Part shown: positions 1 through 60,024 of the stretch, piece by piece
Layout: each line of letters opens with the position of its first letter
Numbering within the stretch: position 1 is the stretch's first letter
NCBI GenBank assembly: GCA_021776915.1
Contig: JAIQZU010000007.1
Coordinates: 1-60,024 of the forward strand
DNA length: 60,024 nucleotides
Origin: Candidatus Scalindua sp.
GTDB taxonomy: Bacteria > Planctomycetota > Brocadiia > Brocadiales > Scalinduaceae
Direction: 5' to 3'
Made by a program: the position numbers and the translations under genes
The notes under the pieces: generated by a model
What the model saw: the letters and a program-made list of their open reading frames with translations, nothing else
What the model was told of the DNA's origin: nothing
Databases searched by the model: none

Positions 1-666
1 AATATGAGTACCTGGAAACCCCTCTCTTATCATAGCGCAGAAGGTCATAGAGGAAAAAAGCTGCTGCTTCAAGACAATGGAGATCCCGATTACGTCAGGT
101 TCTTCTGCCTCAATAGCAGGTTTGAGTATGTGATTGAACGCATCCCGATACACATTTACCTCAGTGTCTTCGACAGCTTCAAGAATTTCTGAAGACATAA
201 ACAGTTTATAATTTAAGTCTGTTTCCATAGGAGGCATGCAGATTCTTGCAGGGGCGTAAGCAAGGGATATGGTATCAGTCACTTCACGAAAAACATTCAT
301 GGCCCATTCCAGTTTATCCACATTATAAAATTCCTGTGACCGTACAATAGTCTTGGCATGCTCTGCTTTTTCGGTAAGTTTGGTAATATTGAAATGGGTG
401 TGTTTACGTGGAGTCCTTTCAAGTATCAGGTTAAGACCTTCCTCACTGAAGAACCAGTCATACATTTCCAGGTTCATGTCCTTCTGGATAACACGATGTC
501 CGGATCCCCTTAAAAATGCGGTCAGAGTCGGCAAGCTCAAATAAGGTTCGGAGGGATACCAGTCAGGAGGAAATATCAACATTACCTTCTTTGACTGTCC
601 TGGTTGTTGAGAGGAGAGGTATTTTAGTGGTTGAGCCTTTTGCCCTTTTGCATAGTCTATCCTCAT
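1..666 (-). CDS. B12-binding radical SAM protein, N-terminal part (cut by window edge)
   Basis: An open frame runs from ATG at 666 to the window edge, giving 222 residues without a stop. After a short leader it reads VMLIFPPDWYPSEPYLSLP, then AFLRGSGHRV about 25 residues on, and near the edge PDVIGISIVLKQQ followed by an SMTF..MIR stretch. This is the usual layout of the cobalamin-binding Rossmann domain found at the N-terminus of many B12-dependent radical SAM enzymes (a PP..P.G...L...G.....D region, then PD.IGIS). The radical SAM CxxxCxxC motif would lie beyond the edge, so the reaction cannot be named. The insert between the two conserved blocks (about residues 60-180) is long. Family call from motifs only. 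Confidence 0.7.
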   Translation of the reverse strand, partial: MRIDYAKGQKAQPLKYLSSQQPGQSKKVMLIFPPDWYPSEPYLSLPTLTAFLRGSGHRVIQKDMNLEMYDWFFSEEGLNLILERTPRKHTHFNITKLTEKAEHAKTIVRSQEFYNVDKLEWAMNVFREVTDTISLAYAPARICMPPMETDLNYKLFMSSEILEAVEDTEVNVYRDAFNHILKPAIEAEEPDVIGISIVLKQQLFSSMTFCAMIREGFPGTHI

Positions 667-702
667 ATAAAGTCCAGAAGTTTATTTTGTAGAATTTTGT
701 GC

Positions 703-1494
703 CTACTGTTTACTGCCTTTTTGGCTCTCGCCTCCCGCTTCTTTTTTGCTTGCAACGCTGTCCTCTGGTTCAAGACCTTGTGTCTTGACAAGTAAATCGA
801 CAATTATTTTGGATTCGTGGTGTGTAAACCAATCTTTTTTCAATACCGTCCTGGCCATCAAGCGCATATCAGCAATGATTTCTTCCCAATCTCTTCTTGA
901 GTTACGTTCCAGAAAAATCCTGCCGGCATCATGGCATATCAGACATTTGTCAACTATTTTTTGAGCTACAACGTCATCACGCATAATTGTCGCTCTTTCG
1001 GTAAGATATTCTATTATGACAGGGAGATCTTCGTCAAGAAACATTTCTGGTGCGTTGTCTCTTATCCTTGTTACGGTTTACTTCCATTCTTCTCCTGTTT
1101 TATCTGCTAAAAGAATTCTGTTCACAGAATGACACACTGTACACCTGTCGATAAAGAGTAATCGAGCATCAACATATTTTTTCTTCTTAGGAAAAGATCC
1201 TATTACACCCTTTCTGGTGCCAAGGATTTCAGTGATTATCTGTTCTCCTTCCTCCTGTGTAATCCACAAGGGGCTCTTTTCAATCATTCTAGTGATACAG
1301 GATCGCCACTCTTCTTCAGTCTTTGTATCTGCAAAAATCCTATCAAGTGGATGGCATTTTGAACATTTTGGTTCGTATAAAAATTTCCAACTTTCATACG
1401 GAAAAGGTTCTTTTGTTTCTTGTGTCTGGCCATAAGTTTATGAAAATAGTACATGTATTGTGAGCACTATTATAAATGTGCAAAAGTTTCTCAT
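703..1494 (-). pseudogene. Triheme c-type cytochrome frame interrupted by two in-frame TAA codons
   Basis: One frame from ATG 1494, preceded by a good GGAGGG ribosome site, to the stop at 703 would encode 263 residues. It starts with a signal peptide (MRNFCTFIIVLTIHVLFS) and has three heme sites: CSKCH (residue 44), CTVCH (118) and CLICH (184). Each is followed by a similar helical unit with an EEW/RDW motif, so the protein is an internal triplication. The frame is broken by TAA at 1438-1440, right after the signal peptide, and by TAA at 1078-1080, inside the second unit just after GEEWK. Coding similarity continues across both stops with no frameshift. Read as three genes, only the third part has a plausible length and none has its own signal peptide. 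Most likely a decaying electron-carrier gene; recoding or sequence error are alternatives. Confidence 0.7.
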
Positions 1495-1623
1495 ACAAAT
1501 CCCTCCGTTTCTGTCTATTTTGTTTGCAAACCTCAACGGTATCCATCTCTTTAATTGTAAAATATTAAGACTATTCTAGAAAGATTATTAAACTATAATG
1601 ATTACAGATTGTCAATCCTGAAC

Positions 1624-1773
1624 TTACTTCTCCAGTCGTTCCTTTGATGATAAATTCACCTCGTTGAAGATTCCAAATTTGATTGTAGTGCCCACTTCTC
1701 GTTGCACCCATGGATTTTCACTTATATATTGCTTTGACAACTGGTAAGCATCCGAGTCCTTCAGAAAATGCAT
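1624..1773 (-). pseudogene. Short remnant resembling a Coa1/Tim21-like domain
   Basis: A 49-codon frame (ATG 1773 to TAA 1624) reads MHFLKDSDAYQLSKQYISEN, then PWVQREVGTTIKFGIFNEVN. The pattern of a helix with S.AYQ.A followed by N..V...LG..IK.G resembles the N-terminal half of Coa1-family (cytochrome oxidase assembly factor-like) proteins. The usual N-terminal membrane anchor and the C-terminal half are missing, and a TGA lies just upstream in frame. I read it as the only recognisable gene trace in the otherwise empty 1495-2182 interval. The assignment rests on a short match made by eye. Confidence 0.35.
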
Positions 1774-2182
1774 CACTCAAACAATTAAACCTAGAAGGAA
1801 GAGTAAGCTTACAACAATGAATAGTTAACAATTTGACTCGTTAATTTTTCTAGTCCAGCGGATTCAGTATGAGGTAGGTGATTCGGTAAGAATCTATTTT
1901 TTGACAGGTCCCCTCAATTTTCATCCCCATATTTATGTTAAACTGTTACATTCTGACATTGGATGTTTCTTTACGTGACATTATTATGAATCAAACCGAA
2001 TACGGGAATAACACGACATTCTGTATCTACTGCTTATATTGCATGTTACAAAAGTTTTTTGCTAAGTAAGATACATTGGAATTGCTTTTGCGCCTTACAC
2101 TTACAAAGCTAATGATAATCAGCCTCTTCTGTGGTTATAAGTTTTATCATTTAAAAAACTTGAAAGTGGGTTTATTTTAATA

Positions 2183-2452
2183 ATGGAATATACGACGGGA
2201 TTGTTAGACATTGCGGCTATATGGGCTATTATTCTGTCTGGTATTGTTGGGGCATCGGGACGGTTTTTCAAGTGTAGCGGTTTAATAGGTTTTGTAATTG
2301 GGCTTCTTGTAGGTACATTTCTGATTTCAATGACTCCAATGGAAGCAATAAATACCTACACTGGTATCCACATTAATCCGGAAAAATCATTTGTGGTGCA
2401 ACCACTAAGTACCTTTGTTGGGAACATTTTTGAGACTATAATGCCGGGATAA
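2183..2452 (+). CDS. Small membrane protein, unknown function
   Basis: An 89-residue protein starting MEYTTGLLDIAAIWAIILSG. Two hydrophobic segments (about residues 8-25 and 33-52) are separated by a short loop with GRFFKCSG, so it should be an inner-membrane hairpin. The C-terminal 35 residues are soluble and moderately hydrophobic. The ribosome site is weak (a GTGGG about 15 bases before the ATG). It stands alone, facing a convergent hemerythrin gene. No family recognised; the long open frame and clear topology are the only support. Confidence 0.5.
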   Translation: MEYTTGLLDIAAIWAIILSGIVGASGRFFKCSGLIGFVIGLLVGTFLISMTPMEAINTYTGIHINPEKSFVVQPLSTFVGNIFETIMPG

Positions 2453-2479
2453 TCTTATATTATGTACATGAATCCCGGC
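2443..2479 (+). terminator. Possible hairpin at the end of the small membrane protein gene
   Basis: GCCGGGAT (2443-2450) and ATCCCGGC (2472-2479) are perfectly complementary 8-base arms around an AT-rich 21-base loop. The left arm includes the last codons of the upstream gene. There is no clear T-run, so this is a weak candidate terminator or mRNA-end structure. Confidence 0.35.
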
Positions 2480-2502
2480 TACACACCTTAAACACAAACA
2501 TT

Positions 2503-2904
2503 TTATTCATTCATGTATTCATACTCTTCATAGAGGGATGCTTCTTCGTTGCTTATTCTTTTGCTGAGAGCGGCGAGAAGTTTTTCAAAATCTTCCTGGA
2601 GTTCCTCACCTGAAAATCCCTCAGAGTATTTATCAAAGAATTCGTGTACAATTGTTGAGACATTCTCCATATCCATTTCAAATAGATCTAATGTGTTTTT
2701 TAGGTCTTTATTATTTTCTGCTTCTTTGCGAAGTCTCGGATAAAGTTGATCATCCTCCATTTCGAGATGTGCAAGCAAGCTCGTTTGTACAGACATGAGT
2801 TTGTCTTGTCCTTCCTTTGAAAGAATACCAAGTTTTTTGACATCGTTGAGAGCAGCAACGATTTCTGTATGTTCTTTCTTAAGTTCTTCAATCAGTATAC
2901 TCAT
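2503..2904 (-). CDS. Hemerythrin-like (HHE domain) protein, copy 1
   Basis: A 133-residue, all-helical, acidic protein. Candidate metal ligands are His12 in KKEHTEIV, the His/Glu pair in LLAHLEMEDDQLYP (around residue 46) and the His in STIVHEFFDKY (around residue 87). This is the HHE pattern of single-domain hemerythrins, which bind O2, NO or a di-iron centre in the cytoplasm. Upstream of the ATG is a run of GAAATGAGGGGGAAATG type that serves as a strong ribosome site. A close paralogue lies at 19632-20033, with the same length, start and EEYEYMNE/EEHEKINQ ending, so the pair arose by duplication. In an anaerobe a role in O2 or NO defence is likely but inferred. Confidence 0.85.
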   Translation of the reverse strand: MSILIEELKKEHTEIVAALNDVKKLGILSKEGQDKLMSVQTSLLAHLEMEDDQLYPRLRKEAENNKDLKNTLDLFEMDMENVSTIVHEFFDKYSEGFSGEELQEDFEKLLAALSKRISNEEASLYEEYEYMNE

Positions 2905-3105
2905 TTCCCCCTCATTTCCTTCTTAATATTTATTAAGAACAGAACTTACTGCTGAGCACGACTGCTCACGTACTGGTACAAGAGCAATGTTCTTCAAATA
3001 AAAGGATAACCACTAATCCATTTTAAAGCAAGAGTTGATTTATGTGTTAAACAGCCTGTAAGTAGGGATGCAGCCTGCCCGGCAATTTGCATCTAATTCC
3101 TTAAA

Positions 3106-3780
3106 TTAAAAAGGTTCGATGGTACTGAGGAAGGTCAAACGATTATTATCTGTCGGGTGGGTGAAGATCAACTCTTGAGCGTGCAGGAATAATCGATCGG
3201 CCAGTGCAAATGCTGCCTTATGGCCATAAAGCTCATCGCCAAGAATGGGGTGTCCCAGCGCCTGCATATGTACACGTAGCTGGTGTGTTCGCCCTGTAAC
3301 AGGGATTAATTCCAGGCTGCAACTGTCTTCATGCCGCTCCAGAATCCGCCAGAAAGTTTGAGCCGCTTTACCATGTTGGTGATCGATGATCTGCAGTGGA
3401 CGCCGTTCCAGATCGCAGCGCAACGGTACATTTACCTCACCGGATTCTTCCTCAGGGTGGCCGTATACTTTTGAGATATATGTTTTCTCGGTTTCACGAT
3501 CCTGAAACTGGCGACTTAGCTCACGGTGTGATTCCGGGTTTTGTGCAATAATCATGAGGCCAGAAGTAGAAAAATCCAGGCGGTGAACGATAAGTGCGTT
3601 CGGGAAACGCTGCTGAACACGGTGAATGAGACAATCCTGTTTTTCCGGTGTCTTGCCGGGTACTGACAACATATTTGCCGGCTTATCAACAATGATGATC
3701 TGATCATCGTTATAAATATACTCAATGTCACCCCTTGGTGGAGGTAATTGCTTATGTATTATATGAGACAAAGAAGGCAT
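3106..3780 (-). CDS. rluA: RNA pseudouridine synthase, RluA type
   Basis: A 224-residue protein, the size of the short RluA enzymes without an S4 domain. It has the family landmarks in order: IIIVDKPANMLSVPGK (residues about 29-44), the catalytic HRLDFSTSGL with the nucleophilic Asp (about 66-75), KTYISKVYGHP, the RTHQLRVHMQALGHPILGDELY block and a C-terminal LFLHAQELIFTHP. E. coli RluA, which modifies U746 of 23S rRNA and U32 of some tRNAs, shows the same sequence of blocks. The leader before the catalytic domain is short. It is monocistronic, facing away from the ATPase gene at 4034. Confidence 0.9.
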   Translation of the reverse strand: MPSLSHIIHKQLPPPRGDIEYIYNDDQIIIVDKPANMLSVPGKTPEKQDCLIHRVQQRFPNALIVHRLDFSTSGLMIIAQNPESHRELSRQFQDRETEKTYISKVYGHPEEESGEVNVPLRCDLERRPLQIIDHQHGKAAQTFWRILERHEDSCSLELIPVTGRTHQLRVHMQALGHPILGDELYGHKAAFALADRLFLHAQELIFTHPTDNNRLTFLSTIEPF

Positions 3781-4033
3781 TGTTATTTTTAAGACGAAGC
3801 AATAGAAAAAAACTGATTTTAAACTGTCGGCTTAAAAATAACAAATGATATCTCAATACCTGTCTTGATGAAAGTATGGAGGGGATGTTTTTTACCATTT
3901 TATAACCCTATTCAGCCTATTGTGTACCCGAGAATTTACCTGGCATGTGCGACGTCCAAAGTTTTATAAATTGGAAAAGGATAAGCTCTTTTGTTATAAA
4001 TAAGCGGAAGTTATTAATAGGGCAGAGAAGCAG

Positions 4034-5746
4034 ATGCAAAATCAAAATGAACTGGTTCAGGCTTTATCAAAAATGGATGGGAAGTCATACCCTGCTTATA
4101 AGGCTATAAAGGGCAGTTATCAATATCAGGATTTTGAGCTTTCGATAGACCACGTCCAAGGCGACCCGTTTGCCATACCCAGTAAGGTAAGAGTCATAAT
4201 TCCAATACGTACAGCCCAATTCCCGGAAGACACATATCATAATGACTGCAGGAATGTTGCCTTGTGTGACTTCCTTGCAAGACGGTTTTATCATTCCATT
4301 AAAAAGCATAATACACAAAGGGAGGGTTCGGGGAAAAGCGGCGTTATCGAAATAGACCGTCCGGGACAGGAGGTGCTCAAAACCTCTTCTATGGTCATAA
4401 AAGACGGTTGTGTTGAGGCGCGTTTCCTGGTTGGTCTCCCGGCTTTTGGTCGCAGGATTGCCGGCAGGATAGCCGCTAACATATTTTCAGAAGTTATTCC
4501 TCAGGTTGTAAACGATTCATTGTGTTTCCGGGAGCTTCCTGAAGATAAATTGTACCGTCATATTGAGACCGTTGAGGATGCTGAATTTATCAGGGAGAAA
4601 TTACCTGAATTAGGTTGGATAGCATTTGTAGCGGATAATGCTGTTTTACCCAGGGCCAGTGGAGTCGATCCCCGGCCGCTGAGTACAGGAAAACTGGTAC
4701 CTTTTGAAAGCTGTCAATCGATGAGAGTCAGCATAGAATTACCCAACCATGGCCCAATAACCGGGATGGGGATTCCTGAAGGTGTGACATTGGTTGTGGG
4801 TGGAGGATATCATGGGAAATCCACTCTATTGAACGCATTGGAACACGGAGTATATAACCATATCCCGGATGATGGCCGTGAGTTTGTGGTAACCAATGCC
4901 GATGCAGTCAAGATAAGGGCGGAGGACGGACGCAGTATTCAGAATCTGAATATAGACCCCTTTATCTCTAATCTGCCGTTTGATCAGGCTACCACTACAT
5001 TTTCTACTGCTAATGCCAGTGGGAGTACCTCTCAGGCAGCTAATATCCTGGAGGCATTGGAGGTCGGGGCGCAGGCTCTTTTGCTGGATGAGGATACGCT
5101 GGCAACAAATTTCATGATCAGCGATCCGCGGATGAAGGCTCTGATCGCAAAAGAGAAGGAACCCATTACGCCATTTGTGGAACACGTGCGCAGACTCTAT
5201 GAAGAAAAGGGTATTTCAACCGTAATCGTAATGGGAGGCAGTGGCGACTATTTCAGCCTGGCAGATGTGGTTATAGGTATGATTGAATATGTTCCGCATG
5301 ATTTAACTGCTCAGGCGCATCAGATAGTTAAGGATAATCCTTCTCCTCAGGACTTTGATGTTGTGTCCCCTTCAGACATTCAGCGCATTCCCACATCAAA
5401 TATACTGAGCGCTGCAAAAGGAAAAAGATCGGTAGACATTAAAATAGAGGACCTTCTATATATGCGCTTTGGTGAACACAAGGTTCAGGTTGGAGCGGTG
5501 GAACAGCTCGTGCATCCCAGTCAGCTGAGGGCGATAGGATACGCCATCCATTATGCCGGCCGTTATATAGACGGCCGGAGAAGCATAATGGAAATATGCC
5601 GGCAGGTGTTAGCCGATATCAGAGAAAAAGGGCTGGATTGTTTGAGTGATAGGGAGGCAAGGGGTGACTTTGCTGAATTCAGGATCTACGAAATGGCAGC
5701 AACGCTGAACCGGTTTCGGGCCCTGAGAGTAGAGCAGAGGGGCTGA
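4034..5746 (+). CDS. Predicted ABC-class ATPase, COG3044 family
   Basis: A 570-residue soluble protein. The Walker A motif is GGGYHGKSTLLNALEHG (about residues 256-272). A signature-like SGSTSQAANILEALEVGAQ runs directly into the Walker B segment ALLLDEDTLATNFM, and a conserved IVMGGSGDYFSLADVVIGM block follows. The long N-terminal half, the hairpin-rich C-terminal third and the absence of membrane segments match the COG3044 group of stand-alone ABC-type ATPases. Their substrate is unknown; an RNA role has been suggested because some lie near RNA genes. Here rluA is the divergent neighbour, which fits but proves nothing. Confidence 0.85.
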   Translation: MQNQNELVQALSKMDGKSYPAYKAIKGSYQYQDFELSIDHVQGDPFAIPSKVRVIIPIRTAQFPEDTYHNDCRNVALCDFLARRFYHSIKKHNTQREGSGKSGVIEIDRPGQEVLKTSSMVIKDGCVEARFLVGLPAFGRRIAGRIAANIFSEVIPQVVNDSLCFRELPEDKLYRHIETVEDAEFIREKLPELGWIAFVADNAVLPRASGVDPRPLSTGKLVPFESCQSMRVSIELPNHGPITGMGIPEGVTLVVGGGYHGKSTLLNALEHGVYNHIPDDGREFVVTNADAVKIRAEDGRSIQNLNIDPFISNLPFDQATTTFSTANASGSTSQAANILEALEVGAQALLLDEDTLATNFMISDPRMKALIAKEKEPITPFVEHVRRLYEEKGISTVIVMGGSGDYFSLADVVIGMIEYVPHDLTAQAHQIVKDNPSPQDFDVVSPSDIQRIPTSNILSAAKGKRSVDIKIEDLLYMRFGEHKVQVGAVEQLVHPSQLRAIGYAIHYAGRYIDGRRSIMEICRQVLADIREKGLDCLSDREARGDFAEFRIYEMAATLNRFRALRVEQRG

Positions 5747-5794
5747 GGTTTTACCCTCACTCAAGGAGAAGTGAAACCTGTCTACTGGAGAAAA

Positions 5795-6103
5795 TTAGCC
5801 TGCTAAGGATATGGTTTTAATTTCCTGAATTTCCTTTCCCAGTGTTTCCTTCTCTTTATCCATGTCATATTGAGCTTGAAGCCTGATAAAATAACCTTCT
5901 GACATGCCAAAATATTTTGCCAGTCTAAGTCCGGTATTTGCTGAGATTCTACGCTTGCCTCTGAGTATTTCACTAATCCTCATTGGAGTAACTCCAATAT
6001 CTTTGGCCAGTCGGTAGGCAGTGATATTTGAGGGTTTCAAAAATTCTTCTTCCAAAAATATCCCCGGATGTTCAAGAGGGATTGATTCATTTTTCTTAGG
6101 CAT
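5795..6103 (-). CDS. higA: HigA-family antitoxin (XRE helix-turn-helix)
   Basis: A 102-residue protein with the HigA layout: EHPGIFLEEEFLKPSNITAY, then a helix-turn-helix (RLAKDIGVTPMRISEILRGK, about residues 30-50), then RRISANTGLRLAKYFGMSEGYFIRLQ. HigA neutralises the HigB ribonuclease and represses its own operon. It follows higB by 23 bases on the same strand, which is the reversed toxin-first order typical of this family. Confidence 0.9.
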   Translation of the reverse strand: MPKKNESIPLEHPGIFLEEEFLKPSNITAYRLAKDIGVTPMRISEILRGKRRISANTGLRLAKYFGMSEGYFIRLQAQYDMDKEKETLGKEIQEIKTISLAG

Positions 6104-6126
6104 AAATAGTCTCCGTTTTGCAAACT

Positions 6127-6408
6127 TTAATGATAATCTACTATTTCAACCCTATACGCACTATTCTTTTTCCATTTAAAGCATACCCGCCATTGATTAT
6201 TAATTCTTATACTGTATTGTCCTTTGCGGTATCCTTTAAGCTTTTCTAAATAATTTGATGGTGGATTTCTTAAATCCTGAATGGTATTGGAAATAGAAAT
6301 AGCAATCAACTTTCGCCTGGCAACAGCTTGAATTTCTTTTGGAAATTTTTTGGAAAACTGCAAATTCCATATTTTCCGGGTCTCTTTGCATTTGAAAGAT
6401 TCAAGCAT
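6127..6408 (-). CDS. higB: HigB-family toxin (RelE-like mRNA interferase)
   Basis: A 93-residue basic protein beginning MLESFKCKETRKIWN. The family features are visible: a FSKKFPKEIQAVARRKL helix, NPPSNYLEKLKGYRKGQYSI, then the core strand pair IRINNQWRVCFKW and the ending YRVEIVDYH. HigB toxins cut ribosome-bound mRNA. It is the first gene of the higBA operon. AT-rich DNA follows upstream (6410-6530) and could hold the promoter, but no clear operator was seen. Confidence 0.9.
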   Translation of the reverse strand: MLESFKCKETRKIWNLQFSKKFPKEIQAVARRKLIAISISNTIQDLRNPPSNYLEKLKGYRKGQYSIRINNQWRVCFKWKKNSAYRVEIVDYH

Positions 6409-6580
6409 GTCACAGGATTTATAATATATATCTATAATTAGTTATATTATCATATTACAATAATATTGCAAGCCGATAATAAAATAATTAATTGTGTAAA
6501 ACAGTTAGGATAAATTCTTAAATTGGACGGTATTTATTATTGGGAATGTGTTTATCCGTGACCTTCCGTGGCAAATTTTT

Positions 6581-9500
6581 TCAGCATATTTCCTCATACT
6601 CACACCACTTACATCTCTGATCACTCAACTTTTTAAAGTCTCCATCCTTATGTGCCGTGAAGAAGTTGTTCAGAGTTGAGTCTAATTCTCTGCAGGCCTC
6701 ATCAGTTGTATCAACTACTACCGGCTTATCCGGTACAAGGAAGTAGAGTATGGTTTCATCCACCTTTTTGCCATAAATAGTTTCCAGTGCTCTGGCATAG
6801 AGGTGCATCTGCAGTTGGTAGTACTTTACCTTCTCCGGTATTTCATCAGTAGTAATATCATTTGCCTTGTAGTCAATAATTTTTAACAGACCTTCATTGT
6901 TAGAATAGAAGAGGTCTATCTGCCCCCTTATAAGATTGTGCCTGTAATTGAAAATAAATGATGTCTCCCGTTTCTGCTGTTTACTTGAAACAACTTCCTT
7001 ACCAATATCGCTATTGTAGAAAGAGTTTACCCAGTTCGCAACACGGTCTATACTGTCCCGGTTAGTATCCAGCCCAAAGACATTTAGCTCTTTTTTAATA
7101 TACTCTTTGAGGTTATCTTCAGGAAAATGGTAGTTCTTAAAGACCCGGTGTACGATATTTCCCAGCTCGTGTCCGGGCAGTTCATCGTCTTTCAGATTGC
7201 TTCCATCTTCGGCTTCGGCATAATCCGGCTCGATCCAACGTCTTTCATCTATACCCTGCAGACCCAGAATAGAATTAAAATAATATAACTGCGGGCAAAA
7301 GTGAAACTTGAGTATCTCTGTGACGGAGTATACATAGTGACTGTTATCAACATCTACTCTGTGCGTGATTGTTGACAAAATATTTTTGCCCGCCTCAGCT
7401 ATCTCTTTCGAAGGTGGAGATGTCTTGATTTTGTTACATGCTGCTATCTCTTTTTTGTATTGAGTCAGCAGTTTAATTTTCTTGCCCTCTTTTGGAGGTT
7501 TATTTTCCTCTTTTATGCGCGTATGTTTTATCTCGACCGTTTGTGGTGAATTCCGGCCGTGCTTATTGTCATCGAGTTCTATGATTTCCGGGTTTTCCTT
7601 GGGGTCAGGGTTCAGGCCGAGAGTTGAAGAGACATAACCGTACCAGTTACCATTGTCTTTCTCTCCTTTAGCCCTGTTCCTGTTTATGCCTCCGGAGATT
7701 ATCAGGTGTTCCTGTGCCCTCGTCATTGCTACAAAGAGTAAGCGTCTTGATTCCCTTAATTCCTTTTCTTTTGATTCATCATTAATCCGTTCATAACTCA
7801 GGGGTCTTTCCTCTTCATTAGTCAATGGGTTCAGTATCTTAAAGCTGATTCCATGGTCCTTTGAATATACAAAATAATCTGAAGGCCTTGTGTTGTCTCT
7901 ATCAACGTCGGCAACAATAACAACCGGAAATTCCAACCCTTTAGCGGAATGGGTCGTAATCAATTTAACAACGTCATCTTCCTCGGATTCTACCGGTGCT
8001 TCGGATTCCCTTATCTCCCTGAACTTATAACCTTCTACAATCTCAATAAAATTCCTCAATGTCAGGGGTTCGAAATCCTCCTGGTTTTTACATAATTCGA
8101 CAAGCTTCAGGAGGTTTGCATACCTCTTTTTTCCATTGGAGAAAAGAAGCATCTTTGATTGAAATTCTGTCTTCTTGAGTATTAGAGAGATCAGGTTCCA
8201 TAATGAGGTTCTGGGTTTGATGCCTTGTACCTCATTCAGGAATTGTCTGAATTGAATAATCCTGTCCCGTGATTGAGATTCGATTTCTTTTATTGTGCCA
8301 GCTTCATCCAGGGCCTGATAGAGAAGTCTATTCTCATTGTTGTTATGGGCGTGATCTGCCAGCCGGAAAAGGGCGTCATCGTCTATTCCGACAAACGGAG
8401 ACTTTAAGACGGCAGCCAGGTTTATCTCATCGAGTGGTGATTCGATAACCTTCAGGAGGTTTATCAGATCGGTGATCTCCGTAGTATTAAAGAATCCCCT
8501 TCCGCTGACGACATAGTAAGGGACATCAAGATGTGACAAACTGCGTTCATATAGTTTTATATCTGTTGTACTCCGAAACAGGATGGCAAAGTCCCTGTAA
8601 GATATATTCCGCTCCCGTTCTCTTTTGTTTGTAATTTTGATTTCACCCTTTTCAACAATCTCCTTTATTCTTTTTGCTATCTCCATTGATTCCCATTTCC
8701 GAGCCTCGGTTTTATCCTTCCCCTCCGCCACGACTATTTCAATTGAGGGGAATGGTTTGTCTGAAAATTCTGCACCTGCCTTTAACTGTGTATTATTCGT
8801 TACCACCCCTTCATCCCCTCCTTCTAAAGGAGGGGAAATAGAATCAATGTGATCTTCCTGTTGGTTGGTTGGGATGCATTGCCATAACTTGTTAAAAATA
8901 TGGTTTATAAAATCGAGTATCTGTGGACGGCTCCTGAAGTTTTCATTCAGGCTTATTAAAGATTCCCGGTCGGAATCTTTCTGTATATCCTGAAATATTT
9001 CAACCTCTGCATCCCTGAAACCATAAATGGATTGCTTCTCATCACCCACAATGAATAAATTATCCTTGCTTCTTATGAGGTCAATTATGGTTTTCTGCAG
9101 TCTGCTTATGTCCTGAAATTCATCAACCAGTATGTACCGGAACTTTTGTTGTATTTCTTTTGCTATCTGTTTTTTATCCTTCAGTAATTCTATTGTTTTG
9201 GCCTCAAGGTCTGTAAAGTCAATAAGGCTCTCAGTCCTTTTCCATTCCGAATAGGCAATATCAAAATTTACGAGAAAATCTCTTAACACCATCTTCATAC
9301 TTGTAGAATAATCCTCTGCGAGTAATCCTATAAGGATTTTAAGTTCTTCGCGCAGGTTACTGCAAGGTTGTTTTACATCCTTTGATACGGACAGGTTTAT
9401 GACAGAGTGAATACCTTTGACTCTGTTTAATAAAGCAAGTATGAGGTTGTTTGCAGTTGGATTTTCAGTGGTTTTGACCTCCCCTGTTTCCCCTCCTTGT

Positions 9501-10279
9501 GAAGGAGGGGATAAGGGGTGGTGTTTTCCCTTTTTTCCGTATAGTTTGTTTATATCATTTTGCATGTTTGAGGTATTCCAACGTTCTAAAACATTTTCTA
9601 CTTTGTCTCTGGTTTTCTCAGGGAGTATTTTTTCTGAGCAGATTCCACTGATTTCGCTTATCAGTTTCTCGACCTCGTTATAAGAATTTAAAATGTCCTG
9701 AGACAAATCATTCTGGTTTACGGTTCGTGCGATAGGCACGCATGCATTCCTGATCTTTTCATAGAGCATGATGAGGTTTTCCTTGAATGACTTTAACCTG
9801 CTCTTTTTGTAGTCGGTTTGTTTCCAGAATATGTCGTTCAGGAATGTATCCAGGCTTTTTTCCTCTGCCCATTTTTTAAGTGTGTTCTCCAATGTCTGTT
9901 CTTTGACTCTGCCGGCTTCGAGTTCATCCATGACGCGGAATTGAGGATCGATGCTCGCCTCTATTGCGTTTTCTCTGAGTAACCGTGAACAGAAACTGTG
10001 GATGGTGGATAGATAAGCAAACTCTATCTCCTGACGCTCCTTTTCCATTCCCTTCTCTTCGAACAACCTTGCCGCCCTTATCTTCATCTCGTTTGCCGCT
10101 TTCTCAGTGAAAGTAAGGGTGAGGGTTTCGTTGATTGATACCTTATGTTCGGTCACAAGACTCGCAAATCGTTCCACAAGTACACGTGTCTTCCCCGAAC
10201 CGGGCCCGGCGACAACACAGAGGTCCCTATCCGTAATCGTAACACCTTTTTGCTGAGAAGTGGTTAGTTCATTTGTCAT
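6581..10279 (-). CDS. addA: AddA-type UvrD-family helicase with Cas4-like Fe-S nuclease domain
   Basis: A 1232-residue protein of the RecBCD/AddAB class, which processes double-strand breaks and degrades foreign linear DNA. Superfamily 1 motifs appear in order: VAGPGSGKTRVLVERF (about residue 27), ILVDEFQDISRLQ, SIYGFRDAEVEIF, LNENFRSRPQIL, ITTHSAKGLEFPVVIVADVD and LLFVAMTRAQEHLIISG. The C-terminus is a PD-(D/E)XK nuclease (GHELGNIVHRVF, RGQIDLFY, IIDYKAND, YYQLQMHLYARALE). It has a four-Cys set, one in FHFCPQLYYF and three in RCKWCEYEEIC, typical of Fe-S nucleases. Two in-frame palindromic insertions encode PLSPPSQGG and SPPLEGGDEG segments. It is separated from addB by 213 bases holding a dispersed repeat. 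Confidence 0.88.
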   Translation of the reverse strand: MTNELTTSQQKGVTITDRDLCVVAGPGSGKTRVLVERFASLVTEHKVSINETLTLTFTEKAANEMKIRAARLFEEKGMEKERQEIEFAYLSTIHSFCSRLLRENAIEASIDPQFRVMDELEAGRVKEQTLENTLKKWAEEKSLDTFLNDIFWKQTDYKKSRLKSFKENLIMLYEKIRNACVPIARTVNQNDLSQDILNSYNEVEKLISEISGICSEKILPEKTRDKVENVLERWNTSNMQNDINKLYGKKGKHHPLSPPSQGGETGEVKTTENPTANNLILALLNRVKGIHSVINLSVSKDVKQPCSNLREELKILIGLLAEDYSTSMKMVLRDFLVNFDIAYSEWKRTESLIDFTDLEAKTIELLKDKKQIAKEIQQKFRYILVDEFQDISRLQKTIIDLIRSKDNLFIVGDEKQSIYGFRDAEVEIFQDIQKDSDRESLISLNENFRSRPQILDFINHIFNKLWQCIPTNQQEDHIDSISPPLEGGDEGVVTNNTQLKAGAEFSDKPFPSIEIVVAEGKDKTEARKWESMEIAKRIKEIVEKGEIKITNKRERERNISYRDFAILFRSTTDIKLYERSLSHLDVPYYVVSGRGFFNTTEITDLINLLKVIESPLDEINLAAVLKSPFVGIDDDALFRLADHAHNNNENRLLYQALDEAGTIKEIESQSRDRIIQFRQFLNEVQGIKPRTSLWNLISLILKKTEFQSKMLLFSNGKKRYANLLKLVELCKNQEDFEPLTLRNFIEIVEGYKFREIRESEAPVESEEDDVVKLITTHSAKGLEFPVVIVADVDRDNTRPSDYFVYSKDHGISFKILNPLTNEEERPLSYERINDESKEKELRESRRLLFVAMTRAQEHLIISGGINRNRAKGEKDNGNWYGYVSSTLGLNPDPKENPEIIELDDNKHGRNSPQTVEIKHTRIKEENKPPKEGKKIKLLTQYKKEIAACNKIKTSPPSKEIAEAGKNILSTITHRVDVDNSHYVYSVTEILKFHFCPQLYYFNSILGLQGIDERRWIEPDYAEAEDGSNLKDDELPGHELGNIVHRVFKNYHFPEDNLKEYIKKELNVFGLDTNRDSIDRVANWVNSFYNSDIGKEVVSSKQQKRETSFIFNYRHNLIRGQIDLFYSNNEGLLKIIDYKANDITTDEIPEKVKYYQLQMHLYARALETIYGKKVDETILYFLVPDKPVVVDTTDEACRELDSTLNNFFTAHKDGDFKKLSDQRCKWCEYEEIC
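8802..8842. repeat. Intragenic palindromic element 1 in addA
   Basis: On the plus strand the sequence around CCCCTCCTTCTAAAGGAGGGG (8816-8836) is a near-perfect inverted repeat. It belongs to the very common family of short palindromes of the CCCCTCC...GGAGGGG kind. It lies inside addA and is translated without a frameshift as SPPLEGGDEG, between the helicase motif IV region and the next domain, where a surface loop is expected. Confidence 0.7.
9478..9527. repeat. Intragenic palindromic element 2 in addA
   Basis: A second member of the same palindrome family, centred on CCCCTCCTTGTGAAGGAGGGG (9490-9510). It is translated in addA as HHPLSPPSQGGETGEV. It sits in a loop-like region between helicase segments, flanked by ordinary helical coding sequence, and preserves the reading frame. 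Confidence 0.7.
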
Positions 10280-10299
10280 TGGTCAATATTCAATCCCCT

Positions 10300-10384
10300 A
10301 AGGAAGGCAGGAACGGCAGGAAGTTAGTAATAAAACCCAAAGAATGGTCTTTTAGTTTTTTCCTGAATTTCTTGCTTTCCTAAG
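10300..10384. repeat. Dispersed inverted-repeat element, copy 1 (addA-addB gap)
   Basis: The left arm CTAAGGAAGGCAGGAACGGC starts at 10299. The right part, TTCCTGAATTTCTTGCTTTCC, runs to about 10384. Reverse-complemented, it is an imperfect copy of the left arm, so the unit folds back on itself over about 85 bases. A second copy with the same arms is at 29321-29414. It has the size and shape of a MITE-like noncoding repeat. Confidence 0.6.
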
Positions 10385-10440
10385 ACGTATCATTTCTTTA
10401 TCCGTGGCTAAATTATTTTTTCTTTTAGTGTCAATTCGTG

Positions 10441-10480
10441 CCTTTTACTCGCCCTCGGCGCTGTTTGTCCGGGGGAAATT
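10441..10480. repeat. Short GC-rich dispersed repeat (CCCCGGACAAA..GCGCCGAGG), copy 1
   Basis: On the minus strand this reads CCCCCGGACAAACAGCGCCGAGG. The same core occurs at about 18045-18070 and 18221-18245 with one or two base changes. It lies just downstream of the addB stop and is noncoding in all three places. Confidence 0.5.
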
Positions 10481-10492
10481 CGTGTCTAATAA

Positions 10493-13400
10493 TCACCTCA
10501 ATCTCCATTTATCGATACGGCAGACGTTTGCGAAATCGCAGTTTCCCTCACCGCAGAAATCAATATTTGCCGGAGCAAGTTCAATCCTTCCCTTGCGAAT
10601 TTCCCTTGCGAATTTCAGAATATGGTTCTCTGCATCTTTCAGCAGCTTGTTAAATTCTTTGTTATCAACGGAAAGCGATTTCCTAGCTGGTTTTATATTG
10701 AGCTTAAGTTTGTCGATTAACTCCCGATTATATATTCCGGTTTTTTTAGAGGTCTTCAGTGCATAAAATTCAGCAGCAACGGGAATAACCCTGAACACAT
10801 CTCTCAAGGCAAGTATGTAGATGGGCAGTTGCAGATCCAGGCCTTCTTCTAGTTCCGTTAGCCTGAATTCTGTCTGTCCGTATTTGTAGTCAATGATTAT
10901 GCCGACTTTTTCTCCATCAACTTCTGAAACATCAACCCTGTCAATCTTGCCGGAGATTTCAATACCATCTTTTTCTCCATCACCGATTTTCAGGGTCTCA
11001 AGCTCTTCATCCCCGAATTTTGCTTCAAACATGGAAGGTTTAAACATTGGCAGATTAGATTCCTTTTCCATGGATTCAAATACCAGAAGCGTATTAAGCA
11101 TCTCATTCCTGGCCTTCAATTCTTCAAAACCTGTAACCATTCCTCTGGTTTCCCGGTTAAAAATATCATCAAATATCCCGGTTATATCTTTAGTCTCTCC
11201 AGTGTCTTTAAGATACTCCTCAAGTACTTTGTGAATGATGGTACCCTGCATTAACAGATCCATAGATTTGGGAATGGCCTGCCTGAGTTTGAGTGTTGAT
11301 CTGCCAAAATATTTATAAGGGCACTGGGCATAGTCTTTCAACTTTGTGGGTGAAAACCTTGTGCTTGTTTCACTGATCTTCTCTACTATCTTTTTATCAG
11401 AGAGTTTAAGCTTCAGGTTATTGTAGGTATCTATCAGTGTCGTTAATGTGCAGAGTTCTTCCCTGAGTGAAGCCTTGTTTTCTGTATTGTTATTATATAA
11501 CCAGAGTGCGATTGCCTTTTCGTACTGCTCCTTTTCAGACACATAGGGGGTATTAAGGTGATAATAGACAAAGTTCTTTGAATCGGTAGAAGTAATAATG
11601 TCATCAGGTTCGGGAATTATCTTTGAAAGGTTTCTCCGGATTGTGATTCCTTGAACTGTTTCCTCCGGGAGTAACTTCTGAGTGTCAGAAAGGAAAAAAG
11701 ACGGCATTGTCAAATTTCCGTTGCTGTTTGCTGACGGGTAAGATAAATAAAGCCTCTCCTTTGCACGCGTAACGGCGATGTAGAACAGGTATCTCTCTTC
11801 GTCCATCTGCTCGTAGACTTCTCTCAGGGCAATCTTTCCAGTGGCATTAAGTTTTCTTCTGTGAAAATCTTTCAAGAACAGGTCTTCCCGTACTTGGAGG
11901 GGAAATTCTTTTTCGAGCAGGCCTCCCACAAAGACGACTGGCATTTCCCACTGTCTGGCTTCCAGTACATTGATAACGTTAACAACCTCCTGGCGTTTGT
12001 CTGTTTCCCTGTATGACGATAAGGCGACCTGTGATTCAAGGATATAGTTGAATTCTCTGAATGTAATGTTCCCTGTATCATTAGAAATTTCGGAAAGATC
12101 ACCAAGGGTGGTGTTGTTGAGGATCGACATGAATTCCTTCAGGGCGCCTGCGTCCGATTTCATCAACCCTGAGGCTTCCAGATGATGATAATGATTTCCT
12201 TCATCAATAGATTTCACAGGCGGCATAAACGCCGGTTTGTAAAACAGGTTCACAATGTCAGTATAGCATTTGCAATAATAGCTGAATGTATGTCTGCCAT
12301 CCAGGTTGGTGAAAATCTTCTTCAGTTCCTTCAGGAATTTGCTGACAGGCTTTAATTCATAGACCGAGGTGAGTTTCAGCCATTTATTGTAATCGTTAAC
12401 AGTGCCTCTTTTCAGGTATTCCTGTTCCAGTCTGTTTATAAGGTTTCCGTCTATGCCTGTGTTGGATTTTAAAACCTTCCAGACCGCTTCATCCTGCCAC
12501 TTATCTGTAAAGATTTGTGATGTATTTATTACGGCCTTGATCAGAGGATTGCCTTTTAAGTGTTTCCTGCCATAGATTCTTACCGGGATGCTGAACCTGG
12601 TGAAGGTATCTTCAACGATATCCCGATACTTTTCGATGTTTCTGAATATCACGGCAATCTGGCTGAAGGTATAACCATCCCTGTAAGTCAGTTTTCTTAT
12701 CATGCGGGCGATCTGTTCTACTTCATCCTGCATGTTAGCAGCAGCAGTAATCCGCAATGACGTGCCGGAGCTATCAGGTTCCGGTATAAACGGGTCTTCA
12801 GGTTGAGAGAATATGTTTGCTTCGATATGTCCTAGCATCCGGCTGGTTGTTCTCCTATTCTCATCAAGCCGCAATTCCCTGAGATTCAATTCCGAGAGTC
12901 TGGAATATGTCTTGTGAGAAACCCGGAATGCGGGTGGTACAGGATCAGCAATTTGATATGGCAGAGTGACGTAGACATTCGATATAAGAGAAGTTAATTC
13001 CTTTATAAATTTCAGTTCGAGTTGTGTGTAATCGTGGAAACCGTCTATTAGTAACAGTTCGACTTCGGAGAAGGTATCCTTGTCCATTTGTGACAGGGCC
13101 TGCGCCAGGAAATCCTCCCTGTCCATCAGGTCATTTTTATTCAGAGCTTTTTGATAAAGATCATAAAGCTTTACCAGTTCGTTACACTTCAGGTTAAGGG
13201 GTGAATCGTCATTGCCTGTTTGAATCCCTTTGAGTAAGTCTTTAAAGGGAAGCGGGCCGAGTGAGTTTTCTTTAATCTCTCTTACAAAACTCAGGAAGGC
13301 GCCTTTAAACCCTGTATAACCTGAAACCCCTGAGAAGTAACCCTTGTCGGCGCTTTTAAAGATGTCTGAAAGGATCAGGTACTTCTCACCTTCATTGATC

Positions 13401-13663
13401 AGTTTCTGGAAGGGTGCGATATCAACACTGTTCAGTATCTTATTTGCCAGTCCGGAGAAGGTGACGAGTCCTGTGTCTAGATAACCCTTAAACTTTGATG
13501 TCCTTAAGATATGATCTCTGAGATGTTCAACCTGACTGTGGCTTGGCAGGATGAAGATTACGTTATCTTCTTTGTGTTCTTCAACAAATTCTAGGAATTT
13601 CTGAAGGACAAGGTGTGTTTTGCCGCTGCCGGCTTTTCCTGAGACTAAGAACCTTTCTTGCAT
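10493..13663 (-). CDS. addB: AddB-type helicase-like nuclease subunit
   Basis: From the ATG at 13663 the protein is 1056 residues long. It begins MQERFLVSGKAGSGKTHLVL (Walker A), then LLIDGFHDYTQLELKF (Walker B-like), EARQWEMPVVFVGGLLEKEF and YLFYIAVTRAKERLYLSYP. The C-terminal nuclease domain has YAQCPYKYFGRSTL, GTIIHKVLEEYL, ISGKIDRVD, IIDYKYG and the terminal Cys set CGEGNCDFANVC. This is the AddB arrangement, with an Fe-S nuclease at the end. The open frame extends to 13780, but I prefer 13663: the duplicated fragment at 15594 starts at the same Met, and the likely -10 box lies at 13766-13771. With addA it would form a two-nuclease recombination and degradation complex. Confidence 0.85.
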   Translation of the reverse strand: MQERFLVSGKAGSGKTHLVLQKFLEFVEEHKEDNVIFILPSHSQVEHLRDHILRTSKFKGYLDTGLVTFSGLANKILNSVDIAPFQKLINEGEKYLILSDIFKSADKGYFSGVSGYTGFKGAFLSFVREIKENSLGPLPFKDLLKGIQTGNDDSPLNLKCNELVKLYDLYQKALNKNDLMDREDFLAQALSQMDKDTFSEVELLLIDGFHDYTQLELKFIKELTSLISNVYVTLPYQIADPVPPAFRVSHKTYSRLSELNLRELRLDENRRTTSRMLGHIEANIFSQPEDPFIPEPDSSGTSLRITAAANMQDEVEQIARMIRKLTYRDGYTFSQIAVIFRNIEKYRDIVEDTFTRFSIPVRIYGRKHLKGNPLIKAVINTSQIFTDKWQDEAVWKVLKSNTGIDGNLINRLEQEYLKRGTVNDYNKWLKLTSVYELKPVSKFLKELKKIFTNLDGRHTFSYYCKCYTDIVNLFYKPAFMPPVKSIDEGNHYHHLEASGLMKSDAGALKEFMSILNNTTLGDLSEISNDTGNITFREFNYILESQVALSSYRETDKRQEVVNVINVLEARQWEMPVVFVGGLLEKEFPLQVREDLFLKDFHRRKLNATGKIALREVYEQMDEERYLFYIAVTRAKERLYLSYPSANSNGNLTMPSFFLSDTQKLLPEETVQGITIRRNLSKIIPEPDDIITSTDSKNFVYYHLNTPYVSEKEQYEKAIALWLYNNNTENKASLREELCTLTTLIDTYNNLKLKLSDKKIVEKISETSTRFSPTKLKDYAQCPYKYFGRSTLKLRQAIPKSMDLLMQGTIIHKVLEEYLKDTGETKDITGIFDDIFNRETRGMVTGFEELKARNEMLNTLLVFESMEKESNLPMFKPSMFEAKFGDEELETLKIGDGEKDGIEISGKIDRVDVSEVDGEKVGIIIDYKYGQTEFRLTELEEGLDLQLPIYILALRDVFRVIPVAAEFYALKTSKKTGIYNRELIDKLKLNIKPARKSLSVDNKEFNKLLKDAENHILKFAREIRKGRIELAPANIDFCGEGNCDFANVCRIDKWRLR

Positions 13664-13745
13664 ATAATTTTCTAATTTTTGTACAAGCGTTAACGTCCGC
13701 CTTAGGCGCGAATTAACAATGATTAAGTTATATTTAAATGCCATG

Positions 13746-13794
13746 CATGTATAATGTGTACACACATTATACATGAGCATTTAAAGATTGTCAA
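13746..13794 (-). promoter_or_regulatory. Minus-strand promoter with palindromic operator, reading into addB
   Basis: On the minus strand TTGACA (13794-13789), 17 bases, then TATAAT (13771-13766) make a consensus sigma-70 promoter pointing at addB. A 30-base near-palindrome, ATAATGTGT..ACACATTAT with flanking CATGT/ACATG (13746-13775), covers the -10 box and the start site. The same palindrome core recurs at 13836-13867 on the AbiE promoter. Confidence 0.75.
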
Positions 13795-13817
13795 ATATAT
13801 TTTACATATTTTTTCTA

Positions 13818-13867
13818 TTGACAAATATGGTTTAGTATGATATAATGTGTATACACATTATATCATA
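13818..13867 (+). promoter_or_regulatory. AbiE operon promoter with a perfect 32-base palindromic operator
   Basis: TTGACA (13818-13823), exactly 17 bases, then TATAAT (13841-13846) form a consensus sigma-70 promoter for the AbiE pair. A perfect 32-base palindrome (13836-13867, core ATAATGTGTATACACATTAT) overlaps the -10 box. AbiEi proteins are known to bind inverted repeats in their own promoter and repress it, so this is the likely AbiEi operator. Its centre is about 91 bases from the centre of the matching operator at 13746-13775. Confidence 0.8.
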
Positions 13868-13884
13868 AGTCTTGTATATGCTCT

Positions 13885-14757
13885 ATGTTTTCTAAATCTA
13901 TAAGAAAGAAGCTCAGCGAACATTTCTCGACTCCTGTACGTCATAAACATTTGCAGGAACATGCGGAACGCATCATTGGACAAACTCGATACTCTGTTGT
14001 TGCCAACCTCATGCATGATTTGCTGGAAAACGGTATTGTCAGCTCCTACAAGCTTACTGCCAAAAACAACAAGACCGTTACCCTGTTCTGTTCACGTAAA
14101 CTCGACAAGATAAATCCATACGAGATAGCACATGCCTTGTTTCCGCAAGAATATTTCTGCAATTTGTCTTCCATCTACTACCATTTGCTAACGAACCAGG
14201 TACCAAAAGCGATATACATATGTACGTCTGCCAAACGGATAAATGAGAACACCGTAAATGACAATGAACTGCGCCGCTCCTTCATCAAACCACACCGGCA
14301 TACGAAACACGTGTATACGCTCAATGGCTACGAGGTCATTGTTGTGGAACGTGCAAGAATCTCGAACTCCGGAGTTGTTGAAAGTCATCCATCAAGCACA
14401 TTGTTACCGAACAAGTCTCGTGTTACTTGTATTGAACGTGCCCTGATAGACGCGGTTGTGAGTCCGCATTATAATGGCGGAATAGTCAGTGTATACACAT
14501 ATTTCAGGAATGCACGGGACATGCTGGACATGGCAAGTCTTATCAAAATTTACAGGCGTTTGGACTTTGTTTATCCATATTCGCAATCCATTGGATTCCT
14601 TCTAGACAGAGCGGGCATGCCAAAGTATGCATCAGTTATCTATAAAAGTTTTCCGCCTGAGCGCAGTTTCTATGTTGACCACGACGCAAAGACTTCATGG
14701 ATTTATGACGAGAAATGGAAACTCTATTACCCTGCGGGACTTGTAGATGAAAATTGA
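13885..14757 (+). CDS. AbiEi-type antitoxin/repressor of a type IV toxin-antitoxin system
   Basis: A 290-residue protein. The N-terminal about 85 residues form a winged-helix region (RYSVVANLMHDLLENGIVSS). A domain of the AbiEi type follows, with INPYEIAHALFPQEYFCNLS, then the conserved block SRVTCIERALIDAVVSPHYNGG and a C-terminal SIGFLLDRAGMP. AbiEi antagonises the AbiEii nucleotidyltransferase and represses the operon. Its gene overlaps the toxin gene by 11 bases. A consensus promoter with a palindromic operator lies directly upstream. The whole pair is bracketed by two copies of the addB 5' end. Confidence 0.88.
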   Translation: MFSKSIRKKLSEHFSTPVRHKHLQEHAERIIGQTRYSVVANLMHDLLENGIVSSYKLTAKNNKTVTLFCSRKLDKINPYEIAHALFPQEYFCNLSSIYYHLLTNQVPKAIYICTSAKRINENTVNDNELRRSFIKPHRHTKHVYTLNGYEVIVVERARISNSGVVESHPSSTLLPNKSRVTCIERALIDAVVSPHYNGGIVSVYTYFRNARDMLDMASLIKIYRRLDFVYPYSQSIGFLLDRAGMPKYASVIYKSFPPERSFYVDHDAKTSWIYDEKWKLYYPAGLVDEN

Positions 14758-15586
14758 AGAAGTAATTACTCAAACTATAATTGCTATATATAGTGCTCCC
14801 TCGCCATCAAAAACTCTTTTTTTAAAGGGAGGAAGTGCAATGCGGTTGTTCGACAATCTGACTTCACGTCTTTCGATAGACGCAGATTTTTCAGTCAATA
14901 CGGATATAGATAATGAGAACAAATTCTTTCGAGACTTGAAGTCTTCTGCGGGGGCCAGCTTCAGAAGAAAAAGATTCGATATTATTGATTTCGAGTGGAA
15001 TAGAAAACTTGAGAAGATCCGAGCGGGATATCCGGATTGGTGGGGTGGATGGCTATGTGAGTTCAAACTTGTTTCCTTTCGACACAGAGGCAAGGTGATA
15101 GAAACTAAGAGGAGAAATGCTTTGATTCCAGACGGGGCTAACTCTTCGAAGATTACAGTGGAAATAAGCAAGCATGAATACTGTGGAAAGAAACGAACCA
15201 AAACTATTCAGGGCGTAAAGATCTTCGGGTATTCTCGCGAGTTGCTTGTTCTAGAGAAGATTCGTGCCATTTGTCAGCAGCATCCTGATTATGCGTACAG
15301 ATCGAGCAAGAACAGAGCGCGTGATTTCTATGACATATACGAATTGACTGCCAATGCAGACGACAGTTTTATAAGTAGGTGTGGTTCTCAAATAGAGAAG
15401 GTATTCCGTGCGAAAGAAGTTCCTCTGGAAATTCTGGCTTCGTTGTGGGAAATCGACTTTATTGATGAGCAACGCCGAGGATTTGATGAAGTGAAAGATA
15501 CCGTGACTGGAGAGATTCATGACTTCGATGTTTATGTTGAGCACTTGCGATTCTTCGTGAAGGACATTTATCCAGAAGTTATGTAG
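14747..15586 (+). CDS. AbiEii-type nucleotidyltransferase toxin
   Basis: A 279-residue protein. The nucleotidyltransferase signature is FLKGGSAMRLF, then RLSIDADFSV (residues about 26-50), which gives the GS...DxD metal-binding set. A conserved RARDFYDIYELT (about 193-204) matches motif IV of AbiEii/AbiGii toxins. Such toxins transfer nucleotides to tRNA or other targets and abort phage infection. It is translationally coupled to AbiEi by the 11-base overlap. The distal direct repeat of addB starts within about 15 bases after its stop, so the cargo ends here. Confidence 0.88.
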   Translation: MKIEEVITQTIIAIYSAPSPSKTLFLKGGSAMRLFDNLTSRLSIDADFSVNTDIDNENKFFRDLKSSAGASFRRKRFDIIDFEWNRKLEKIRAGYPDWWGGWLCEFKLVSFRHRGKVIETKRRNALIPDGANSSKITVEISKHEYCGKKRTKTIQGVKIFGYSRELLVLEKIRAICQQHPDYAYRSSKNRARDFYDIYELTANADDSFISRCGSQIEKVFRAKEVPLEILASLWEIDFIDEQRRGFDEVKDTVTGEIHDFDVYVEHLRFFVKDIYPEVM

Positions 15587-15593
15587 TTGAACC

Positions 15594-15791
15594 CTAACCC
15601 TTAAACTTTGAGCCCTGAACTTGTTTCAGGGTCGGGATGTGATTTCTAATGTGTTCTACCTGACTGTGGGTTGGCAGGATAAAGATTACGTTATCTTCTC
15701 CGTGTTTCTTAACATAAAGAAGAAATTTCTGAAGGACAAGGTGTGTTTTGCCACTGCCGGCTTTTCCTGAGACTAAAAACCTTTCTTGCAT
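15594..15791 (-). pseudogene. addB': Duplicated 5' fragment of addB
   Basis: Sixty-five codons starting MQERFLVSGKAGSGKTHLVL and continuing VKKHGEDNVIFILPTHSQVE repeat the first about 60 residues of AddB, in the same orientation, 2128 bases away. The tail TLKQVQGSKFKG is the translation of a short palindrome (CCCTGAAC..TTTCAGGG, about 15612-15632) inserted after the duplication, followed by a stop. The similarity also covers about 20 bases upstream of the ATG. It is a non-functional remnant; the intact gene is on the other side of the AbiE cargo. Confidence 0.85.
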
Positions 15792-15867
15792 ATAGTTTTC
15801 TAATTTTAGACAAGATTAACAGGATAAACAAGGGGTGATTTATAATAATGGATTGTTTATGTTGAAT

Positions 15868-16590
15868 CTAAACAGCAGTTAATTTTTGTGTGGGCATTTC
15901 ATCCCACGTAACACCATCAAGAATCCTTCCATTTTTCTTCTTCTGAACACCGCCCCATTGTTTGAAAAAGAACGGCACATTTTGTTCAATGCATTGATCC
16001 CTTACCTCTCTTGCCCAGTCTGCCTCGATGGAACGCGCTCGTGGACCAGATTCCCCACCAACAATGACCCAATCAATGCCTGACAGGTTTAGCTCGCCAA
16101 GAGGTCCGAGTAAAGGCTCTAGTGAAAGAAATTTTGTTTTTGCAGGTGTTTTTCTAAGATAATCTATACGGTATTTAAAAGACTCATTCTCAACTGTAAC
16201 CCCCATCCAAATGTGACTATCCCATTTGATCATTTCTGATAATTCTAATAACCGCTTTGCCCGCTTGGTTAAAACCTGATAAAAGTGTTGATCTGCAATG
16301 TTCATTACGCCAAAAACCTGTTTTATAAAATCAAGTGGTACTTTTTCATGAAAGACATCGCCCATGGAGTTGACAAAAACCATATTCGATTTTTTCCACT
16401 TTAATGGAGTATCCAACATATGGGGATGGCACACAACTTCAAAGCCATTATTATAATTTTGCTGCCCCATTGCTTTAAGTCTTTTTGCCATTCTTTCTGC
16501 ATAACAATTATCACAGCCTTCACTGATTTTGTTGCAACCAGTTACAGGATTCCAGGTAGATTCCGTCCATTCGATTTTGCTTTTGCTCAT
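15868..16590 (-). CDS. DUF5131 / phage Gp37-Gp68-like three-Cys-motif protein
   Basis: A 240-residue protein beginning MSKSKIEWTESTWNPVTGCN. The N-terminal CNKISEGCDNCYAERMA holds three cysteines (19, 26 and 29) in the C-x6-C-x2-C pattern that gives the three-Cys group its name and may bind an Fe-S cluster, as in radical SAM relatives. Other family landmarks are VFVNSMGDVFHEKVP, QVLTKRAKRL, WMGVTVEN, FLSLEPLLGPL, WVIVGGESGPRAR and FFFKQWGG. The gene starts one base after the tcmP stop, so the two form an operon. The function is not established; relatives occur in phages and genomic islands. Confidence 0.85.
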   Translation of the reverse strand: MSKSKIEWTESTWNPVTGCNKISEGCDNCYAERMAKRLKAMGQQNYNNGFEVVCHPHMLDTPLKWKKSNMVFVNSMGDVFHEKVPLDFIKQVFGVMNIADQHFYQVLTKRAKRLLELSEMIKWDSHIWMGVTVENESFKYRIDYLRKTPAKTKFLSLEPLLGPLGELNLSGIDWVIVGGESGPRARSIEADWAREVRDQCIEQNVPFFFKQWGGVQKKKNGRILDGVTWDEMPTQKLTAV

Positions 16591-16591
16591 T

Positions 16592-17689
16592 TTATAACAC
16601 CTTAAACTTTTTGATTTCTTTGCTTTTATAGCACTTATTATAACTTATATTATGATGGCCTGCGTAACTAATTTTGTTTTCTAATTTCTTAATCACCGGC
16701 AAGGCATTATTGATGACATGCCCGTTTTCTAATGCGAAATCATAAACCTCTTTATTCGAAACCTCATTTTTAGATAAAATGAATTCTTCCAGATCAAGCT
16801 GAAACTTTTCTATTTTGGATAGCTTTCTATTAACGAATGAAAAAACCATTTGAGAAGTTTTCCAGTCTTCATCAATATCAAAATTTGCCTCTCCATTCAG
16901 CGCATTGGTTTCCCATGCTATCTTTAGGAATTTTTCGATACCCAGTGGATGGTTTGAGCCAAAGATTAAACCATAAATATTCCGCCCTTTTTTGATAGTG
17001 AATGGGTATAGTTTTAATTGGCTGTCATTAGGTATTTTACTTTTATAGTATTGAAGAATCATTCTATGCATTTCAGATTGGCTAGTCATCGACAATTTAT
17101 GAATGTCAATGTCTGGGAAATATTTTTGAAAACTTGTGTCAGAAGCGAATCTTTTGAATGCAGAAGAAGATACAAAGAACATAAAATCAGTTCTATGGAA
17201 TTTTGCTAGGTCAAGAAATATTTCTTCAGTGACTTGTTTGATTCCGCTTTGATCCAGAAAAACTAAATTAAAATGATTTTCTAGCAATGGTTTTTTACTG
17301 ACAAATAGTTGTTTAAAGTCTAGATTGAAAATTTCAATGGAAAGATTGCTATCTAAGTTTTTTAAGGTTTCTTGCTCTTCTGCAATACAATCTCGTAGTT
17401 GCTGACACTTTGTAGGAGTGTATTCGTTAAACAGAATATGGATTTTCAGATTTTGTTTTAGAATATTATCTTCAAATTTTTTTATGGTTTTTATTATTCT
17501 TATAGGACTGCCATCGGTTCCCTTTATGTCCCTGCCAATTCCTGCAAAAAAGTCGCATATATTTACCTCTGTTATAAATCGAGACTGAATGGCAACGGGA
17601 AGCCAGGATTCAAGATATTTTTGAAAAATATCTAATTTAATGATAGTTTCTTCTGAAAAGGGTCGTTTGTGTAAATCTTTGGCAGCCAT
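16592..17689 (-). CDS. tcmP: Three-Cys-motif partner protein TcmP
   Basis: A 365-residue protein that begins with the TcmP-type sequence HKRPFSEETIIKLDIFQKYL. A methyltransferase-like nucleotide-binding segment, ICDFFAGIGRDIKGTDGSPI, follows at about residues 44-63. Later blocks are LFNEYTPTKCQQL, NLVFLDQSGIKQ and FMFFVSSSAFKRF. TcmP proteins are defined by adjacency to a three-Cys protein, and the DUF5131 gene follows here after one base. Probably part of a mobile defence or modification module; no activity has been shown from sequence. The start is ATG 17689. Confidence 0.85.
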   Translation of the reverse strand: MAAKDLHKRPFSEETIIKLDIFQKYLESWLPVAIQSRFITEVNICDFFAGIGRDIKGTDGSPIRIIKTIKKFEDNILKQNLKIHILFNEYTPTKCQQLRDCIAEEQETLKNLDSNLSIEIFNLDFKQLFVSKKPLLENHFNLVFLDQSGIKQVTEEIFLDLAKFHRTDFMFFVSSSAFKRFASDTSFQKYFPDIDIHKLSMTSQSEMHRMILQYYKSKIPNDSQLKLYPFTIKKGRNIYGLIFGSNHPLGIEKFLKIAWETNALNGEANFDIDEDWKTSQMVFSFVNRKLSKIEKFQLDLEEFILSKNEVSNKEVYDFALENGHVINNALPVIKKLENKISYAGHHNISYNKCYKSKEIKKFKVL

Positions 17690-17887
17690 TTTCTATTTAT
17701 TCGTAACGTATATAGTTTACAATAACTCGCTTATTCTTAAGTCAGAACCTCCGGTTATACCGTTGATTTTGACTTAGTAGGGTTGATAAGATACGAGAAT
17801 AACATGCAGTGAATAAATGTATGTGAAAATCTTACTCGTATAAACAAGTAAAACTATCTTTTTGAAGATATTTAAAAGGTGCTAAAA

Positions 17888-17945
17888 GTGGATTGTAACT
17901 GCTTTACTGACTTCAACATTATAAAAAAGCGGGGTTGTTTTGCAA
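17888..17945. repeat. Noncoding direct repeat A, copy 1
   Basis: About 58 bases including GTGGATTGTAACTGC and ATAAAAAAGCGGGGTTG recur at about 18745-18813 with a few changes. The two copies bracket the heme lipoprotein gene. A second repeat (18261-18288 and 18882-18909, GGGATTTAATAACTAAAC core) brackets it more tightly. Confidence 0.75.
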
Positions 17946-18293
17946 GGCAAAAGACATTGGATGACATTAGACACCCTGTCTGCCGACAGGCAGGGAATTA
18001 TACGAATTAGCACTAAGGTTAAAGATGAAAGGCGGGTTTCACACTCCCCGGACAAAAGGCGCCGAGGACAAGAAGTCACAAAGGGCATAGAGAATAGAGG
18101 CAAGAAACGGAAAGAAATGCTGAGATTAAAGGCTAGAAACAAGATGCTGCTTTAATAGTTCGGAATGGAATAGTTCGGAGTTCGGAGGAGAAATACAAAA
18201 GAAATTTAACCACGGAATTCCCCGGACAAAAGACGCCGAGGACATAGCACGGAGAATCACGGGATTTAATAACTAAACAAAAGATTTCTCCTG
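17946..18293. other. Repeat-rich noncoding interval downstream of the heme lipoprotein gene
   Basis: No gene seen. The stretch holds a small hairpin (CCTGTCTGCCGACAGGCAGG, about 17980-17999), two copies of the CCCCGGACAAA.GGCGCCGAGG repeat (about 18045-18070 and 18221-18245), AGTTCGGAGTTCGG-type simple repeats and the left copy of the GGGATTTAATAACTAAAC repeat. Confidence 0.6.
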
Positions 18294-18671
18294 TTATTTT
18301 TTATTACTGATATTTTTCAGGTAGTCCTTTATCTTCTCATCCTCTTCTGGCGTTATAAACGCACTGTAATCTGCTGGATTATGCATGCCGTCGATTATTT
18401 TTACCCACTGTTCTGGGGTATAACCATAGGCGTCAATGTCCTGTAGCTCATGACAGGGAAAACATTTATCCTTGTAAAGCTTCTGGCTGGCCAGGCCCGC
18501 GTCTTCCTTATGTAACGCCTCTTTGACCAACTCTTCTTTATGCGAATCCTCTCTGGTTAACTCTTCCTGTTGCACATCCTTTGTCACCGTTGCCGCACAG
18601 CCTGAAATAATCTGCTGAACAAAAAGCATAAAAACTATCAAAATTGTACAAACGTTAGAACGTTTCTTCAT
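18294..18671 (-). CDS. Monoheme c-type cytochrome lipoprotein
   Basis: From ATG 18671, chosen because GAGGGG lies 6-7 bases upstream, the protein has 125 residues. It starts MKKRSNVCTILIVFMLFVQQ and has a lipobox ending ISGC, so it should be a membrane-anchored lipoprotein. A charged linker with repeated E-E-L/K-E units (about residues 30-62) leads to one heme site, CFPCH. The following GYTPEQWVKIIDGMHN and FITPEEDEKIKDYL resemble the units of the broken triheme cytochrome at 703-1494 (CxxCH, then EEW..I...M, then EE...I..YL). A periplasmic electron carrier is likely. Direct repeats flank the gene. Confidence 0.8.
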   Translation of the reverse strand: MKKRSNVCTILIVFMLFVQQIISGCAATVTKDVQQEELTREDSHKEELVKEALHKEDAGLASQKLYKDKCFPCHELQDIDAYGYTPEQWVKIIDGMHNPADYSAFITPEEDEKIKDYLKNISNKK

Positions 18672-18744
18672 ATCATTTCCCCTCTCTATAATCATATCAA
18701 TAATAGCTGGTACTTCTCTTGAAGATTTCTAGATTATGATAAAA

Positions 18745-18813
18745 GTGATTTGTAACTGCTTTGTAACTGCTTTGCTGACTCAGATATTATAAAAAAGCGG
18801 GGTTGTTTTGCAA
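18745..18813. repeat. Noncoding direct repeat A, copy 2
   Basis: This matches 17888-17945. It adds an internal partial duplication (TGTAACTGCTT twice) and ends in the same GCGGGGTTGTTTTGCAA. It lies upstream of the heme lipoprotein gene. Confidence 0.75.
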
Positions 18814-19299
18814 TATAATTCGCAGGGAAGAACCTGCTCTAATAGTTCGGAGTTCGGAATTCGGAATATGTGAAAAAGGCTGGGATTTAATAACTAAACA
18901 AAAGATTTATATTGTCCATCCTGCAAAGCTGAGCTTAGTTAGTCAAAAAAAAGCCTTTTGCTGTTTTATTATTAGACGTTTTGGTTTAAAAAATGAATAT
19001 ATATTTCATAATGTGAGGCAGGCAGTAAAATGTTGAAGATGTATATTGAGGGATGTATCTGGAAAAACGTAATAACACGGCAGGGGAGGTATCTGTAAGT
19101 GCTATTGCCGGTTGACCCTGCAAATTCAGTCTAAATAAAACAGTCTTCCAGGAAGACATCAAAAACAATTAGTCAGGGAATGGTACAGTAGTTGCGATCT
19201 TACGTAGAGAGTATGACAACTATGGCATGGAGCTTGAGATAGAATAGAGTTGTGAAGATGAAGCTAATTATTTAAGCATTTGTAAAGGAGTCGAAGATT
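18814..19299. other. Noncoding interval before the small acidic protein gene
   Basis: It contains the right copy of the GGGATTTAATAACTAAAC repeat (18882-18909), AGTTCGGAGTTCGG-type sequence and otherwise AT-rich DNA. No gene or RNA was recognised. Confidence 0.5.
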
Positions 19300-19614
19300 A
19301 TGCGCTTATCAGGTATGGGACAATTGGCACTCACAGTTAAAGAATCATTAAGAACTCTTACTGTAGACAATTATACAGCAGATGATGAAAAGGCTCCTTC
19401 TATACAAAATAGATATGTTGACTCAGTAGAGTTCAGCGACAGGGCAATAGAACTTTCCATGCAAGCTGATACTGAAATGGACTCCAATGAGGTGTTTGAT
19501 ACGGGTTTCGGAGAAGAGCCTGATACGGATCAAGGACAAGAAGGAAATCCCGTTACAGACCAACGACAGGAACCGGCCTTTACAGAAGCTGTATCACTCA
19601 ACGTATTTGCTTGA
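19300..19614 (+). CDS. Small acidic protein, unknown function
   Basis: A 104-residue, strongly acidic protein starting MRLSGMGQLALTVKESLRTL. The ribosome site AAAGGAG, 10 bases before the ATG, is good and supports translation. The second half is low in complexity (DTDQGQEGNPVTDQRQEP) and probably disordered. No signal peptide or membrane segment. It converges on the hemerythrin gene 17 bases away. No family recognised. Confidence 0.6.
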   Translation: MRLSGMGQLALTVKESLRTLTVDNYTADDEKAPSIQNRYVDSVEFSDRAIELSMQADTEMDSNEVFDTGFGEEPDTDQGQEGNPVTDQRQEPAFTEAVSLNVFA

Positions 19615-19631
19615 CCACCGTCCGGCCTTTA

Positions 19632-20033
19632 TTATTGGTTTATCTTTTCATGCTCCTCATAGAGAATGTCCTCTTCGTGCCTTATCCTGTTTCGAAAAGC
19701 TGCAAGGAGGTGTTCAAACTCGCCTGTAACCGCACTGTCAATAACCTCTTCAGAATATTTATCAAAAAAATCCATTACTACTCTTGAGACATTCTCCATG
19801 TCCTTTGCGAATACATCTAATAATTCCTTCAGCTTCTCATTATGCTCTGCTTCTTTTATTAGAACAGGATAAAGTAGTTCGTCCTCTTTCTTGAGATGCT
19901 CAAGCAAACTCTCTTTTACGGATATGAGTTTTGCCTGCCCCTCTTCCGAAAGAACACCAAGTTCTTTGATTTCTTTGAGTGTGTCAATGATTTCCGAATG
20001 ATCTTTCTTAAATTCATCAATCAGTGTAGACAT
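19632..20033 (-). CDS. Hemerythrin-like (HHE domain) protein, copy 2
   Basis: A 133-residue paralogue of the protein at 2503-2904. Putative iron ligands sit in KKDHSEII, LLEHLKKEDELLYPVL and the C-terminal RHEEDILYEEHEK. Compared with copy 1 the third His region changes from VHEFFDKY to VMDFFDKY, while RIRHEEDI gains a His in place of the N of RISNEEAS. Predicted role: O2, NO or iron sensing or storage in the cytoplasm. A strong ribosome site (GAGGGGGAAATG) precedes the start. Confidence 0.85.
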   Translation of the reverse strand: MSTLIDEFKKDHSEIIDTLKEIKELGVLSEEGQAKLISVKESLLEHLKKEDELLYPVLIKEAEHNEKLKELLDVFAKDMENVSRVVMDFFDKYSEEVIDSAVTGEFEHLLAAFRNRIRHEEDILYEEHEKINQ

Positions 20034-20082
20034 TTCCCCCTCCTCTCCCTGTTGGCTCGATAATAGCCAAATTCTTTTCCTT

Positions 20083-20175
20083 TCAACTTCCCGGAATTAT
20101 TTTTCCCAGAACAACCCTTTCCCTTGCACCTGTAGCGGATGGAACATTGCCCGGATTGCCGCATATCGTTTCGTT
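20083..20175 (-). pseudogene. anmK': Duplicated 3' fragment of anmK (distal copy)
   Basis: Eighty-three bases (20093-20175) match 20923-21005 with three differences, and the reading frame is kept: NETICGNPGNVPSATGARER, then VVLGKIIPGS and a stop. The intact anmK gene instead ends IIPGRQTQL. The natural-looking IIPGS ending here suggests that this distal copy keeps the ancestral 3' end. Confidence 0.85.
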
Positions 20176-20196
20176 GAAGGGCCAGGAAACCTTGTT

Positions 20197-20904
20197 TCAA
20201 TATTTATGTCGTAAGTATCGTAAGGCATAGATTCCGGATACAATAAGAATTATTATTATAACAAGAATAATGGAAGCATAAGGGCTAAATTTCGCAATTC
20301 TATCGTGAATCTCTCGAAGTAGTATTGCCCAGCCGACTATTGCCAGGCAGGTGCCAGACAATACTATGGTCAGGTTTTTCCAGGGACTAAGCCCCAGAAG
20401 ATATCCTATTGCACAGCCAACCATTGGCCCTGTCATCCAGAACGGTGACCATACGAACATAAAGAGCCCAATTGTCCCATATCTACGTATAGTATCTTGA
20501 TGGGCCTCCGCTACAATACTTGTGCGTTTTATAATTCTTCTGAGCGGTCTGATCACCAGAATACTGCGCCAGCTGAATACAAAAAGTGGATAAAAGATAA
20601 GTACTAAAATGGTTTCGATTAATATATTTGTGATTATAACCAAAACGATTCCTAACTCAAAAGAGTAGCCGAATGAAATTCCGGCCGCCCTGCCGAAAAG
20701 GATATTTGTTGCGCTCATTCCTATAAAGACATGAGTTTTTTCCGGGAAACGGAGATAACCAAATCCTAGCACGGTAATAAACAACAATGCCATAACCAAG
20801 CCTGTCTCAAAAATATGGCCTTCCGGTGTAGTAAGCAGTCTTTTCCAAATATGCTTTTCTTCATTTGAATTGCTGCTTTCCAAATCCTGGTGGTATTTTA
20901 TCAT
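20197..20904 (-). CDS. Small multidrug-export-like inner membrane protein (PF06695-like)
   Basis: The likely start is ATG 20904, which overlaps the anmK stop as ATGA and gives 235 residues starting MIKYHQDLESSNSNEEKHIW. Longer frames only read backwards into anmK. About six hydrophobic segments are visible, with a conserved-looking centre RRYGTIGLFMFVWSPFWMTGP and GCAIGYLLGLSPWKNL. This matches the family loosely named small multidrug export proteins, whose substrate is unknown. The gene is the only cargo between two copies of the anmK 3' end, and it is translationally coupled to anmK. Confidence 0.75.
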   Translation of the reverse strand: MIKYHQDLESSNSNEEKHIWKRLLTTPEGHIFETGLVMALLFITVLGFGYLRFPEKTHVFIGMSATNILFGRAAGISFGYSFELGIVLVIITNILIETILVLIFYPLFVFSWRSILVIRPLRRIIKRTSIVAEAHQDTIRRYGTIGLFMFVWSPFWMTGPMVGCAIGYLLGLSPWKNLTIVLSGTCLAIVGWAILLREIHDRIAKFSPYASIILVIIIILIVSGIYALRYLRHKY

Positions 20905-22115
20905 AATTGTGTCTGCCTGCCGGGAATTATCTTTCCCAGGACAACTCTTTCCCTTGCACCTGTAGCGGATGGAACATTGCCCGGATTGCCGCATATCGTT
21001 TCGTTTGCAAGGATTGCAAATGCCAGGGCCTCCTTTGCCTCTGAAGGGATACCGAACTCTTCGACCTTCCGTATCCTCATATTTCCAAGATAATCATTCA
21101 GGAATTGAAACATGACATGATTATGCACACCTCCGCCACTCATGATCACCTCAGATATTTTGTAAGATGGTTGAATATGTTTTCTGTAACTGTCTGATAT
21201 TGACTTAGCCGTGAAGGCAGTTACTGTCTTAATAGCATCAAAAATATCTACGTTATCCCGCATTAATTCCTTATATAAATCATCAGAGAATTGAATACCA
21301 AAGTCCTCCCTCCCTGTCGATTTTGGTGGAGGTATTGATAAGTAGGGATGTGAACACAATCTTTTTAATAAGGCCTGATTCAATTTGCCTTTTGAAGCCA
21401 ACTCACCATCTTTATCATATTTATTTTTTCCGTCTGTCATGATCTCGGTAAATCGGTCGATTATCATGTTCCCCGGGCCGTTATCAAAGGCGATTATTTC
21501 ATTAATGTTACAACCGGCCGGCAAAAACGTAACATTTGCAATTCCACCAATATTTTGTATTGCCCGGTCAATTCCGTCTTTTCCGAATAAAATAAAATCG
21601 GCATAAGGCACCAGGGGCGCTCCTTCGCCACCTGCCGCAATATCCCTTGTCCTGAAATCTGCTACAGTGGTCACTCCCGTTTCCTGAGCTATTACTGAAG
21701 GTTCGGCTATCTGCAGTGTTGACCTTATCTTTTTCTCGGCTTTTTCCTTCAATGAAGAGATATGATAGATCGTCTGTCCGTGAGAGCCAATAATGTCAAT
21801 ATCTGAAATGGGGATAGGCGATTGCCCTGCAACCTGCTTGGCTGCATCGGCAAAAAGCTTACCCAATGTAAAATTCAACTGACAGATTTTATCAGCTGTA
21901 CCGGTCTGTTTTTGAGAGACATCAAATATAAATTCCCTTATCTCTTTTTTGTAAGGGTATGTCTCAAATTCTATGATGTCAATTTCAGTCGATAAACCGT
22001 TCCCGGTTATTTTAACCAGACATGCATCAATGCCGTCACACGATGTACCGGACATTAAGCCGATAACATTTCGGCTTTTTTTTGCTCTTAAACGGATTAA
22101 ATTTTCTATAAACAT
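20901..22115 (-). CDS. anmK: Anhydro-N-acetylmuramic acid kinase
   Basis: A 404-residue kinase that phosphorylates 1,6-anhydro-MurNAc during peptidoglycan recycling. Landmarks: GLMSGTSCDGIDACLVKI (about residues 19-36), IIGSHGQTIYH, TVADFRTRDIAAGGEGAPL, IGGIANVTFLP, DNGPGNMIIDRF and IMSGGGVHNHVM. The C-terminus IIPGRQTQL is new: the duplicated fragment at 20083 shows the same sequence ending IIPGS. The stop overlaps the start of the membrane-protein gene. It is divergent from the permease gene at 22215. Confidence 0.92.
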   Translation of the reverse strand: MFIENLIRLRAKKSRNVIGLMSGTSCDGIDACLVKITGNGLSTEIDIIEFETYPYKKEIREFIFDVSQKQTGTADKICQLNFTLGKLFADAAKQVAGQSPIPISDIDIIGSHGQTIYHISSLKEKAEKKIRSTLQIAEPSVIAQETGVTTVADFRTRDIAAGGEGAPLVPYADFILFGKDGIDRAIQNIGGIANVTFLPAGCNINEIIAFDNGPGNMIIDRFTEIMTDGKNKYDKDGELASKGKLNQALLKRLCSHPYLSIPPPKSTGREDFGIQFSDDLYKELMRDNVDIFDAIKTVTAFTAKSISDSYRKHIQPSYKISEVIMSGGGVHNHVMFQFLNDYLGNMRIRKVEEFGIPSEAKEALAFAILANETICGNPGNVPSATGARERVVLGKIIPGRQTQL

Positions 22116-22214
22116 TTTGTATTGAATAAAAAATAGTATACACAGGCGTAAAACAAAATTATTATATATTTAACACTACATGTGTCAAAATAAATAGATT
22201 AAACTCCTATAGCC

Positions 22215-23534
22215 ATGAAGAAACATCAAGGGCAAAAACTTTCGCGTTCTATGAGCCTGTTCGATGCTGTCTGCCTTGGAATCAATGGAATAGTCGGTGC
22301 AGGGATATTTCTTTTGCCGGGCAAACTCGCTGCAGTTACAGGTTCGTTCTCAATTATAATATTTGTCATTTGCGGTCTTTTATGCCTTGCGATAGCGCTT
22401 TGTTTTGCAGAAATGGGAGGAATATACCAGCAGACGGGAGGCGCATATCTTTATGCAAGGAACACATTCGGCCAGATGACAGGTTTTATGGTTGGCTGGA
22501 TGATGTGGCTCTCTGCCATAATCGGGTGGGCAACAATGGCAAGAGGACTCCTTCTCTATTTACGTTATTTCTCTCCCTCTCTCTCAGAAGGATGGCTTGG
22601 AGAAATCATAATAGTCATCCTTATACTCAGTTTGAGTACTCTAAATTTTCTTGGAGTGAAAATCGGTGCAAGAATCATAAACTTTTTTACAATAGGTAAG
22701 TTAATACCCATCTTTATCTTTATTGCATTAGGCTTTCCTCATATAGACACATCCTCTTTAAATCAAATCTTTTCCTTTGAAGTTAATAATGTGGGAACTG
22801 CAATCGTCATTGCCTTATTTGCTTATACAGGGTTTGAATACATGCCGGTACTGGCAGGTGAAATGAAGAGACCGAAAAGAGATATACCTGTCGCTTTTTT
22901 CATAATAATCATTAGTACCACCTTAATCTATGCTTTGGTACAAACAGTAGCAACGGGTACATTGCCCGGATTGGCACAATCAGAGAAGCCACTGGCAGAT
23001 GCAGCCGCAAGTTTTCTGGGCCCGGCAGGTGGAATATTAATAGCTGTTGGTGCTCTTCTTGCTATAGCCGGTGTGAATTCGGGTATTGCTCTGACAGGGC
23101 CGAGAAATCTCTTTGCCCTTTCAGCAGACGGACTCTTCCCAGCAGTGTTTCGAAAGATACATTCCAGGTTTCATACGCCTTATGTAGCAATAGGTGTAAA
23201 TACCTTTTTGACATTAACACTGTCCCTCACAGGTACATTCGAATATCTGATATTCGCCAGTGTGTCAGTAAGTATCCTGCAATATATACCAACATGTCTG
23301 GCTGTAATTGTCTTAAGGAGAAAGCGGCCTGATATCCTGAAAAGTTATACAATTCCGGGAGGTTACATAATTCCCTGCGTGGCCCTTTTGACCTGTTTCT
23401 GGATTCTGTTACAGATAAAGGTGATTATAATTATTGCTACACTTGGCGGGATAGCGCTGTGTCTGCCCTTGTACTTTTTCAGAAGAAAAAGTCTTGTCAG
23501 AAAAAGATATGACTTATATCATTCCAGACAATAA
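22215..23534 (+). CDS. APC-family amino acid permease
   Basis: A 439-residue, 12-helix transporter. The N-terminal signature LFDAVCLGINGIVGAGIFLLPG is the helix I region that binds the amino-acid backbone in the APC superfamily. Further typical blocks are GWMMWLSAIIGWATMARGLL, AIVIALFAYTGFEYMPVLAGEMKRPKRDIP and SGIALTGPRNLFALSADGLFP. The substrate cannot be told. It is transcribed divergently from anmK, and only 99 bases separate the start codons. Confidence 0.88.
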   Translation: MKKHQGQKLSRSMSLFDAVCLGINGIVGAGIFLLPGKLAAVTGSFSIIIFVICGLLCLAIALCFAEMGGIYQQTGGAYLYARNTFGQMTGFMVGWMMWLSAIIGWATMARGLLLYLRYFSPSLSEGWLGEIIIVILILSLSTLNFLGVKIGARIINFFTIGKLIPIFIFIALGFPHIDTSSLNQIFSFEVNNVGTAIVIALFAYTGFEYMPVLAGEMKRPKRDIPVAFFIIIISTTLIYALVQTVATGTLPGLAQSEKPLADAAASFLGPAGGILIAVGALLAIAGVNSGIALTGPRNLFALSADGLFPAVFRKIHSRFHTPYVAIGVNTFLTLTLSLTGTFEYLIFASVSVSILQYIPTCLAVIVLRRKRPDILKSYTIPGGYIIPCVALLTCFWILLQIKVIIIIATLGGIALCLPLYFFRRKSLVRKRYDLYHSRQ

Positions 23535-23601
23535 TGCTGTAAAAGCTACAAATATTCAAAACAAAGAAACTATATTTTGGGTTTGATATTGACAGGGTAC
23601 T

Positions 23602-26226
23602 TTAGGAATCCGGCAAGTGTAATTCTTTTTTCATATAACTTACTCTCTCTTTGGCCTGCCATATTCTGATTCCCATCAAACCACGTATATGACCAAACAG
23701 CTTATTTGATTTCTGTTCATCTATAATATAGGTATAAGTTTCTATTGCCTTATCATAGTAGTTTGCCTGTTCACTTTCAAATAACAATGCCAATTCTTCG
23801 TAGAGATTTCCAATTCGATATTGTGCATTAAAGGGTGTTATCCCCGTGAACTTTTCTATTATTTCATTAAATTTTGTTGTTGCCAGCTTATAATTAATTT
23901 TCGTTCCTTCATCGTCTCCCACATCATAAAGCGCCATGCCGACATAATGATATGCCTCTGCAACTGCATACGAATGTTCCTGCGCCTCCTCCTTGACCCC
24001 TTCTTTAAGTTCTTCCAATATATTTTTGTTCCTTCGTTCCACCGCATCAACAAGACTGATACTCAGTGGAATCTCAGAATCTTCCAGTTCATTCTGGCTC
24101 TCTATTCTTACATCTGGAAAAAGTAATTTTGAGAGGTTCTCCAGACTCAACCCTTTAACCAGGTAGAGATCACTGACAGAGCGGAACTTTTCATGCTTTT
24201 TTCTGTAATTTATAATAATGTCTGTTTCTTCTCCACTCATCCCAAACTCTGTATTCAAGAATAAACTGAGGTCATCATCACTGCCCAGGACCAGTTTCTT
24301 GTATAATCTCAGTAATTTAACTAAAACCGCCAGTTTGTAAGAAGGCGTTTCTCCATGTAAGACAGATCTTCTGAAGAAAATAAGCCATGGATTTCTGCAG
24401 GATATATTTAATTGTCTTTTATTGTCATAAAAAACTTCCAGGGCTATTTTAAGCTTGCATTCTTCCAGGTCCTTTGAGCCTTTGTAATTGAGTTCCTGAT
24501 GTTTTTTGTTAATTCGGTTAAAATATTCATCTATTATCTCTCTCATCTGGATAGAATTCAGCTTGCGGTATAGCTTGAGTTCATGTGGACTATACTCTAA
24601 AGCCTTTTTGTAGTGTTCAACAGCTTCATCATATTGTTGATTTTGACAGTCCTTATCTCCGAGATATTCATAAAATCTTTTAGACATTCTCCTCGGACTG
24701 AGGCCATCCTTGTCTAAATGGGCAGATTTTTCAAAATGTTCTACTATCTCTTTTGGAGTCTGTAAGGATTTTCTTGTAAGGAAATCCAGGCCTGAAATGT
24801 ATTCATATACGCTATTACATCTCTGTGTCACATCTTCGCTGATGCCATTGCATATTTTTGCCTTTTGAATGCAATCTCTTGCCTGTTGGAACAAACCAAA
24901 TTCTGAGTACACTTTTCCTAATTGGAAAAGTATGTTTACACTCGCTTCACTATCATTGTCCTGATTATCCGTATATTGCTTTAAGAGTTTTTCAATAGTG
25001 GTCTTATAAATAACAGGAACAACTTCAACTTTATTGTTTGCAACACGTACTACGTACACTTTTATATCTCCCGATTCAGGGTTAATATACACACCGGGAA
25101 CTTCTTCTCCATCAGTAAACCTTATCCATGATGTCTTCTTAATAACGCTTGCAGTAAAAACTATATCCTTCCCCTTAACTATATCTTTTAAAGTCAATAT
25201 CCTGTTCCACGGTATTTCTCCCTCCTTTTCTGTGTCGGGCATTACAATCTTGAAATTCTTCAAAATATCAATCTCATTCTTTTTGAAAAGATCCCAGTTC
25301 TTTAGTTTGCCCAATAGTTGTTCTTCCTGCGCAACCTCACGTGGCAATATCCTCAGTGTCATTTCTCCTCCCAGTTGCTTTACTATTATGCCACTCAAAA
25401 CAGCTTCAGGAATACCTCCAACTCCTATGATTAAATCAACTTCTCCCCTCGACACCGCAAATGTCGGAGTAAGGTCATCTTCTTTAACAAGGACTACTTT
25501 TGCTCCAAGTTTATTAATCGTTTCTATGAGTCTCTTATGCCGCAACCTGTCAAGGACAACTACCTTCATCTTTCCGATTTCATCACGAATATTCTGTGCT
25601 GTCGTCTCTTTGTTATTGTTTTTCAGCGCCTTTAGTGCCATAAGCCTTAGATTTTTCGTAATACCACAGGTTATGTTGACGCCGGCGCCCTTGTATTTAT
25701 CGCCAACTATAGTCTTTACCCCATACATATCCGGAGAATTAAATAACTTCCTCCTTTCACTATATCCAACTGCAAAAATTACCCCTCCCTCAGATTTCTG
25801 ATCTACTATACAGCGGTCATTCTCGAAGGCGCTTAGTACAATGTCTGCTTCGTTATCCTTATGCACCGTGGCGGAACCGAATTTTTCCCCTATATACAAC
25901 ATCGGCATGTTTTTCCGCTCTCCCTCTGCATTTACCACAAAAGCCTTCCACCAGTTAAAGCTGTTATAAACATGCCTGAGCCACCAGACCGCCATACCCC
26001 TTGTACGAAATACATTAAATCCCTCGCCATTTGTACTGAAATACCTCAAGGTTCTTGCGGCAACAATTCCAACGGCATGTCTTAGTTCATTTCTATTTGT
26101 CAACTGAAGGCCATCCTCAGAAACTTTCAAATTAAATTTCTCAGGAATATAGGCCTCTAAAATATAAGGGTCATCTATCCTTTTAGAGTCAAAGCTATTG
26201 TCCTTTATGAATGCAGTTTCACTCAT
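23602..26226 (-). CDS. GlpX-like (class II FBPase) domain fused to HhH and TPR repeats, probably catalytically altered
   Basis: An 874-residue protein. Residues about 45-400 follow class II fructose-1,6-bisphosphatase: MPMLYIGEKFG, FNSPDMYGVKTIVG, KNLRLMALKALK, IIGVGGIPEAVLSGIIVKQLGGEM and KDIVFTASVIKKT. The metal site is changed: the DPxEGT loop of GlpX reads SAFEND and the first catalytic Asp region (GDKNTAD) is not conserved, while GGxPE is kept. Residues about 430-590 and 750-860 are TPR-like helices (YDEAVEHYKKALEYSPHELK, YDKAIETYTYII). An IINYRKKHEKFRSVSDLYLVKG stretch at about 670 looks like a ComEA-type helix-hairpin-helix. Probably a scaffold or regulator derived from FBPase. Confidence 0.7.
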   Translation of the reverse strand: MSETAFIKDNSFDSKRIDDPYILEAYIPEKFNLKVSEDGLQLTNRNELRHAVGIVAARTLRYFSTNGEGFNVFRTRGMAVWWLRHVYNSFNWWKAFVVNAEGERKNMPMLYIGEKFGSATVHKDNEADIVLSAFENDRCIVDQKSEGGVIFAVGYSERRKLFNSPDMYGVKTIVGDKYKGAGVNITCGITKNLRLMALKALKNNNKETTAQNIRDEIGKMKVVVLDRLRHKRLIETINKLGAKVVLVKEDDLTPTFAVSRGEVDLIIGVGGIPEAVLSGIIVKQLGGEMTLRILPREVAQEEQLLGKLKNWDLFKKNEIDILKNFKIVMPDTEKEGEIPWNRILTLKDIVKGKDIVFTASVIKKTSWIRFTDGEEVPGVYINPESGDIKVYVVRVANNKVEVVPVIYKTTIEKLLKQYTDNQDNDSEASVNILFQLGKVYSEFGLFQQARDCIQKAKICNGISEDVTQRCNSVYEYISGLDFLTRKSLQTPKEIVEHFEKSAHLDKDGLSPRRMSKRFYEYLGDKDCQNQQYDEAVEHYKKALEYSPHELKLYRKLNSIQMREIIDEYFNRINKKHQELNYKGSKDLEECKLKIALEVFYDNKRQLNISCRNPWLIFFRRSVLHGETPSYKLAVLVKLLRLYKKLVLGSDDDLSLFLNTEFGMSGEETDIIINYRKKHEKFRSVSDLYLVKGLSLENLSKLLFPDVRIESQNELEDSEIPLSISLVDAVERRNKNILEELKEGVKEEAQEHSYAVAEAYHYVGMALYDVGDDEGTKINYKLATTKFNEIIEKFTGITPFNAQYRIGNLYEELALLFESEQANYYDKAIETYTYIIDEQKSNKLFGHIRGLMGIRIWQAKERVSYMKKELHLPDS

Positions 26227-26460
26227 TTTTGAACTTCTTTAAAAAGTAATAACTCTCATTATCTCATATACTAACATTGTGTTACTGTACTACTATCATT
26301 TATATCACAGTAAAAAAAGATTGTAAATTAAAATCAATTGTTTTGAGACTTTTTACGTAATTTCTTGAAACAACACAAAATTGACTTTCAAAAACTGTTT
26401 TGCTAAAATTCTTAGAAACTAAGTTAAATTTACTACAGTTTTAAGTGGAAGGAAAAGAAA

Positions 26461-28437
26461 ATGCAAAAATTTTTGGAAAAAGAAAAAGAACTGCGAGGAA
26501 AAGGCATTGCTGATAAGCAAATCGAAGAAACCGTGGCCTTCTTGCGCCAGAAAGGTATAGACACGGTCTGGGATGTACAGGCCGCATACGATTCAAGCCT
26601 CTTCGGCCTTAAGGATAGATGCTCTTTTGGAAGCCATGGGCTTTGCTGTCGCAACTGCAATCTGGGTCCGTGCAGACTGGGTGGAGAAGATTTTCCACTA
26701 CACACAAAGCTTGCCGCTCCCAATTTAAAGCGGTCATCCTGTGGTAAAACAGCAGATAATATGGTTGCGGGGATGTTTCTGCAGACCGTCCTGCGCGGTA
26801 CAAGCTCTCACATCGGCCACGCTATACACGTAGCAAAGCTCTTCGTAAAGGCGGCTGAAGGTTCTGATAATTTTCCGATAAAGGACGAAGCAAAGCTTCA
26901 TGCGGTTGCAAATGAACTCGGCATCGATACAGAAGGAAAACAGACCCTTGATATCGCAAAGGAAGTAGGCCGGAAGGCAATGGAAGATCTAGTCGGGCCG
27001 GGTGAAGGGCCGATGAGCTTTGCGCTTGCCCTGGCGCCAAAGAATATTGATAAACTCGTAGAGGCAAATCTCATCCCACTCAAAGGCGCTACTGAAACAA
27101 TCGTTCAGGGAATCCACAGCACTGCACAGGGTATGATGAGCAGTACCGATCACCTGATTATGTCCTGTCTGAAATTTGGAGTGATAGACGTTCTGGCCCT
27201 TTACATCTCCACCCAACTTCAGGATATCTTACTCGGCGTCCCTACACCAAAGGAAAGCAAAATCGGAATGGACGTTCTGGAAAAAGATAAGGTAAACATC
27301 CTCGTCCACGGCCATGTCCCTGTGCTCTCAGAAATGGTTATCAACTATGCAAACAAACTTGAGGAGCAGGCTAAAGCGGCAGGGGCAAAAGGAATAAATG
27401 TAGTAGGTACATGCTGTACGGGTACAGAGGTGCTGGTGCGGCTCGGAATCCCGATGGCTGGCAGTACGATCATGCAGGAGCTTGTTGTTGGTACGGGAGT
27501 GGTTGATGCAGTATGCGTGGATGTACAGTGTGTATATCCATCTCTCTCAGCCATTACAAAAGGGCTTCATACCCGTCTAATTACTACCATGCCGGAACTG
27601 AGGATGGACAATGACATATACATTGAATTTACACCGGACAACGCTGATAAAGCGGCCACTCAAATCGTTGAAGAAGCTATTGCTGCTTACAAAGAGCGCA
27701 AGGCTGACAGAGTCTTCCTGCCAAAAGCAAAAGGGCACAAGCTGATGGGAGGGTTTTCTACAGAAGTCCTGATAGAGGTTCTTAAAAAACTGAATCCTGA
27801 AGAACCATTAAAGCCGTTGGTTGATTTGATTATTGACGGTTCAATTCAGGGCGTTGCCGTTATTGCCGGATGCCTGTCGTCAAAAATCCAGACCGACATG
27901 AGCTTTGTAACCATAGCAAAAGAACTTCTTAAGAATAACGTCCTTGTGCTTGCCACAGGATGTGCGGCAACGGGATGTGCAAGGCATGGCTTACTGACAG
28001 GGGAGGCAAAAGAATTTGTCGGCGATTCACTCCGGGGTGTGCTTGATACCCTTGGAAAGGCTGCTGGCCTGAATGGATCAATGCCGCCTATCCTTCATTT
28101 CGGCTCATGTGTAGATAATTCCAGATGTGCGGTACTTGCTTCGGCAATCGCTGATTATCTGGATACATCCATAGACAAACTCCCGCTCGTGGCAAGCGCA
28201 GCCGAACACGTTGTTGAAAAAGCAGCCGCCATATACATGGGCGTGATATCCCTGGGTATAACCACCCATATAGGCGTAACCCCAAAACTGGGAGGCTCCC
28301 CATATGTAATCAACATGCTCACTAAGGAACTGGAAAAAACTACCGGTAGCACCTTGATTATTGAAATCGATCCGAAGGAATCAGCAAAGGCGATGATCAA
28401 TCACATTAAGAAAAAGAGGAAAGAACTTGGAATTTGA
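26461..28437 (+). CDS. cooS: Ni-Fe carbon monoxide dehydrogenase catalytic subunit
   Basis: A 658-residue homodimeric CODH (CO + H2O to CO2, or the reverse for the Wood-Ljungdahl pathway). The N-terminal CSFGSHGLCCRNCNLGPCRL carries the D-cluster and B-cluster cysteines (about residues 58-76), with another Cys in SSCGKTADN. C-cluster residues are seen in VHGHVPVLSE (His), CCTGTEVLVRLG, VDVQCVYPSL, TGCAATGCARHGLL and HFGSCVDNSR. The usual last Cys ligand, about 50 residues after the HFGSC Cys, appears as Ile in SLGITTHIG, and no Cys follows NSRC. The ribosome site is GGAAGGA. No acetyl-CoA synthase genes are in the window. Confidence 0.92.
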   Translation: MQKFLEKEKELRGKGIADKQIEETVAFLRQKGIDTVWDVQAAYDSSLFGLKDRCSFGSHGLCCRNCNLGPCRLGGEDFPLHTKLAAPNLKRSSCGKTADNMVAGMFLQTVLRGTSSHIGHAIHVAKLFVKAAEGSDNFPIKDEAKLHAVANELGIDTEGKQTLDIAKEVGRKAMEDLVGPGEGPMSFALALAPKNIDKLVEANLIPLKGATETIVQGIHSTAQGMMSSTDHLIMSCLKFGVIDVLALYISTQLQDILLGVPTPKESKIGMDVLEKDKVNILVHGHVPVLSEMVINYANKLEEQAKAAGAKGINVVGTCCTGTEVLVRLGIPMAGSTIMQELVVGTGVVDAVCVDVQCVYPSLSAITKGLHTRLITTMPELRMDNDIYIEFTPDNADKAATQIVEEAIAAYKERKADRVFLPKAKGHKLMGGFSTEVLIEVLKKLNPEEPLKPLVDLIIDGSIQGVAVIAGCLSSKIQTDMSFVTIAKELLKNNVLVLATGCAATGCARHGLLTGEAKEFVGDSLRGVLDTLGKAAGLNGSMPPILHFGSCVDNSRCAVLASAIADYLDTSIDKLPLVASAAEHVVEKAAAIYMGVISLGITTHIGVTPKLGGSPYVINMLTKELEKTTGSTLIIEIDPKESAKAMINHIKKKRKELGI

Positions 28438-28492
28438 CAAGGCGATTTAAAATGACCACAATACCTGAATAATATCAGACAGGAGGACTATC

Positions 28493-28726
28493 ATGAAAAC
28501 TATAGCCATTGCCAAATTCAAAGCGTATGCGTTAAAGATTATAGATCAGGTTGCTAAATCAAATGAAAGTCTGGTTATTACAAAAAGGGGAAAACCACTT
28601 GCAGAGCTTATCCCTTTTAGAAAATCTGAGTAAAAACCTGTTCCGGGAAAATTAGCAGACGCACTCGTCTTTGAAAAAGATATTGTGGAACCATTAGGCG
28701 ATAATATGTGGGAAGCTTGCAAGTGA
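28493..28726 (+). pseudogene. Phd-type antitoxin gene with a premature in-frame TAA
   Basis: AGGAGG precedes ATG 28493. The frame reads MKTIAIAKFKAYALKIIDQV, then SLVITKRGKPLAELIPFRKS and E, and then TAA (28631-28633). It continues without frameshift as KPVPGKLADALVFEKDIVEP, LGDNMWEACK and TGA at 28724-28726. The second part is the typical Phd/YefM C-terminus that wraps the toxin (ending D.V.P....WEA), so the stop removes the neutralising part and leaves a 46-residue DNA-binding half. The true stop overlaps the toxin start (GTGA), as expected for an originally coupled operon. Confidence 0.75.
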
Positions 28727-29121
28727 GATATCTTTTAGATACTCATACCTGGATTTGGTGGCACATGCATCCACAGAAGCTTTCACGGAAAGTAAAATCT
28801 ATTATAACTAATGAGGAAAAATACGATGAAATGCTTTTGTCGGCAATTTCTCCGTGGGAGTTTAGTAAACTTCTTGAAAACGGCAGAATAGGTATTTCCT
28901 GTGACCCTGAAATGTGGATTCATGAGGCACTGGACATGTATAAACTCAGGCTTGTTCCTTTATACCCCTTATTGGCCTACCGTTTCACCATTTTACCACA
29001 ACCTTTTCATGATGACCCCGCCGACCAAATTATTGTGACAACTGCACGAGAGGAAAATGCAACTATCCTCACTAAAGATAAAAGAATATTAAACTATTCA
29101 CATGTTAAAAGTCTTTGGTGA
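28723..29121 (+). CDS. PIN-domain toxin (VapC-like ribonuclease)
   Basis: From the GTG at 28723 the protein is 132 residues and begins RYLLDTHTWIWWHMHPQKLS, the standard PIN start with the first acidic residue in LLDTH. A GTG at 28708 would add five residues. Further acidic positions lie in LSAISPWEFSKL and in DDPADQIIVTTAREENATIL followed by TKDKRI. VapC-type toxins cleave tRNA or rRNA. It is coupled to the Phd gene upstream, whose premature stop raises the question of whether the toxin is still controlled. Confidence 0.88.
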   Translation: MRYLLDTHTWIWWHMHPQKLSRKVKSIITNEEKYDEMLLSAISPWEFSKLLENGRIGISCDPEMWIHEALDMYKLRLVPLYPLLAYRFTILPQPFHDDPADQIIVTTAREENATILTKDKRILNYSHVKSLW

Positions 29122-29578
29122 TTCAAGTTGGAGTTAGATAATTTGCTATGAAAAAGAAATTGAACAGTAATTATCAAAGAAGATTTATTAGCAGTTCAAA
29201 TCCAAATCTTTAGTAACAAAACTGTGGAATAATAAAGAGTTCATTGAGTTTTAAACCAGTAGTAACCTCTCTGAGTCGGAGACCGTTTGAACTAAGACCA
29301 AACACTTTTAAAAAGTAAGGCCGCTTAGGAAGGTAGGAATTGCAGGAAGGGAGACAAAAAGCAAAGAATTTGTTTACTAAAGTTTTTTCCTGAATTTCCT
29401 GTTTTCCTTAGCGGTTAATAATAATTTAGCTATTCTTTATACATATTGCAGATTCAATCAAAACCTTTAACGTCTATTCCCAAACTCCCTTAAATCTGTT
29501 GACTTAAATACTGTGCCAATCTATTATCTTTAAATAATAAAGATTCCTTATATTATCATATTAATAGTTAGAGCCACA
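29122..29578. other. Noncoding interval with one MITE-like repeat
   Basis: No gene seen. The only structure is the inverted-repeat element at 29321-29414. AT-rich DNA at 29480-29575 may hold the promoter of the next gene. Confidence 0.5.
29321..29414. repeat. Dispersed inverted-repeat element, copy 2
   Basis: The left arm CCGCTTAGGAAGGTAGGAATT and the right arm, which ends TTTCCTTAGCGG, are imperfect reverse complements about 95 bases apart end to end. The arms match the element in the addA-addB gap (10300-10384). Both copies are noncoding. Confidence 0.65.
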
Positions 29579-30475
29579 GTGAAAGCGATGGAAGGTTACC
29601 TCAAGTTAATCTATCAGAACTATACCTCAGCGACGCGCTTTGAGGAATACTGGTTCGCATTCGAGAATTATTTGGATCACCACTTTCCAAATGATGGGAC
29701 GGACGATTCCGTCCGTAAACGATTACAACGCTTTGAGGACCACCTGAAGCAGATACTCGTCCATGAACTATTTTGGGAACGTCTCTATCGCCTGCCAGAG
29801 GCCAATGAACTTGCGGAACTGCAACCACGAGTTTTCCGCGAGATTAACAAGGACACATCAGCACATGAAGCGTTTGCATCGGACTATTCACGATTCGCAC
29901 GGGGCCAGAAGCCAAAAGAACCATTAGTACGACTCATCAATCTACTCTACACTGTGCGCTGCAACTCCCAACATGGACAGAAGATCCTTCCAGAGGAATG
30001 GGAAGATATTCGAAAACGAAATGAACAGGTTTTCTCCCTTACAGTTCCTCTTCTTTCCCATCTCGACGAACTTATCATAACGCAGTTCGTTGTGCTTGGG
30101 GTTTTTTCATACGGCATCTTGAAAGAAGCCTCGGATGATGATTTATCCTTCAGGGTTGAACGTCATGAAGATCTGAAAATCAAAGGTCATTTGTACGATA
30201 TGGGGCGATTCCCTGCTTGGCGGTACAACACTTGGGGGTGGGTAAATGGCTGTGTTCTTCGTACCCTAAGTCAGTTCCGACTTAAACATGTTAGCTTCTG
30301 TGACAACGTTGAGGGAGACCAGTTTAAGAGACGGCTCGTCCTCGCATACAATCAGACCAACGATGCTCAACACCTCGTTTGGGCATATCACTTTGCATCT
30401 GAACCTGATTTCAGGACAAAGATCAAAGATGGAGTTTGGAGAAGCTTCAACAATAGGGATGCAGATGACGCTTGA
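29579..30475 (+). CDS. HEPN-domain RNase-like protein fused to a GGCT/AIG2-like domain
   Basis: A 298-residue protein (GTG start 29579, or ATG at 29588). Residues about 1-165 are helical and contain LLYTVRCNSQHGQKIL, the R-x4-H motif of HEPN ribonucleases in the RCN..HG form. Residues about 168-298 look like a gamma-glutamylcyclotransferase/AIG2 fold: VLGVFSYGILKEA, GHLYDMGRFPAWRYN, and DNVEGDQFKRRLVLAY with the Glu expected for catalysis, then VWAYHF. HEPN proteins usually act in toxin-antitoxin or phage defence. The fusion is unusual to me and no partner gene is adjacent. Confidence 0.6.
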   Translation: MKAMEGYLKLIYQNYTSATRFEEYWFAFENYLDHHFPNDGTDDSVRKRLQRFEDHLKQILVHELFWERLYRLPEANELAELQPRVFREINKDTSAHEAFASDYSRFARGQKPKEPLVRLINLLYTVRCNSQHGQKILPEEWEDIRKRNEQVFSLTVPLLSHLDELIITQFVVLGVFSYGILKEASDDDLSFRVERHEDLKIKGHLYDMGRFPAWRYNTWGWVNGCVLRTLSQFRLKHVSFCDNVEGDQFKRRLVLAYNQTNDAQHLVWAYHFASEPDFRTKIKDGVWRSFNNRDADDA

Positions 30476-30508
30476 TATAGCGTCTGATACGTAGAGCGTT
30501 TATGAATA

Positions 30509-31063
30509 ATGAAAGATAAAGTAGAACTTACTGATGGGAATATTATTATACGGCCCTGCCGGTTGGAAGATGCTGCTGTTATCTGTGAAGGTGTGCGGGA
30601 GACTATGGGAGAGATGTTACAGTGGGCGCCATGGTGTCATCCTGACTACTCTATGTCTGACTGCACGTCATGGCTCAGTTCCAGACCACAAATGTGGTCG
30701 GAAGGTATCGAATATGATTTCGTTATATTTGATACGAAAAACAATACTTTTCTTGGCGGCTGTGCTATCGATCAAATCAACCGGAAGCACAACTTTGCCA
30801 ATCTCGGATATTGGGTCAGGTCAAGTCAGACAGGGAAAGGTATTGCGACTGCCGCAGTAAGACTTATCAGCAGGTTAGGATTTGAAACACTGGGTTTCAC
30901 ACGCCTTGAGATAGTCGTTGCAGTTCAGAACAGGGCCAGCCAACGCGTTGCCGAAAAAGCAGGCGCCGTCAGGGAAGGTGTTCACAGAAACCGCCATGTT
31001 GTGCGTGACAAGATTTACGACTCTGTCATGTTCTCACTGATACCTCAGGATTTGCAGGAGTGA
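30509..31063 (+). CDS. GNAT N-acetyltransferase, RimJ/RimL type
   Basis: A 184-residue protein. It begins with the RimJ/L-type IIIRPCRLEDAAVICEGVRE and has FLGGCAIDQINRKHNFANLG and then YWVRSSQTGKGIATAAVRLI, the acetyl-CoA binding loop (Q/RxxGxG/A). FTRLEIVVAVQNRASQRVAE and KAGAVREGVHRNRHVVRDK complete the family pattern. Possible substrates include ribosomal protein N-termini or small molecules. It follows the HEPN-GGCT gene by 33 bases and may be cotranscribed. Confidence 0.88.
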   Translation: MKDKVELTDGNIIIRPCRLEDAAVICEGVRETMGEMLQWAPWCHPDYSMSDCTSWLSSRPQMWSEGIEYDFVIFDTKNNTFLGGCAIDQINRKHNFANLGYWVRSSQTGKGIATAAVRLISRLGFETLGFTRLEIVVAVQNRASQRVAEKAGAVREGVHRNRHVVRDKIYDSVMFSLIPQDLQE

Positions 31064-31161
31064 ATATAGAGAGGCAGAGCAGCCCGCCTCAATGACGAGG
31101 TCGGGTAGGCGCAATCAAAGTGACTAAAGTTACGAAACAAACACTGTTTAAACAGTTATTT

Positions 31162-32847
31162 TTATCCTCCCAAATGTTTTACAATCTTGTCTGCGACACG
31201 AAAGGCGTTTGCATAGATAGTCCAGGTATATGGAACGCTTCCACCCGTTGGCATAAAGCTCCCATCTGTGACGTATAGATTTTCAACGTCATGCGCACGG
31301 CAATCGGGATCAAGCACAGATTTTTTCGGATCTTTTCCAAACCGGCATCCACCTGCCACAAGATTTGGTGGCGGGGAACCGCTGACATTTGAATAGATAT
31401 TTTCTGCACCCATTGTTCTCAAAACATTTTTCGACTTTTCCCCCAGATACTTCCCTACTTTGATATCGTGCGGATGGTATCCAATCCTTATGCGTGCCAC
31501 AGGAGTTCCCCACTTATCCTTCACCTGCGTATCCAGGGAGACAAAGCAATTATCTGTAGGAAGCCAATCGCAGAAAGTCTCAAATTTAACACGGCGCTTT
31601 GTTGTAAAATAAGATTTTAATGCTTTTTTGAATGGCGTTCCCCAGATCAGGTTGCCATCGTCATCCCATTTCTGCTCTTTTGCCTTTCCAATAGGACGGG
31701 GATGTTCAAATAAGAAATCAATGGTACCTCCTTTTTGCCGCTTTCCCCATGCAGAGTCATCAATAAAATACCAATCCTGTAGTCCTCGGTTGACAAAGAG
31801 TCCCTGGTGTTTCAAAGATCTGGCTTTCAAACTATCCACTTTGTCATAAACAAAATCACCTCCGCCTATACCACCTGCAGAAAAAAGAAGATTTTTGCCC
31901 ACCTGGCCTGTATTGTTTGCAAGGCCTTTTTCATGACGCGGGCCTGAGGAAGAGAGCAACAGGCGTGAGGTCTCAGTCGCCAGGCATGCGACGACGAAGA
32001 TATTTGCATCAACTTTTTGCGGTTTGCCAGCCCTGTCATAATACTCAGCAGCGACCACCTTGCCCTGAGAATTGGTTGTAAGCTTATAGACCTTGGCATG
32101 CGGCCGGATTTCGCAACTCCCGGTTTCAAGAGCAGGGTTCAACAATGCTGCCCGGGCACTCCCTTTGGCGCCTGATGCACAACCATAGCTGCCACACCAG
32201 CCGGAATATTCGCAGCTCCGCCGCTTGATGGTGTTGCGAGATAGAATTGCACGCGGAGTCGGCAACGGATGTAACCCCATCTCTTGACATGTAGTATCAA
32301 ACCACTCTGAAAATGGATGTTCAAGGGTGGGGGAGGAAGGAAAATTCATTGTGGAGCGAGGTTCAAGATGTGGATGTTGAACAACACGGCCCGAAACACC
32401 TACCACCGATTCTACTTTGGTATAATACGGTTCAAGATTGTCATAAGAGATCGGCCAATCTGCAAGATTAGCGTTATCGATCGGTCCGAAGGTTGAAAGC
32501 AGGTGGAAATCATCAGGCTTCAGACGGTAAAAAAACCCGCTCATAAAATTAGAAGAGCCACCGACACAGCAGCCCCTCCAGAAATCCCAGCCTGAAACAG
32601 AGGTTGGTTCACTGGTCCATCCCCCATGACCGTCAGATTCTTCAATGACATGCTGTTCATCGTTCAGATTCGGCGTGTAAACACCCTGCCTGTTACTGGC
32701 AAGTTCATCCTTGTAAAAATCCTTTTCCGTAAACCAGGGCCCTTTTTCAAGAACTACTACAGAATAGCCAGCCTCTGATAAAGTCAGTGCAACAGGGCCC
32801 GCTCCGGCGCCACTCCCGACAATACATACGTCAAAATCTGTATTCAT
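31162..32847 (-). CDS. GMC-family oxidoreductase (FAD), large catalytic subunit
   Basis: A 561-residue enzyme from ATG 32847, which overlaps the upstream stop as ATGA. The N-terminal FDVCIVGSGAGAGPVALTLS binds FAD. VGGSSNFMSGFFYRLKPDDF, WPISYDNLEPYYTKVE and the C-terminal NLYVTDGSFMPTGGSVPYT are GMC hallmarks. The best match in kind is the large subunit of membrane-bound gluconate/alcohol dehydrogenases, because the partner gene is a gluconate 2-dehydrogenase subunit 3-like protein. It lacks its own signal and would be carried across the membrane by the TAT signal of the partner. The electron acceptor, usually a cytochrome c subunit, is not encoded nearby. Confidence 0.88.
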   Translation of the reverse strand: MNTDFDVCIVGSGAGAGPVALTLSEAGYSVVVLEKGPWFTEKDFYKDELASNRQGVYTPNLNDEQHVIEESDGHGGWTSEPTSVSGWDFWRGCCVGGSSNFMSGFFYRLKPDDFHLLSTFGPIDNANLADWPISYDNLEPYYTKVESVVGVSGRVVQHPHLEPRSTMNFPSSPTLEHPFSEWFDTTCQEMGLHPLPTPRAILSRNTIKRRSCEYSGWCGSYGCASGAKGSARAALLNPALETGSCEIRPHAKVYKLTTNSQGKVVAAEYYDRAGKPQKVDANIFVVACLATETSRLLLSSSGPRHEKGLANNTGQVGKNLLFSAGGIGGGDFVYDKVDSLKARSLKHQGLFVNRGLQDWYFIDDSAWGKRQKGGTIDFLFEHPRPIGKAKEQKWDDDGNLIWGTPFKKALKSYFTTKRRVKFETFCDWLPTDNCFVSLDTQVKDKWGTPVARIRIGYHPHDIKVGKYLGEKSKNVLRTMGAENIYSNVSGSPPPNLVAGGCRFGKDPKKSVLDPDCRAHDVENLYVTDGSFMPTGGSVPYTWTIYANAFRVADKIVKHLGG

Positions 32848-33428
32848 ATCTTCAGCAAATCCCAATAGAGTTTGTTAACGGGTGGTCGAGGGAAACCTGG
32901 ATGATGTTTCAACCACTTCCATCCTATACCATTTGGGTTTCCACCATATACAGGATCGCTTAACAGGGCTTCAAGTATATAGGAAAGCAGTTTAGAAATC
33001 CAATTTCGTCCGGCTTTGCTTTTTGTAATTTCATGCAGCATGCTCGTGCGCTGTGACTGAGATAAACTCGTGAAGACAACCTTGTGCCTTTCAAGAGACA
33101 GATTATTCAACCATGTGACGCCGTTCAGGATAAATTCCTTCTCACCGGAATCAATAGCGGGGTCTTTGGTAACATTGCGTAGATACTCTAAAGCACTGAT
33201 CTCCTTAGCTCCGGGTGAATCAGTCTCGGACGGGAAGAGATGCTCCTGAACAACAGCCAGGGTTTGCCAGGGGTCTTCGAGAGGAACAGTCCGGGTTTTT
33301 TTTGCTGCCCGTACGATAACCGGAAACAAAAACAGCGTGGTTAAAAAACCGGCAGCGCGTAAAATAAATGCACGCCTACTGGTGGCTTCAGGCTGAAATT
33401 CTCTACGCTGAAACTCACTCAGGTTCAT
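32844..33428 (-). CDS. Gluconate 2-dehydrogenase subunit 3-like protein with TAT signal
   Basis: The preferred start is ATG 33428, because a twin-arginine signal (SRRAFILRAAGFLTTLFLFP) follows at residues about 16-36. An ATG at 33488 would add 20 residues. The mature part contains WQTLAVVQEHLFPSETDSPG and GNPNGIGWKWLKHHPGFPRP, typical of the small chaperone-like subunit of gluconate 2-dehydrogenase complexes. It overlaps the GMC gene by four bases, so the two proteins are made together and probably exported as a complex. Confidence 0.82.
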   Translation of the reverse strand: MNLSEFQRREFQPEATSRRAFILRAAGFLTTLFLFPVIVRAAKKTRTVPLEDPWQTLAVVQEHLFPSETDSPGAKEISALEYLRNVTKDPAIDSGEKEFILNGVTWLNNLSLERHKVVFTSLSQSQRTSMLHEITKSKAGRNWISKLLSYILEALLSDPVYGGNPNGIGWKWLKHHPGFPRPPVNKLYWDLLKI

Positions 33429-33505
33429 TCCAGGCCTGCGTCCCACATTGAGCTTCTTTAATGTGTGCAGAATCTTAAAAATGATCATGATTACAACAAT
33501 AACTT

Positions 33506-33536
33506 AAATAAAAAGCGGGCCATTTCTGGCCCGCTT
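33506..33536 (-). terminator. Rho-independent terminator of the EGKCG-repeat gene
   Basis: On the minus strand GCGGGCCA, a four-base loop and TGGCCCGC are followed by TTTTTATTTAA. It lies between the EGKCG gene and the TAT-signal gene, which points to separate transcription of the peptide gene. Confidence 0.85.
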
Positions 33537-33600
33537 AAATAAAAAACTTTTCTGTCTTTAAGTTTGATATACGGTTTAAAAAATGTATACCTTATTCATC

Positions 33601-33984
33601 TTAGCTGCCGCATTTACCTTCGCCACCACATTTTCCTTCTCCACCGCACTTGCCTTCAGCTTTACCCTTTCCTTCACCGCACTTACCTTCGCCACACTTG
33701 CCTTCACCACATTTACCTTCAGACTTCTTCTCTCCACCGCATTTTCCTTCACCGCACTTACCTTCGCCACATTTACCTTCAGATTTTTTCTCTCCACCGC
33801 ATTTTCCTTCGCCACACTTGCCTTCGCCACATTTGCCCTCATCTCCAACTGTGGTAATGTAAGCGTTTGAATCACTGGTTGCAAATGGATTAACATCTGC
33901 AGTTACCGCAGGAATTACCGTAAATCCAATAAAAAATAGAGCACAAAGTGTTGCAACGAATAGTCTCTTTGCATTAAAAAACAT
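33601..33984 (-). CDS. Secreted EGKCG-repeat peptide, HvfA/oxazolin-like metallophore precursor
   Basis: A 127-residue protein. A Sec signal peptide (MFFNAKRLFVATLCALFFIG) is followed by a short leader and a core with twelve exact EGKCG pentapeptides in blocks of three, separated by GEKKS or EGKGKA spacers. Proteins with EGKCG motifs (HvfA family) are known precursors of oxazolone/thioamide copper-binding peptides, made by a multinuclear iron enzyme (HvfB/MNIO) with a partner (HvfC). Neither partner is visible in this window. A GAAAGGTGG ribosome site and a strong terminator show a single-gene unit. Metal (copper) buffering outside the cytoplasm is the inferred role. Confidence 0.72.
   Translation of the reverse strand: MFFNAKRLFVATLCALFFIGFTVIPAVTADVNPFATSDSNAYITTVGDEGKCGEGKCGEGKCGGEKKSEGKCGEGKCGEGKCGGEKKSEGKCGEGKCGEGKCGEGKGKAEGKCGGEGKCGGEGKCGS
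33604..33845. repeat. Tandem repeats coding for EGKCG units
   Basis: Fifteen-base units (CTTACCTTCGCCACA type on the plus strand) are repeated in larger blocks of about 75 bases, with codon-level variation. The variation suggests expansion by slippage followed by selection on the peptide. Confidence 0.75.
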
Positions 33985-34444
33985 ATTATTACCACCTTTC
34001 TTAATATTACTAACTGAAATTATAAATTAACGTTAAGATCACGATACTGGCCAGCATGGTATGAAGGCATCGCAAATCTTCGAAAAGACCTCTGATCTCT
34101 AAAATTGTATAACCAAACGGGACATATTCCTAATAAATTTTCCTTATCTTTCGAGTTGCGACTCAAGAGACCTTCATCTATAAACTCCAGAATTCTAAGT
34201 AATTCCAAGCTGCTGCAACAGCCTAATAGATTGACAAGTTTATATTTAGAAGGATCTTGCAAAACAAGAAATACAATATTTTGGAAATAAACACCAGACT
34301 TTCTCTTTCATTAATAACAATGTTTTATTGATAAATATTCCCACAAAATAAAAAAATTAAAAATAATTCACAAAGAATGGCTTATATGCTAAAATCCTAT
34401 TCCTCTACTCTAACTTATTTTATTAACACTTTTTAAGGCTGAAA

Positions 34445-35791
34445 ATGGCGACAATACTACCTTTCAAGGGATTGAGATATAATCCTGAAAAAATAAAAGA
34501 TATTTCAAAAGTAATAACACCTCCTTATGACGTTATCTCTGAAAAGGAAAGAGATGATTATTATCAACTCCACCCAAACAGCATAATCAGGCTGATCCTG
34601 GGTAAAGACCTTCCCGGTGACGACCAGTCTAACAACAAATATACAAGATCAGCAGAATTCTTCGATACGTGGAGAAAGGAAGAAATCCTGACGCAGGAAA
34701 AAGAACCTGCTATATATATTTATGCACAAGAGTTCACATTGTCAGGTAAGAAATATGTACGGAGAGGGTTCATTTCTCTTGTAAAACTGGAGGACTTTCA
34801 GACCGGGCAAATATATCCACACGAACATACCCTTGCGAAGCCAAAAGAAGACAGGATGAATCTGATGAAAGCCTGTAATGCAAACCTGAGCCAGGTGTTT
34901 ACCTTCTTCGAAGACGAAGATAGTAAAGTATCAAACCTCTTGCATAAAGTGTCTGGGGGAGGCCCGGGAACCGGCGTAACCCCGGATATCGATTTTACAG
35001 ACATTTATGGTGTCAGAAATCTGCTCTGGGTTGTAAAAGATAAAACAGTTATTGAAGAATTAATTTTACAAATGAAGGATAGGGCATTGTTTATTGCAGA
35101 CGGACATCATCGCTACGAAACAGCCCTGTTTTACAGAGACCTGATCAGGGACAACGAAGGGACATCGAAAAGTAATGGCGACATTCCATCTGACTACGTA
35201 ATGATGATGTGCGTTTCTATGGCGGACCCCGGACTGCAAATTCTGCCAACGCATAGATTGGCAAGGAATATAAAAGACCTTGATCCGGAAAAAATAAAGG
35301 AATCCCTGAACGAGCTTTTTGAAATCAGTGACATGGGGAATGATTGCGGTACAGAAATATTGATGCAGAAACTTGGCGAGGATGCTCATAAGCATAAACT
35401 TGCCATGTACATGGGTGGAAGCGATAAAAAGTTCTATATACTGACGCTGCGTGATGAGAGACTTCTCGATCAGATTTTAACGGGCGAATATACTGAATGG
35501 AAGTTTATTGATACAGGAATCTTACATGGAGTCGTATTTGACAGGGTACTTGGCATACAGTCAAAAAATATTTCAAAATCGGAAAGTGTCAAATATATTC
35601 AAGGTGTAGAAGACTCGGTTGCATCCGTAAACGAAGGAGAATACCAGATAGCCTTTTTCCTGAATCCTACGAAAATAGGCCAGATAAGAGACATTGCGGT
35701 CAAAAGACACAAGATGCCGCCCAAGGCAACATATTTCTACCCTAAACTTATGACGGGAATGGTTGCCAGGCATATCTCCTCCGACACCTAA
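34445..35791 (+). CDS. DUF1015-family conserved protein
   Basis: A 448-residue soluble protein with the family marks: LPFKGLRYNPEKI at the start, VITPPYDVISEKERDDYY, YARSAEFF-like TRSAEFFDTW, GQIYPHEHTLAKPKEDR and the strongly conserved LFIADGHHRYETALFYRDLI (about residues 217-236). It ends RHKMPPKATYFYPKLMTGMV. The biochemical function of DUF1015 is not established to my knowledge; it often sits near amino-acid metabolism genes. Here the SAM-regulated ThrC-like gene follows, but it has its own riboswitch and so probably its own transcript. Confidence 0.88.
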   Translation: MATILPFKGLRYNPEKIKDISKVITPPYDVISEKERDDYYQLHPNSIIRLILGKDLPGDDQSNNKYTRSAEFFDTWRKEEILTQEKEPAIYIYAQEFTLSGKKYVRRGFISLVKLEDFQTGQIYPHEHTLAKPKEDRMNLMKACNANLSQVFTFFEDEDSKVSNLLHKVSGGGPGTGVTPDIDFTDIYGVRNLLWVVKDKTVIEELILQMKDRALFIADGHHRYETALFYRDLIRDNEGTSKSNGDIPSDYVMMMCVSMADPGLQILPTHRLARNIKDLDPEKIKESLNELFEISDMGNDCGTEILMQKLGEDAHKHKLAMYMGGSDKKFYILTLRDERLLDQILTGEYTEWKFIDTGILHGVVFDRVLGIQSKNISKSESVKYIQGVEDSVASVNEGEYQIAFFLNPTKIGQIRDIAVKRHKMPPKATYFYPKLMTGMVARHISSDT

Positions 35792-35870
35792 GAATTGGCA
35801 ATAACTCAGGTATTACATAATATTTATTGACTTTGTACCAGATTTTAACTAAAATATTCGAAAATTGTGA

Positions 35871-36029
35871 CTTATCAAGAGTGGTGGAGGGACTGGCCCT
35901 GAGAAACCACAGCAACCGGTCTTGGCGGAAAGCCAGGATGTTGGTGCTAACTCCTACCTGCTAGGGGAAGATAAGATAAGAATGATATTGAGCCTCTTCT
36001 TGTCTTATGGTTAAGGAGAGGCTTTTTTA
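35871..36029 (+). promoter_or_regulatory. SAM-I (S-box) riboswitch with transcription-terminator platform
   Basis: The aptamer begins CTTATCAAGAGTGGTGGAGG (35871) and has GGGACTGGCCCTGAGAAACC, CAGCAACCGG and GGTGCTAACTCCTACCTG, closing with GATAAG (35970-35975) pairing to the first six bases. The expression platform is a terminator: AGCCTCT (35991-35997) with AGAGGCT (36017-36023), then TTTTTT. The alternative pairing ATAAGATAAG (35971-35980) with CTTGTCTTAT (35999-36008) would be the antiterminator. High SAM should therefore stop transcription of the next gene. Confidence 0.93.
35991..36029 (+). terminator. Riboswitch-controlled terminator
   Basis: A GC-rich stem AGCCTCT/AGAGGCT with a following run of six T. 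It is part of the SAM-I riboswitch expression platform and shares bases with the antiterminator. Confidence 0.88.
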
Positions 36030-36048
36030 TTTATATCTGGAGATGAAA

Positions 36049-37293
36049 ATGAGTTTTGTTAAAGGTCTTAAATGCAGAGAATGCGGAAAAGGGTACCCAA
36101 AAGAAGCTCTTCATGTTTGCAGCTTTTGCTTTGGCCCCCTTGAAGTAGATTATGAATATGAAGAGATAAAAAAAGTAATAAGCAGGAAAAAGATTGAATC
36201 ACGACCACCAACCATGTGGAGGTACAAGGAGCTTTTGCCACTTGATGGCGAACCTACCGTGGGGATGCAGGTTGGGTATACGCCATTGGTAAAGGCTGAT
36301 AATTTAGCCAGAAAACTTGGTGTAGATGAACTATATATAAAAAATGACTCGGTAAATTATCCCACATTTTCTTTTAAAGATAGAGTGGTATCTGCTGCTC
36401 TTTCCAAGGCCAAGGAACTCGGCTTTAAGACAGTTGCATGCGCCACAACCGGCAACCTGGGAAACTCTGTTGCCGCACAGGCGGTTCAGGGTAACCTTGA
36501 AAGCTACATTTTCATGCCCGCCAATCTGGAGCGGGGAAAGGTTATCGGTACCTCAATTTATGGAACAAACATAATTGGCATAAACGGCAATTATGATGGC
36601 GTAAACAGGTTGTGTTCAGAGATTGCAGATAAATACGGTTGGGCCTTTGCAAATATTAACATTCGACCATACTATGCCGAAGGATCAAAGACATATGGTT
36701 ATGAAATTGTAGAACAGCTTGGATGGAAGGCTCCCAAACACGTAGTAGTGCCTATGGCAGGCGGCTCTCTGATAATTAAGATAGGTAAAGCAATAAAAGA
36801 AATGACAGAGTTGGGACTGATTGACAAATCTGATACTTCGCTCTATGGCGCTCAGGCTTCCGGTTCTTCACCAATTTCTACTGCTGTAAAGAAAGGAAGC
36901 GATATTATTACTCCTGTTAAACCGGATACGATAGCACATTCCATCGCGATTGGAAACCCTGCAGACGGATATTACTCTGTTAAAGCCATTAATGATAGTG
37001 GCGGATGTGCTGAGGATGTTTCTGATGATGAGCTGGTTGAAGGAATAAAACTTCTGGCGTCAACAGAGGGTATTTTCACGGAGACTGCAGGAGGCGTAAC
37101 AGTAGCTGTAACAAAAAAACTTATAGAGCAGGGTAAGTTGCCGCGAGATGAGTCTATCGTCATATGTGTCACTGGGAATGGCCTTAAAACGCTGGAAGCA
37201 GTAATGGACAAAGTAGAGAAAGCTCCCGTTATTGAGGCAAACATAGAAGAATTTAATGCACTTATGGAAAAGAAAGAGGTTTGTACTGCTTAA
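36049..37293 (+). CDS. thrC: Threonine synthase-like PLP enzyme under SAM riboswitch control
   Basis: Start ATG 36049 (MSFVKGLKCRECGKGYPKEA) is favoured because GGAG lies six bases upstream; the frame reaches back into the riboswitch terminator. The protein has 414 residues: a zinc-ribbon-like N-terminus (CRECG...CSFCF), then a fold-type II PLP domain with the lysine in YPTFSFKDRVVSAALSKAK, TTGNLGNSVAAQA and VVPMAGGSLIIK. By sequence it is threonine synthase (O-phosphohomoserine to threonine). However, a SAM-I riboswitch and a following ThiS/MoaD-like carrier fit sulfur or methionine metabolism better, so a homocysteine- or cysteine-forming role is possible. Confidence 0.8.
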   Translation: MSFVKGLKCRECGKGYPKEALHVCSFCFGPLEVDYEYEEIKKVISRKKIESRPPTMWRYKELLPLDGEPTVGMQVGYTPLVKADNLARKLGVDELYIKNDSVNYPTFSFKDRVVSAALSKAKELGFKTVACATTGNLGNSVAAQAVQGNLESYIFMPANLERGKVIGTSIYGTNIIGINGNYDGVNRLCSEIADKYGWAFANINIRPYYAEGSKTYGYEIVEQLGWKAPKHVVVPMAGGSLIIKIGKAIKEMTELGLIDKSDTSLYGAQASGSSPISTAVKKGSDIITPVKPDTIAHSIAIGNPADGYYSVKAINDSGGCAEDVSDDELVEGIKLLASTEGIFTETAGGVTVAVTKKLIEQGKLPRDESIVICVTGNGLKTLEAVMDKVEKAPVIEANIEEFNALMEKKEVCTA

Positions 37294-37383
37294 ACCTTTT
37301 GACAATACACATAAGATTGAATAAAATGCAAAGCGAATCCAGCGAAATAATAATTAAATGCATAGGAATTTCAATGTTGATAA

Positions 37384-37456
37384 CACTTCGACTCCGCTCA
37401 GTGTGACGTCATTTAGTACAGATCAGTGTAACGTCATCCTGAGCGGAGTCGAAGGA
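37384..37456. repeat. Palindromic CTTCGACTCCGCTCAG element, copy 1
   Basis: CACTTCGACTCCGCTCAGTG at the left and CCTGAGCGGAGTCGAAGG at the right are inverted arms around a short centre containing TGACGTCAT. It lies just before the ThiS-like gene. The same family occurs at 38558-38651, 40066-40112 and 41551-41597. This copy and the 38.6-kb one share extra flanks (CATAGGAATTTCAAT and its complement). Confidence 0.8.
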
Positions 37457-37511
37457 TAGTCCTTTGTCGCGATAGCGACCTAACTTGTTTTAAAAAGGAA
37501 GAGGTAACATT

Positions 37512-37790
37512 ATGCCGGTTAAAGTAAGAATTCCTACCCCATTAAGGTCATTAACAAATGGAGAAGAAGAAGTTACTGTTGAGGGCAAATCCATTAAAGA
37601 AGTGATTGATAATCTTGAAACTAATTACAATGGATTTAAAGAACGGCTTTGTGACGAAAACGGACAAATTAGAAGGTTTATCAACTTCTACCTTAATGAT
37701 GAAGACATAAGGTTTAAGGATAATCAGGAAACAGCGGTCAATGATGGAGATCAAATCTCAATAGTACCGGCAATCGCTGGGGGGCTTTAG
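37512..37790 (+). CDS. ThiS/MoaD-family sulfur carrier protein with masked GG-L C-terminus
   Basis: A 92-residue ubiquitin-like protein: MPVKVRIPTPLRSLTNGEEE at the start and FYLNDEDIRF, GDQISIVPAIAGGL at the end. Carriers of this kind are activated as a C-terminal thiocarboxylate at Gly-Gly. Here one Leu follows the GG, so a peptidase would have to remove it first, as known for HcyS in Wolinella. It follows the ThrC-like gene by 218 bases and has an AGGAAGAGG-type ribosome site. No MoeB/ThiF activating enzyme or JAMM peptidase is visible in the window. Confidence 0.85.
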   Translation: MPVKVRIPTPLRSLTNGEEEVTVEGKSIKEVIDNLETNYNGFKERLCDENGQIRRFINFYLNDEDIRFKDNQETAVNDGDQISIVPAIAGGL

Positions 37791-37853
37791 TTAGTTGAAA
37801 GTCATTAGAGACATTCGAACTTAATCTTTCTTAGATACAATTCTGCCAGGTTA

Positions 37854-38549
37854 TTATTTTTGATGTTCTTCAATCAATTCCTTAGGTACGCTTATTTCTG
37901 ACACTATCAATTCCCCGGTATATTCTCTACCGTCTTCCTTATAAAAACCAGCTTTGGCAGCAACGAATGTAATTGTCTTAGTTGCTTTCACTGCCGCTCC
38001 GAGCACGACACCTTCATCACAATCCAACCCGGAAGGTATATCGACAGATACAACAGGTATGTTGGAATCATTAATTTTCATTATAAGGGACCTTGCAGGT
38101 TCTCTTACCTCACCAATTAGACCCGTACCAAATATTGCATCAACAATTATATTACAATCTTGAAGCTCTTTTCCAATCTCCTCGATATCACCTTCCTGCA
38201 ATTCTTTTATTTCTAAATTCATATTCAGCAAAATTTTCAGGTTTGTAGAGGCATCACCATCGGTGAGGACATTTGATTTCTGTGTTGTTAAATACACAGA
38301 AACATTTACGCCTTTATTATGCAAATGTCGGGCGATCACAAACCCGTCTCCGCCATTATTTCCTTTCCCGCAAAAAATTGTAACTTTGGCCTTATCCTGA
38401 TCGGGCAGCATTTTTAAAACCTCTTCTACGACATTTCTGCCTGCATTTTCCATTAAGATTATCCCGGGAATTTCATATTCCTCAATTGCTCTTCGGTCAA
38501 TCTCTCTCACCTCGGCCCGCTTTAATGTTTTTTTTGCTTTAGTCATCAA
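37854..38549 (-). CDS. nnrE: NAD(P)H-hydrate epimerase (YjeF N-terminal domain)
   Basis: A 231-residue single-domain protein: AEVREIDRRAIEEYEIPGII, LMENAGRNVVEEVLK, IFCGKGNNGGDGFVIARHLH, IIVDAIFGTGLIGEVREPAR and VVSVDIPSGLDCDEGV. These are the epimerase motifs that repair damaged NADHX/NADPHX. The companion dehydratase domain (NnrD), often fused, is missing here. It is convergent with the ThiS-like gene. Palindromic elements flank both sides of this two-gene block. Confidence 0.92.
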   Translation of the reverse strand: MMTKAKKTLKRAEVREIDRRAIEEYEIPGIILMENAGRNVVEEVLKMLPDQDKAKVTIFCGKGNNGGDGFVIARHLHNKGVNVSVYLTTQKSNVLTDGDASTNLKILLNMNLEIKELQEGDIEEIGKELQDCNIIVDAIFGTGLIGEVREPARSLIMKINDSNIPVVSVDIPSGLDCDEGVVLGAAVKATKTITFVAAKAGFYKEDGREYTGELIVSEISVPKELIEEHQK

Positions 38550-38557
38550 GTTAGATT

Positions 38558-38680
38558 CCTCGACTCCGCTCGCTCGCCTGCCAATCAGTTAGGGCAGGGA
38601 ATGACGTCACACTGAGCACATTCGCACGCTCAGTATAAACTTCGTCGAAGTGTAGCTAATATTGAAATTCCTATGCATAG
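38558..38680. repeat. Palindromic CTTCGACTCCGCTCAG element, degenerate copy 2
   Basis: CTCGACTCCGCTC, TGACGTCACACTGAGC and TTCGTCGAAGTG are recognisable but diverged. The sequence continues into ATTGAAATTCCTATGCATAG, the inverse of the flank of copy 1 at 37354-37380. The rest of 38680-38944 is AT-rich, and no gene was seen in it. Confidence 0.65.
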
Positions 38681-38944
38681 ATTTAGGTTTTTTTCACTTT
38701 TTATGAGACTCAAATGTAGATTATTTGTCTCACAAAACACTTTAGTTGTCAACACTTAAAACCCCCTCTTCTCTTCCCATTTCCTGAAGTGAGTTTAGGG
38801 GAAATTTAAAAAATAAAATGGGCTTTGCAAACTTGTAGACAAAACATAATTCATCAGCAAAAACTACTTGACGATGCATTGAATTTCTTTTAGTATTAAT
38901 AGTATAAGTTACATTTAAAATTTTTAAAATGGACGGTAAACAAA

Positions 38945-39310
38945 ATGGCAAAAGTCAGATGTCCGGGTAGTATGAAAACCATGGTACCTGAACCACTGGA
39001 AAGAAAGTGTTCGGAATGCGGAAGCATGCTTGAGATATGGAGTGACGAGGAGAAGGCAGAGTGTAAATGCGGCGCAACTGTTTTTAAAGACGTTGCCCCT
39101 ACGTGTGTTGTATGGTGTAGCGCTGCAGAAGAATGTCTGGGTGATATATTTGACGTTAAAAAGATGAAGGAAGATGCAAAGAAGAAGGCGGCTGCAGAGG
39201 GAAACCCTGAGTTCGTTTCTCAGGTAGGAGATAAAATCAAGAAAGAAAAAGAGAAAGAGTGCGCTGAAATAAAAAAGAAAGCGCATGAAGAAAAAGATTC
39301 AAACGGCTAA
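38945..39310 (+). CDS. Cys-rich zinc-ribbon-like small protein with a Lys/Glu-rich tail
   Basis: A 121-residue protein. The N-terminal half has Cys pairs RKCSECGSML and AECKCGATVF plus TCVVWCSAAEECLGD, enough for one zinc ribbon and a second Cys cluster. The C-terminal half is a charged helix (KKMKEDAKKKAAAEGNPEFV, KIKKEKEKECAEIKKKAHEE), probably a coiled coil. The function is unknown. It converges with endonuclease V, and a shared hairpin lies at the junction. Confidence 0.65.
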   Translation: MAKVRCPGSMKTMVPEPLERKCSECGSMLEIWSDEEKAECKCGATVFKDVAPTCVVWCSAAEECLGDIFDVKKMKEDAKKKAAAEGNPEFVSQVGDKIKKEKEKECAEIKKKAHEEKDSNG

Positions 39311-40032
39311 CTAGAAAATTGGGACACATCCCATTTTTCAAAAAAGGGATGTGTCCCAATTTTTTTTGTTGCTGTTTTTTTAACCAGGTTATGTGCCTGT
39401 CTTACCGGCTCTGGAAGCCTGTATCCACGGCAGCTTCTTAAGATAAGGGCAATGGATGTTTTTAGATCTATCTTATGACCGGGAGAAACAAAGACAGGTT
39501 TAACGTTTTTCCTTGTTCTCAGTACCGCACCAACGATTTTATCTTTTACCATAAGCGGAGATTGGCTGCCCGCCTCTCCACATACCTCGTTGTATTCACC
39601 TGTCAGTCTTGTTTTTGCACACCCGATTGTGGGTTTATCTAACAGCAAACCTATATGAGACGCCAAACCTATTCCACGAGGATGGGCTATGCCTTGTGCG
39701 TCTAATATTATAACATCGGGTTCTGCCTTAATCTTTTCAAATGCCTTCAATAATATCGGTGCCTCTCGAAAACTCAACAAACCGGGAATGTATGGAAAAT
39801 CAACCTTACCGCTTGCCGTAACCTCCTCAACTCTTTCCATAGTTTTTAAGTTGAACACAACCACACTGGCATAAAATATCTCACTTCCCTTAGTATAAGA
39901 AACGTCAGCACCGGCAATCAATTTACAGTTTTTTGCCGAACCTTTTAGAATAATACTCTTTTGTAATCTCTCCTGTATTTCAACTGCCTTTTTATAACCT
40001 ACGTTCCATGCATGTGGCTTCAGATATTTCAT
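39307..40032 (-). CDS. nfi: Endonuclease V (deoxyinosine 3' endonuclease)
   Basis: A 241-residue repair nuclease that nicks DNA next to deoxyinosine. Motifs: KLIAGADVSYTKG with the first catalytic Asp, YIPGLLSFREAPIL, VIILDAQGIAHPRGIGLASH with the second Asp, and GCAKTRLTGEY. The ending FFEKWDVSQFSS is encoded by the hairpin at 39315-39364, so the terminator overlaps the coding end. It is tail-to-tail with the zinc-ribbon gene, with four bases of overlap. Confidence 0.92.
   Translation of the reverse strand: MKYLKPHAWNVGYKKAVEIQERLQKSIILKGSAKNCKLIAGADVSYTKGSEIFYASVVVFNLKTMERVEEVTASGKVDFPYIPGLLSFREAPILLKAFEKIKAEPDVIILDAQGIAHPRGIGLASHIGLLLDKPTIGCAKTRLTGEYNEVCGEAGSQSPLMVKDKIVGAVLRTRKNVKPVFVSPGHKIDLKTSIALILRSCRGYRLPEPVRQAHNLVKKTATKKIGTHPFFEKWDVSQFSS
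39315..39364. terminator. Bidirectional terminator hairpin
   Basis: AAAATTGGGACACATCCC and GGGATGTGTCCCAATTTT are exact complementary 18-base arms around a 14-base loop, with A/T runs on both sides. It serves the convergent zinc-ribbon and nfi genes and encodes the last residues of nfi. Confidence 0.88.
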
Positions 40033-40065
40033 GTAAATCAGACTCTTGGCGCCACAAAAAACTAT

Positions 40066-40112
40066 CCTTCGACTCCGCTCAGGATGACGTCACACTGAGC
40101 GGAGTCGAAGTG
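40066..40112. repeat. Palindromic CTTCGACTCCGCTCAG element, copy 3
   Basis: A 47-base unit with arms CTTCGACTCCGCTCAG and CTGAGCGGAGTCGAAG around a TGACGTCA centre. It is identical to the copy at 41551-41597. Together the two copies bracket the SbcD/YhaO-like gene as direct repeats. Confidence 0.88.
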
Positions 40113-40216
40113 TTAACAATATTATTGTATTTCCTATGCATGTTAGTGCCTCTGATTTTTTCAAGAAGATACACTGTACACATTTGAACTAAAGGGGAAA
40201 TGATGAATTTCATCAA

Positions 40217-41485
40217 CTACTTGTTTCCAGATAATAAATCCATACCCAAATCTACCGAACCTTCCAGGATGGCTAAAAGCTCTTTTTCATCTATTTCATC
40301 AAGATATTTTTTTATTGTCCTGCTTGACAACGGCTGATTCAGCATTTCTAATAACTCATTCTTCATTTGTTCATCATCCTTTACTTGCCCTGCAAGCCTG
40401 AGGAAATCGCCTATAAAATTTTCCTGGTTCACAAAATCTTCTGTTTTCTTGTCAGGTTTGATTAACAATCGTATTGATTCTGGAAAGATGAATGGGGCCT
40501 GGCTGAAAAACCGTTCAATCAGTATCTCCTTTGTTTCTTCTATTTTATCCGTCATTGTTAATTCATGGTAAAGTGAAGACGAACCTGTGAGTTTCCATCT
40601 TATAACAATTCCCTTTTCATCTCTGGTTAGATTGGAAAGCTCATCCTCACACTTGTCTGACAATAAATCAACTAACTCAAGCGATGTCGTAATTTTTTTT
40701 ATATTTACCTCTTCTTGTTTCCACAGAATATTTTGAACCGGTTTAAATTCATATGATGTTTTGTAGTTCGAATCAACCTTTATGAAATAACAGCCTCTGG
40801 GCCCGTCTTCATTTATATGCCTGCCCTGAATATTTCCGGGATAAAGTATGAACGGATCTTCGCAGATAACTTCCGGAGTATGAATATGTCCGAGTAACCA
40901 TAAGTCCATATTGCCTGCCCTCAGGTCACTTATTGTACAGGGAGAATAGGGAGCATATTCTTTTCTTGCACCTACATTTGCATGGAGCAGACCGATAGAA
41001 ACAGTATCTTCTTCACTGGCGTGAAATTCCAGAGAGAGGTTTTCTTTTACATCTCTTACCTTGTAACTTATTCCATAGATTGTAGTAATTACCTTGCCGT
41101 CTTTTTTGATTGGAACCTTTTCTACCTTATCGCCTGCAAGCAGGTGTACATTATTTGGGAATCTTATTTCTGTCAACCAATCTGATAAAGGGTCGTGATT
41201 ACCGGCAACGATGATAGCGGGTATCTTTGCCTTATGCAGTCTTTCAAATTGATCCCTCAGCAGGATTTGTGCACACAGGCTTCTGTCAGCGCCATCAAAT
41301 GTATCGCCCCCAATCGTCAGGAAGTCAACTTTTTCTGCCAGGCAAAGATCTATTATTTTAACAAACGCCTCGTTAGTGGCATGTTTGAACCGATCTGCCA
41401 ATGCCGGCTCCTTCGTGGTAAGGCCCTGAAAAGGGCTGTCCAGATGCAGGTCGGCGCAGTGTATGAATTTAATTATTGGTATCAA
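40217..41485 (-). CDS. SbcD/YhaO-type metallophosphoesterase DNA nuclease
   Basis: A 422-residue protein of the Mre11/SbcD superfamily. Phosphoesterase motifs: KFIHCADLHLDSPFQGL (residues about 6-22), FLTIGGDTFDGADRS, IIVAGNHDPLSDW and LWLLGHIHTPEV with LYPGNIQGRHINE. The length and the LDSPFQGL motif match the YhaO-like branch more than classical SbcD. Such proteins usually pair with an SbcC/YhaN ATPase, which is not adjacent here. It is probably involved in double-strand-break end processing. It lies downstream of gpmI, separated by a palindromic element. Confidence 0.85.
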   Translation of the reverse strand: MIPIIKFIHCADLHLDSPFQGLTTKEPALADRFKHATNEAFVKIIDLCLAEKVDFLTIGGDTFDGADRSLCAQILLRDQFERLHKAKIPAIIVAGNHDPLSDWLTEIRFPNNVHLLAGDKVEKVPIKKDGKVITTIYGISYKVRDVKENLSLEFHASEEDTVSIGLLHANVGARKEYAPYSPCTISDLRAGNMDLWLLGHIHTPEVICEDPFILYPGNIQGRHINEDGPRGCYFIKVDSNYKTSYEFKPVQNILWKQEEVNIKKITTSLELVDLLSDKCEDELSNLTRDEKGIVIRWKLTGSSSLYHELTMTDKIEETKEILIERFFSQAPFIFPESIRLLIKPDKKTEDFVNQENFIGDFLRLAGQVKDDEQMKNELLEMLNQPLSSRTIKKYLDEIDEKELLAILEGSVDLGMDLLSGNK

Positions 41486-41550
41486 TATTTATCACTCCAT
41501 TTTAGACAAAAAGTAAAAAAAATCAGGTCACTATCGCAACAAGAGACTAT

Positions 41551-41597
41551 CCTTCGACTCCGCTCAGGATGACGTCACACTGAGCGGAGTCGAAGTG
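41551..41597. repeat. Palindromic CTTCGACTCCGCTCAG element, copy 4
   Basis: Identical over 47 bases to copy 3 and with the same orientation; identity extends a few bases on both sides (ACTAT before, TTA after). It lies just downstream of the gpmI stop. Confidence 0.88.
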
Positions 41598-43157
41598 TTA
41601 TGACTTATTTGAGATTATCAAATTATTACTGGTCATTTCTGCAGGTTTCTCTATTCCTAATACATATAAGATAGTGGGCGCTATGTCTGAGAGGGTGCCT
41701 CTTTCAATTAACTTTATGTTTTTATGGTCTTCGGCAACATAAATAAATTCGACGGGGTTCTTTGTGTGGGATGTTTTTGGTATACCTGTTTTGTAGTCTA
41801 TCATTTCCTCTGCGTTTCCATGGTCAGCAGTAATCATGGCGATCTTATTTTTTGACAAAATTGTATCAACAAGGGTTCCGACGCATTCATCGACAACCTC
41901 CACCGCTTTTTTTGCAGCTTCGTAGTCACCTGTGTGGCCAACCATGTCGCAATTGGCCAGGTTTATGACCATAAGACTGAATTCGTTTGAGTTAATTCTT
42001 TTGACAGCCTCGTCTGTAACGTCATACGCATTCATTTCAGGGTGGTCGGCAAATGTGGCGGGATCGAAAGTGCCTGTAATCTCTGTTTGCTCTTCACCAG
42101 GAAAGGGTTTAGTGCTTTTACCATTGAAAAAGGAGGTTACGTGCCTGAACTTCTGTGTCTCAGACAGGCGAATCTGTTTCAGGCCTTTTTTGCTCAGAAT
42201 TTCACCAAGCAGGTTGTCCATTCCTCCCCTGTCATCCATAGGTTCCAGGATGTTATAAGGAAATGTATCGTAATATCTGGTGAGGCCGCAATAAACTATA
42301 TCAAATTTTTTCCATCTTTTCCCCGGGTAATCATCTTCAATAAACGCCATTGTTAACTGAATCGCCCTGTCCTGTCTATAGTTGAAGTGAATAACGGAAT
42401 CCCCGTCTTTTATTCCCTCATAATCTCCAACGATCAGGGGTTGAATATATTCGTCAAACATATCCTTGTCATTAGGAGTTCTGGTTTTGTAGGCATCCTG
42501 TATTGCATCTTCTATATTTTCTACCCTTGTCCCCTGTCCCTTTGTAATTGCATTGTATGCAGTTGTCGTAAGCTGCCAGTTTTTGCCTCTGTCCATAGCA
42601 TAGTATCTGCCAATAATGGTAGCAATTTTACCGATTTTGTATTCTTCTATTTTTTCTTTTAAGGCGCCAATATATTCTAGTGTACTTTTAGGGGCGGTGT
42701 CTCGTCCATCAGCAAAGAAATGGATATACAGCTTCTTAACACCCTGCTCCTTTGCGTATTTCATAATTGCAAACAAATGATCCTGGTGTGCGTGTACGCC
42801 TTCATCCTGTACGAGACCCATAAGGTGGAGCGCTGAATTACTATCAAGAACATTCTTAATGGCTTTCTGAAAAACAGGACTATCAAAAAAAGAGCCATCC
42901 TGGATGTCGCTCATTATCTTCGTCATCTCCTGTTCTACAATTCTGCCGGCGCCCATGTTGAGGTGGCCGACTTCGGAAGACCCCTGATAGCCCTCCGGTA
43001 AGCCGACGGACTCACCTGATGCTTCAAGTATTGTATTTGGATATTCTTTCAGGAGTAAATCTGTATTTGGTGTATGTGCGTTTTTAACAGCATTGTATTC
43101 GGGATCAGGGTTTATACCCCAACCGTCTCTGATTATGAGAACAATAGATTTTTGCAT
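41598..43157 (-). CDS. gpmI: 2,3-bisphosphoglycerate-independent phosphoglycerate mutase
   Basis: A 519-residue, two-metal alkaline-phosphatase-fold mutase interconverting 3- and 2-phosphoglycerate. Motifs: VLIIRDGWGINPDPEYNAVK, then SSEVGHLNMGAGRIV with the phosphorylated-Ser region PEGYQGSSEVGH, HFFADGRDTAPKST, NFRxDR-like HFNYRQDRAIQLT, MVINLANCDMVGHTGDY and MITADHGNAEEM. It starts 15 bases after the GNAT-korC stop, so it is the last clear member of the suc-kor operon. Confidence 0.95.
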   Translation of the reverse strand: MQKSIVLIIRDGWGINPDPEYNAVKNAHTPNTDLLLKEYPNTILEASGESVGLPEGYQGSSEVGHLNMGAGRIVEQEMTKIMSDIQDGSFFDSPVFQKAIKNVLDSNSALHLMGLVQDEGVHAHQDHLFAIMKYAKEQGVKKLYIHFFADGRDTAPKSTLEYIGALKEKIEEYKIGKIATIIGRYYAMDRGKNWQLTTTAYNAITKGQGTRVENIEDAIQDAYKTRTPNDKDMFDEYIQPLIVGDYEGIKDGDSVIHFNYRQDRAIQLTMAFIEDDYPGKRWKKFDIVYCGLTRYYDTFPYNILEPMDDRGGMDNLLGEILSKKGLKQIRLSETQKFRHVTSFFNGKSTKPFPGEEQTEITGTFDPATFADHPEMNAYDVTDEAVKRINSNEFSLMVINLANCDMVGHTGDYEAAKKAVEVVDECVGTLVDTILSKNKIAMITADHGNAEEMIDYKTGIPKTSHTKNPVEFIYVAEDHKNIKLIERGTLSDIAPTILYVLGIEKPAEMTSNNLIISNKS

Positions 43158-43172
43158 ATCTTAAATGTTTTT

Positions 43173-44171
43173 TTAATCCCTGTAAGTATAGCCAAATTTT
43201 ACTGCACGGGTATTTTCATCCAGGAATTTTGAGCGAAATTCTGATCCAAAATCTACCTTTTCGATTTTAATCCCAATTATGTTGAGCAATTTTCCTAATG
43301 CTATCATATTCACAAATACAGGGCTATGGAATTCGTCCATGGCAATTTTGGCAAAAGGCATTGTCTCCGGCATAAGATATAAGAGATCGCTATCATATGC
43401 GGTTTCTTCGACGATTAGTTCTTTGGCATTAATCTGCCCCTTCTTGCTTTTTGATAAGCAGACGCCCAGATCAGCTTTATTAAAGAAAGGGGTTTCTATC
43501 TTTTCGTCAGAATAGATCAATTCCGCCGTTATTTCTCCTCCGCGTACGGCGGTACCATAAATAATATTAAGTGATACCTCTTTTCCAATTTTGGCCAGTA
43601 TATTACCAAGGGTATGTGCCATGAGTTTTATACCCTGCCCTGCTTCACCGGCAAGTACTATTTTTTTTGCTATTTTTTTGGAAGGTACCGGCGCTAATGT
43701 TTTTTCCATTAAAACTATGTTGATACCAAAAAACTGTTCGTCAATATATGATTTTTCTTCAAAACCAAATTCTTTTAACAGTTTGTATGCTCCTTTCTCT
43801 TTCGGATAAGCAAATACTCTTGCTACGTGGCATGACATTTTTATAAATTGTTTAATCGTTTTGTCCATAAGCCTTTTTGCATATCCTTTTTTCCTGTATT
43901 CTGACTTGACTCCTAACCATTGGATATTGCCAATGCCGTCAGAGACCAGCGCAAACATAAAGCTGACGACCTCTTCTCCCGACTTTCCCACTAAGTAGAT
44001 GTAATCTTTATCGTTTAACTGTTCCTTGACCTTCTCTACAGGATGAGTTGCTTTATAATGCGAACGTTCCATGTCAGAGCTGTCAGTGTGCAATTCGTCA
44101 ACTATTGCTTTAAATAGCTCTACGGTATCCTCGACTTCAAACTCCTCAAGTGTCTTTATTTCGTATTTCAT
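43173..44171 (-). CDS. GNAT acetyltransferase domain fused to 2-oxoacid:ferredoxin oxidoreductase gamma subunit
   Basis: A 332-residue fusion. Residues about 1-155 are a GNAT domain (IQWLGVKSEYRKKGYAKRLM is the acetyl-CoA loop; GAYKLLKEFGFEEKSYI follows). Residues about 165-332 are the KorC/PorG gamma subunit (KKIVLAGEAGQGIKLMAHTL, IIYGTAVRGGEITAELIYSD, PVFVNMIALGKLL). No stop or start separates them, and the start overlaps korB by four bases (ATGA). The gamma part should complete the KorAB(D) enzyme. The GNAT part could acetylate the complex or react with its CoA thioester product, but that is speculation. Confidence 0.85.
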   Translation of the reverse strand: MKYEIKTLEEFEVEDTVELFKAIVDELHTDSSDMERSHYKATHPVEKVKEQLNDKDYIYLVGKSGEEVVSFMFALVSDGIGNIQWLGVKSEYRKKGYAKRLMDKTIKQFIKMSCHVARVFAYPKEKGAYKLLKEFGFEEKSYIDEQFFGINIVLMEKTLAPVPSKKIAKKIVLAGEAGQGIKLMAHTLGNILAKIGKEVSLNIIYGTAVRGGEITAELIYSDEKIETPFFNKADLGVCLSKSKKGQINAKELIVEETAYDSDLLYLMPETMPFAKIAMDEFHSPVFVNMIALGKLLNIIGIKIEKVDFGSEFRSKFLDENTRAVKFGYTYRD

Positions 44172-44905
44172 TTTATAATTCCAATCTCACTGTGTTCTAA
44201 TACACTTGCCTTATTGTTAATTTTATATTTATCTTTGTAGGACATTAACATTTCATAAGAATTCTTAAAGCCTCGCCTACGCCCGTCATTTGTAATACAT
44301 TGACTCTTTATCTCTACAAATGAAAATCCTTTGTGTTGTAATGCCTCAAAAATACATTTCATTGCATGGTTAAAATGGAATGTAGTAGAACGGGCATAAT
44401 AGCAGTTGTGTGCCGTGACAATAGCCTGTACATTGACAGGTGTATCTACATTCCCGCGTGGTGTAGTTAGTGTCTTTGAGCTTAGTTCAGTCGTGGGAGA
44501 GCATTGGCCGCCTGTCATACCGTAAATAGCATTTGAAATGCATATTACTGTGATGTCTGTGTTTCTTCTGGAGGCATGCAGGAGGTGATTCCCTCCGATT
44601 CCGAACAGGTCACCATCACCACTGATGACCATTACATTTAATTCTTCATTTGCCAGCTTAATTCCCTCGGCTACGGGGAGCGCTCTTCCGTGTGCAGTAT
44701 GTACTGAATCAAGATCAAAAAATCCGGCGCTTCTTCCGGAACAACCAATACCTGATACCATAACGGTTCCTTTTTTAGGAAAATTCAGTTTCTCCATAGC
44801 AAGGCAGGAAAGTTTAAGAATGATTCCGTTGCCGCATCCGGGACACCACTGGTGTGGTAATCTTTCCTGTTTAAGATAATTAAGATAAGTAAGTTCTTTG
44901 GTCAT
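44168..44905 (-). CDS. korB: 2-oxoglutarate:ferredoxin oxidoreductase, beta subunit
   Basis: A 245-residue TPP-binding subunit: HQWCPGCGNGIILKL near the start (Fe-S/TPP region), GIGCSGRSAGFFDLDSVHTA, VISGDGDLFGIGGNHLLHAS (the GDGD...N metal-TPP motif) and NAIYGMTGGQCSPTT. It sits between korA and the gamma fusion with ATGA overlaps on both sides, so the three subunits are translationally coupled. The reaction interconverts 2-oxoglutarate with succinyl-CoA and CO2 using ferredoxin. Confidence 0.92.
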   Translation of the reverse strand: MTKELTYLNYLKQERLPHQWCPGCGNGIILKLSCLAMEKLNFPKKGTVMVSGIGCSGRSAGFFDLDSVHTAHGRALPVAEGIKLANEELNVMVISGDGDLFGIGGNHLLHASRRNTDITVICISNAIYGMTGGQCSPTTELSSKTLTTPRGNVDTPVNVQAIVTAHNCYYARSTTFHFNHAMKCIFEALQHKGFSFVEIKSQCITNDGRRRGFKNSYEMLMSYKDKYKINNKASVLEHSEIGIIK

Positions 44906-45921
44906 TTTTTCCTCTTGATTCTCCTTAGTTTTGTTCCTATCTCATTTAAATCTATTTTGCCCCCCAGGATTGGGATAAACTTAATCTCACGATGCAGCAA
45001 CCGCTCAATCTCATTTGCATATTGTCCTGTGTTCATCTCCATCACGATAATTTCCTTATATTTTTTTGCTATCTGTTTGATTTTCTCAACTATCGGAAAA
45101 ATCCTTACAGGCCTGTAAATTGCGAAGTCTTCCTTAAAGTTATATGCAGCCCTGGACAATGCACCGTATGTTATCAAGAGGGTGTCTGAAGACCTGTTTT
45201 TAATATATTCGTAATTATTGTACTTCCTGGATACTTTTTTCTGTTTTGTCTCTAAATGTTTTATTAGCTTTTTGTGTACTTCCGGATCAGATGTTACAGG
45301 CATTGAATCCTTATGAGTAAGACCTGTGAAGTGTCTATTGGACGTTCCCAGTGGGGCTAAAGTTCTTTTAGATACCGGATAATCAGCTTCCTCAATAGTC
45401 TCGTAAAGGTGGCCGACATAACCGTCACTTAAAAGTATTACAGGGCTGAGCGATTCTTCAGCAGCATTAAATGCGTAGAATGTAAATTCATATAGTTCAG
45501 CAACCGAGTTCGGATAAAAGACTATGGGAAAGTAGTCACCATGACTGCCATATTTACATTGCATGATATCACCCTGAGCGGGAAATGTCGGCATTCCCGT
45601 GCTTGGGCCAACTCGTTGAACATTTACAATTACGAGAGGTACTTCCATCATGTGTGCATGGCCGATACTTTCCTGCATAAGAGAAAAGCCAGGTCCTGAT
45701 GTTGACGTCATGGCTTTTGCACCTGCCAGAGAGGCGCCGATAATTGTATTGACTGAGGCAATCTCGTCTTCCATCTGCAATACTTTGACTGCCTTTTTAT
45801 TAACCAGTTCATGCAGAATCTCTGATGCAGGCGTAATAGGATATCCGGCAAAGAAATTTAAACCGGCCTTTACGGCAGCCAAGGCTATTGCCTGATTACC
45901 CTGTAGGAGTTTTTTTGTCAT
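44902..45921 (-). CDS. korA: 2-oxoglutarate:ferredoxin oxidoreductase, alpha subunit
   Basis: A 339-residue subunit: LLQGNQAIALAAVKAGLNFF, AGYPITPASEILHELV (the YPITPSS-type substrate motif), SVNTIIGASLAGAKAMTSTS, GPGFSLMQESIGHA and QRVGPSTGMPTFPAQGD. These features separate 2-oxoglutarate and similar enzymes (Kor/Oor) from pyruvate enzymes. The start overlaps the ferredoxin gene by 26 bases. Placement after sucCD supports 2-oxoglutarate as substrate. Confidence 0.92.
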   Translation of the reverse strand: MTKKLLQGNQAIALAAVKAGLNFFAGYPITPASEILHELVNKKAVKVLQMEDEIASVNTIIGASLAGAKAMTSTSGPGFSLMQESIGHAHMMEVPLVIVNVQRVGPSTGMPTFPAQGDIMQCKYGSHGDYFPIVFYPNSVAELYEFTFYAFNAAEESLSPVILLSDGYVGHLYETIEEADYPVSKRTLAPLGTSNRHFTGLTHKDSMPVTSDPEVHKKLIKHLETKQKKVSRKYNNYEYIKNRSSDTLLITYGALSRAAYNFKEDFAIYRPVRIFPIVEKIKQIAKKYKEIIVMEMNTGQYANEIERLLHREIKFIPILGGKIDLNEIGTKLRRIKRKK

Positions 45922-46111
45922 CTTTAGTATCTATAATGAGCGCCATGTCCGGACAATATCTTTCACATTGCAGGCATGCAATGCATTTTCCAAACTCTTT
46001 GAGTTTATTGTGATTTATTTCATAATTCTGTACAGGGCATATTTTGACGCAAATGCCGCATAATTTACATCTTTTGTGATTTATATGAACAATTCCCTTT
46101 TTCTTAGCCAT
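45896..46111 (-). CDS. korD: 2x[4Fe-4S] ferredoxin subunit of the 2-oxoglutarate oxidoreductase
   Basis: A 71-residue protein with two clusters: CKLCGICVKICP and CIACLQCERYCP. It is the delta (ferredoxin-like) subunit that passes electrons from the TPP subunit outward. It lies between sucD and korA, and the end of the gene overlaps the korA start. Confidence 0.9.
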   Translation of the reverse strand: MAKKKGIVHINHKRCKLCGICVKICPVQNYEINHNKLKEFGKCIACLQCERYCPDMALIIDTKDDKKTPTG

Positions 46112-46163
46112 TCGTCAATATGTAAATAAGCCATACGGAAAAGCATACTGAAGGCTGACGCAG

Positions 46164-47033
46164 TCAGCTTATCATCTTCTCAACCGTTTCTCCGATATCT
46201 GCCGGACTGTCTACAACGGTGACGCCGGAATTTCTTAAACATGAAACTTTTTCTGCAACAGTACCTTTCCCTCCGGCAATAATAGCTCCGGCATGGCCCA
46301 TCCTTTTGCCCTCCGGCGCTGTCAGCCCGGCGATGAAACTTATTACGGGCTTGGTTACTTCCATCTTTATAAATTCTGCCGCTTCTTCCTCTGCACTTCC
46401 GCCAATCTCGCCGATCAGGACTATTGCTTCGGTGTTGCTGTCCTCCTGGAAGAGCTTCAGAACGTCTATAAATGTTGTTCCGATAACAGGGTCCCCGCCT
46501 ATTCCAATACACGTTGACTGTCCGATATTTCTTTGTGTTAATTGCCACACGGCTTCGTAGGTCAGTGTGCCGCTTCTTGACACAACACCTACTGCTCCCG
46601 GTGCATGAATGTAACCCGGCATAATTCCGATCTTCGATTCTCCCGGAGTAATAACTCCCGGACAGTTAGGTCCTATCAGGCGTGCGGTTTTGGTATTGAG
46701 ATAAGCTTTCACTTTTAACATGTCAATGGTTGGAATTCCTTCTGTAATGCAGATGATTAATTTAATCTCAGATTCTGCGGCTTCAATGATTGCATCCGCA
46801 GCGAATGGTGCCGGTACATAAATTATGGATGTGTCGCATCCGGTTTTTTCTACAGCTTCTTTCATAGAGTCAAATACAGGAACATCGCAAACCCTGGAGC
46901 CTCCCTTTCCGGGAGTAACGCCTGCAAGGATTTTTGTGCCATATTCCAGCATGTGTTCCGTATGAAACATTCCTGACTTGCCTGTAATTCCCTGGCAGAT
47001 TACTTTAGTGTCTTTATTTATTAAAATACTCAT
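46164..47033 (-). CDS. sucD: Succinyl-CoA synthetase, alpha subunit
   Basis: A 289-residue subunit: [20 protein letters not shown] (CoA-binding Rossmann), [54 protein letters not shown] and [20 protein letters not shown] with the phosphohistidine. It overlaps sucC by four bases. With SucC it interconverts succinyl-CoA and succinate with ATP or GTP. Confidence 0.95.
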
Positions 47034-48199
47034 TTTCTATCATTTACTGCTTTAATTATCTTCTCAGATGCGTCTTTCATACTATTGGCAAAGATAATGT
47101 GAAGATCGGGATTGTCTAATATTTTTCTTGCGATTTCAACATTCGTACCTTCCAATCTGACTACGAGAGGTACTTTAATGTTAACTTTTTCTATGGCATG
47201 GATAATTCCTTCGGCGATAACGTCGCATTTCATTATGCCGCCGAAGATATTTACCAATACGCCTTCAACCTTAGGGTCTGTAAAGATTAACTCAAAAGCG
47301 GTTTTGACTCTTTCAACAGGAGCATCACCTCCCACATCCAGGAAATTAGCGGGTGAGCCGCCATGAAGTTTAATAATATCCATTGTAGCCATTGCCAGGC
47401 CGGCGCCGTTAACTAAACAACCTATATTTCCTTCAAGCCCGATGTAACTCAATCCTGCTTCTGAGGCCATGCTTTCTGTACTGCCAGCATCTAAAGAGTT
47501 ATGTATTTCTTGAAACTCCTTATGGCGGAAAAGGGCATTATCATCGATGTCCATTTTTATGTCCAGGACAAATATCTCTTCATCCGGAGTTAAAACGAGG
47601 GGGTTTATTTCAAGAAGTGAACAGTCGTTTTCGATGAATATCTTAAACAGGTTTTTGAGCAGGTTAGATGCTTTTGTTAAAAGGGGTCCGGTCAAATTCA
47701 GATTAAACGCTATTTGACGTGCCTGAAAATCTCGAATACCGAGCATTGGATCGACTTGTTCTTTAAAAATCTTTTGAGGTGTTTTTGAAGCAACCTCTTC
47801 AATTTCTGTTCCCCCTTCTGTACTGCTTATTATGGTGATCTTCGATGTACTTCTGTCTATTGATATGGCGAGATATAACTCTTTTTTTATGTCAATGGCT
47901 TCTGCAATGAGAACCTTGTTTACCTCTATTCCCTCTTTTCCTGTCTGAGGAGTTATTAAACGAGAGCCGATAATGCTAGAAGTATAGTCTTTTACTTCGT
48001 CCAGCGTCTCAACTATCTTTACACCGCCGCCTTTTCCCCTGCCGCCTGCAAGGATTTGAGCTTTTATAACGCACCTTTTTACTCCCAATTGATTATATAC
48101 TTTTGCTGCCTCTTCTGCATCGGTTACCACTTCGCCTCTGGTAACATTTACATTATATTTGTGGAGGATGTTTTGTGCCTGATATTCGTAGAGTTTCAA
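47030..48199 (-). CDS. sucC: Succinyl-CoA synthetase, beta subunit
   Basis: A 389-residue ATP-grasp subunit: [80 protein letters not shown] and [20 protein letters not shown]. It is the first gene of the sucCD-korDAB(C)-gpmI operon. The 204 bases upstream (48200-48403) are shared with the divergent aldo/keto reductase gene and are AT-rich; I saw no consensus promoter there. Confidence 0.95.
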
Positions 48200-48403
48200 T
48201 GGCAGTCCTGATCTTTAGATTGCTTTGTCATGTTGTTACCTCATAATTGTGAGGCATTCTACAATTCTTTTTTATGTTGTTAATTTAGTTTGCAAATGTT
48301 TAGAATTAACTAATATTCGATTCTACTTATCACTTAGAAATATGTCAAGGTGAAAGGCAACGTGTGGAAGAGATAACCGCTTCCAAATTAAGGAGGTAAA
48401 AGT

Positions 48404-49231
48404 ATGAATAATAGTGAAAAATTTCCTTCATTTATCTATGGCACTGCATGGAAAGAAGATGCTACTGCTGAGCTTGTAAATATGGCCGTTTCCAATGGAT
48501 TTTCCGGCATCGATACCGCAAACCAACCCAGGCATTATCAGGAACACCTTGTGGGTGAGGCATTGTTGAAGTTGTCCGGAGATGGGATAAAACGAGAGGA
48601 TCTATTTCTCCAGTCCAAATTCACTCCAGCTGATGGGCATGATCATATAACCCCTTACGACCCTGCTGCCAACCTTACCACACAAGTGAAACAATCTTAT
48701 GAGAGTTCATTGAAAAATCTTCATACGGATTATCTGGATTCTTATCTCCTGCATGGTCCCTATTCTCATCCGGGCCTGGGGAATGAGGATTGGGAGGTTT
48801 GGAGTGCCATTGAAGAGTTATACAAATCAGGAAAAGCCAGATTCATTGGCATCAGCAATGTGAATGTTGAGCAGTTAAAACTCCTGACCGAAAAGGCTGA
48901 AATCAAACCTATGGTTGTTCAGAACAGATGCTTTGCATCTCAAGGCTGGGACAGGGAGGTGAGGGATTATTGCAAGGCTCACCATATTGTCTATGAAGGC
49001 TTTTCATTGTTGACTGCAAATCCTTTTGTTTTGCAAAATCCAGTGGTTCAGGATATTGCCAGAGAATTGGAAAGAACCCCCGAACAGGTAGTATTCAGGT
49101 TTTCAATACAAATAGGAATACTTCCCCTTACAGGCACAACAAGTGAACTGCATATGAAGGAAGATCTGCTGGTTAGGGAGTTTGAACTCGACAATGATGA
49201 TTTAAAAATGATAGAGATCATTGCAGCATAA
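48404..49231 (+). CDS. Aldo/keto reductase
   Basis: A 275-residue NADPH-dependent reductase of (alpha/beta)8 fold. Catalytic residues are suggested by GFSGIDTANQPRHYQEHLVG (Asp and Tyr), LFLQSKFTP (Lys) and YLDSYLLHGPYS (His). GKARFIGISNVNVEQLKLL and the C-terminal PLTGTTSELHMKEDL are the usual cofactor-side blocks. The substrate is unknown. AGGAGG lies 8 bases before the ATG. It may be cotranscribed with yajL, 65 bases downstream, in a carbonyl-stress pair. Confidence 0.9.
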   Translation: MNNSEKFPSFIYGTAWKEDATAELVNMAVSNGFSGIDTANQPRHYQEHLVGEALLKLSGDGIKREDLFLQSKFTPADGHDHITPYDPAANLTTQVKQSYESSLKNLHTDYLDSYLLHGPYSHPGLGNEDWEVWSAIEELYKSGKARFIGISNVNVEQLKLLTEKAEIKPMVVQNRCFASQGWDREVRDYCKAHHIVYEGFSLLTANPFVLQNPVVQDIARELERTPEQVVFRFSIQIGILPLTGTTSELHMKEDLLVREFELDNDDLKMIEIIAA

Positions 49232-49296
49232 ATAACTCAAAAAACCGGTGGCGAGAAAGAACATTTCATTTATTACCTTTTTGAAAGGAATATATT

Positions 49297-49851
49297 ATGT
49301 CAAAAAGAGTACTGGTTCCGATAGCGGATGGTTGTGAAGAGATTGAAACGGCGTGTATTGTTGACGTCTTGAGACGTGCGGAAGCTGATGTTACGGTTGC
49401 ATCAGTTGGCAAGTTGCAGGTTACTGCGTCAAGAGGCATGAAACTGGTTGCAGACAAATTAATATCAGAATGCGTTAATGATCCCTATGATCTGATTGTC
49501 GTGCCGGGCGGCATGCCCGGAGCGGAAAATTTGCGAGATTCGAAAGAACTGGTGGAAATGCTGAAACGCCAGCAACAGGACGGAAAATTGTTTGCGGCCA
49601 TATGCGCCTCTCCTGCAGTGGTGTTGCATCATCACGGCCTCCTGGCACAACGTAAGGCGACTGCGTATCCTGGCCTTGCCGAAGAATTTGAGAACACCGA
49701 AGCGATTGACTCCAGGGTAGTAGTGGACGGGAACTGTATTACCAGCCGTGCGCCAGGAACAGCTATGGAGTTTGCCCTGAAACTGGTAGAGATACTCTAC
49801 GGAGAGCAAAAAGCAACGGAGATAGCCCAATCCATGTTGGTTGATTGGTGA
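49297..49851 (+). CDS. yajL: DJ-1/PfpI family protein, YajL-like
   Basis: A 184-residue protein: KRVLVPIADGCEEIETACIV, DLIVVPGGMPGAENLRDS and the nucleophile elbow LFAAICASPAVVLHHHGLL with the reactive Cys (about residue 106), then ATAYPGLAEEFE. This matches the YajL/DJ-1 branch linked to oxidative and carbonyl-stress protection. The last 47 codons plus about 70 bases after the stop are repeated at 50791-51000, beyond the toxin-antitoxin cargo. Confidence 0.9.
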   Translation: MSKRVLVPIADGCEEIETACIVDVLRRAEADVTVASVGKLQVTASRGMKLVADKLISECVNDPYDLIVVPGGMPGAENLRDSKELVEMLKRQQQDGKLFAAICASPAVVLHHHGLLAQRKATAYPGLAEEFENTEAIDSRVVVDGNCITSRAPGTAMEFALKLVEILYGEQKATEIAQSMLVDW

Positions 49852-50044
49852 GGATATAACGCCTCATGTGAAAGGCTCAGAGTTCTTTGTAAACCATTGA
49901 AAATGAATTCGAACTCCGAACGTTTCACCTAAAAGTCCACCACCTATACGTTGTGTTAGCAAGAGAGGTTTTGAGTGCCAGCTTCAATAAATATTAAATC
50001 GTGAAGTTATTGGTGGTTAGCTTCATGCGATTGCTATCTTCTTT

Positions 50045-50320
50045 TTATATGATCTCCACTCTAATTTGCCTTCCTACTGCCTCTGCGAATTTCTCTAATG
50101 TTGATAACCGTATATCTTTGGATTGATTCTCAATTCTAGAAATAGCAGATTTTCTTGTATGCAATTTTTTTGCTAAATCTTCTTGTGTGATTCCTGCCTT
50201 TTCTCTGGCTTGCTTTAACATAACTCCTATTTTGAAATCGTTGTATCCAGATTCAAAGTCCTTTGCAAACTCGGGACTTCTTTTTTTTCTTTTGCTAATA
50301 TACTTTTCAAGGTCATCCAT
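50045..50320 (-). CDS. XRE-family antitoxin (HigA2-like)
   Basis: A 91-residue protein with a helix-turn-helix in [20 protein letters not shown], then [20 protein letters not shown] and [17 protein letters not shown]. It is the second gene of a toxin-first operon: its start overlaps the toxin stop by eight bases. Such antitoxins bind the toxin and repress the operon. It lies inside the cargo bracketed by yajL 3'-end repeats. Confidence 0.88.
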
Positions 50321-50669
50321 CTCTTTTTCTCCTTTTTAAATAACATTGCTTTCTGCTTTTGGCAAGCTCGATTTCATGTTTCGGTGTTTTCTGAGATTTT
50401 TTTTGAAAACCATTTGTCAAAATTATTAATTGTGGTTCATCGAAAAATCCGAGTAACCTGAAAATATTTCCTCCCATTTGTACTCTTACTTCCCAAATAT
50501 CATCGCTATTGATGAGTTTTTTGAAATATTTTGTTGGAGTAGTTTCAAGATCACGCACTAAACGTAAAACCCATGCAACCTTTTTAGCTTGTTTATCCGA
50601 TAAAGAATCAATGAATTCTTGAGCAGGACTATTTCCTGAATCGGTCTTATAAAATATTATTTTTTTCAC
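50313..50669 (-). CDS. Gp49/HigB-like (RelE superfamily) toxin
   Basis: A 118-residue basic protein: [60 protein letters not shown] and [20 protein letters not shown], then [20 protein letters not shown]. These are the landmarks of the phage-derived Gp49-like HigB toxins that cleave mRNA on the ribosome. It is transcribed opposite to yajL, within the duplicated-end cassette. Confidence 0.9.
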
Positions 50670-50790
50670 TAAGCAAGGTTAACATAATTGTGAACATGTG
50701 GCAAGGGTAATATTTATTGATGTAAAAGATAAACTACCACTATTTGTGCAGCATGAAAGCAATGCCTAATCAAACGGAGGGATATTAATT

Positions 50791-50930
50791 CCAGGGTAGT
50801 AGTGGACAGAAACTGTATTACCAGCCGTGCGCCGGGAACGGCTATGGAATTTGCCCTGAAACTGGTGGAGATACTCTACGGAGAGCAGAAAGCAAAAGAA
50901 GTAGCCCAGTCCATGCTGGTTGATTGGTGA
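50791..50930 (+). pseudogene. yajL': Duplicated 3' fragment of yajL (distal copy)
   Basis: The region 50791-51000 matches 49712-49921 over 210 bases with about 21 substitutions (roughly 90% identity, counted by eye). The reading frame is kept: SRVVVDRNCITSRAPGTAME, FALKLVEILYGEQKAKEVAQ, SMLVDW and a stop. Several changes are at third codon positions, as expected for sequence that was once under selection, for instance in another strain. Confidence 0.9.
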
Positions 50931-51007
50931 GTATATAACGGCTCATGTGAAAGACACAGAGTTCTTTGTAAGCCATTGAAAATAAATTCGAAATTCGAAC
51001 ACAGAAT

Positions 51008-51325
51008 TCAGTGGCCGCGAAAGAGGTCCGGTGGAATGACTTTGGATATTGGCCATCGATTGTAACCCTTCTCAGGATTGTTTGCCTGATACTTGCGGAT
51101 GAACTCAACCTCCTTAGCTGATAATTCTGATTCAGTACAGTCTTTTGACTCCCAAAGGATTTGTTTCCTAATTGTATAATCTTTGCGTATGTTCTCAGGA
51201 AGCTGTTCAAAATCTGCATTGACTATGTCCATGTCAGGGCTACCAAAGTATCTATAACTTTCAATACTATCTTTGCCAATATAAATTTTCCCTGTGGGGT
51301 AGGTGATCATATAAACTTGTTTCAT
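51008..51325 (-). CDS. GIY-YIG nuclease-like small protein
   Basis: A 105-residue protein starting MKQVYMITYPTGKIYIGKDS, where VYMI...KIYIG corresponds to the GIY-YIG strands. Further on are SPDMDIVNADFEQLPENIRK, WESKDCTESELSAKEVEFIR and KYQANNPEKGYNRWP (the Glu and the terminal Asn region of the family). It is a single-domain nuclease-like protein without a visible DNA-binding extension. It lies right beside the distal yajL repeat, so it may be linked to the mobility of that region, but this is inference. Confidence 0.72.
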   Translation of the reverse strand: MKQVYMITYPTGKIYIGKDSIESYRYFGSPDMDIVNADFEQLPENIRKDYTIRKQILWESKDCTESELSAKEVEFIRKYQANNPEKGYNRWPISKVIPPDLFRGH

Positions 51326-51528
51326 TACAAACTTATCGTTTTAAAGCACATAACATTTATTTTATCTGTATTCTATAATCGCCAGCTTATTATTGTCTGA
51401 TGAAATAGATACAAAGCAAATTACATCAGAATTTTGTAATAAACCTGAAAACGATCGATATAATAATGGTATCATTTATTATGTAGAATCCAGGCAATTG
51501 CAGTTAATCGTTATAATCAACGCTGTAT

Positions 51529-52233
51529 TTATCTGTGTTTATATGCGGAAATTGCTTCATCTAGAATCTTCCAGGCCTGATCCACATCATCAAACCCTTC
51601 TGATACCACCATTCCCGGCCCCTTATAGTTTGAAAACCACACTTCTATAATATTTGTAATCCCGTTAAACTCACTTTTCAGCTCTTTGAGGTTTGACACC
51701 TTTCCCAGAGGTGAGTCAGGTGAAACAGCGATCAACTTGTCATCTTGTTCACCTTTATCCAACAATTTTAAAACACCTATAAGACGGGCCTTTACAACAC
51801 TTCCTCTTGTAACAGCAGGTCCAAGAACAATAACATCGAGAGGGTCACCATCTCCACCTGATTCCTTTGGCAAAATAGTTCCCGGAACCATACCGTAATT
51901 TCCAACATAGGCGAGATATGAGACAACTCTTGGCTCCCCATTCATGAAATCCCATTTTAAGTTCCCAGAGGCCTTGTCTACCTCCCACTTGGCATTTGTC
52001 CCGGCAGGGATTTCTACTACAACGTTTATGTTTGAATCTGAATCAATTGGGGGATAGTCCTGAACTAAGTGTCTTTCACTCGCAATGGAATACTGGTCTA
52101 CTATAGTCAGGCTCGCAGCATCGGCCATGACTTTCTTGTGGTATGAATACACACAACTTGCTAACAAAAAGGCAAAAGTGGCAGCCATACCGACATGAAT
52201 GTATTTCTTGTTTACCCTCATCACAAAGTCCAA
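51529..52233 (-). CDS. ppa: Exported (lipoprotein) family I inorganic pyrophosphatase
   Basis: A 234-residue protein. The N-terminal 30 residues form a lipoprotein signal: a basic start (VNKKYIHVG), a hydrophobic stretch and the lipobox LLASC at residues about 23-27. The enzyme part follows family I: VVVEIPAGTNAKWEVDKASG, YLAYVGNYGMVPGTI, GGDGDPLDVIVLGPAVTRGS (metal signature), GVLKLLDKGEQDDKLIAVS and WFSNYKGPGM. Cytoplasmic PPases lack such a signal. The location would be outside the cytoplasmic membrane, or in an internal lumen in a compartmentalised cell. Confidence 0.88.
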   Translation of the reverse strand: MDFVMRVNKKYIHVGMAATFAFLLASCVYSYHKKVMADAASLTIVDQYSIASERHLVQDYPPIDSDSNINVVVEIPAGTNAKWEVDKASGNLKWDFMNGEPRVVSYLAYVGNYGMVPGTILPKESGGDGDPLDVIVLGPAVTRGSVVKARLIGVLKLLDKGEQDDKLIAVSPDSPLGKVSNLKELKSEFNGITNIIEVWFSNYKGPGMVVSEGFDDVDQAWKILDEAISAYKHR

Positions 52234-52304
52234 TCAAATGGTTAAATATTATTTCTGCCCAGCCGACGATACCGGTAGTTTGGCTGGAATGGGTAATAAA
52301 TCTG

Positions 52305-53627
52305 TTATAATACGTTTAAAAACTCCCTCTCTCCGGCGATCAAATCTTCATACGTCTCCCTTCGCCTGATAGTAGAGAAATTATCACCGTCCACTAAAAT
52401 CTCACACGTACGAGGCCGTGTGTTGTAACTGGAACTCATTGTGAATCCGTATGCCCCGGCACTGAAAAATGCAATCAGGCCTCCTTCCTTTACATCAGGA
52501 AACCACCTCTCTTTTGCCAGGACGTCACTGCTCTCACATACAGGGCCAACGATATCTACCAGCTCCATCCTTTCACTCGCACATTCCTCTTCTCCTGGAA
52601 GTTCTATTTCCGGCATCGGAACATCAGTATTAACAGGCCACGCCCGGTGAAAAGCATCATATAGAGATGGGCGGGCAAGGTCATTCATTGCCGCATCACA
52701 AATAATAAATTTCTTTCCCCAGGTAGCAATCTTTACGTATGTTACTTCGGTTACCAGTATCCCCGAATTTCCGACAACAAATCTTCCTGGCTCCATTATT
52801 ACTTTACATCCGAGCTTTTTTATTACAGGCATAATTTCTCCCGAAAAATCATGCGGCTTTTTTACCTTCTCTCCCGTATACGAAATACAGTAACCTCCGC
52901 CTATATTGATATATTCGATCCTCTGCCTCTCATTGTCGCTAAGAGATTCCTGCAGGAACTTATACACCTTTTGAAGTCCCTGTACATAAGGATCAGGCGA
53001 ATAGATCGGCGAACCGAGATGCACGTGTATGCCTTTTAAATCTATATTTTTATAGTTATCAATATCCTTTATTAACTGTCCGGCGCTATCGAAATCTATA
53101 CCGAATTTATTTTCCTTTTTACCTGTAGTAGTCTTATCATGAGTTTTGGCGTCAATGTCAGGGTTAATGCGCAAGGCAACCCTTCCTCTCTTGTTCAGCC
53201 CGTTTGCAATCCTGTCAATATTGGCCAGTTCTGATGGGGACTCAACATTGAACATGAAGATATCATTTTCAAGTGCATATCTTATCTCCTCAGAGGTCTT
53301 GCCTACTCCTGCAAAAACAATCTTGTCAGGGCTTACACCTAACTGTAATACTCTGTAAAGTTCCCCGCCCGAAACAACATCAAACCCGGCGCCTGCATCA
53401 GCCAGTACCTTACAGATTGACAAATTCGAGTTGGACTTTACGGAAAAACATATCAGGGGTTCTACGTCTTCAAAAGCATTCCTGATTTCAATAAAATGTT
53501 CCAGGATAGAATTCTTACTGTAAATATATGCCGGTGACCCAACCTTCCCTACTATCTCTTTTACCTTTACGTCTTCGCAGTATAATTCATTGTTCAGGTA
53601 GTTAAAAAAATCAAAACTAGTTGTCAT
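52305..53627 (-). CDS. lysA: Diaminopimelate decarboxylase
   Basis: Start ATG 53627 (MTTSFDFFNYLNNELYCEDV) is chosen because GGAG lies eight bases upstream; the longer frame would need a TTG. The PLP enzyme has 440 residues: PLICFSVKSNSNLSICKVLA with the Schiff-base Lys, GAGFDVVSGGELYR, KGIHVHLGSPIYSP, NIGGGYCISYTGE, MEPGRFVVGNSGILV, GPVCESSDVLAKER with the catalytic Cys, and GAYGFTMSSSYNTRPR. It makes L-lysine in the last step of the DAP pathway. argH lies upstream on the same strand. Confidence 0.93.
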   Translation of the reverse strand: MTTSFDFFNYLNNELYCEDVKVKEIVGKVGSPAYIYSKNSILEHFIEIRNAFEDVEPLICFSVKSNSNLSICKVLADAGAGFDVVSGGELYRVLQLGVSPDKIVFAGVGKTSEEIRYALENDIFMFNVESPSELANIDRIANGLNKRGRVALRINPDIDAKTHDKTTTGKKENKFGIDFDSAGQLIKDIDNYKNIDLKGIHVHLGSPIYSPDPYVQGLQKVYKFLQESLSDNERQRIEYINIGGGYCISYTGEKVKKPHDFSGEIMPVIKKLGCKVIMEPGRFVVGNSGILVTEVTYVKIATWGKKFIICDAAMNDLARPSLYDAFHRAWPVNTDVPMPEIELPGEEECASERMELVDIVGPVCESSDVLAKERWFPDVKEGGLIAFFSAGAYGFTMSSSYNTRPRTCEILVDGDNFSTIRRRETYEDLIAGEREFLNVL

Positions 53628-53639
53628 TCTTTTCTCCAA

Positions 53640-54072
53640 ATATTATGAATTCAACGCAGACCTGTCCGTCAGTTTGTTAGGCGAGGACGCAATGAATTCT
53701 GAATAATTATATTAAAAAAATCAAATCAAAATATTTAATTAATCAGTACAGTAAACCACCAGCTATGGTGTGACCAAATAGGGCTATGCTGAGCAATGAG
53801 AGAAAACATTTACTCGTGTGAATAAATGATGCGTCCTATAAAATTTCTGTCCAGTCCTGATGAATTCCTGCCCGACGCAAGGCAGGCGGGCGTTCGAACG
53901 GGCCTGACGACAGTCCTCTCTTTCGAGAGGAATCCAATACTGGATTCCTCTCGAAAGAGAGGACTATGGTTTTTATGTAGGGTTAGTTTCCTAAACGAAC
54001 CTTTTATTAAAGGCTACTTGGGAAACAGCCCATACATTATATTAAGTAGTATCTGTTGCAACTCCTATTTAA
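53640..54072. other. lysA-argH interval: no gene, one long hairpin
   Basis: No gene is recognisable. Besides the hairpin at 53912-53965 there are short GC-rich pieces (CCTGCCCGACGCAAGGCAGGCGG at about 53868-53890, itself a small fold-back). Confidence 0.55.
53912..53965. repeat. Perfect 25-base inverted repeat (long hairpin)
   Basis: Arms AGTCCTCTCTTTCGAGAGGA... (53912-53936) and its exact complement (53941-53965) surround the four-base loop ATAC. Each arm also holds the smaller palindrome CTCTTTCGAGAG. There is no T-run to make it a classical terminator. Confidence 0.85.
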
Positions 54073-55464
54073 TCAAACCATCAACTTTTTAAGCTTTCTT
54101 TCCCATGCACTTATCTGTTTCTGTACTGACTTAGGAGAAGTTGAACCGTGACTTTTAAATTGTTTAATATAATTTTTAACACCCAGGATATTATAAACAC
54201 CTTTATCAATCAAAGGAGAGTATTGCTTAAAGTCTTTTATGCTTACATCACTCAATTCCTTACCGCTTTTGCCGCATACTCCAACTATCTTACCTACTAT
54301 CTCATGGGCTTCCCGGAAAGGTACTTCCTTTCCAACCAGATATTCCGCCAGAACCGTAGCATCCAGAAAACCCTTGCTACAGCTTCTCTCCATGTTATCG
54401 AGCTTAAGCGTAGTCTTTTTTATCAGTTCTGTAAGGATCGACAAACACTCCTTGACCGTATCTGACGAATCGAATATCGCCTCTTTATCTTCCTGCATAT
54501 CTCTGTTGTAGGAGAGCGGCAGGCCCTTCATTATTGTCAGCAGTGAGAACAGGTTGCCATATACGCGTCCGCACTTCCCCCTGATAAGCTCAAGCACGTC
54601 CGGATTTTTCTTCTGCGGCATAATGCTCGAACCTGTACAGTAAGAATCGTCAATATCCAGAAAATCAAATTCCTGACTTGACCAGATAATCCACTCCTCA
54701 CTAAATCGTGAGAGATGCATTGAAATAATGGACAATGCAGCAGCATACTCCAGAATGAAGTCTCTGTCACTCACAGCATCAAGACTGTTATCAAAGACGG
54801 AATCAAAACCCAGGAGCTTACCGGTAATCTCAGGGTTTGTATTTAGAGTCGTACCACCCAGAGCACACGCGCCAAGCGGAGATTTATTCAGACGCTTCAG
54901 ACAATCGCCCAGTCTCGTGCGGTCCCGCTCCAGCATCTCTACGTAAGCCAGGAAATAGTGGCCAACCAGAATCGGCTGGGCATGCTGAAGGTGAGTGAAA
55001 CCAGGCAGTACACCCTGCCAGACAGGTTTGGCTTTTGTAATAATTTCTAGTTGCAAATTAAGAATTACCTTTGTTATTTCCTGAATCTGGTCACGGGCCC
55101 AAAGTCTCAAATCCAAAGCAATCTGGTCATTTCTGCTTCTGGCCGTATGGAGCTTCTTTGCTACATCACCTATCCGTTTCACCAGGGCAGACTCAATATT
55201 CATGTGAATGTCTTCGTGCTCAGTCTTCAACTTTAACTTGCTGTTTTCAATATCTTTCAAGATACCCTTCAATCCCTTGATAATCGTATCTTTTTCTCTA
55301 TTCGTTATCAGATTACATTTCGCAAGCATCGTAGTATGCGCAATGCTCCCTTCAATATCATACTTATACAAACGTTGATCAAAAGATATCGATTCCGTAA
55401 AAGACTCAACTGACGAAGCAGTCTTTTTTTTGAATCTTCCTCCCCATGCTTTCTTAATTGCCAT
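54073..55464 (-). CDS. argH: Argininosuccinate lyase
   Basis: A 463-residue fumarase-superfamily enzyme that splits argininosuccinate into arginine and fumarate. Motifs: AWGGRFKKKTASSVESFTES at the start, MNIESALVKRIGDVAKKLHT, ARSRNDQIALDLRLWARDQI, FTHLQHAQPILVGHYFLAY and the signature GSSIMPQKKNPDVLELIRGK. It lies in the same direction as lysA, but 445 bases and a hairpin separate the two, so one operon is uncertain. Confidence 0.95.
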   Translation of the reverse strand: MAIKKAWGGRFKKKTASSVESFTESISFDQRLYKYDIEGSIAHTTMLAKCNLITNREKDTIIKGLKGILKDIENSKLKLKTEHEDIHMNIESALVKRIGDVAKKLHTARSRNDQIALDLRLWARDQIQEITKVILNLQLEIITKAKPVWQGVLPGFTHLQHAQPILVGHYFLAYVEMLERDRTRLGDCLKRLNKSPLGACALGGTTLNTNPEITGKLLGFDSVFDNSLDAVSDRDFILEYAAALSIISMHLSRFSEEWIIWSSQEFDFLDIDDSYCTGSSIMPQKKNPDVLELIRGKCGRVYGNLFSLLTIMKGLPLSYNRDMQEDKEAIFDSSDTVKECLSILTELIKKTTLKLDNMERSCSKGFLDATVLAEYLVGKEVPFREAHEIVGKIVGVCGKSGKELSDVSIKDFKQYSPLIDKGVYNILGVKNYIKQFKSHGSTSPKSVQKQISAWERKLKKLMV

Positions 55465-55492
55465 AGCTCATTAATCCTGAATATTTTATGCC

Positions 55493-55617
55493 TAAATTGA
55501 GCGATTTTGTAGCCGCAACCTTGAGGTTGCGAAACTTACTTAACTCCATCAAATGCTGATAAACGCAGGCTAAAGCCTTCGGCTACGTTGGCATGTAATA
55601 TAAAATCGCTTAATTTA
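55493..55617. repeat. MITE-like element with 19-base terminal inverted repeats
   Basis: The ends TAAATTGAGCGATTTTGTA (55493-55511) and TATAAAATCGCTTAATTTA (55599-55617) are inverted repeats with two mismatches. The inside holds a small hairpin (CGCAACCTTGAGGTTGCG, about 55513-55530) and AGGCTAAAGCCTTCGGCTA. It lies between argH and tsaB and has no coding capacity. Confidence 0.7.
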
Positions 55618-55752
55618 GATTAGAACAATTTTGAGTTAATATATCCCAAAGGCGTTAAGTGTGTCAAGTTCTATCTATACAATGACATATAGCCCAATAG
55701 CATAAACATTATCCCTTGAATAAAAAGATCATTAAATATATACTCATTCGAT

Positions 55753-56436
55753 ATGAAGGTAGTGGGGATTGAAACATCAGGTTCGATTGGAAGCGTAGCG
55801 GTTTGTGACGGCAGTACAGTAGTTGGCAGGCAAACATTTGGAAAAGCCTCAAACCATGGTAAAGAGATCGTTTCCTCTTTAGAAGCCGCCTTTAACGAGG
55901 TTAAATGGAAGCCGGAAGATATAGACCTTATCGCCGTCAGTATCGGGCCCGGCTCATATACAGGACTCAGGATTGGAGTAACATGTGCAAAAACTCTTGC
56001 ATACGGCCTGGGGAAGCCCGTTATTGATGTCCCAACACTGGATGTCCTCGCAGGAAATATTAAGGATGATGTTAAGCACATTTGCCCGGTTATAGATGCA
56101 AAGAGGAAGAGGGTCTATGCATGTGTATATGACAGGAATAATAACAAAAACAAAAGGATTACAGACTTTTTAATTATTACACCTGACGAACTTAAAGATA
56201 TCCTGCCGGAATCTACCTTAATCTTCGGTGACGGTGTAGCTCCCTACAAAGAGATCTTTGCGCAAATAAAGGTCACAATAATAGAGAATGAAAAGCCGGG
56301 AATCGCCGATGCGGTTAATGTTGCCAGGCTGGGCCTGGAAAGATATGAGCAGGGCGAGCGTTGCGAAATTAATTCATTAGTTCCTCTATATTTAAGGAAA
56401 TCAGAAGCCGAGGAAATGATGAAGGAGAGTCGCTGA
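55753..56436 (+). CDS. tsaB: tRNA threonylcarbamoyladenosine biosynthesis protein TsaB
   Basis: A 227-residue ASKHA-fold protein: MKVVGIETSGSIGSVAVCDG, NHGKEIVSSLEAAFNEVKWK, LIAVSIGPGSYTGLRIGVTC, AKTLAYGLGKPVIDVPTLDV. It scaffolds TsaD/TsaE for the t6A37 tRNA modification. The C-terminus EEMMKESR ends exactly where a 69-base repeat ends. In the distal copy (58658-58726) the same frame reads on for another 17 residues, so the present gene was probably shortened by the insertion. Confidence 0.92.
   Translation: MKVVGIETSGSIGSVAVCDGSTVVGRQTFGKASNHGKEIVSSLEAAFNEVKWKPEDIDLIAVSIGPGSYTGLRIGVTCAKTLAYGLGKPVIDVPTLDVLAGNIKDDVKHICPVIDAKRKRVYACVYDRNNNKNKRITDFLIITPDELKDILPESTLIFGDGVAPYKEIFAQIKVTIIENEKPGIADAVNVARLGLERYEQGERCEINSLVPLYLRKSEAEEMMKESR
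56367..56435. repeat. Direct repeat bracketing the tsaB cargo, proximal copy
   Basis: Sixty-nine bases identical to 58658-58726. It covers the last 23 codons of tsaB up to the second base of the stop codon, after which the two copies diverge at once. Confidence 0.92.
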
Positions 56437-56597
56437 TTTTCAATCCCCTCTTTCCTCCTTTAATGATGTTTCTGCAATTTAATTCGATGCCAAATATAAT
56501 CCTTGTAAATGAAAAGGGTTTTTTGTAGTTTTGATATATTGAAAACCATGGTTTTCAGTTACTAGAATATTGAAATTTTTTTAAGAAAAGATACGAC

Positions 56598-56780
56598 ATG
56601 AAAATATTACTAACACTTGTTTTTGTTGCTACCATTACGGCTCTATGCGTCATGAATTGGAAGGTTCAGGGAGGCGAACATCCCGGATCAGAACATCCAA
56701 AGGCTGAAGCGCCTAAGGCCGATGTCTCTAAAGAAGCGAATCCTAAGTTAGAACACCCAAAATCTGAGCATCCTAATTGA
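56598..56780 (+). CDS. Small secreted protein with EHPK/EAPK repeats
   Basis: A 60-residue protein: hydrophobic N-terminus MKILLTLVFVATITALCVMN, then a Pro/Glu/Lys/His-rich tail with GSEHPKAEAPKADVSKEANP and KLEHPKSEHPN. The tail repeats a five-residue E-H/A-P-K-x unit. It is probably exported or anchored; EHP repeats could bind metal. It is the first gene in the cargo bracketed by tsaB repeats. The ribosome site is weak. Confidence 0.5.
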   Translation: MKILLTLVFVATITALCVMNWKVQGGEHPGSEHPKAEAPKADVSKEANPKLEHPKSEHPN

Positions 56781-56839
56781 AATCTAATTGTTTAAAGTAC
56801 ATGAAAATGAGTAAATAACACGGACAAGAAGGAAAAGCA

Positions 56840-58207
56840 ATGAGGAGCCGTATTTTTTTTATTATGTTCTTGGTGCTGAGCGCCTTTAGTGTAACCCAAA
56901 CCGCTTGTGTTTCTGTATCCTCTACTACTGTACCTAATTTGGCCACTACTGTTCCCCATGTGGTCACTGCGGATATCGAGGCCGGAATAGAACACTATAT
57001 TGAGGAGCAAATGCGCTTAGGGGGTGGTTATTTTACACTTCCATTCAAAGAGAAAGAACTCAAACTTAAACTGGTTCGTGTTCATACAGAATATCTGGCA
57101 AATCTGGGTCCTCGTTACCACTTTGCCTGTGTGGATGTTGCAGACATTGAGGGTGATTTATATGATGTAGATTTCTTTCTTGCGGGTGACCCCGGTTCAA
57201 TGAGGGTTACTGAAACAACTGTCCACAAGATTAATGGCCAGCTTTTTTACGCATGGGAACAAAAAGAAGATAAGACCTGGCATCGGGTTCCGGTTGAAGA
57301 AGCATCCCGAGACCTTTTAGGGGTGCTTAACGGTCAGGACGAATTCGATTTTTTATATACGGTTGCATTGCCAGAAATAACGGAACCCGCTCGTATGTGG
57401 CTCCCCCTGCCGACTTCGGATGCCTTTCAAACGGTCGAGGTAATCGCCATGGAGGTTCCCGGAAAAAGACAAATCTTAAAAGATAAGAAATACGGCAACC
57501 ATGTTCTTTTAGTCAATCTTGGCCGGGAAGACAGCAAAAAGAATGTCGAGCTTTTTTTCCATGTCCGAAGAATTGAAAAGGACGCTTATGCCGAACCTCA
57601 GTCAGTTCCGGAGGAGTATTTAAAACCGAATCGTCTGGTGCCTCTCAATGAAGATTTTAAAACCATTGCTGGGAAAGTTGTTGAAGGGAAGAATGGAGAT
57701 CTCGTGCGTGCTCGAGCCTTATACGACTACGTCATCGACAATATGCAATATATCAGAAACGGCGATGGCTGGGGTAATGGCGATGCCGTCTATGCCTGTA
57801 ATGTAAAGACAGGAAACTGTACTGATTTTCACTCTTATTTCATTGCGCTCTCGAGAAGTATCGGTATCCCGTCACGTTTTTCAATGGGAGCGTCAATCCC
57901 TTCCGCACGAAATGATGGAGGAATCCACGGTTATCATTGCGGTGCAGAGTTTTACGCGGAGGGGAAATGGTGGCCTGTTGACATCAGCGAAGCTGACAAA
58001 TACTCTAATCTGTCCAGTTATTATTTTGGTCGTCATCCGGCAAACCGCATTGAATTCAGCCGGGGACGGGATATTGTAGTTGAACCGGGCCCGGTAACAG
58101 GACCGATTAACTTTCTTGCACACCCAGTGCTTGAAATCGGCGGAAAACCTGCAAAGGTCAAAGCTAAGTTTTCATTTAATCGAAATGTTGCCTGCAAAAC
58201 GCCTTGA
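56840..58207 (+). CDS. Exported transglutaminase-like domain protein
   Basis: A 455-residue protein with a signal sequence (MRSRIFFIMFLVLSAFSVTQ, possibly a lipoprotein with Cys23). The papain-like transglutaminase core is at residues about 290-400: RARALYDYVIDNMQYIRNGD, VKTGNCTDFHSYFIALSRSI (catalytic Cys), GIPSRFSMGASIP, GGIHGYHCGAEFYAEGKWWP (His) and VDISEADKY (Asp). The long N-terminal part resembles the beta-rich domain often found before this core. It probably acts as a periplasmic protease or peptide cross-linker. Confidence 0.85.
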   Translation: MRSRIFFIMFLVLSAFSVTQTACVSVSSTTVPNLATTVPHVVTADIEAGIEHYIEEQMRLGGGYFTLPFKEKELKLKLVRVHTEYLANLGPRYHFACVDVADIEGDLYDVDFFLAGDPGSMRVTETTVHKINGQLFYAWEQKEDKTWHRVPVEEASRDLLGVLNGQDEFDFLYTVALPEITEPARMWLPLPTSDAFQTVEVIAMEVPGKRQILKDKKYGNHVLLVNLGREDSKKNVELFFHVRRIEKDAYAEPQSVPEEYLKPNRLVPLNEDFKTIAGKVVEGKNGDLVRARALYDYVIDNMQYIRNGDGWGNGDAVYACNVKTGNCTDFHSYFIALSRSIGIPSRFSMGASIPSARNDGGIHGYHCGAEFYAEGKWWPVDISEADKYSNLSSYYFGRHPANRIEFSRGRDIVVEPGPVTGPINFLAHPVLEIGGKPAKVKAKFSFNRNVACKTP

Positions 58208-58282
58208 AGCATCTCCAATGATCTCTTAAAATTAGTCATTCGTAATTCCTTTTTCCTTTCTAAACCTTCTGAGAAGAATTTT

Positions 58283-58609
58283 ATGTTAAAACATTTATTT
58301 TATAGTTTATTGATTTGTCTGGTTGCTGTTCCAGCGTGGGCACGCCCTGAAATTATGAAAGAAGGCATATCATACTATTCAAATGAATATTTTCAAGAAG
58401 GCGAGGTTAAGGACATAGTTTCTGAAAGGAACTATGAAGAAGTCTATCAACATTACACTTACTATGAAGTTATTTACGACTCAGCCGGACGAGTGAAAGT
58501 ATTTAAAGAATATAAGCAGAATGAAGTTATATATGAGGAACATTATCACTATGATGATCAAGGGGTGTTAATTAAGAATAATGTGTTAACACCAAAAGAT
58601 GATAAGTAA
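58283..58609 (+). CDS. Secreted YD-rich small protein, unknown function
   Basis: A 108-residue protein with a clear signal peptide (MLKHLFYSLLICLVAVPAWA, cleaved after AWA). The mature part is Tyr/Glu/His-rich, with VYQHYTYYEVIYDSAGRVKV and EHYHYDDQGVLIKN, which look like two short beta-hairpin repeats of the Y-D-x-x-G-x-V type. No family recognised. It is the last gene of the tsaB-bracketed cargo. Confidence 0.6.
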   Translation: MLKHLFYSLLICLVAVPAWARPEIMKEGISYYSNEYFQEGEVKDIVSERNYEEVYQHYTYYEVIYDSAGRVKVFKEYKQNEVIYEEHYHYDDQGVLIKNNVLTPKDDK

Positions 58610-58657
58610 TCAGTGTAAACTCCGGCAGCAGGCAAGGGCCAGGTCTTTAATATTAAC

Positions 58658-58769
58658 AATTAATTCATTAGTTCCTCTATATTTAAGGAAATCAGAAGCC
58701 GAGGAAATGATGAAGGAGAGTCGCTGGCATTACTCAAAATTGATTTCCATAAAAAACAAAAACGCATAA
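58658..58769 (+). pseudogene. tsaB': Duplicated 3' fragment of tsaB (distal copy)
   Basis: The first 69 bases (58658-58726) are identical to the tsaB end. The frame then continues ESRWHYSKLISIKNKNA to a TAA at 58767-58769, instead of stopping after ESR. This longer C-terminus is probably the original one, as explained for anmK. Confidence 0.88.
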
Positions 58770-58848
58770 AAAACAAAAACTTGACAATCTTCCTCAACTG
58801 TATTAACATGACCTTAATTCTGGTCAACCTTAATGGAGGTCTTATATT

Positions 58849-59109
58849 ATGAAAACATTGTCTCTTTCAGAAGCAAAAATGAAGTTAAGCAGTCTCGTAG
58901 AAGCTGTCAGCGCCACTGACAAAGCGGTTGTAATTACAAAAAACGGGTCACCTGCCGCTGTCCTGGTAAGTCCGGACGAATTTGAAAGCTGGAAGGAGAC
59001 TATTGCTATTCGTACGGATGTGCCACTTATGCAGGAAATAAAAAGAGGTTTAAAGGCTTTAAAAAGTAAGAAAGCAAGACTCTATACACTCGATGAACTT
59101 ATCGGGTAA
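58849..59109 (+). CDS. Phd/YefM-family antitoxin
   Basis: An 86-residue protein: MKTLSLSEAKMKLSSLVEAV, VVITKNGSPAAVLVSPDEFE and SWKETI, the Phd/YefM DNA-binding fold, followed by a toxin-binding tail (MQEIKRGLKALKSKKARLYT, LDELIG). GGAGG lies 10 bases before the ATG. It is the first gene of an antitoxin-toxin operon directly beyond the distal tsaB repeat. Confidence 0.9.
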   Translation: MKTLSLSEAKMKLSSLVEAVSATDKAVVITKNGSPAAVLVSPDEFESWKETIAIRTDVPLMQEIKRGLKALKSKKARLYTLDELIG

Positions 59110-59121
59110 TATATTCCGCAA

Positions 59122-59412
59122 ATGAAGCAATCCATAAGAAAACTCAAAGTTCCTGATATTGTTGCGATACTCATACGGAACTTGCATCCACATCTTAAGA
59201 AAAAAATCAAGGCATCCTTACAGGCAATAGTTTCTGATCCATATTCAGGAAAACTTCTAAAAGACGAACTCGAAGGCTTGAGAAGTTTTCGTGTTAGTCG
59301 GTTCAGGATAATATACAGAATTTCAGGTAAGAAGCTCATTGAGATTATTGCCATAGGCCCGCGGGAATGTATCTATGAGGAAACTTTCCGGTTACTTAAG
59401 AACATGGATTAA
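59122..59412 (+). CDS. RelE/ParE-family toxin
   Basis: A 96-residue basic protein: MKQSIRKLKVPDIVAILIRN, LHPHLKKKIKASLQAIVSDP, YSGKLLKDELEGLRSFRVSR and FRIIYRISGKKLIEIIAIGP, then RECIYEETFRLL. The order of the G.....L.G.RS.RV...R..Y block is the RelE signature. It lies 12 bases after the antitoxin stop. Its target would be translating ribosomes. Confidence 0.9.
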   Translation: MKQSIRKLKVPDIVAILIRNLHPHLKKKIKASLQAIVSDPYSGKLLKDELEGLRSFRVSRFRIIYRISGKKLIEIIAIGPRECIYEETFRLLKNMD

Positions 59413-59658
59413 ACTTGACTTCAATTATTACATAGCTTTATTATCCCATTTCAAACTTCCAACTATAAAAACTATACCACATAGAGTAATGTGGATAAGT
59501 TATTTTAAATGCAGATGTCTATACGAGTGTAGAAACATGAACGTTTCCTGCTGTATATAGTTGTTCTCAAAACAGAATATATTTCCTTTATAAAAAATCC
59601 GGAGAAACGGATTGTGTTAAGTGGCACGATGTGACGCCTGATTTTTATTAATTTATTT

Positions 59659-60024
59659 ATGGCAGAGATTGGTGTATTAAATAATTTAAGGGTCGTAAAA
59701 GAAGTTGATTTCGGCGTTTATCTTGACGGAGGAGAGCATGGCGAAATCCTGCTGCCGCGCAGGTATGTCCCCGCAAATTACAAAGTTGATGAAAACGTCA
59801 GGGTTTTTATCTATCTCGATTCCGAAGATCGTCTTATTGCCACTACTGAAAGACCCTATGCCATGGCAGGCGACTTTGCGTTTCTGAAGGTTGTTGCGGT
59901 TAATTCTGTCGGAGCATTCCTCGACTGGGGTTTACCCAAAGATCTGCTGGTACCTTTCAGTGAACAACGTCCTCTTATGGAAAAAGGTAAATCGTATATA
60001 GTCAGAATTTATGTTGACAAACAA
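59659..60024 (+). CDS. CvfB/YitL-like S1-domain RNA-binding protein, N-terminal part
   Basis: Open from ATG 59659 to the window edge (122 codons). It reads MAEIGVLNNLRVVKEVDFGV and YLDGGEHGEILLPRRYVPAN, then VFIYLDSEDRLIATTERPYA and FLKVVAVNSVGAFLDWGLPK followed by DLLVPFSEQRPLMEKG. These are the first tandem S1-like domains of CvfB, an RNA-binding regulator. The C-terminal winged helix would lie beyond the edge. No strong ribosome site is seen. Confidence 0.85.
   Translation, partial: MAEIGVLNNLRVVKEVDFGVYLDGGEHGEILLPRRYVPANYKVDENVRVFIYLDSEDRLIATTERPYAMAGDFAFLKVVAVNSVGAFLDWGLPKDLLVPFSEQRPLMEKGKSYIVRIYVDKQ

Follow-up and report, generated by a model that had tools for sequence, protein, structure and literature searches.

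Does the repressor of an anti-phage toxin-antitoxin cassette also control the chromosomal DNA-degrading operon beside it? The question arises in the window, i.e., the whole 60,024-nt stretch of Candidatus Scalindua sp. DNA that was analysed, where abiE and addAB are read away from each other. The preliminary description had claimed that back-to-back promoters between them are each overlapped by a palindrome with a common core, and that AbiEi might act on both as a new regulatory link. The reading favored here, with a probability of roughly 0.6, is that a two-way AbiE promoter-operator, inserted at addB, drives addAB under shared AbiEi repression. The features concerned are as follows.

6581-10279, minus strand: addA, with UvrD-helicase (3.4e-58) and PDDEXK_1 matches
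10493-13663, minus strand: addB, with Pfam ADDB_N (6.4e-30), PDDEXK_1 and UvrD_C matches; start from the comparison with congeners
13482-13679, minus strand: copy A, the 5' end of the intact addB; 172 nt at 87% against copy B, plus a 17-nt exact match
13740-15594: AbiE cassette between the addB copies; approximate extent from a leader alignment of the window, the congener G003 and two congeners, with a left limit uncertain by some bases
13746-13775: op1, outer palindrome CATGTATAATGTGTACACACATTATACATG, overlapping the -10 box of the addB-facing promoter; 14 of 15 pairs, the innermost alone unpaired
13766-13794, minus strand: outward promoter TTGACA-17-TATAAT, facing addB
13818-13846, plus strand: abiE promoter TTGACA-17-TATAAT
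13836-13867: op2, inner palindrome TATGATATAATGTGTATACACATTATATCATA, overlapping the abiE promoter at its -10 box and predicted start; 16 of 16 pairs
13885-14757, plus strand: abiEi, winged-helix antitoxin/repressor homologue of 290 aa (PADLOC AbiEi, 8e-15; Foldseek)
14747-15586, plus strand: abiEii, nucleotidyltransferase toxin (DUF1814; Pfam PF08843, 2.4e-15, above the gathering score)
15595-15807, minus strand: copy B, an addB 5' stump right after the abiEii stop, with native upstream DNA beyond; same layout in G003

As in AddAB helicase-nucleases, AddB combines its N-terminal domain with a C-terminal nuclease, and the adjacent AddA is a UvrD-type helicase with a nuclease domain; the top NCBIfam models, addB_Gpos and addA_Gpos, both match under their equivalog cut-offs. 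The longest-ORF start of addB (13780) was replaced by the start at 13663 (MQERFLVSGKAGSGKT), which is common to congeners and from which a transcript of the outward promoter would carry a leader of ~95 nt. A second addB-addA pair is found on G000:C74 (1-3447, L028), with addB ~86% identical and a 126-aa ORF between the genes; it is either a real second copy or comes from a contaminating relative binned with the genome. Beside abiE, DUF5131 and TcmP genes (window 15868-17689) give very strong PADLOC matches to the candidate defence models PDC-M41B/M30B and PDC-M30A, which makes the region a small cluster of defence genes on the upstream side of addB.

On the other side, abiEi and abiEii lie on the same strand in a bicistronic layout with an 11-nt overlap (14747-14757). 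AbiEi of the window has zero Pfam matches (the Pfam model AbiEi_1 is found in just 5 of 18 relatives), and a search of the PDB by its sequence gave no AbiEi match; the fold search alone succeeded. With the AlphaFold model (pLDDT 86.9), Foldseek retrieved the solved structures of AbiEi (6y8q_A, 1.7e-07) and Rv2827c (1zel_A, 1.6e-06), both with a probability of 1.00; as modelled, the protein encoded at 13885-14757 has the fold of these antitoxin repressors. The locus thus combines AbiEi domains, an AbiEii of the DUF1814 family, a bicistronic operon and inverted repeats in the promoter, the hallmarks of type IV AbiE toxin-antitoxin systems. Relatives of AbiEi were also sought in phage records and viral contigs, and none was found there.

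The intergenic elements bear out the preliminary description. The promoters toward AbiE and toward addB each match the sigma-70 consensus at 12 of 12 positions with a 17-nt spacer; TTGACA-N16-18-TATAAT occurs at three sites in the 60-kb window, while shuffles average 0.05 and never reach three. The two palindromes do possess a common core, ATAATGTGTNNACACATTAT, with the pairing given above. Their overlap with the promoters was also found, although it is more intimate than described: both -10 boxes lie inside the palindromes, which places the predicted start sites near the palindrome centres. Since each palindrome covers a -10 box and a start site, AbiEi bound at op2 would block abiE and AbiEi bound at op1 would block the outward promoter, so that both directions would be closed.

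Relative to the abiEi start, the palindrome centres lie ~34 and ~125 bp upstream, with ~91 bp between them; the palindromes themselves are 60 bp apart, and each has a centre of 0 or 2 bp. No palindrome with arms of at least 13 was found in ten simulated 60-kb sequences, and the core, with up to three mismatches, is present at two sites in the window against 0.05 expected. In the 3.79-Mb genome, op1 and op2 alone carry the core at 0 mismatches, and all remaining sites carry three. A wider AbiEi regulon was rejected, as the genome contains no extra site with 0-2 core mismatches. The window also has longer palindromes, one at 53913-53964 (arm 26) and one at 39316-39361 (arm 23), the latter resembling a two-way terminator.

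To which of the two operons the palindromes belong is indicated by relatives in other phyla. The AbiEi proteins nearest outside the genus, 54-56% identical, are encoded at L050 (in a record named Nitrospirae), L051 (Hainich groundwater) and L052 (Desulfobacterales). All three loci contain two palindromes at matching places together with a divergent TGTCAA...TTGACA pair, and a counterpart of op1 is present in L049-L052 (L049 being G003). In the genomes of L050-L052, the operator core within three mismatches is confined to the abiE locus. The centres are 91 bp apart in the window and in L050, 81 bp in L051 and 83 bp in L052; the difference across 81-91 bp is close to one helical turn and, with four loci, may be meaningful or accidental. 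Judged from these loci, the twin palindromes are a feature of the AbiE cassette and not of addB. Because both accompany AbiEi genes across phyla, including at loci away from addB, AbiEi very probably recognises both op1 and op2. The proposed switch shared by AbiEi and addAB is thus backed by the AbiEi fold and by the palindromes found with AbiEi across phyla, but in an altered form: op1 is AbiE's own and did not evolve for addAB. Frameshifts of abiEii in G003 and L051 coincide in the stretch encoding SKNRARDFYD (window 15299-15330, L049 2291-2320, L051 5395-5450), with abiEi intact in both; this could be an assembly error, a hot spot, or loss of the toxin with the regulator kept.

The generality of the twin palindromes, whatever the neighbouring genes, also suits another explanation, according to which op1 is an auxiliary AbiEi operator for abiE (cf. 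Rv2827c) and AbiEi has no meaningful control over addAB, the outward promoter being incidental or the source of a short non-coding transcript. The genes on the outward side differ or are absent: L051 has a metallophosphatase-NACHT-FGE protein, in L052 the promoter points into the antisense of a small HTH gene, and L050 has no clear gene. As the outward neighbours vary, the presence of the outward promoter may have a different cause; moreover, the palindromes of the distant AbiEi clade described below are as a rule not accompanied by a divergent -35 pair. Against this stands the preservation of the outward promoter itself, which matches at 12 of 12 positions in the window, G003 and L052 and at 11 (TATAAC) in L050 and L051. 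Its -35 box, like that of abiE (TTGACA), is unchanged across the five loci; the abiE-side -10 box differs from TATAAT in L050 and L051. Divergent TGTCAA/TTGACA pairs alone prove nothing, since at 0-3 per genome and strand they are insufficiently rare. In the window, no promoter match within the 300 nt in front of addB exceeds the outward promoter, which makes it the best candidate for an addB promoter on these grounds, although the addB leader might itself contain a weaker one.

The apparently decaying abiE locus of G003, one metagenome-assembled genome, bears on the same choice. Here, op2 and the inward -10 box are short of ~11 nt and abiEii is frameshifted; the operator of abiE itself is not preserved, yet the outward promoter is kept at 12 of 12, and op1 carries four substitutions relative to that of the window, arranged as two symmetric pairs. 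Such retention would be predicted for an outward promoter that acts for addAB. With this evidence, a purely auxiliary role of op1 appears doubtful.

How addB came to lie next to an AbiE promoter is suggested by the duplicated 5' end of the gene. Copies A and B differ by 13%, which excludes an assembly artefact in the window, and G003 likewise has an addB 5' repeat past abiEii (168 nt at 96%). For nine congeners, the sequence in front of addB was readable; it contains no palindrome with arms of at least 12, and AbiEi was undetected in their genomes. The repeat and the palindrome-free congeners together indicate that addB is separated by abiE from its native upstream sequence. Entry of the cassette beside addB would have duplicated approximately the first 200 bp of the gene, and the observed layout would follow from one crossover with a circle that contained abiE together with part of addB. 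Synonymous divergence between the window genome and G003 is 0.21 for abiEi, 0.12-0.14 for abiEii and 0.37 for addB; given this inequality, the cassette may have changed place or undergone recombination since the two species diverged. In L050-L052, no long direct repeat flanks abiE, which leaves the two Scalinduaceae genomes as the only ones with the duplication. G003 also possesses a third copy of the addB start and upstream stretch (L109 3816-3927) beyond an oxidoreductase gene (3030-3719), which shows that the 5' end of addB was duplicated more than once at the locus.

By this route, the intact addB would have come to lie close to the cassette's outward promoter, with the native upstream DNA past abiE, and for this reason addAB is most likely transcribed from the outward promoter. 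The outward promoter probably drives addAB and, by analogy with known AbiEi proteins, AbiEi likely represses this transcription; loss of AbiEi would then raise the toxin operon and addAB together. A conserved AbiE-AddAB circuit was rejected: nine congeners are palindrome-free upstream of addB, AbiEi is undetected in them, and related AbiE loci have other neighbours. The regulatory link is accordingly likely for the window genome, and perhaps for G003, as a case of promoter capture.

The known AbiEi systems provide precedents for parts of this arrangement. AbiEi from Streptococcus agalactiae binds inverted repeats in its own promoter and represses it (PMC3985639). The window cassette resembles this system in its bicistronic abiEi-abiEii, winged-helix AbiEi, repeats overlapping the -10/-35 region and the fold match to 6y8q; however, the S. 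agalactiae system has one pair of 23-bp repeats at one promoter, whereas the window has two palindromes ~91 bp apart at two divergent promoters, one of them toward addAB. Rv2827c from Mycobacterium tuberculosis binds two sets of inverted repeats (PMC7319586). In Rv2827c-Rv2826c, as in the window, two such sets lie upstream of an AbiEi-like gene, and the fold match to 1zel is a further common point; the geometry differs, with a 13-bp gap inside each pair and 4 bp between pairs in Rv2827c, and centres of 0 or 2 bp and 60 bp between palindromes in the window. The text searched of that paper does not mention a divergent promoter, whereas in the window each palindrome covers an oppositely facing one. 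AbiEi from Streptococcus suis represses a second promoter (SezAT) and binds oriT (PMC11062541), and so acts, through similar palindromes, on a promoter that is not its own. Its targets are a toxin-antitoxin operon and the oriT of the same mobile element, whereas the putative target here is a chromosomal repair-nuclease operon beside the insertion. AbiEi promoters with multiple repeats and AbiEi acting on another promoter are therefore already known, and the suggested new link is best read as capture of addAB by such a promoter in two genomes of one genus.

The palindromes can be followed further, into AbiEi homologues of 23-35% identity from Acidobacteria, Myxococcota, Planctomycetota, Deltaproteobacteria and others. 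Most of these genes have upstream palindromes, usually two, with the core GTATATATAC. Within 22 kb of upstream DNA, this core was counted 59 times, at 29 of 35 loci, against four times in the remaining ~245 kb of these loci; the exceptions have a different core, a single palindrome, or none. Palindromes of the same locus have the core in common but not the outer arms, and each is paired to about 14 bp. At sites selected by the core, pairing at positions 8-14 from the centre reaches 80-93% against 26-29% expected from composition, while palindromes of the same locus agree at these positions in only 25-44%. Symmetry is thus kept where sequence is not. A divergent -35 pair is not generally present with these palindromes, and a shared promoter overlapping them was rejected for want of a common -35 offset.

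In this clade (L055-L090), abiEi and an AbiEii-like gene run tail to tail on opposite strands, unlike in bicistronic AbiE; a brief paper search found no description of this arrangement. Of 18 measured loci, 17 have an overlap of 24-39 nt between the coding ends, and L071 has one of 4 nt; in L058, for example, the genes occupy 3755-4714 (plus) and 4679-5638 (minus). Similar pairs of palindromes or of cores are also located upstream of separate abiEii genes in L084, L055 and L077. Candidatus Scalindua sediminis (L073 4001-4861) encodes an AbiEi homologue with one palindrome and, by tblastn, no AbiEii at the locus; this AbiEi is perhaps a solitary regulator.

Symmetry kept without kept sequence is the most unexpected result, and its candidate causes include protein symmetry, cruciform formation and mutational correction. 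Among 39 mismatches, two are G-T and seven A-C; the lack of a G-U preference points to DNA rather than RNA. Control through an RNA hairpin or leader is disfavoured on this ground and because the predicted transcripts begin inside the palindromes. The same pairing statistics and the missing wobble signature would fit palindromes that act as DNA structures (cruciforms or hairpins under supercoiling), with AbiEi or RNA polymerase reading symmetry and not outer-arm sequence. Single strands of op1 and op2 do fold as full hairpins, but only at about -10 kcal/mol; known AbiEi proteins bind defined repeats (PMC3985639, PMC7319586), and template-switch correction can keep palindromes perfect without structural selection. 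This interpretation is rather improbable. Its most far-reaching form is a long shot: a widespread AbiEi clade would use symmetry-kept palindromes as cruciforms linking toxin-antitoxin expression to DNA topology, to which the outward promoter of the window lineage would add addAB.

Core-conserved palindromes with locus-specific paired arms accompany most AbiEi genes that were examined within this clade, with no description in the papers searched, and they make what AbiEi recognises directly testable. If the capture of addAB is true, it would show concretely how an anti-phage toxin-antitoxin cassette can take over the regulation of a chromosomal operon for DNA repair and degradation, namely by inserting upstream of it and bringing along a repressible outward promoter.
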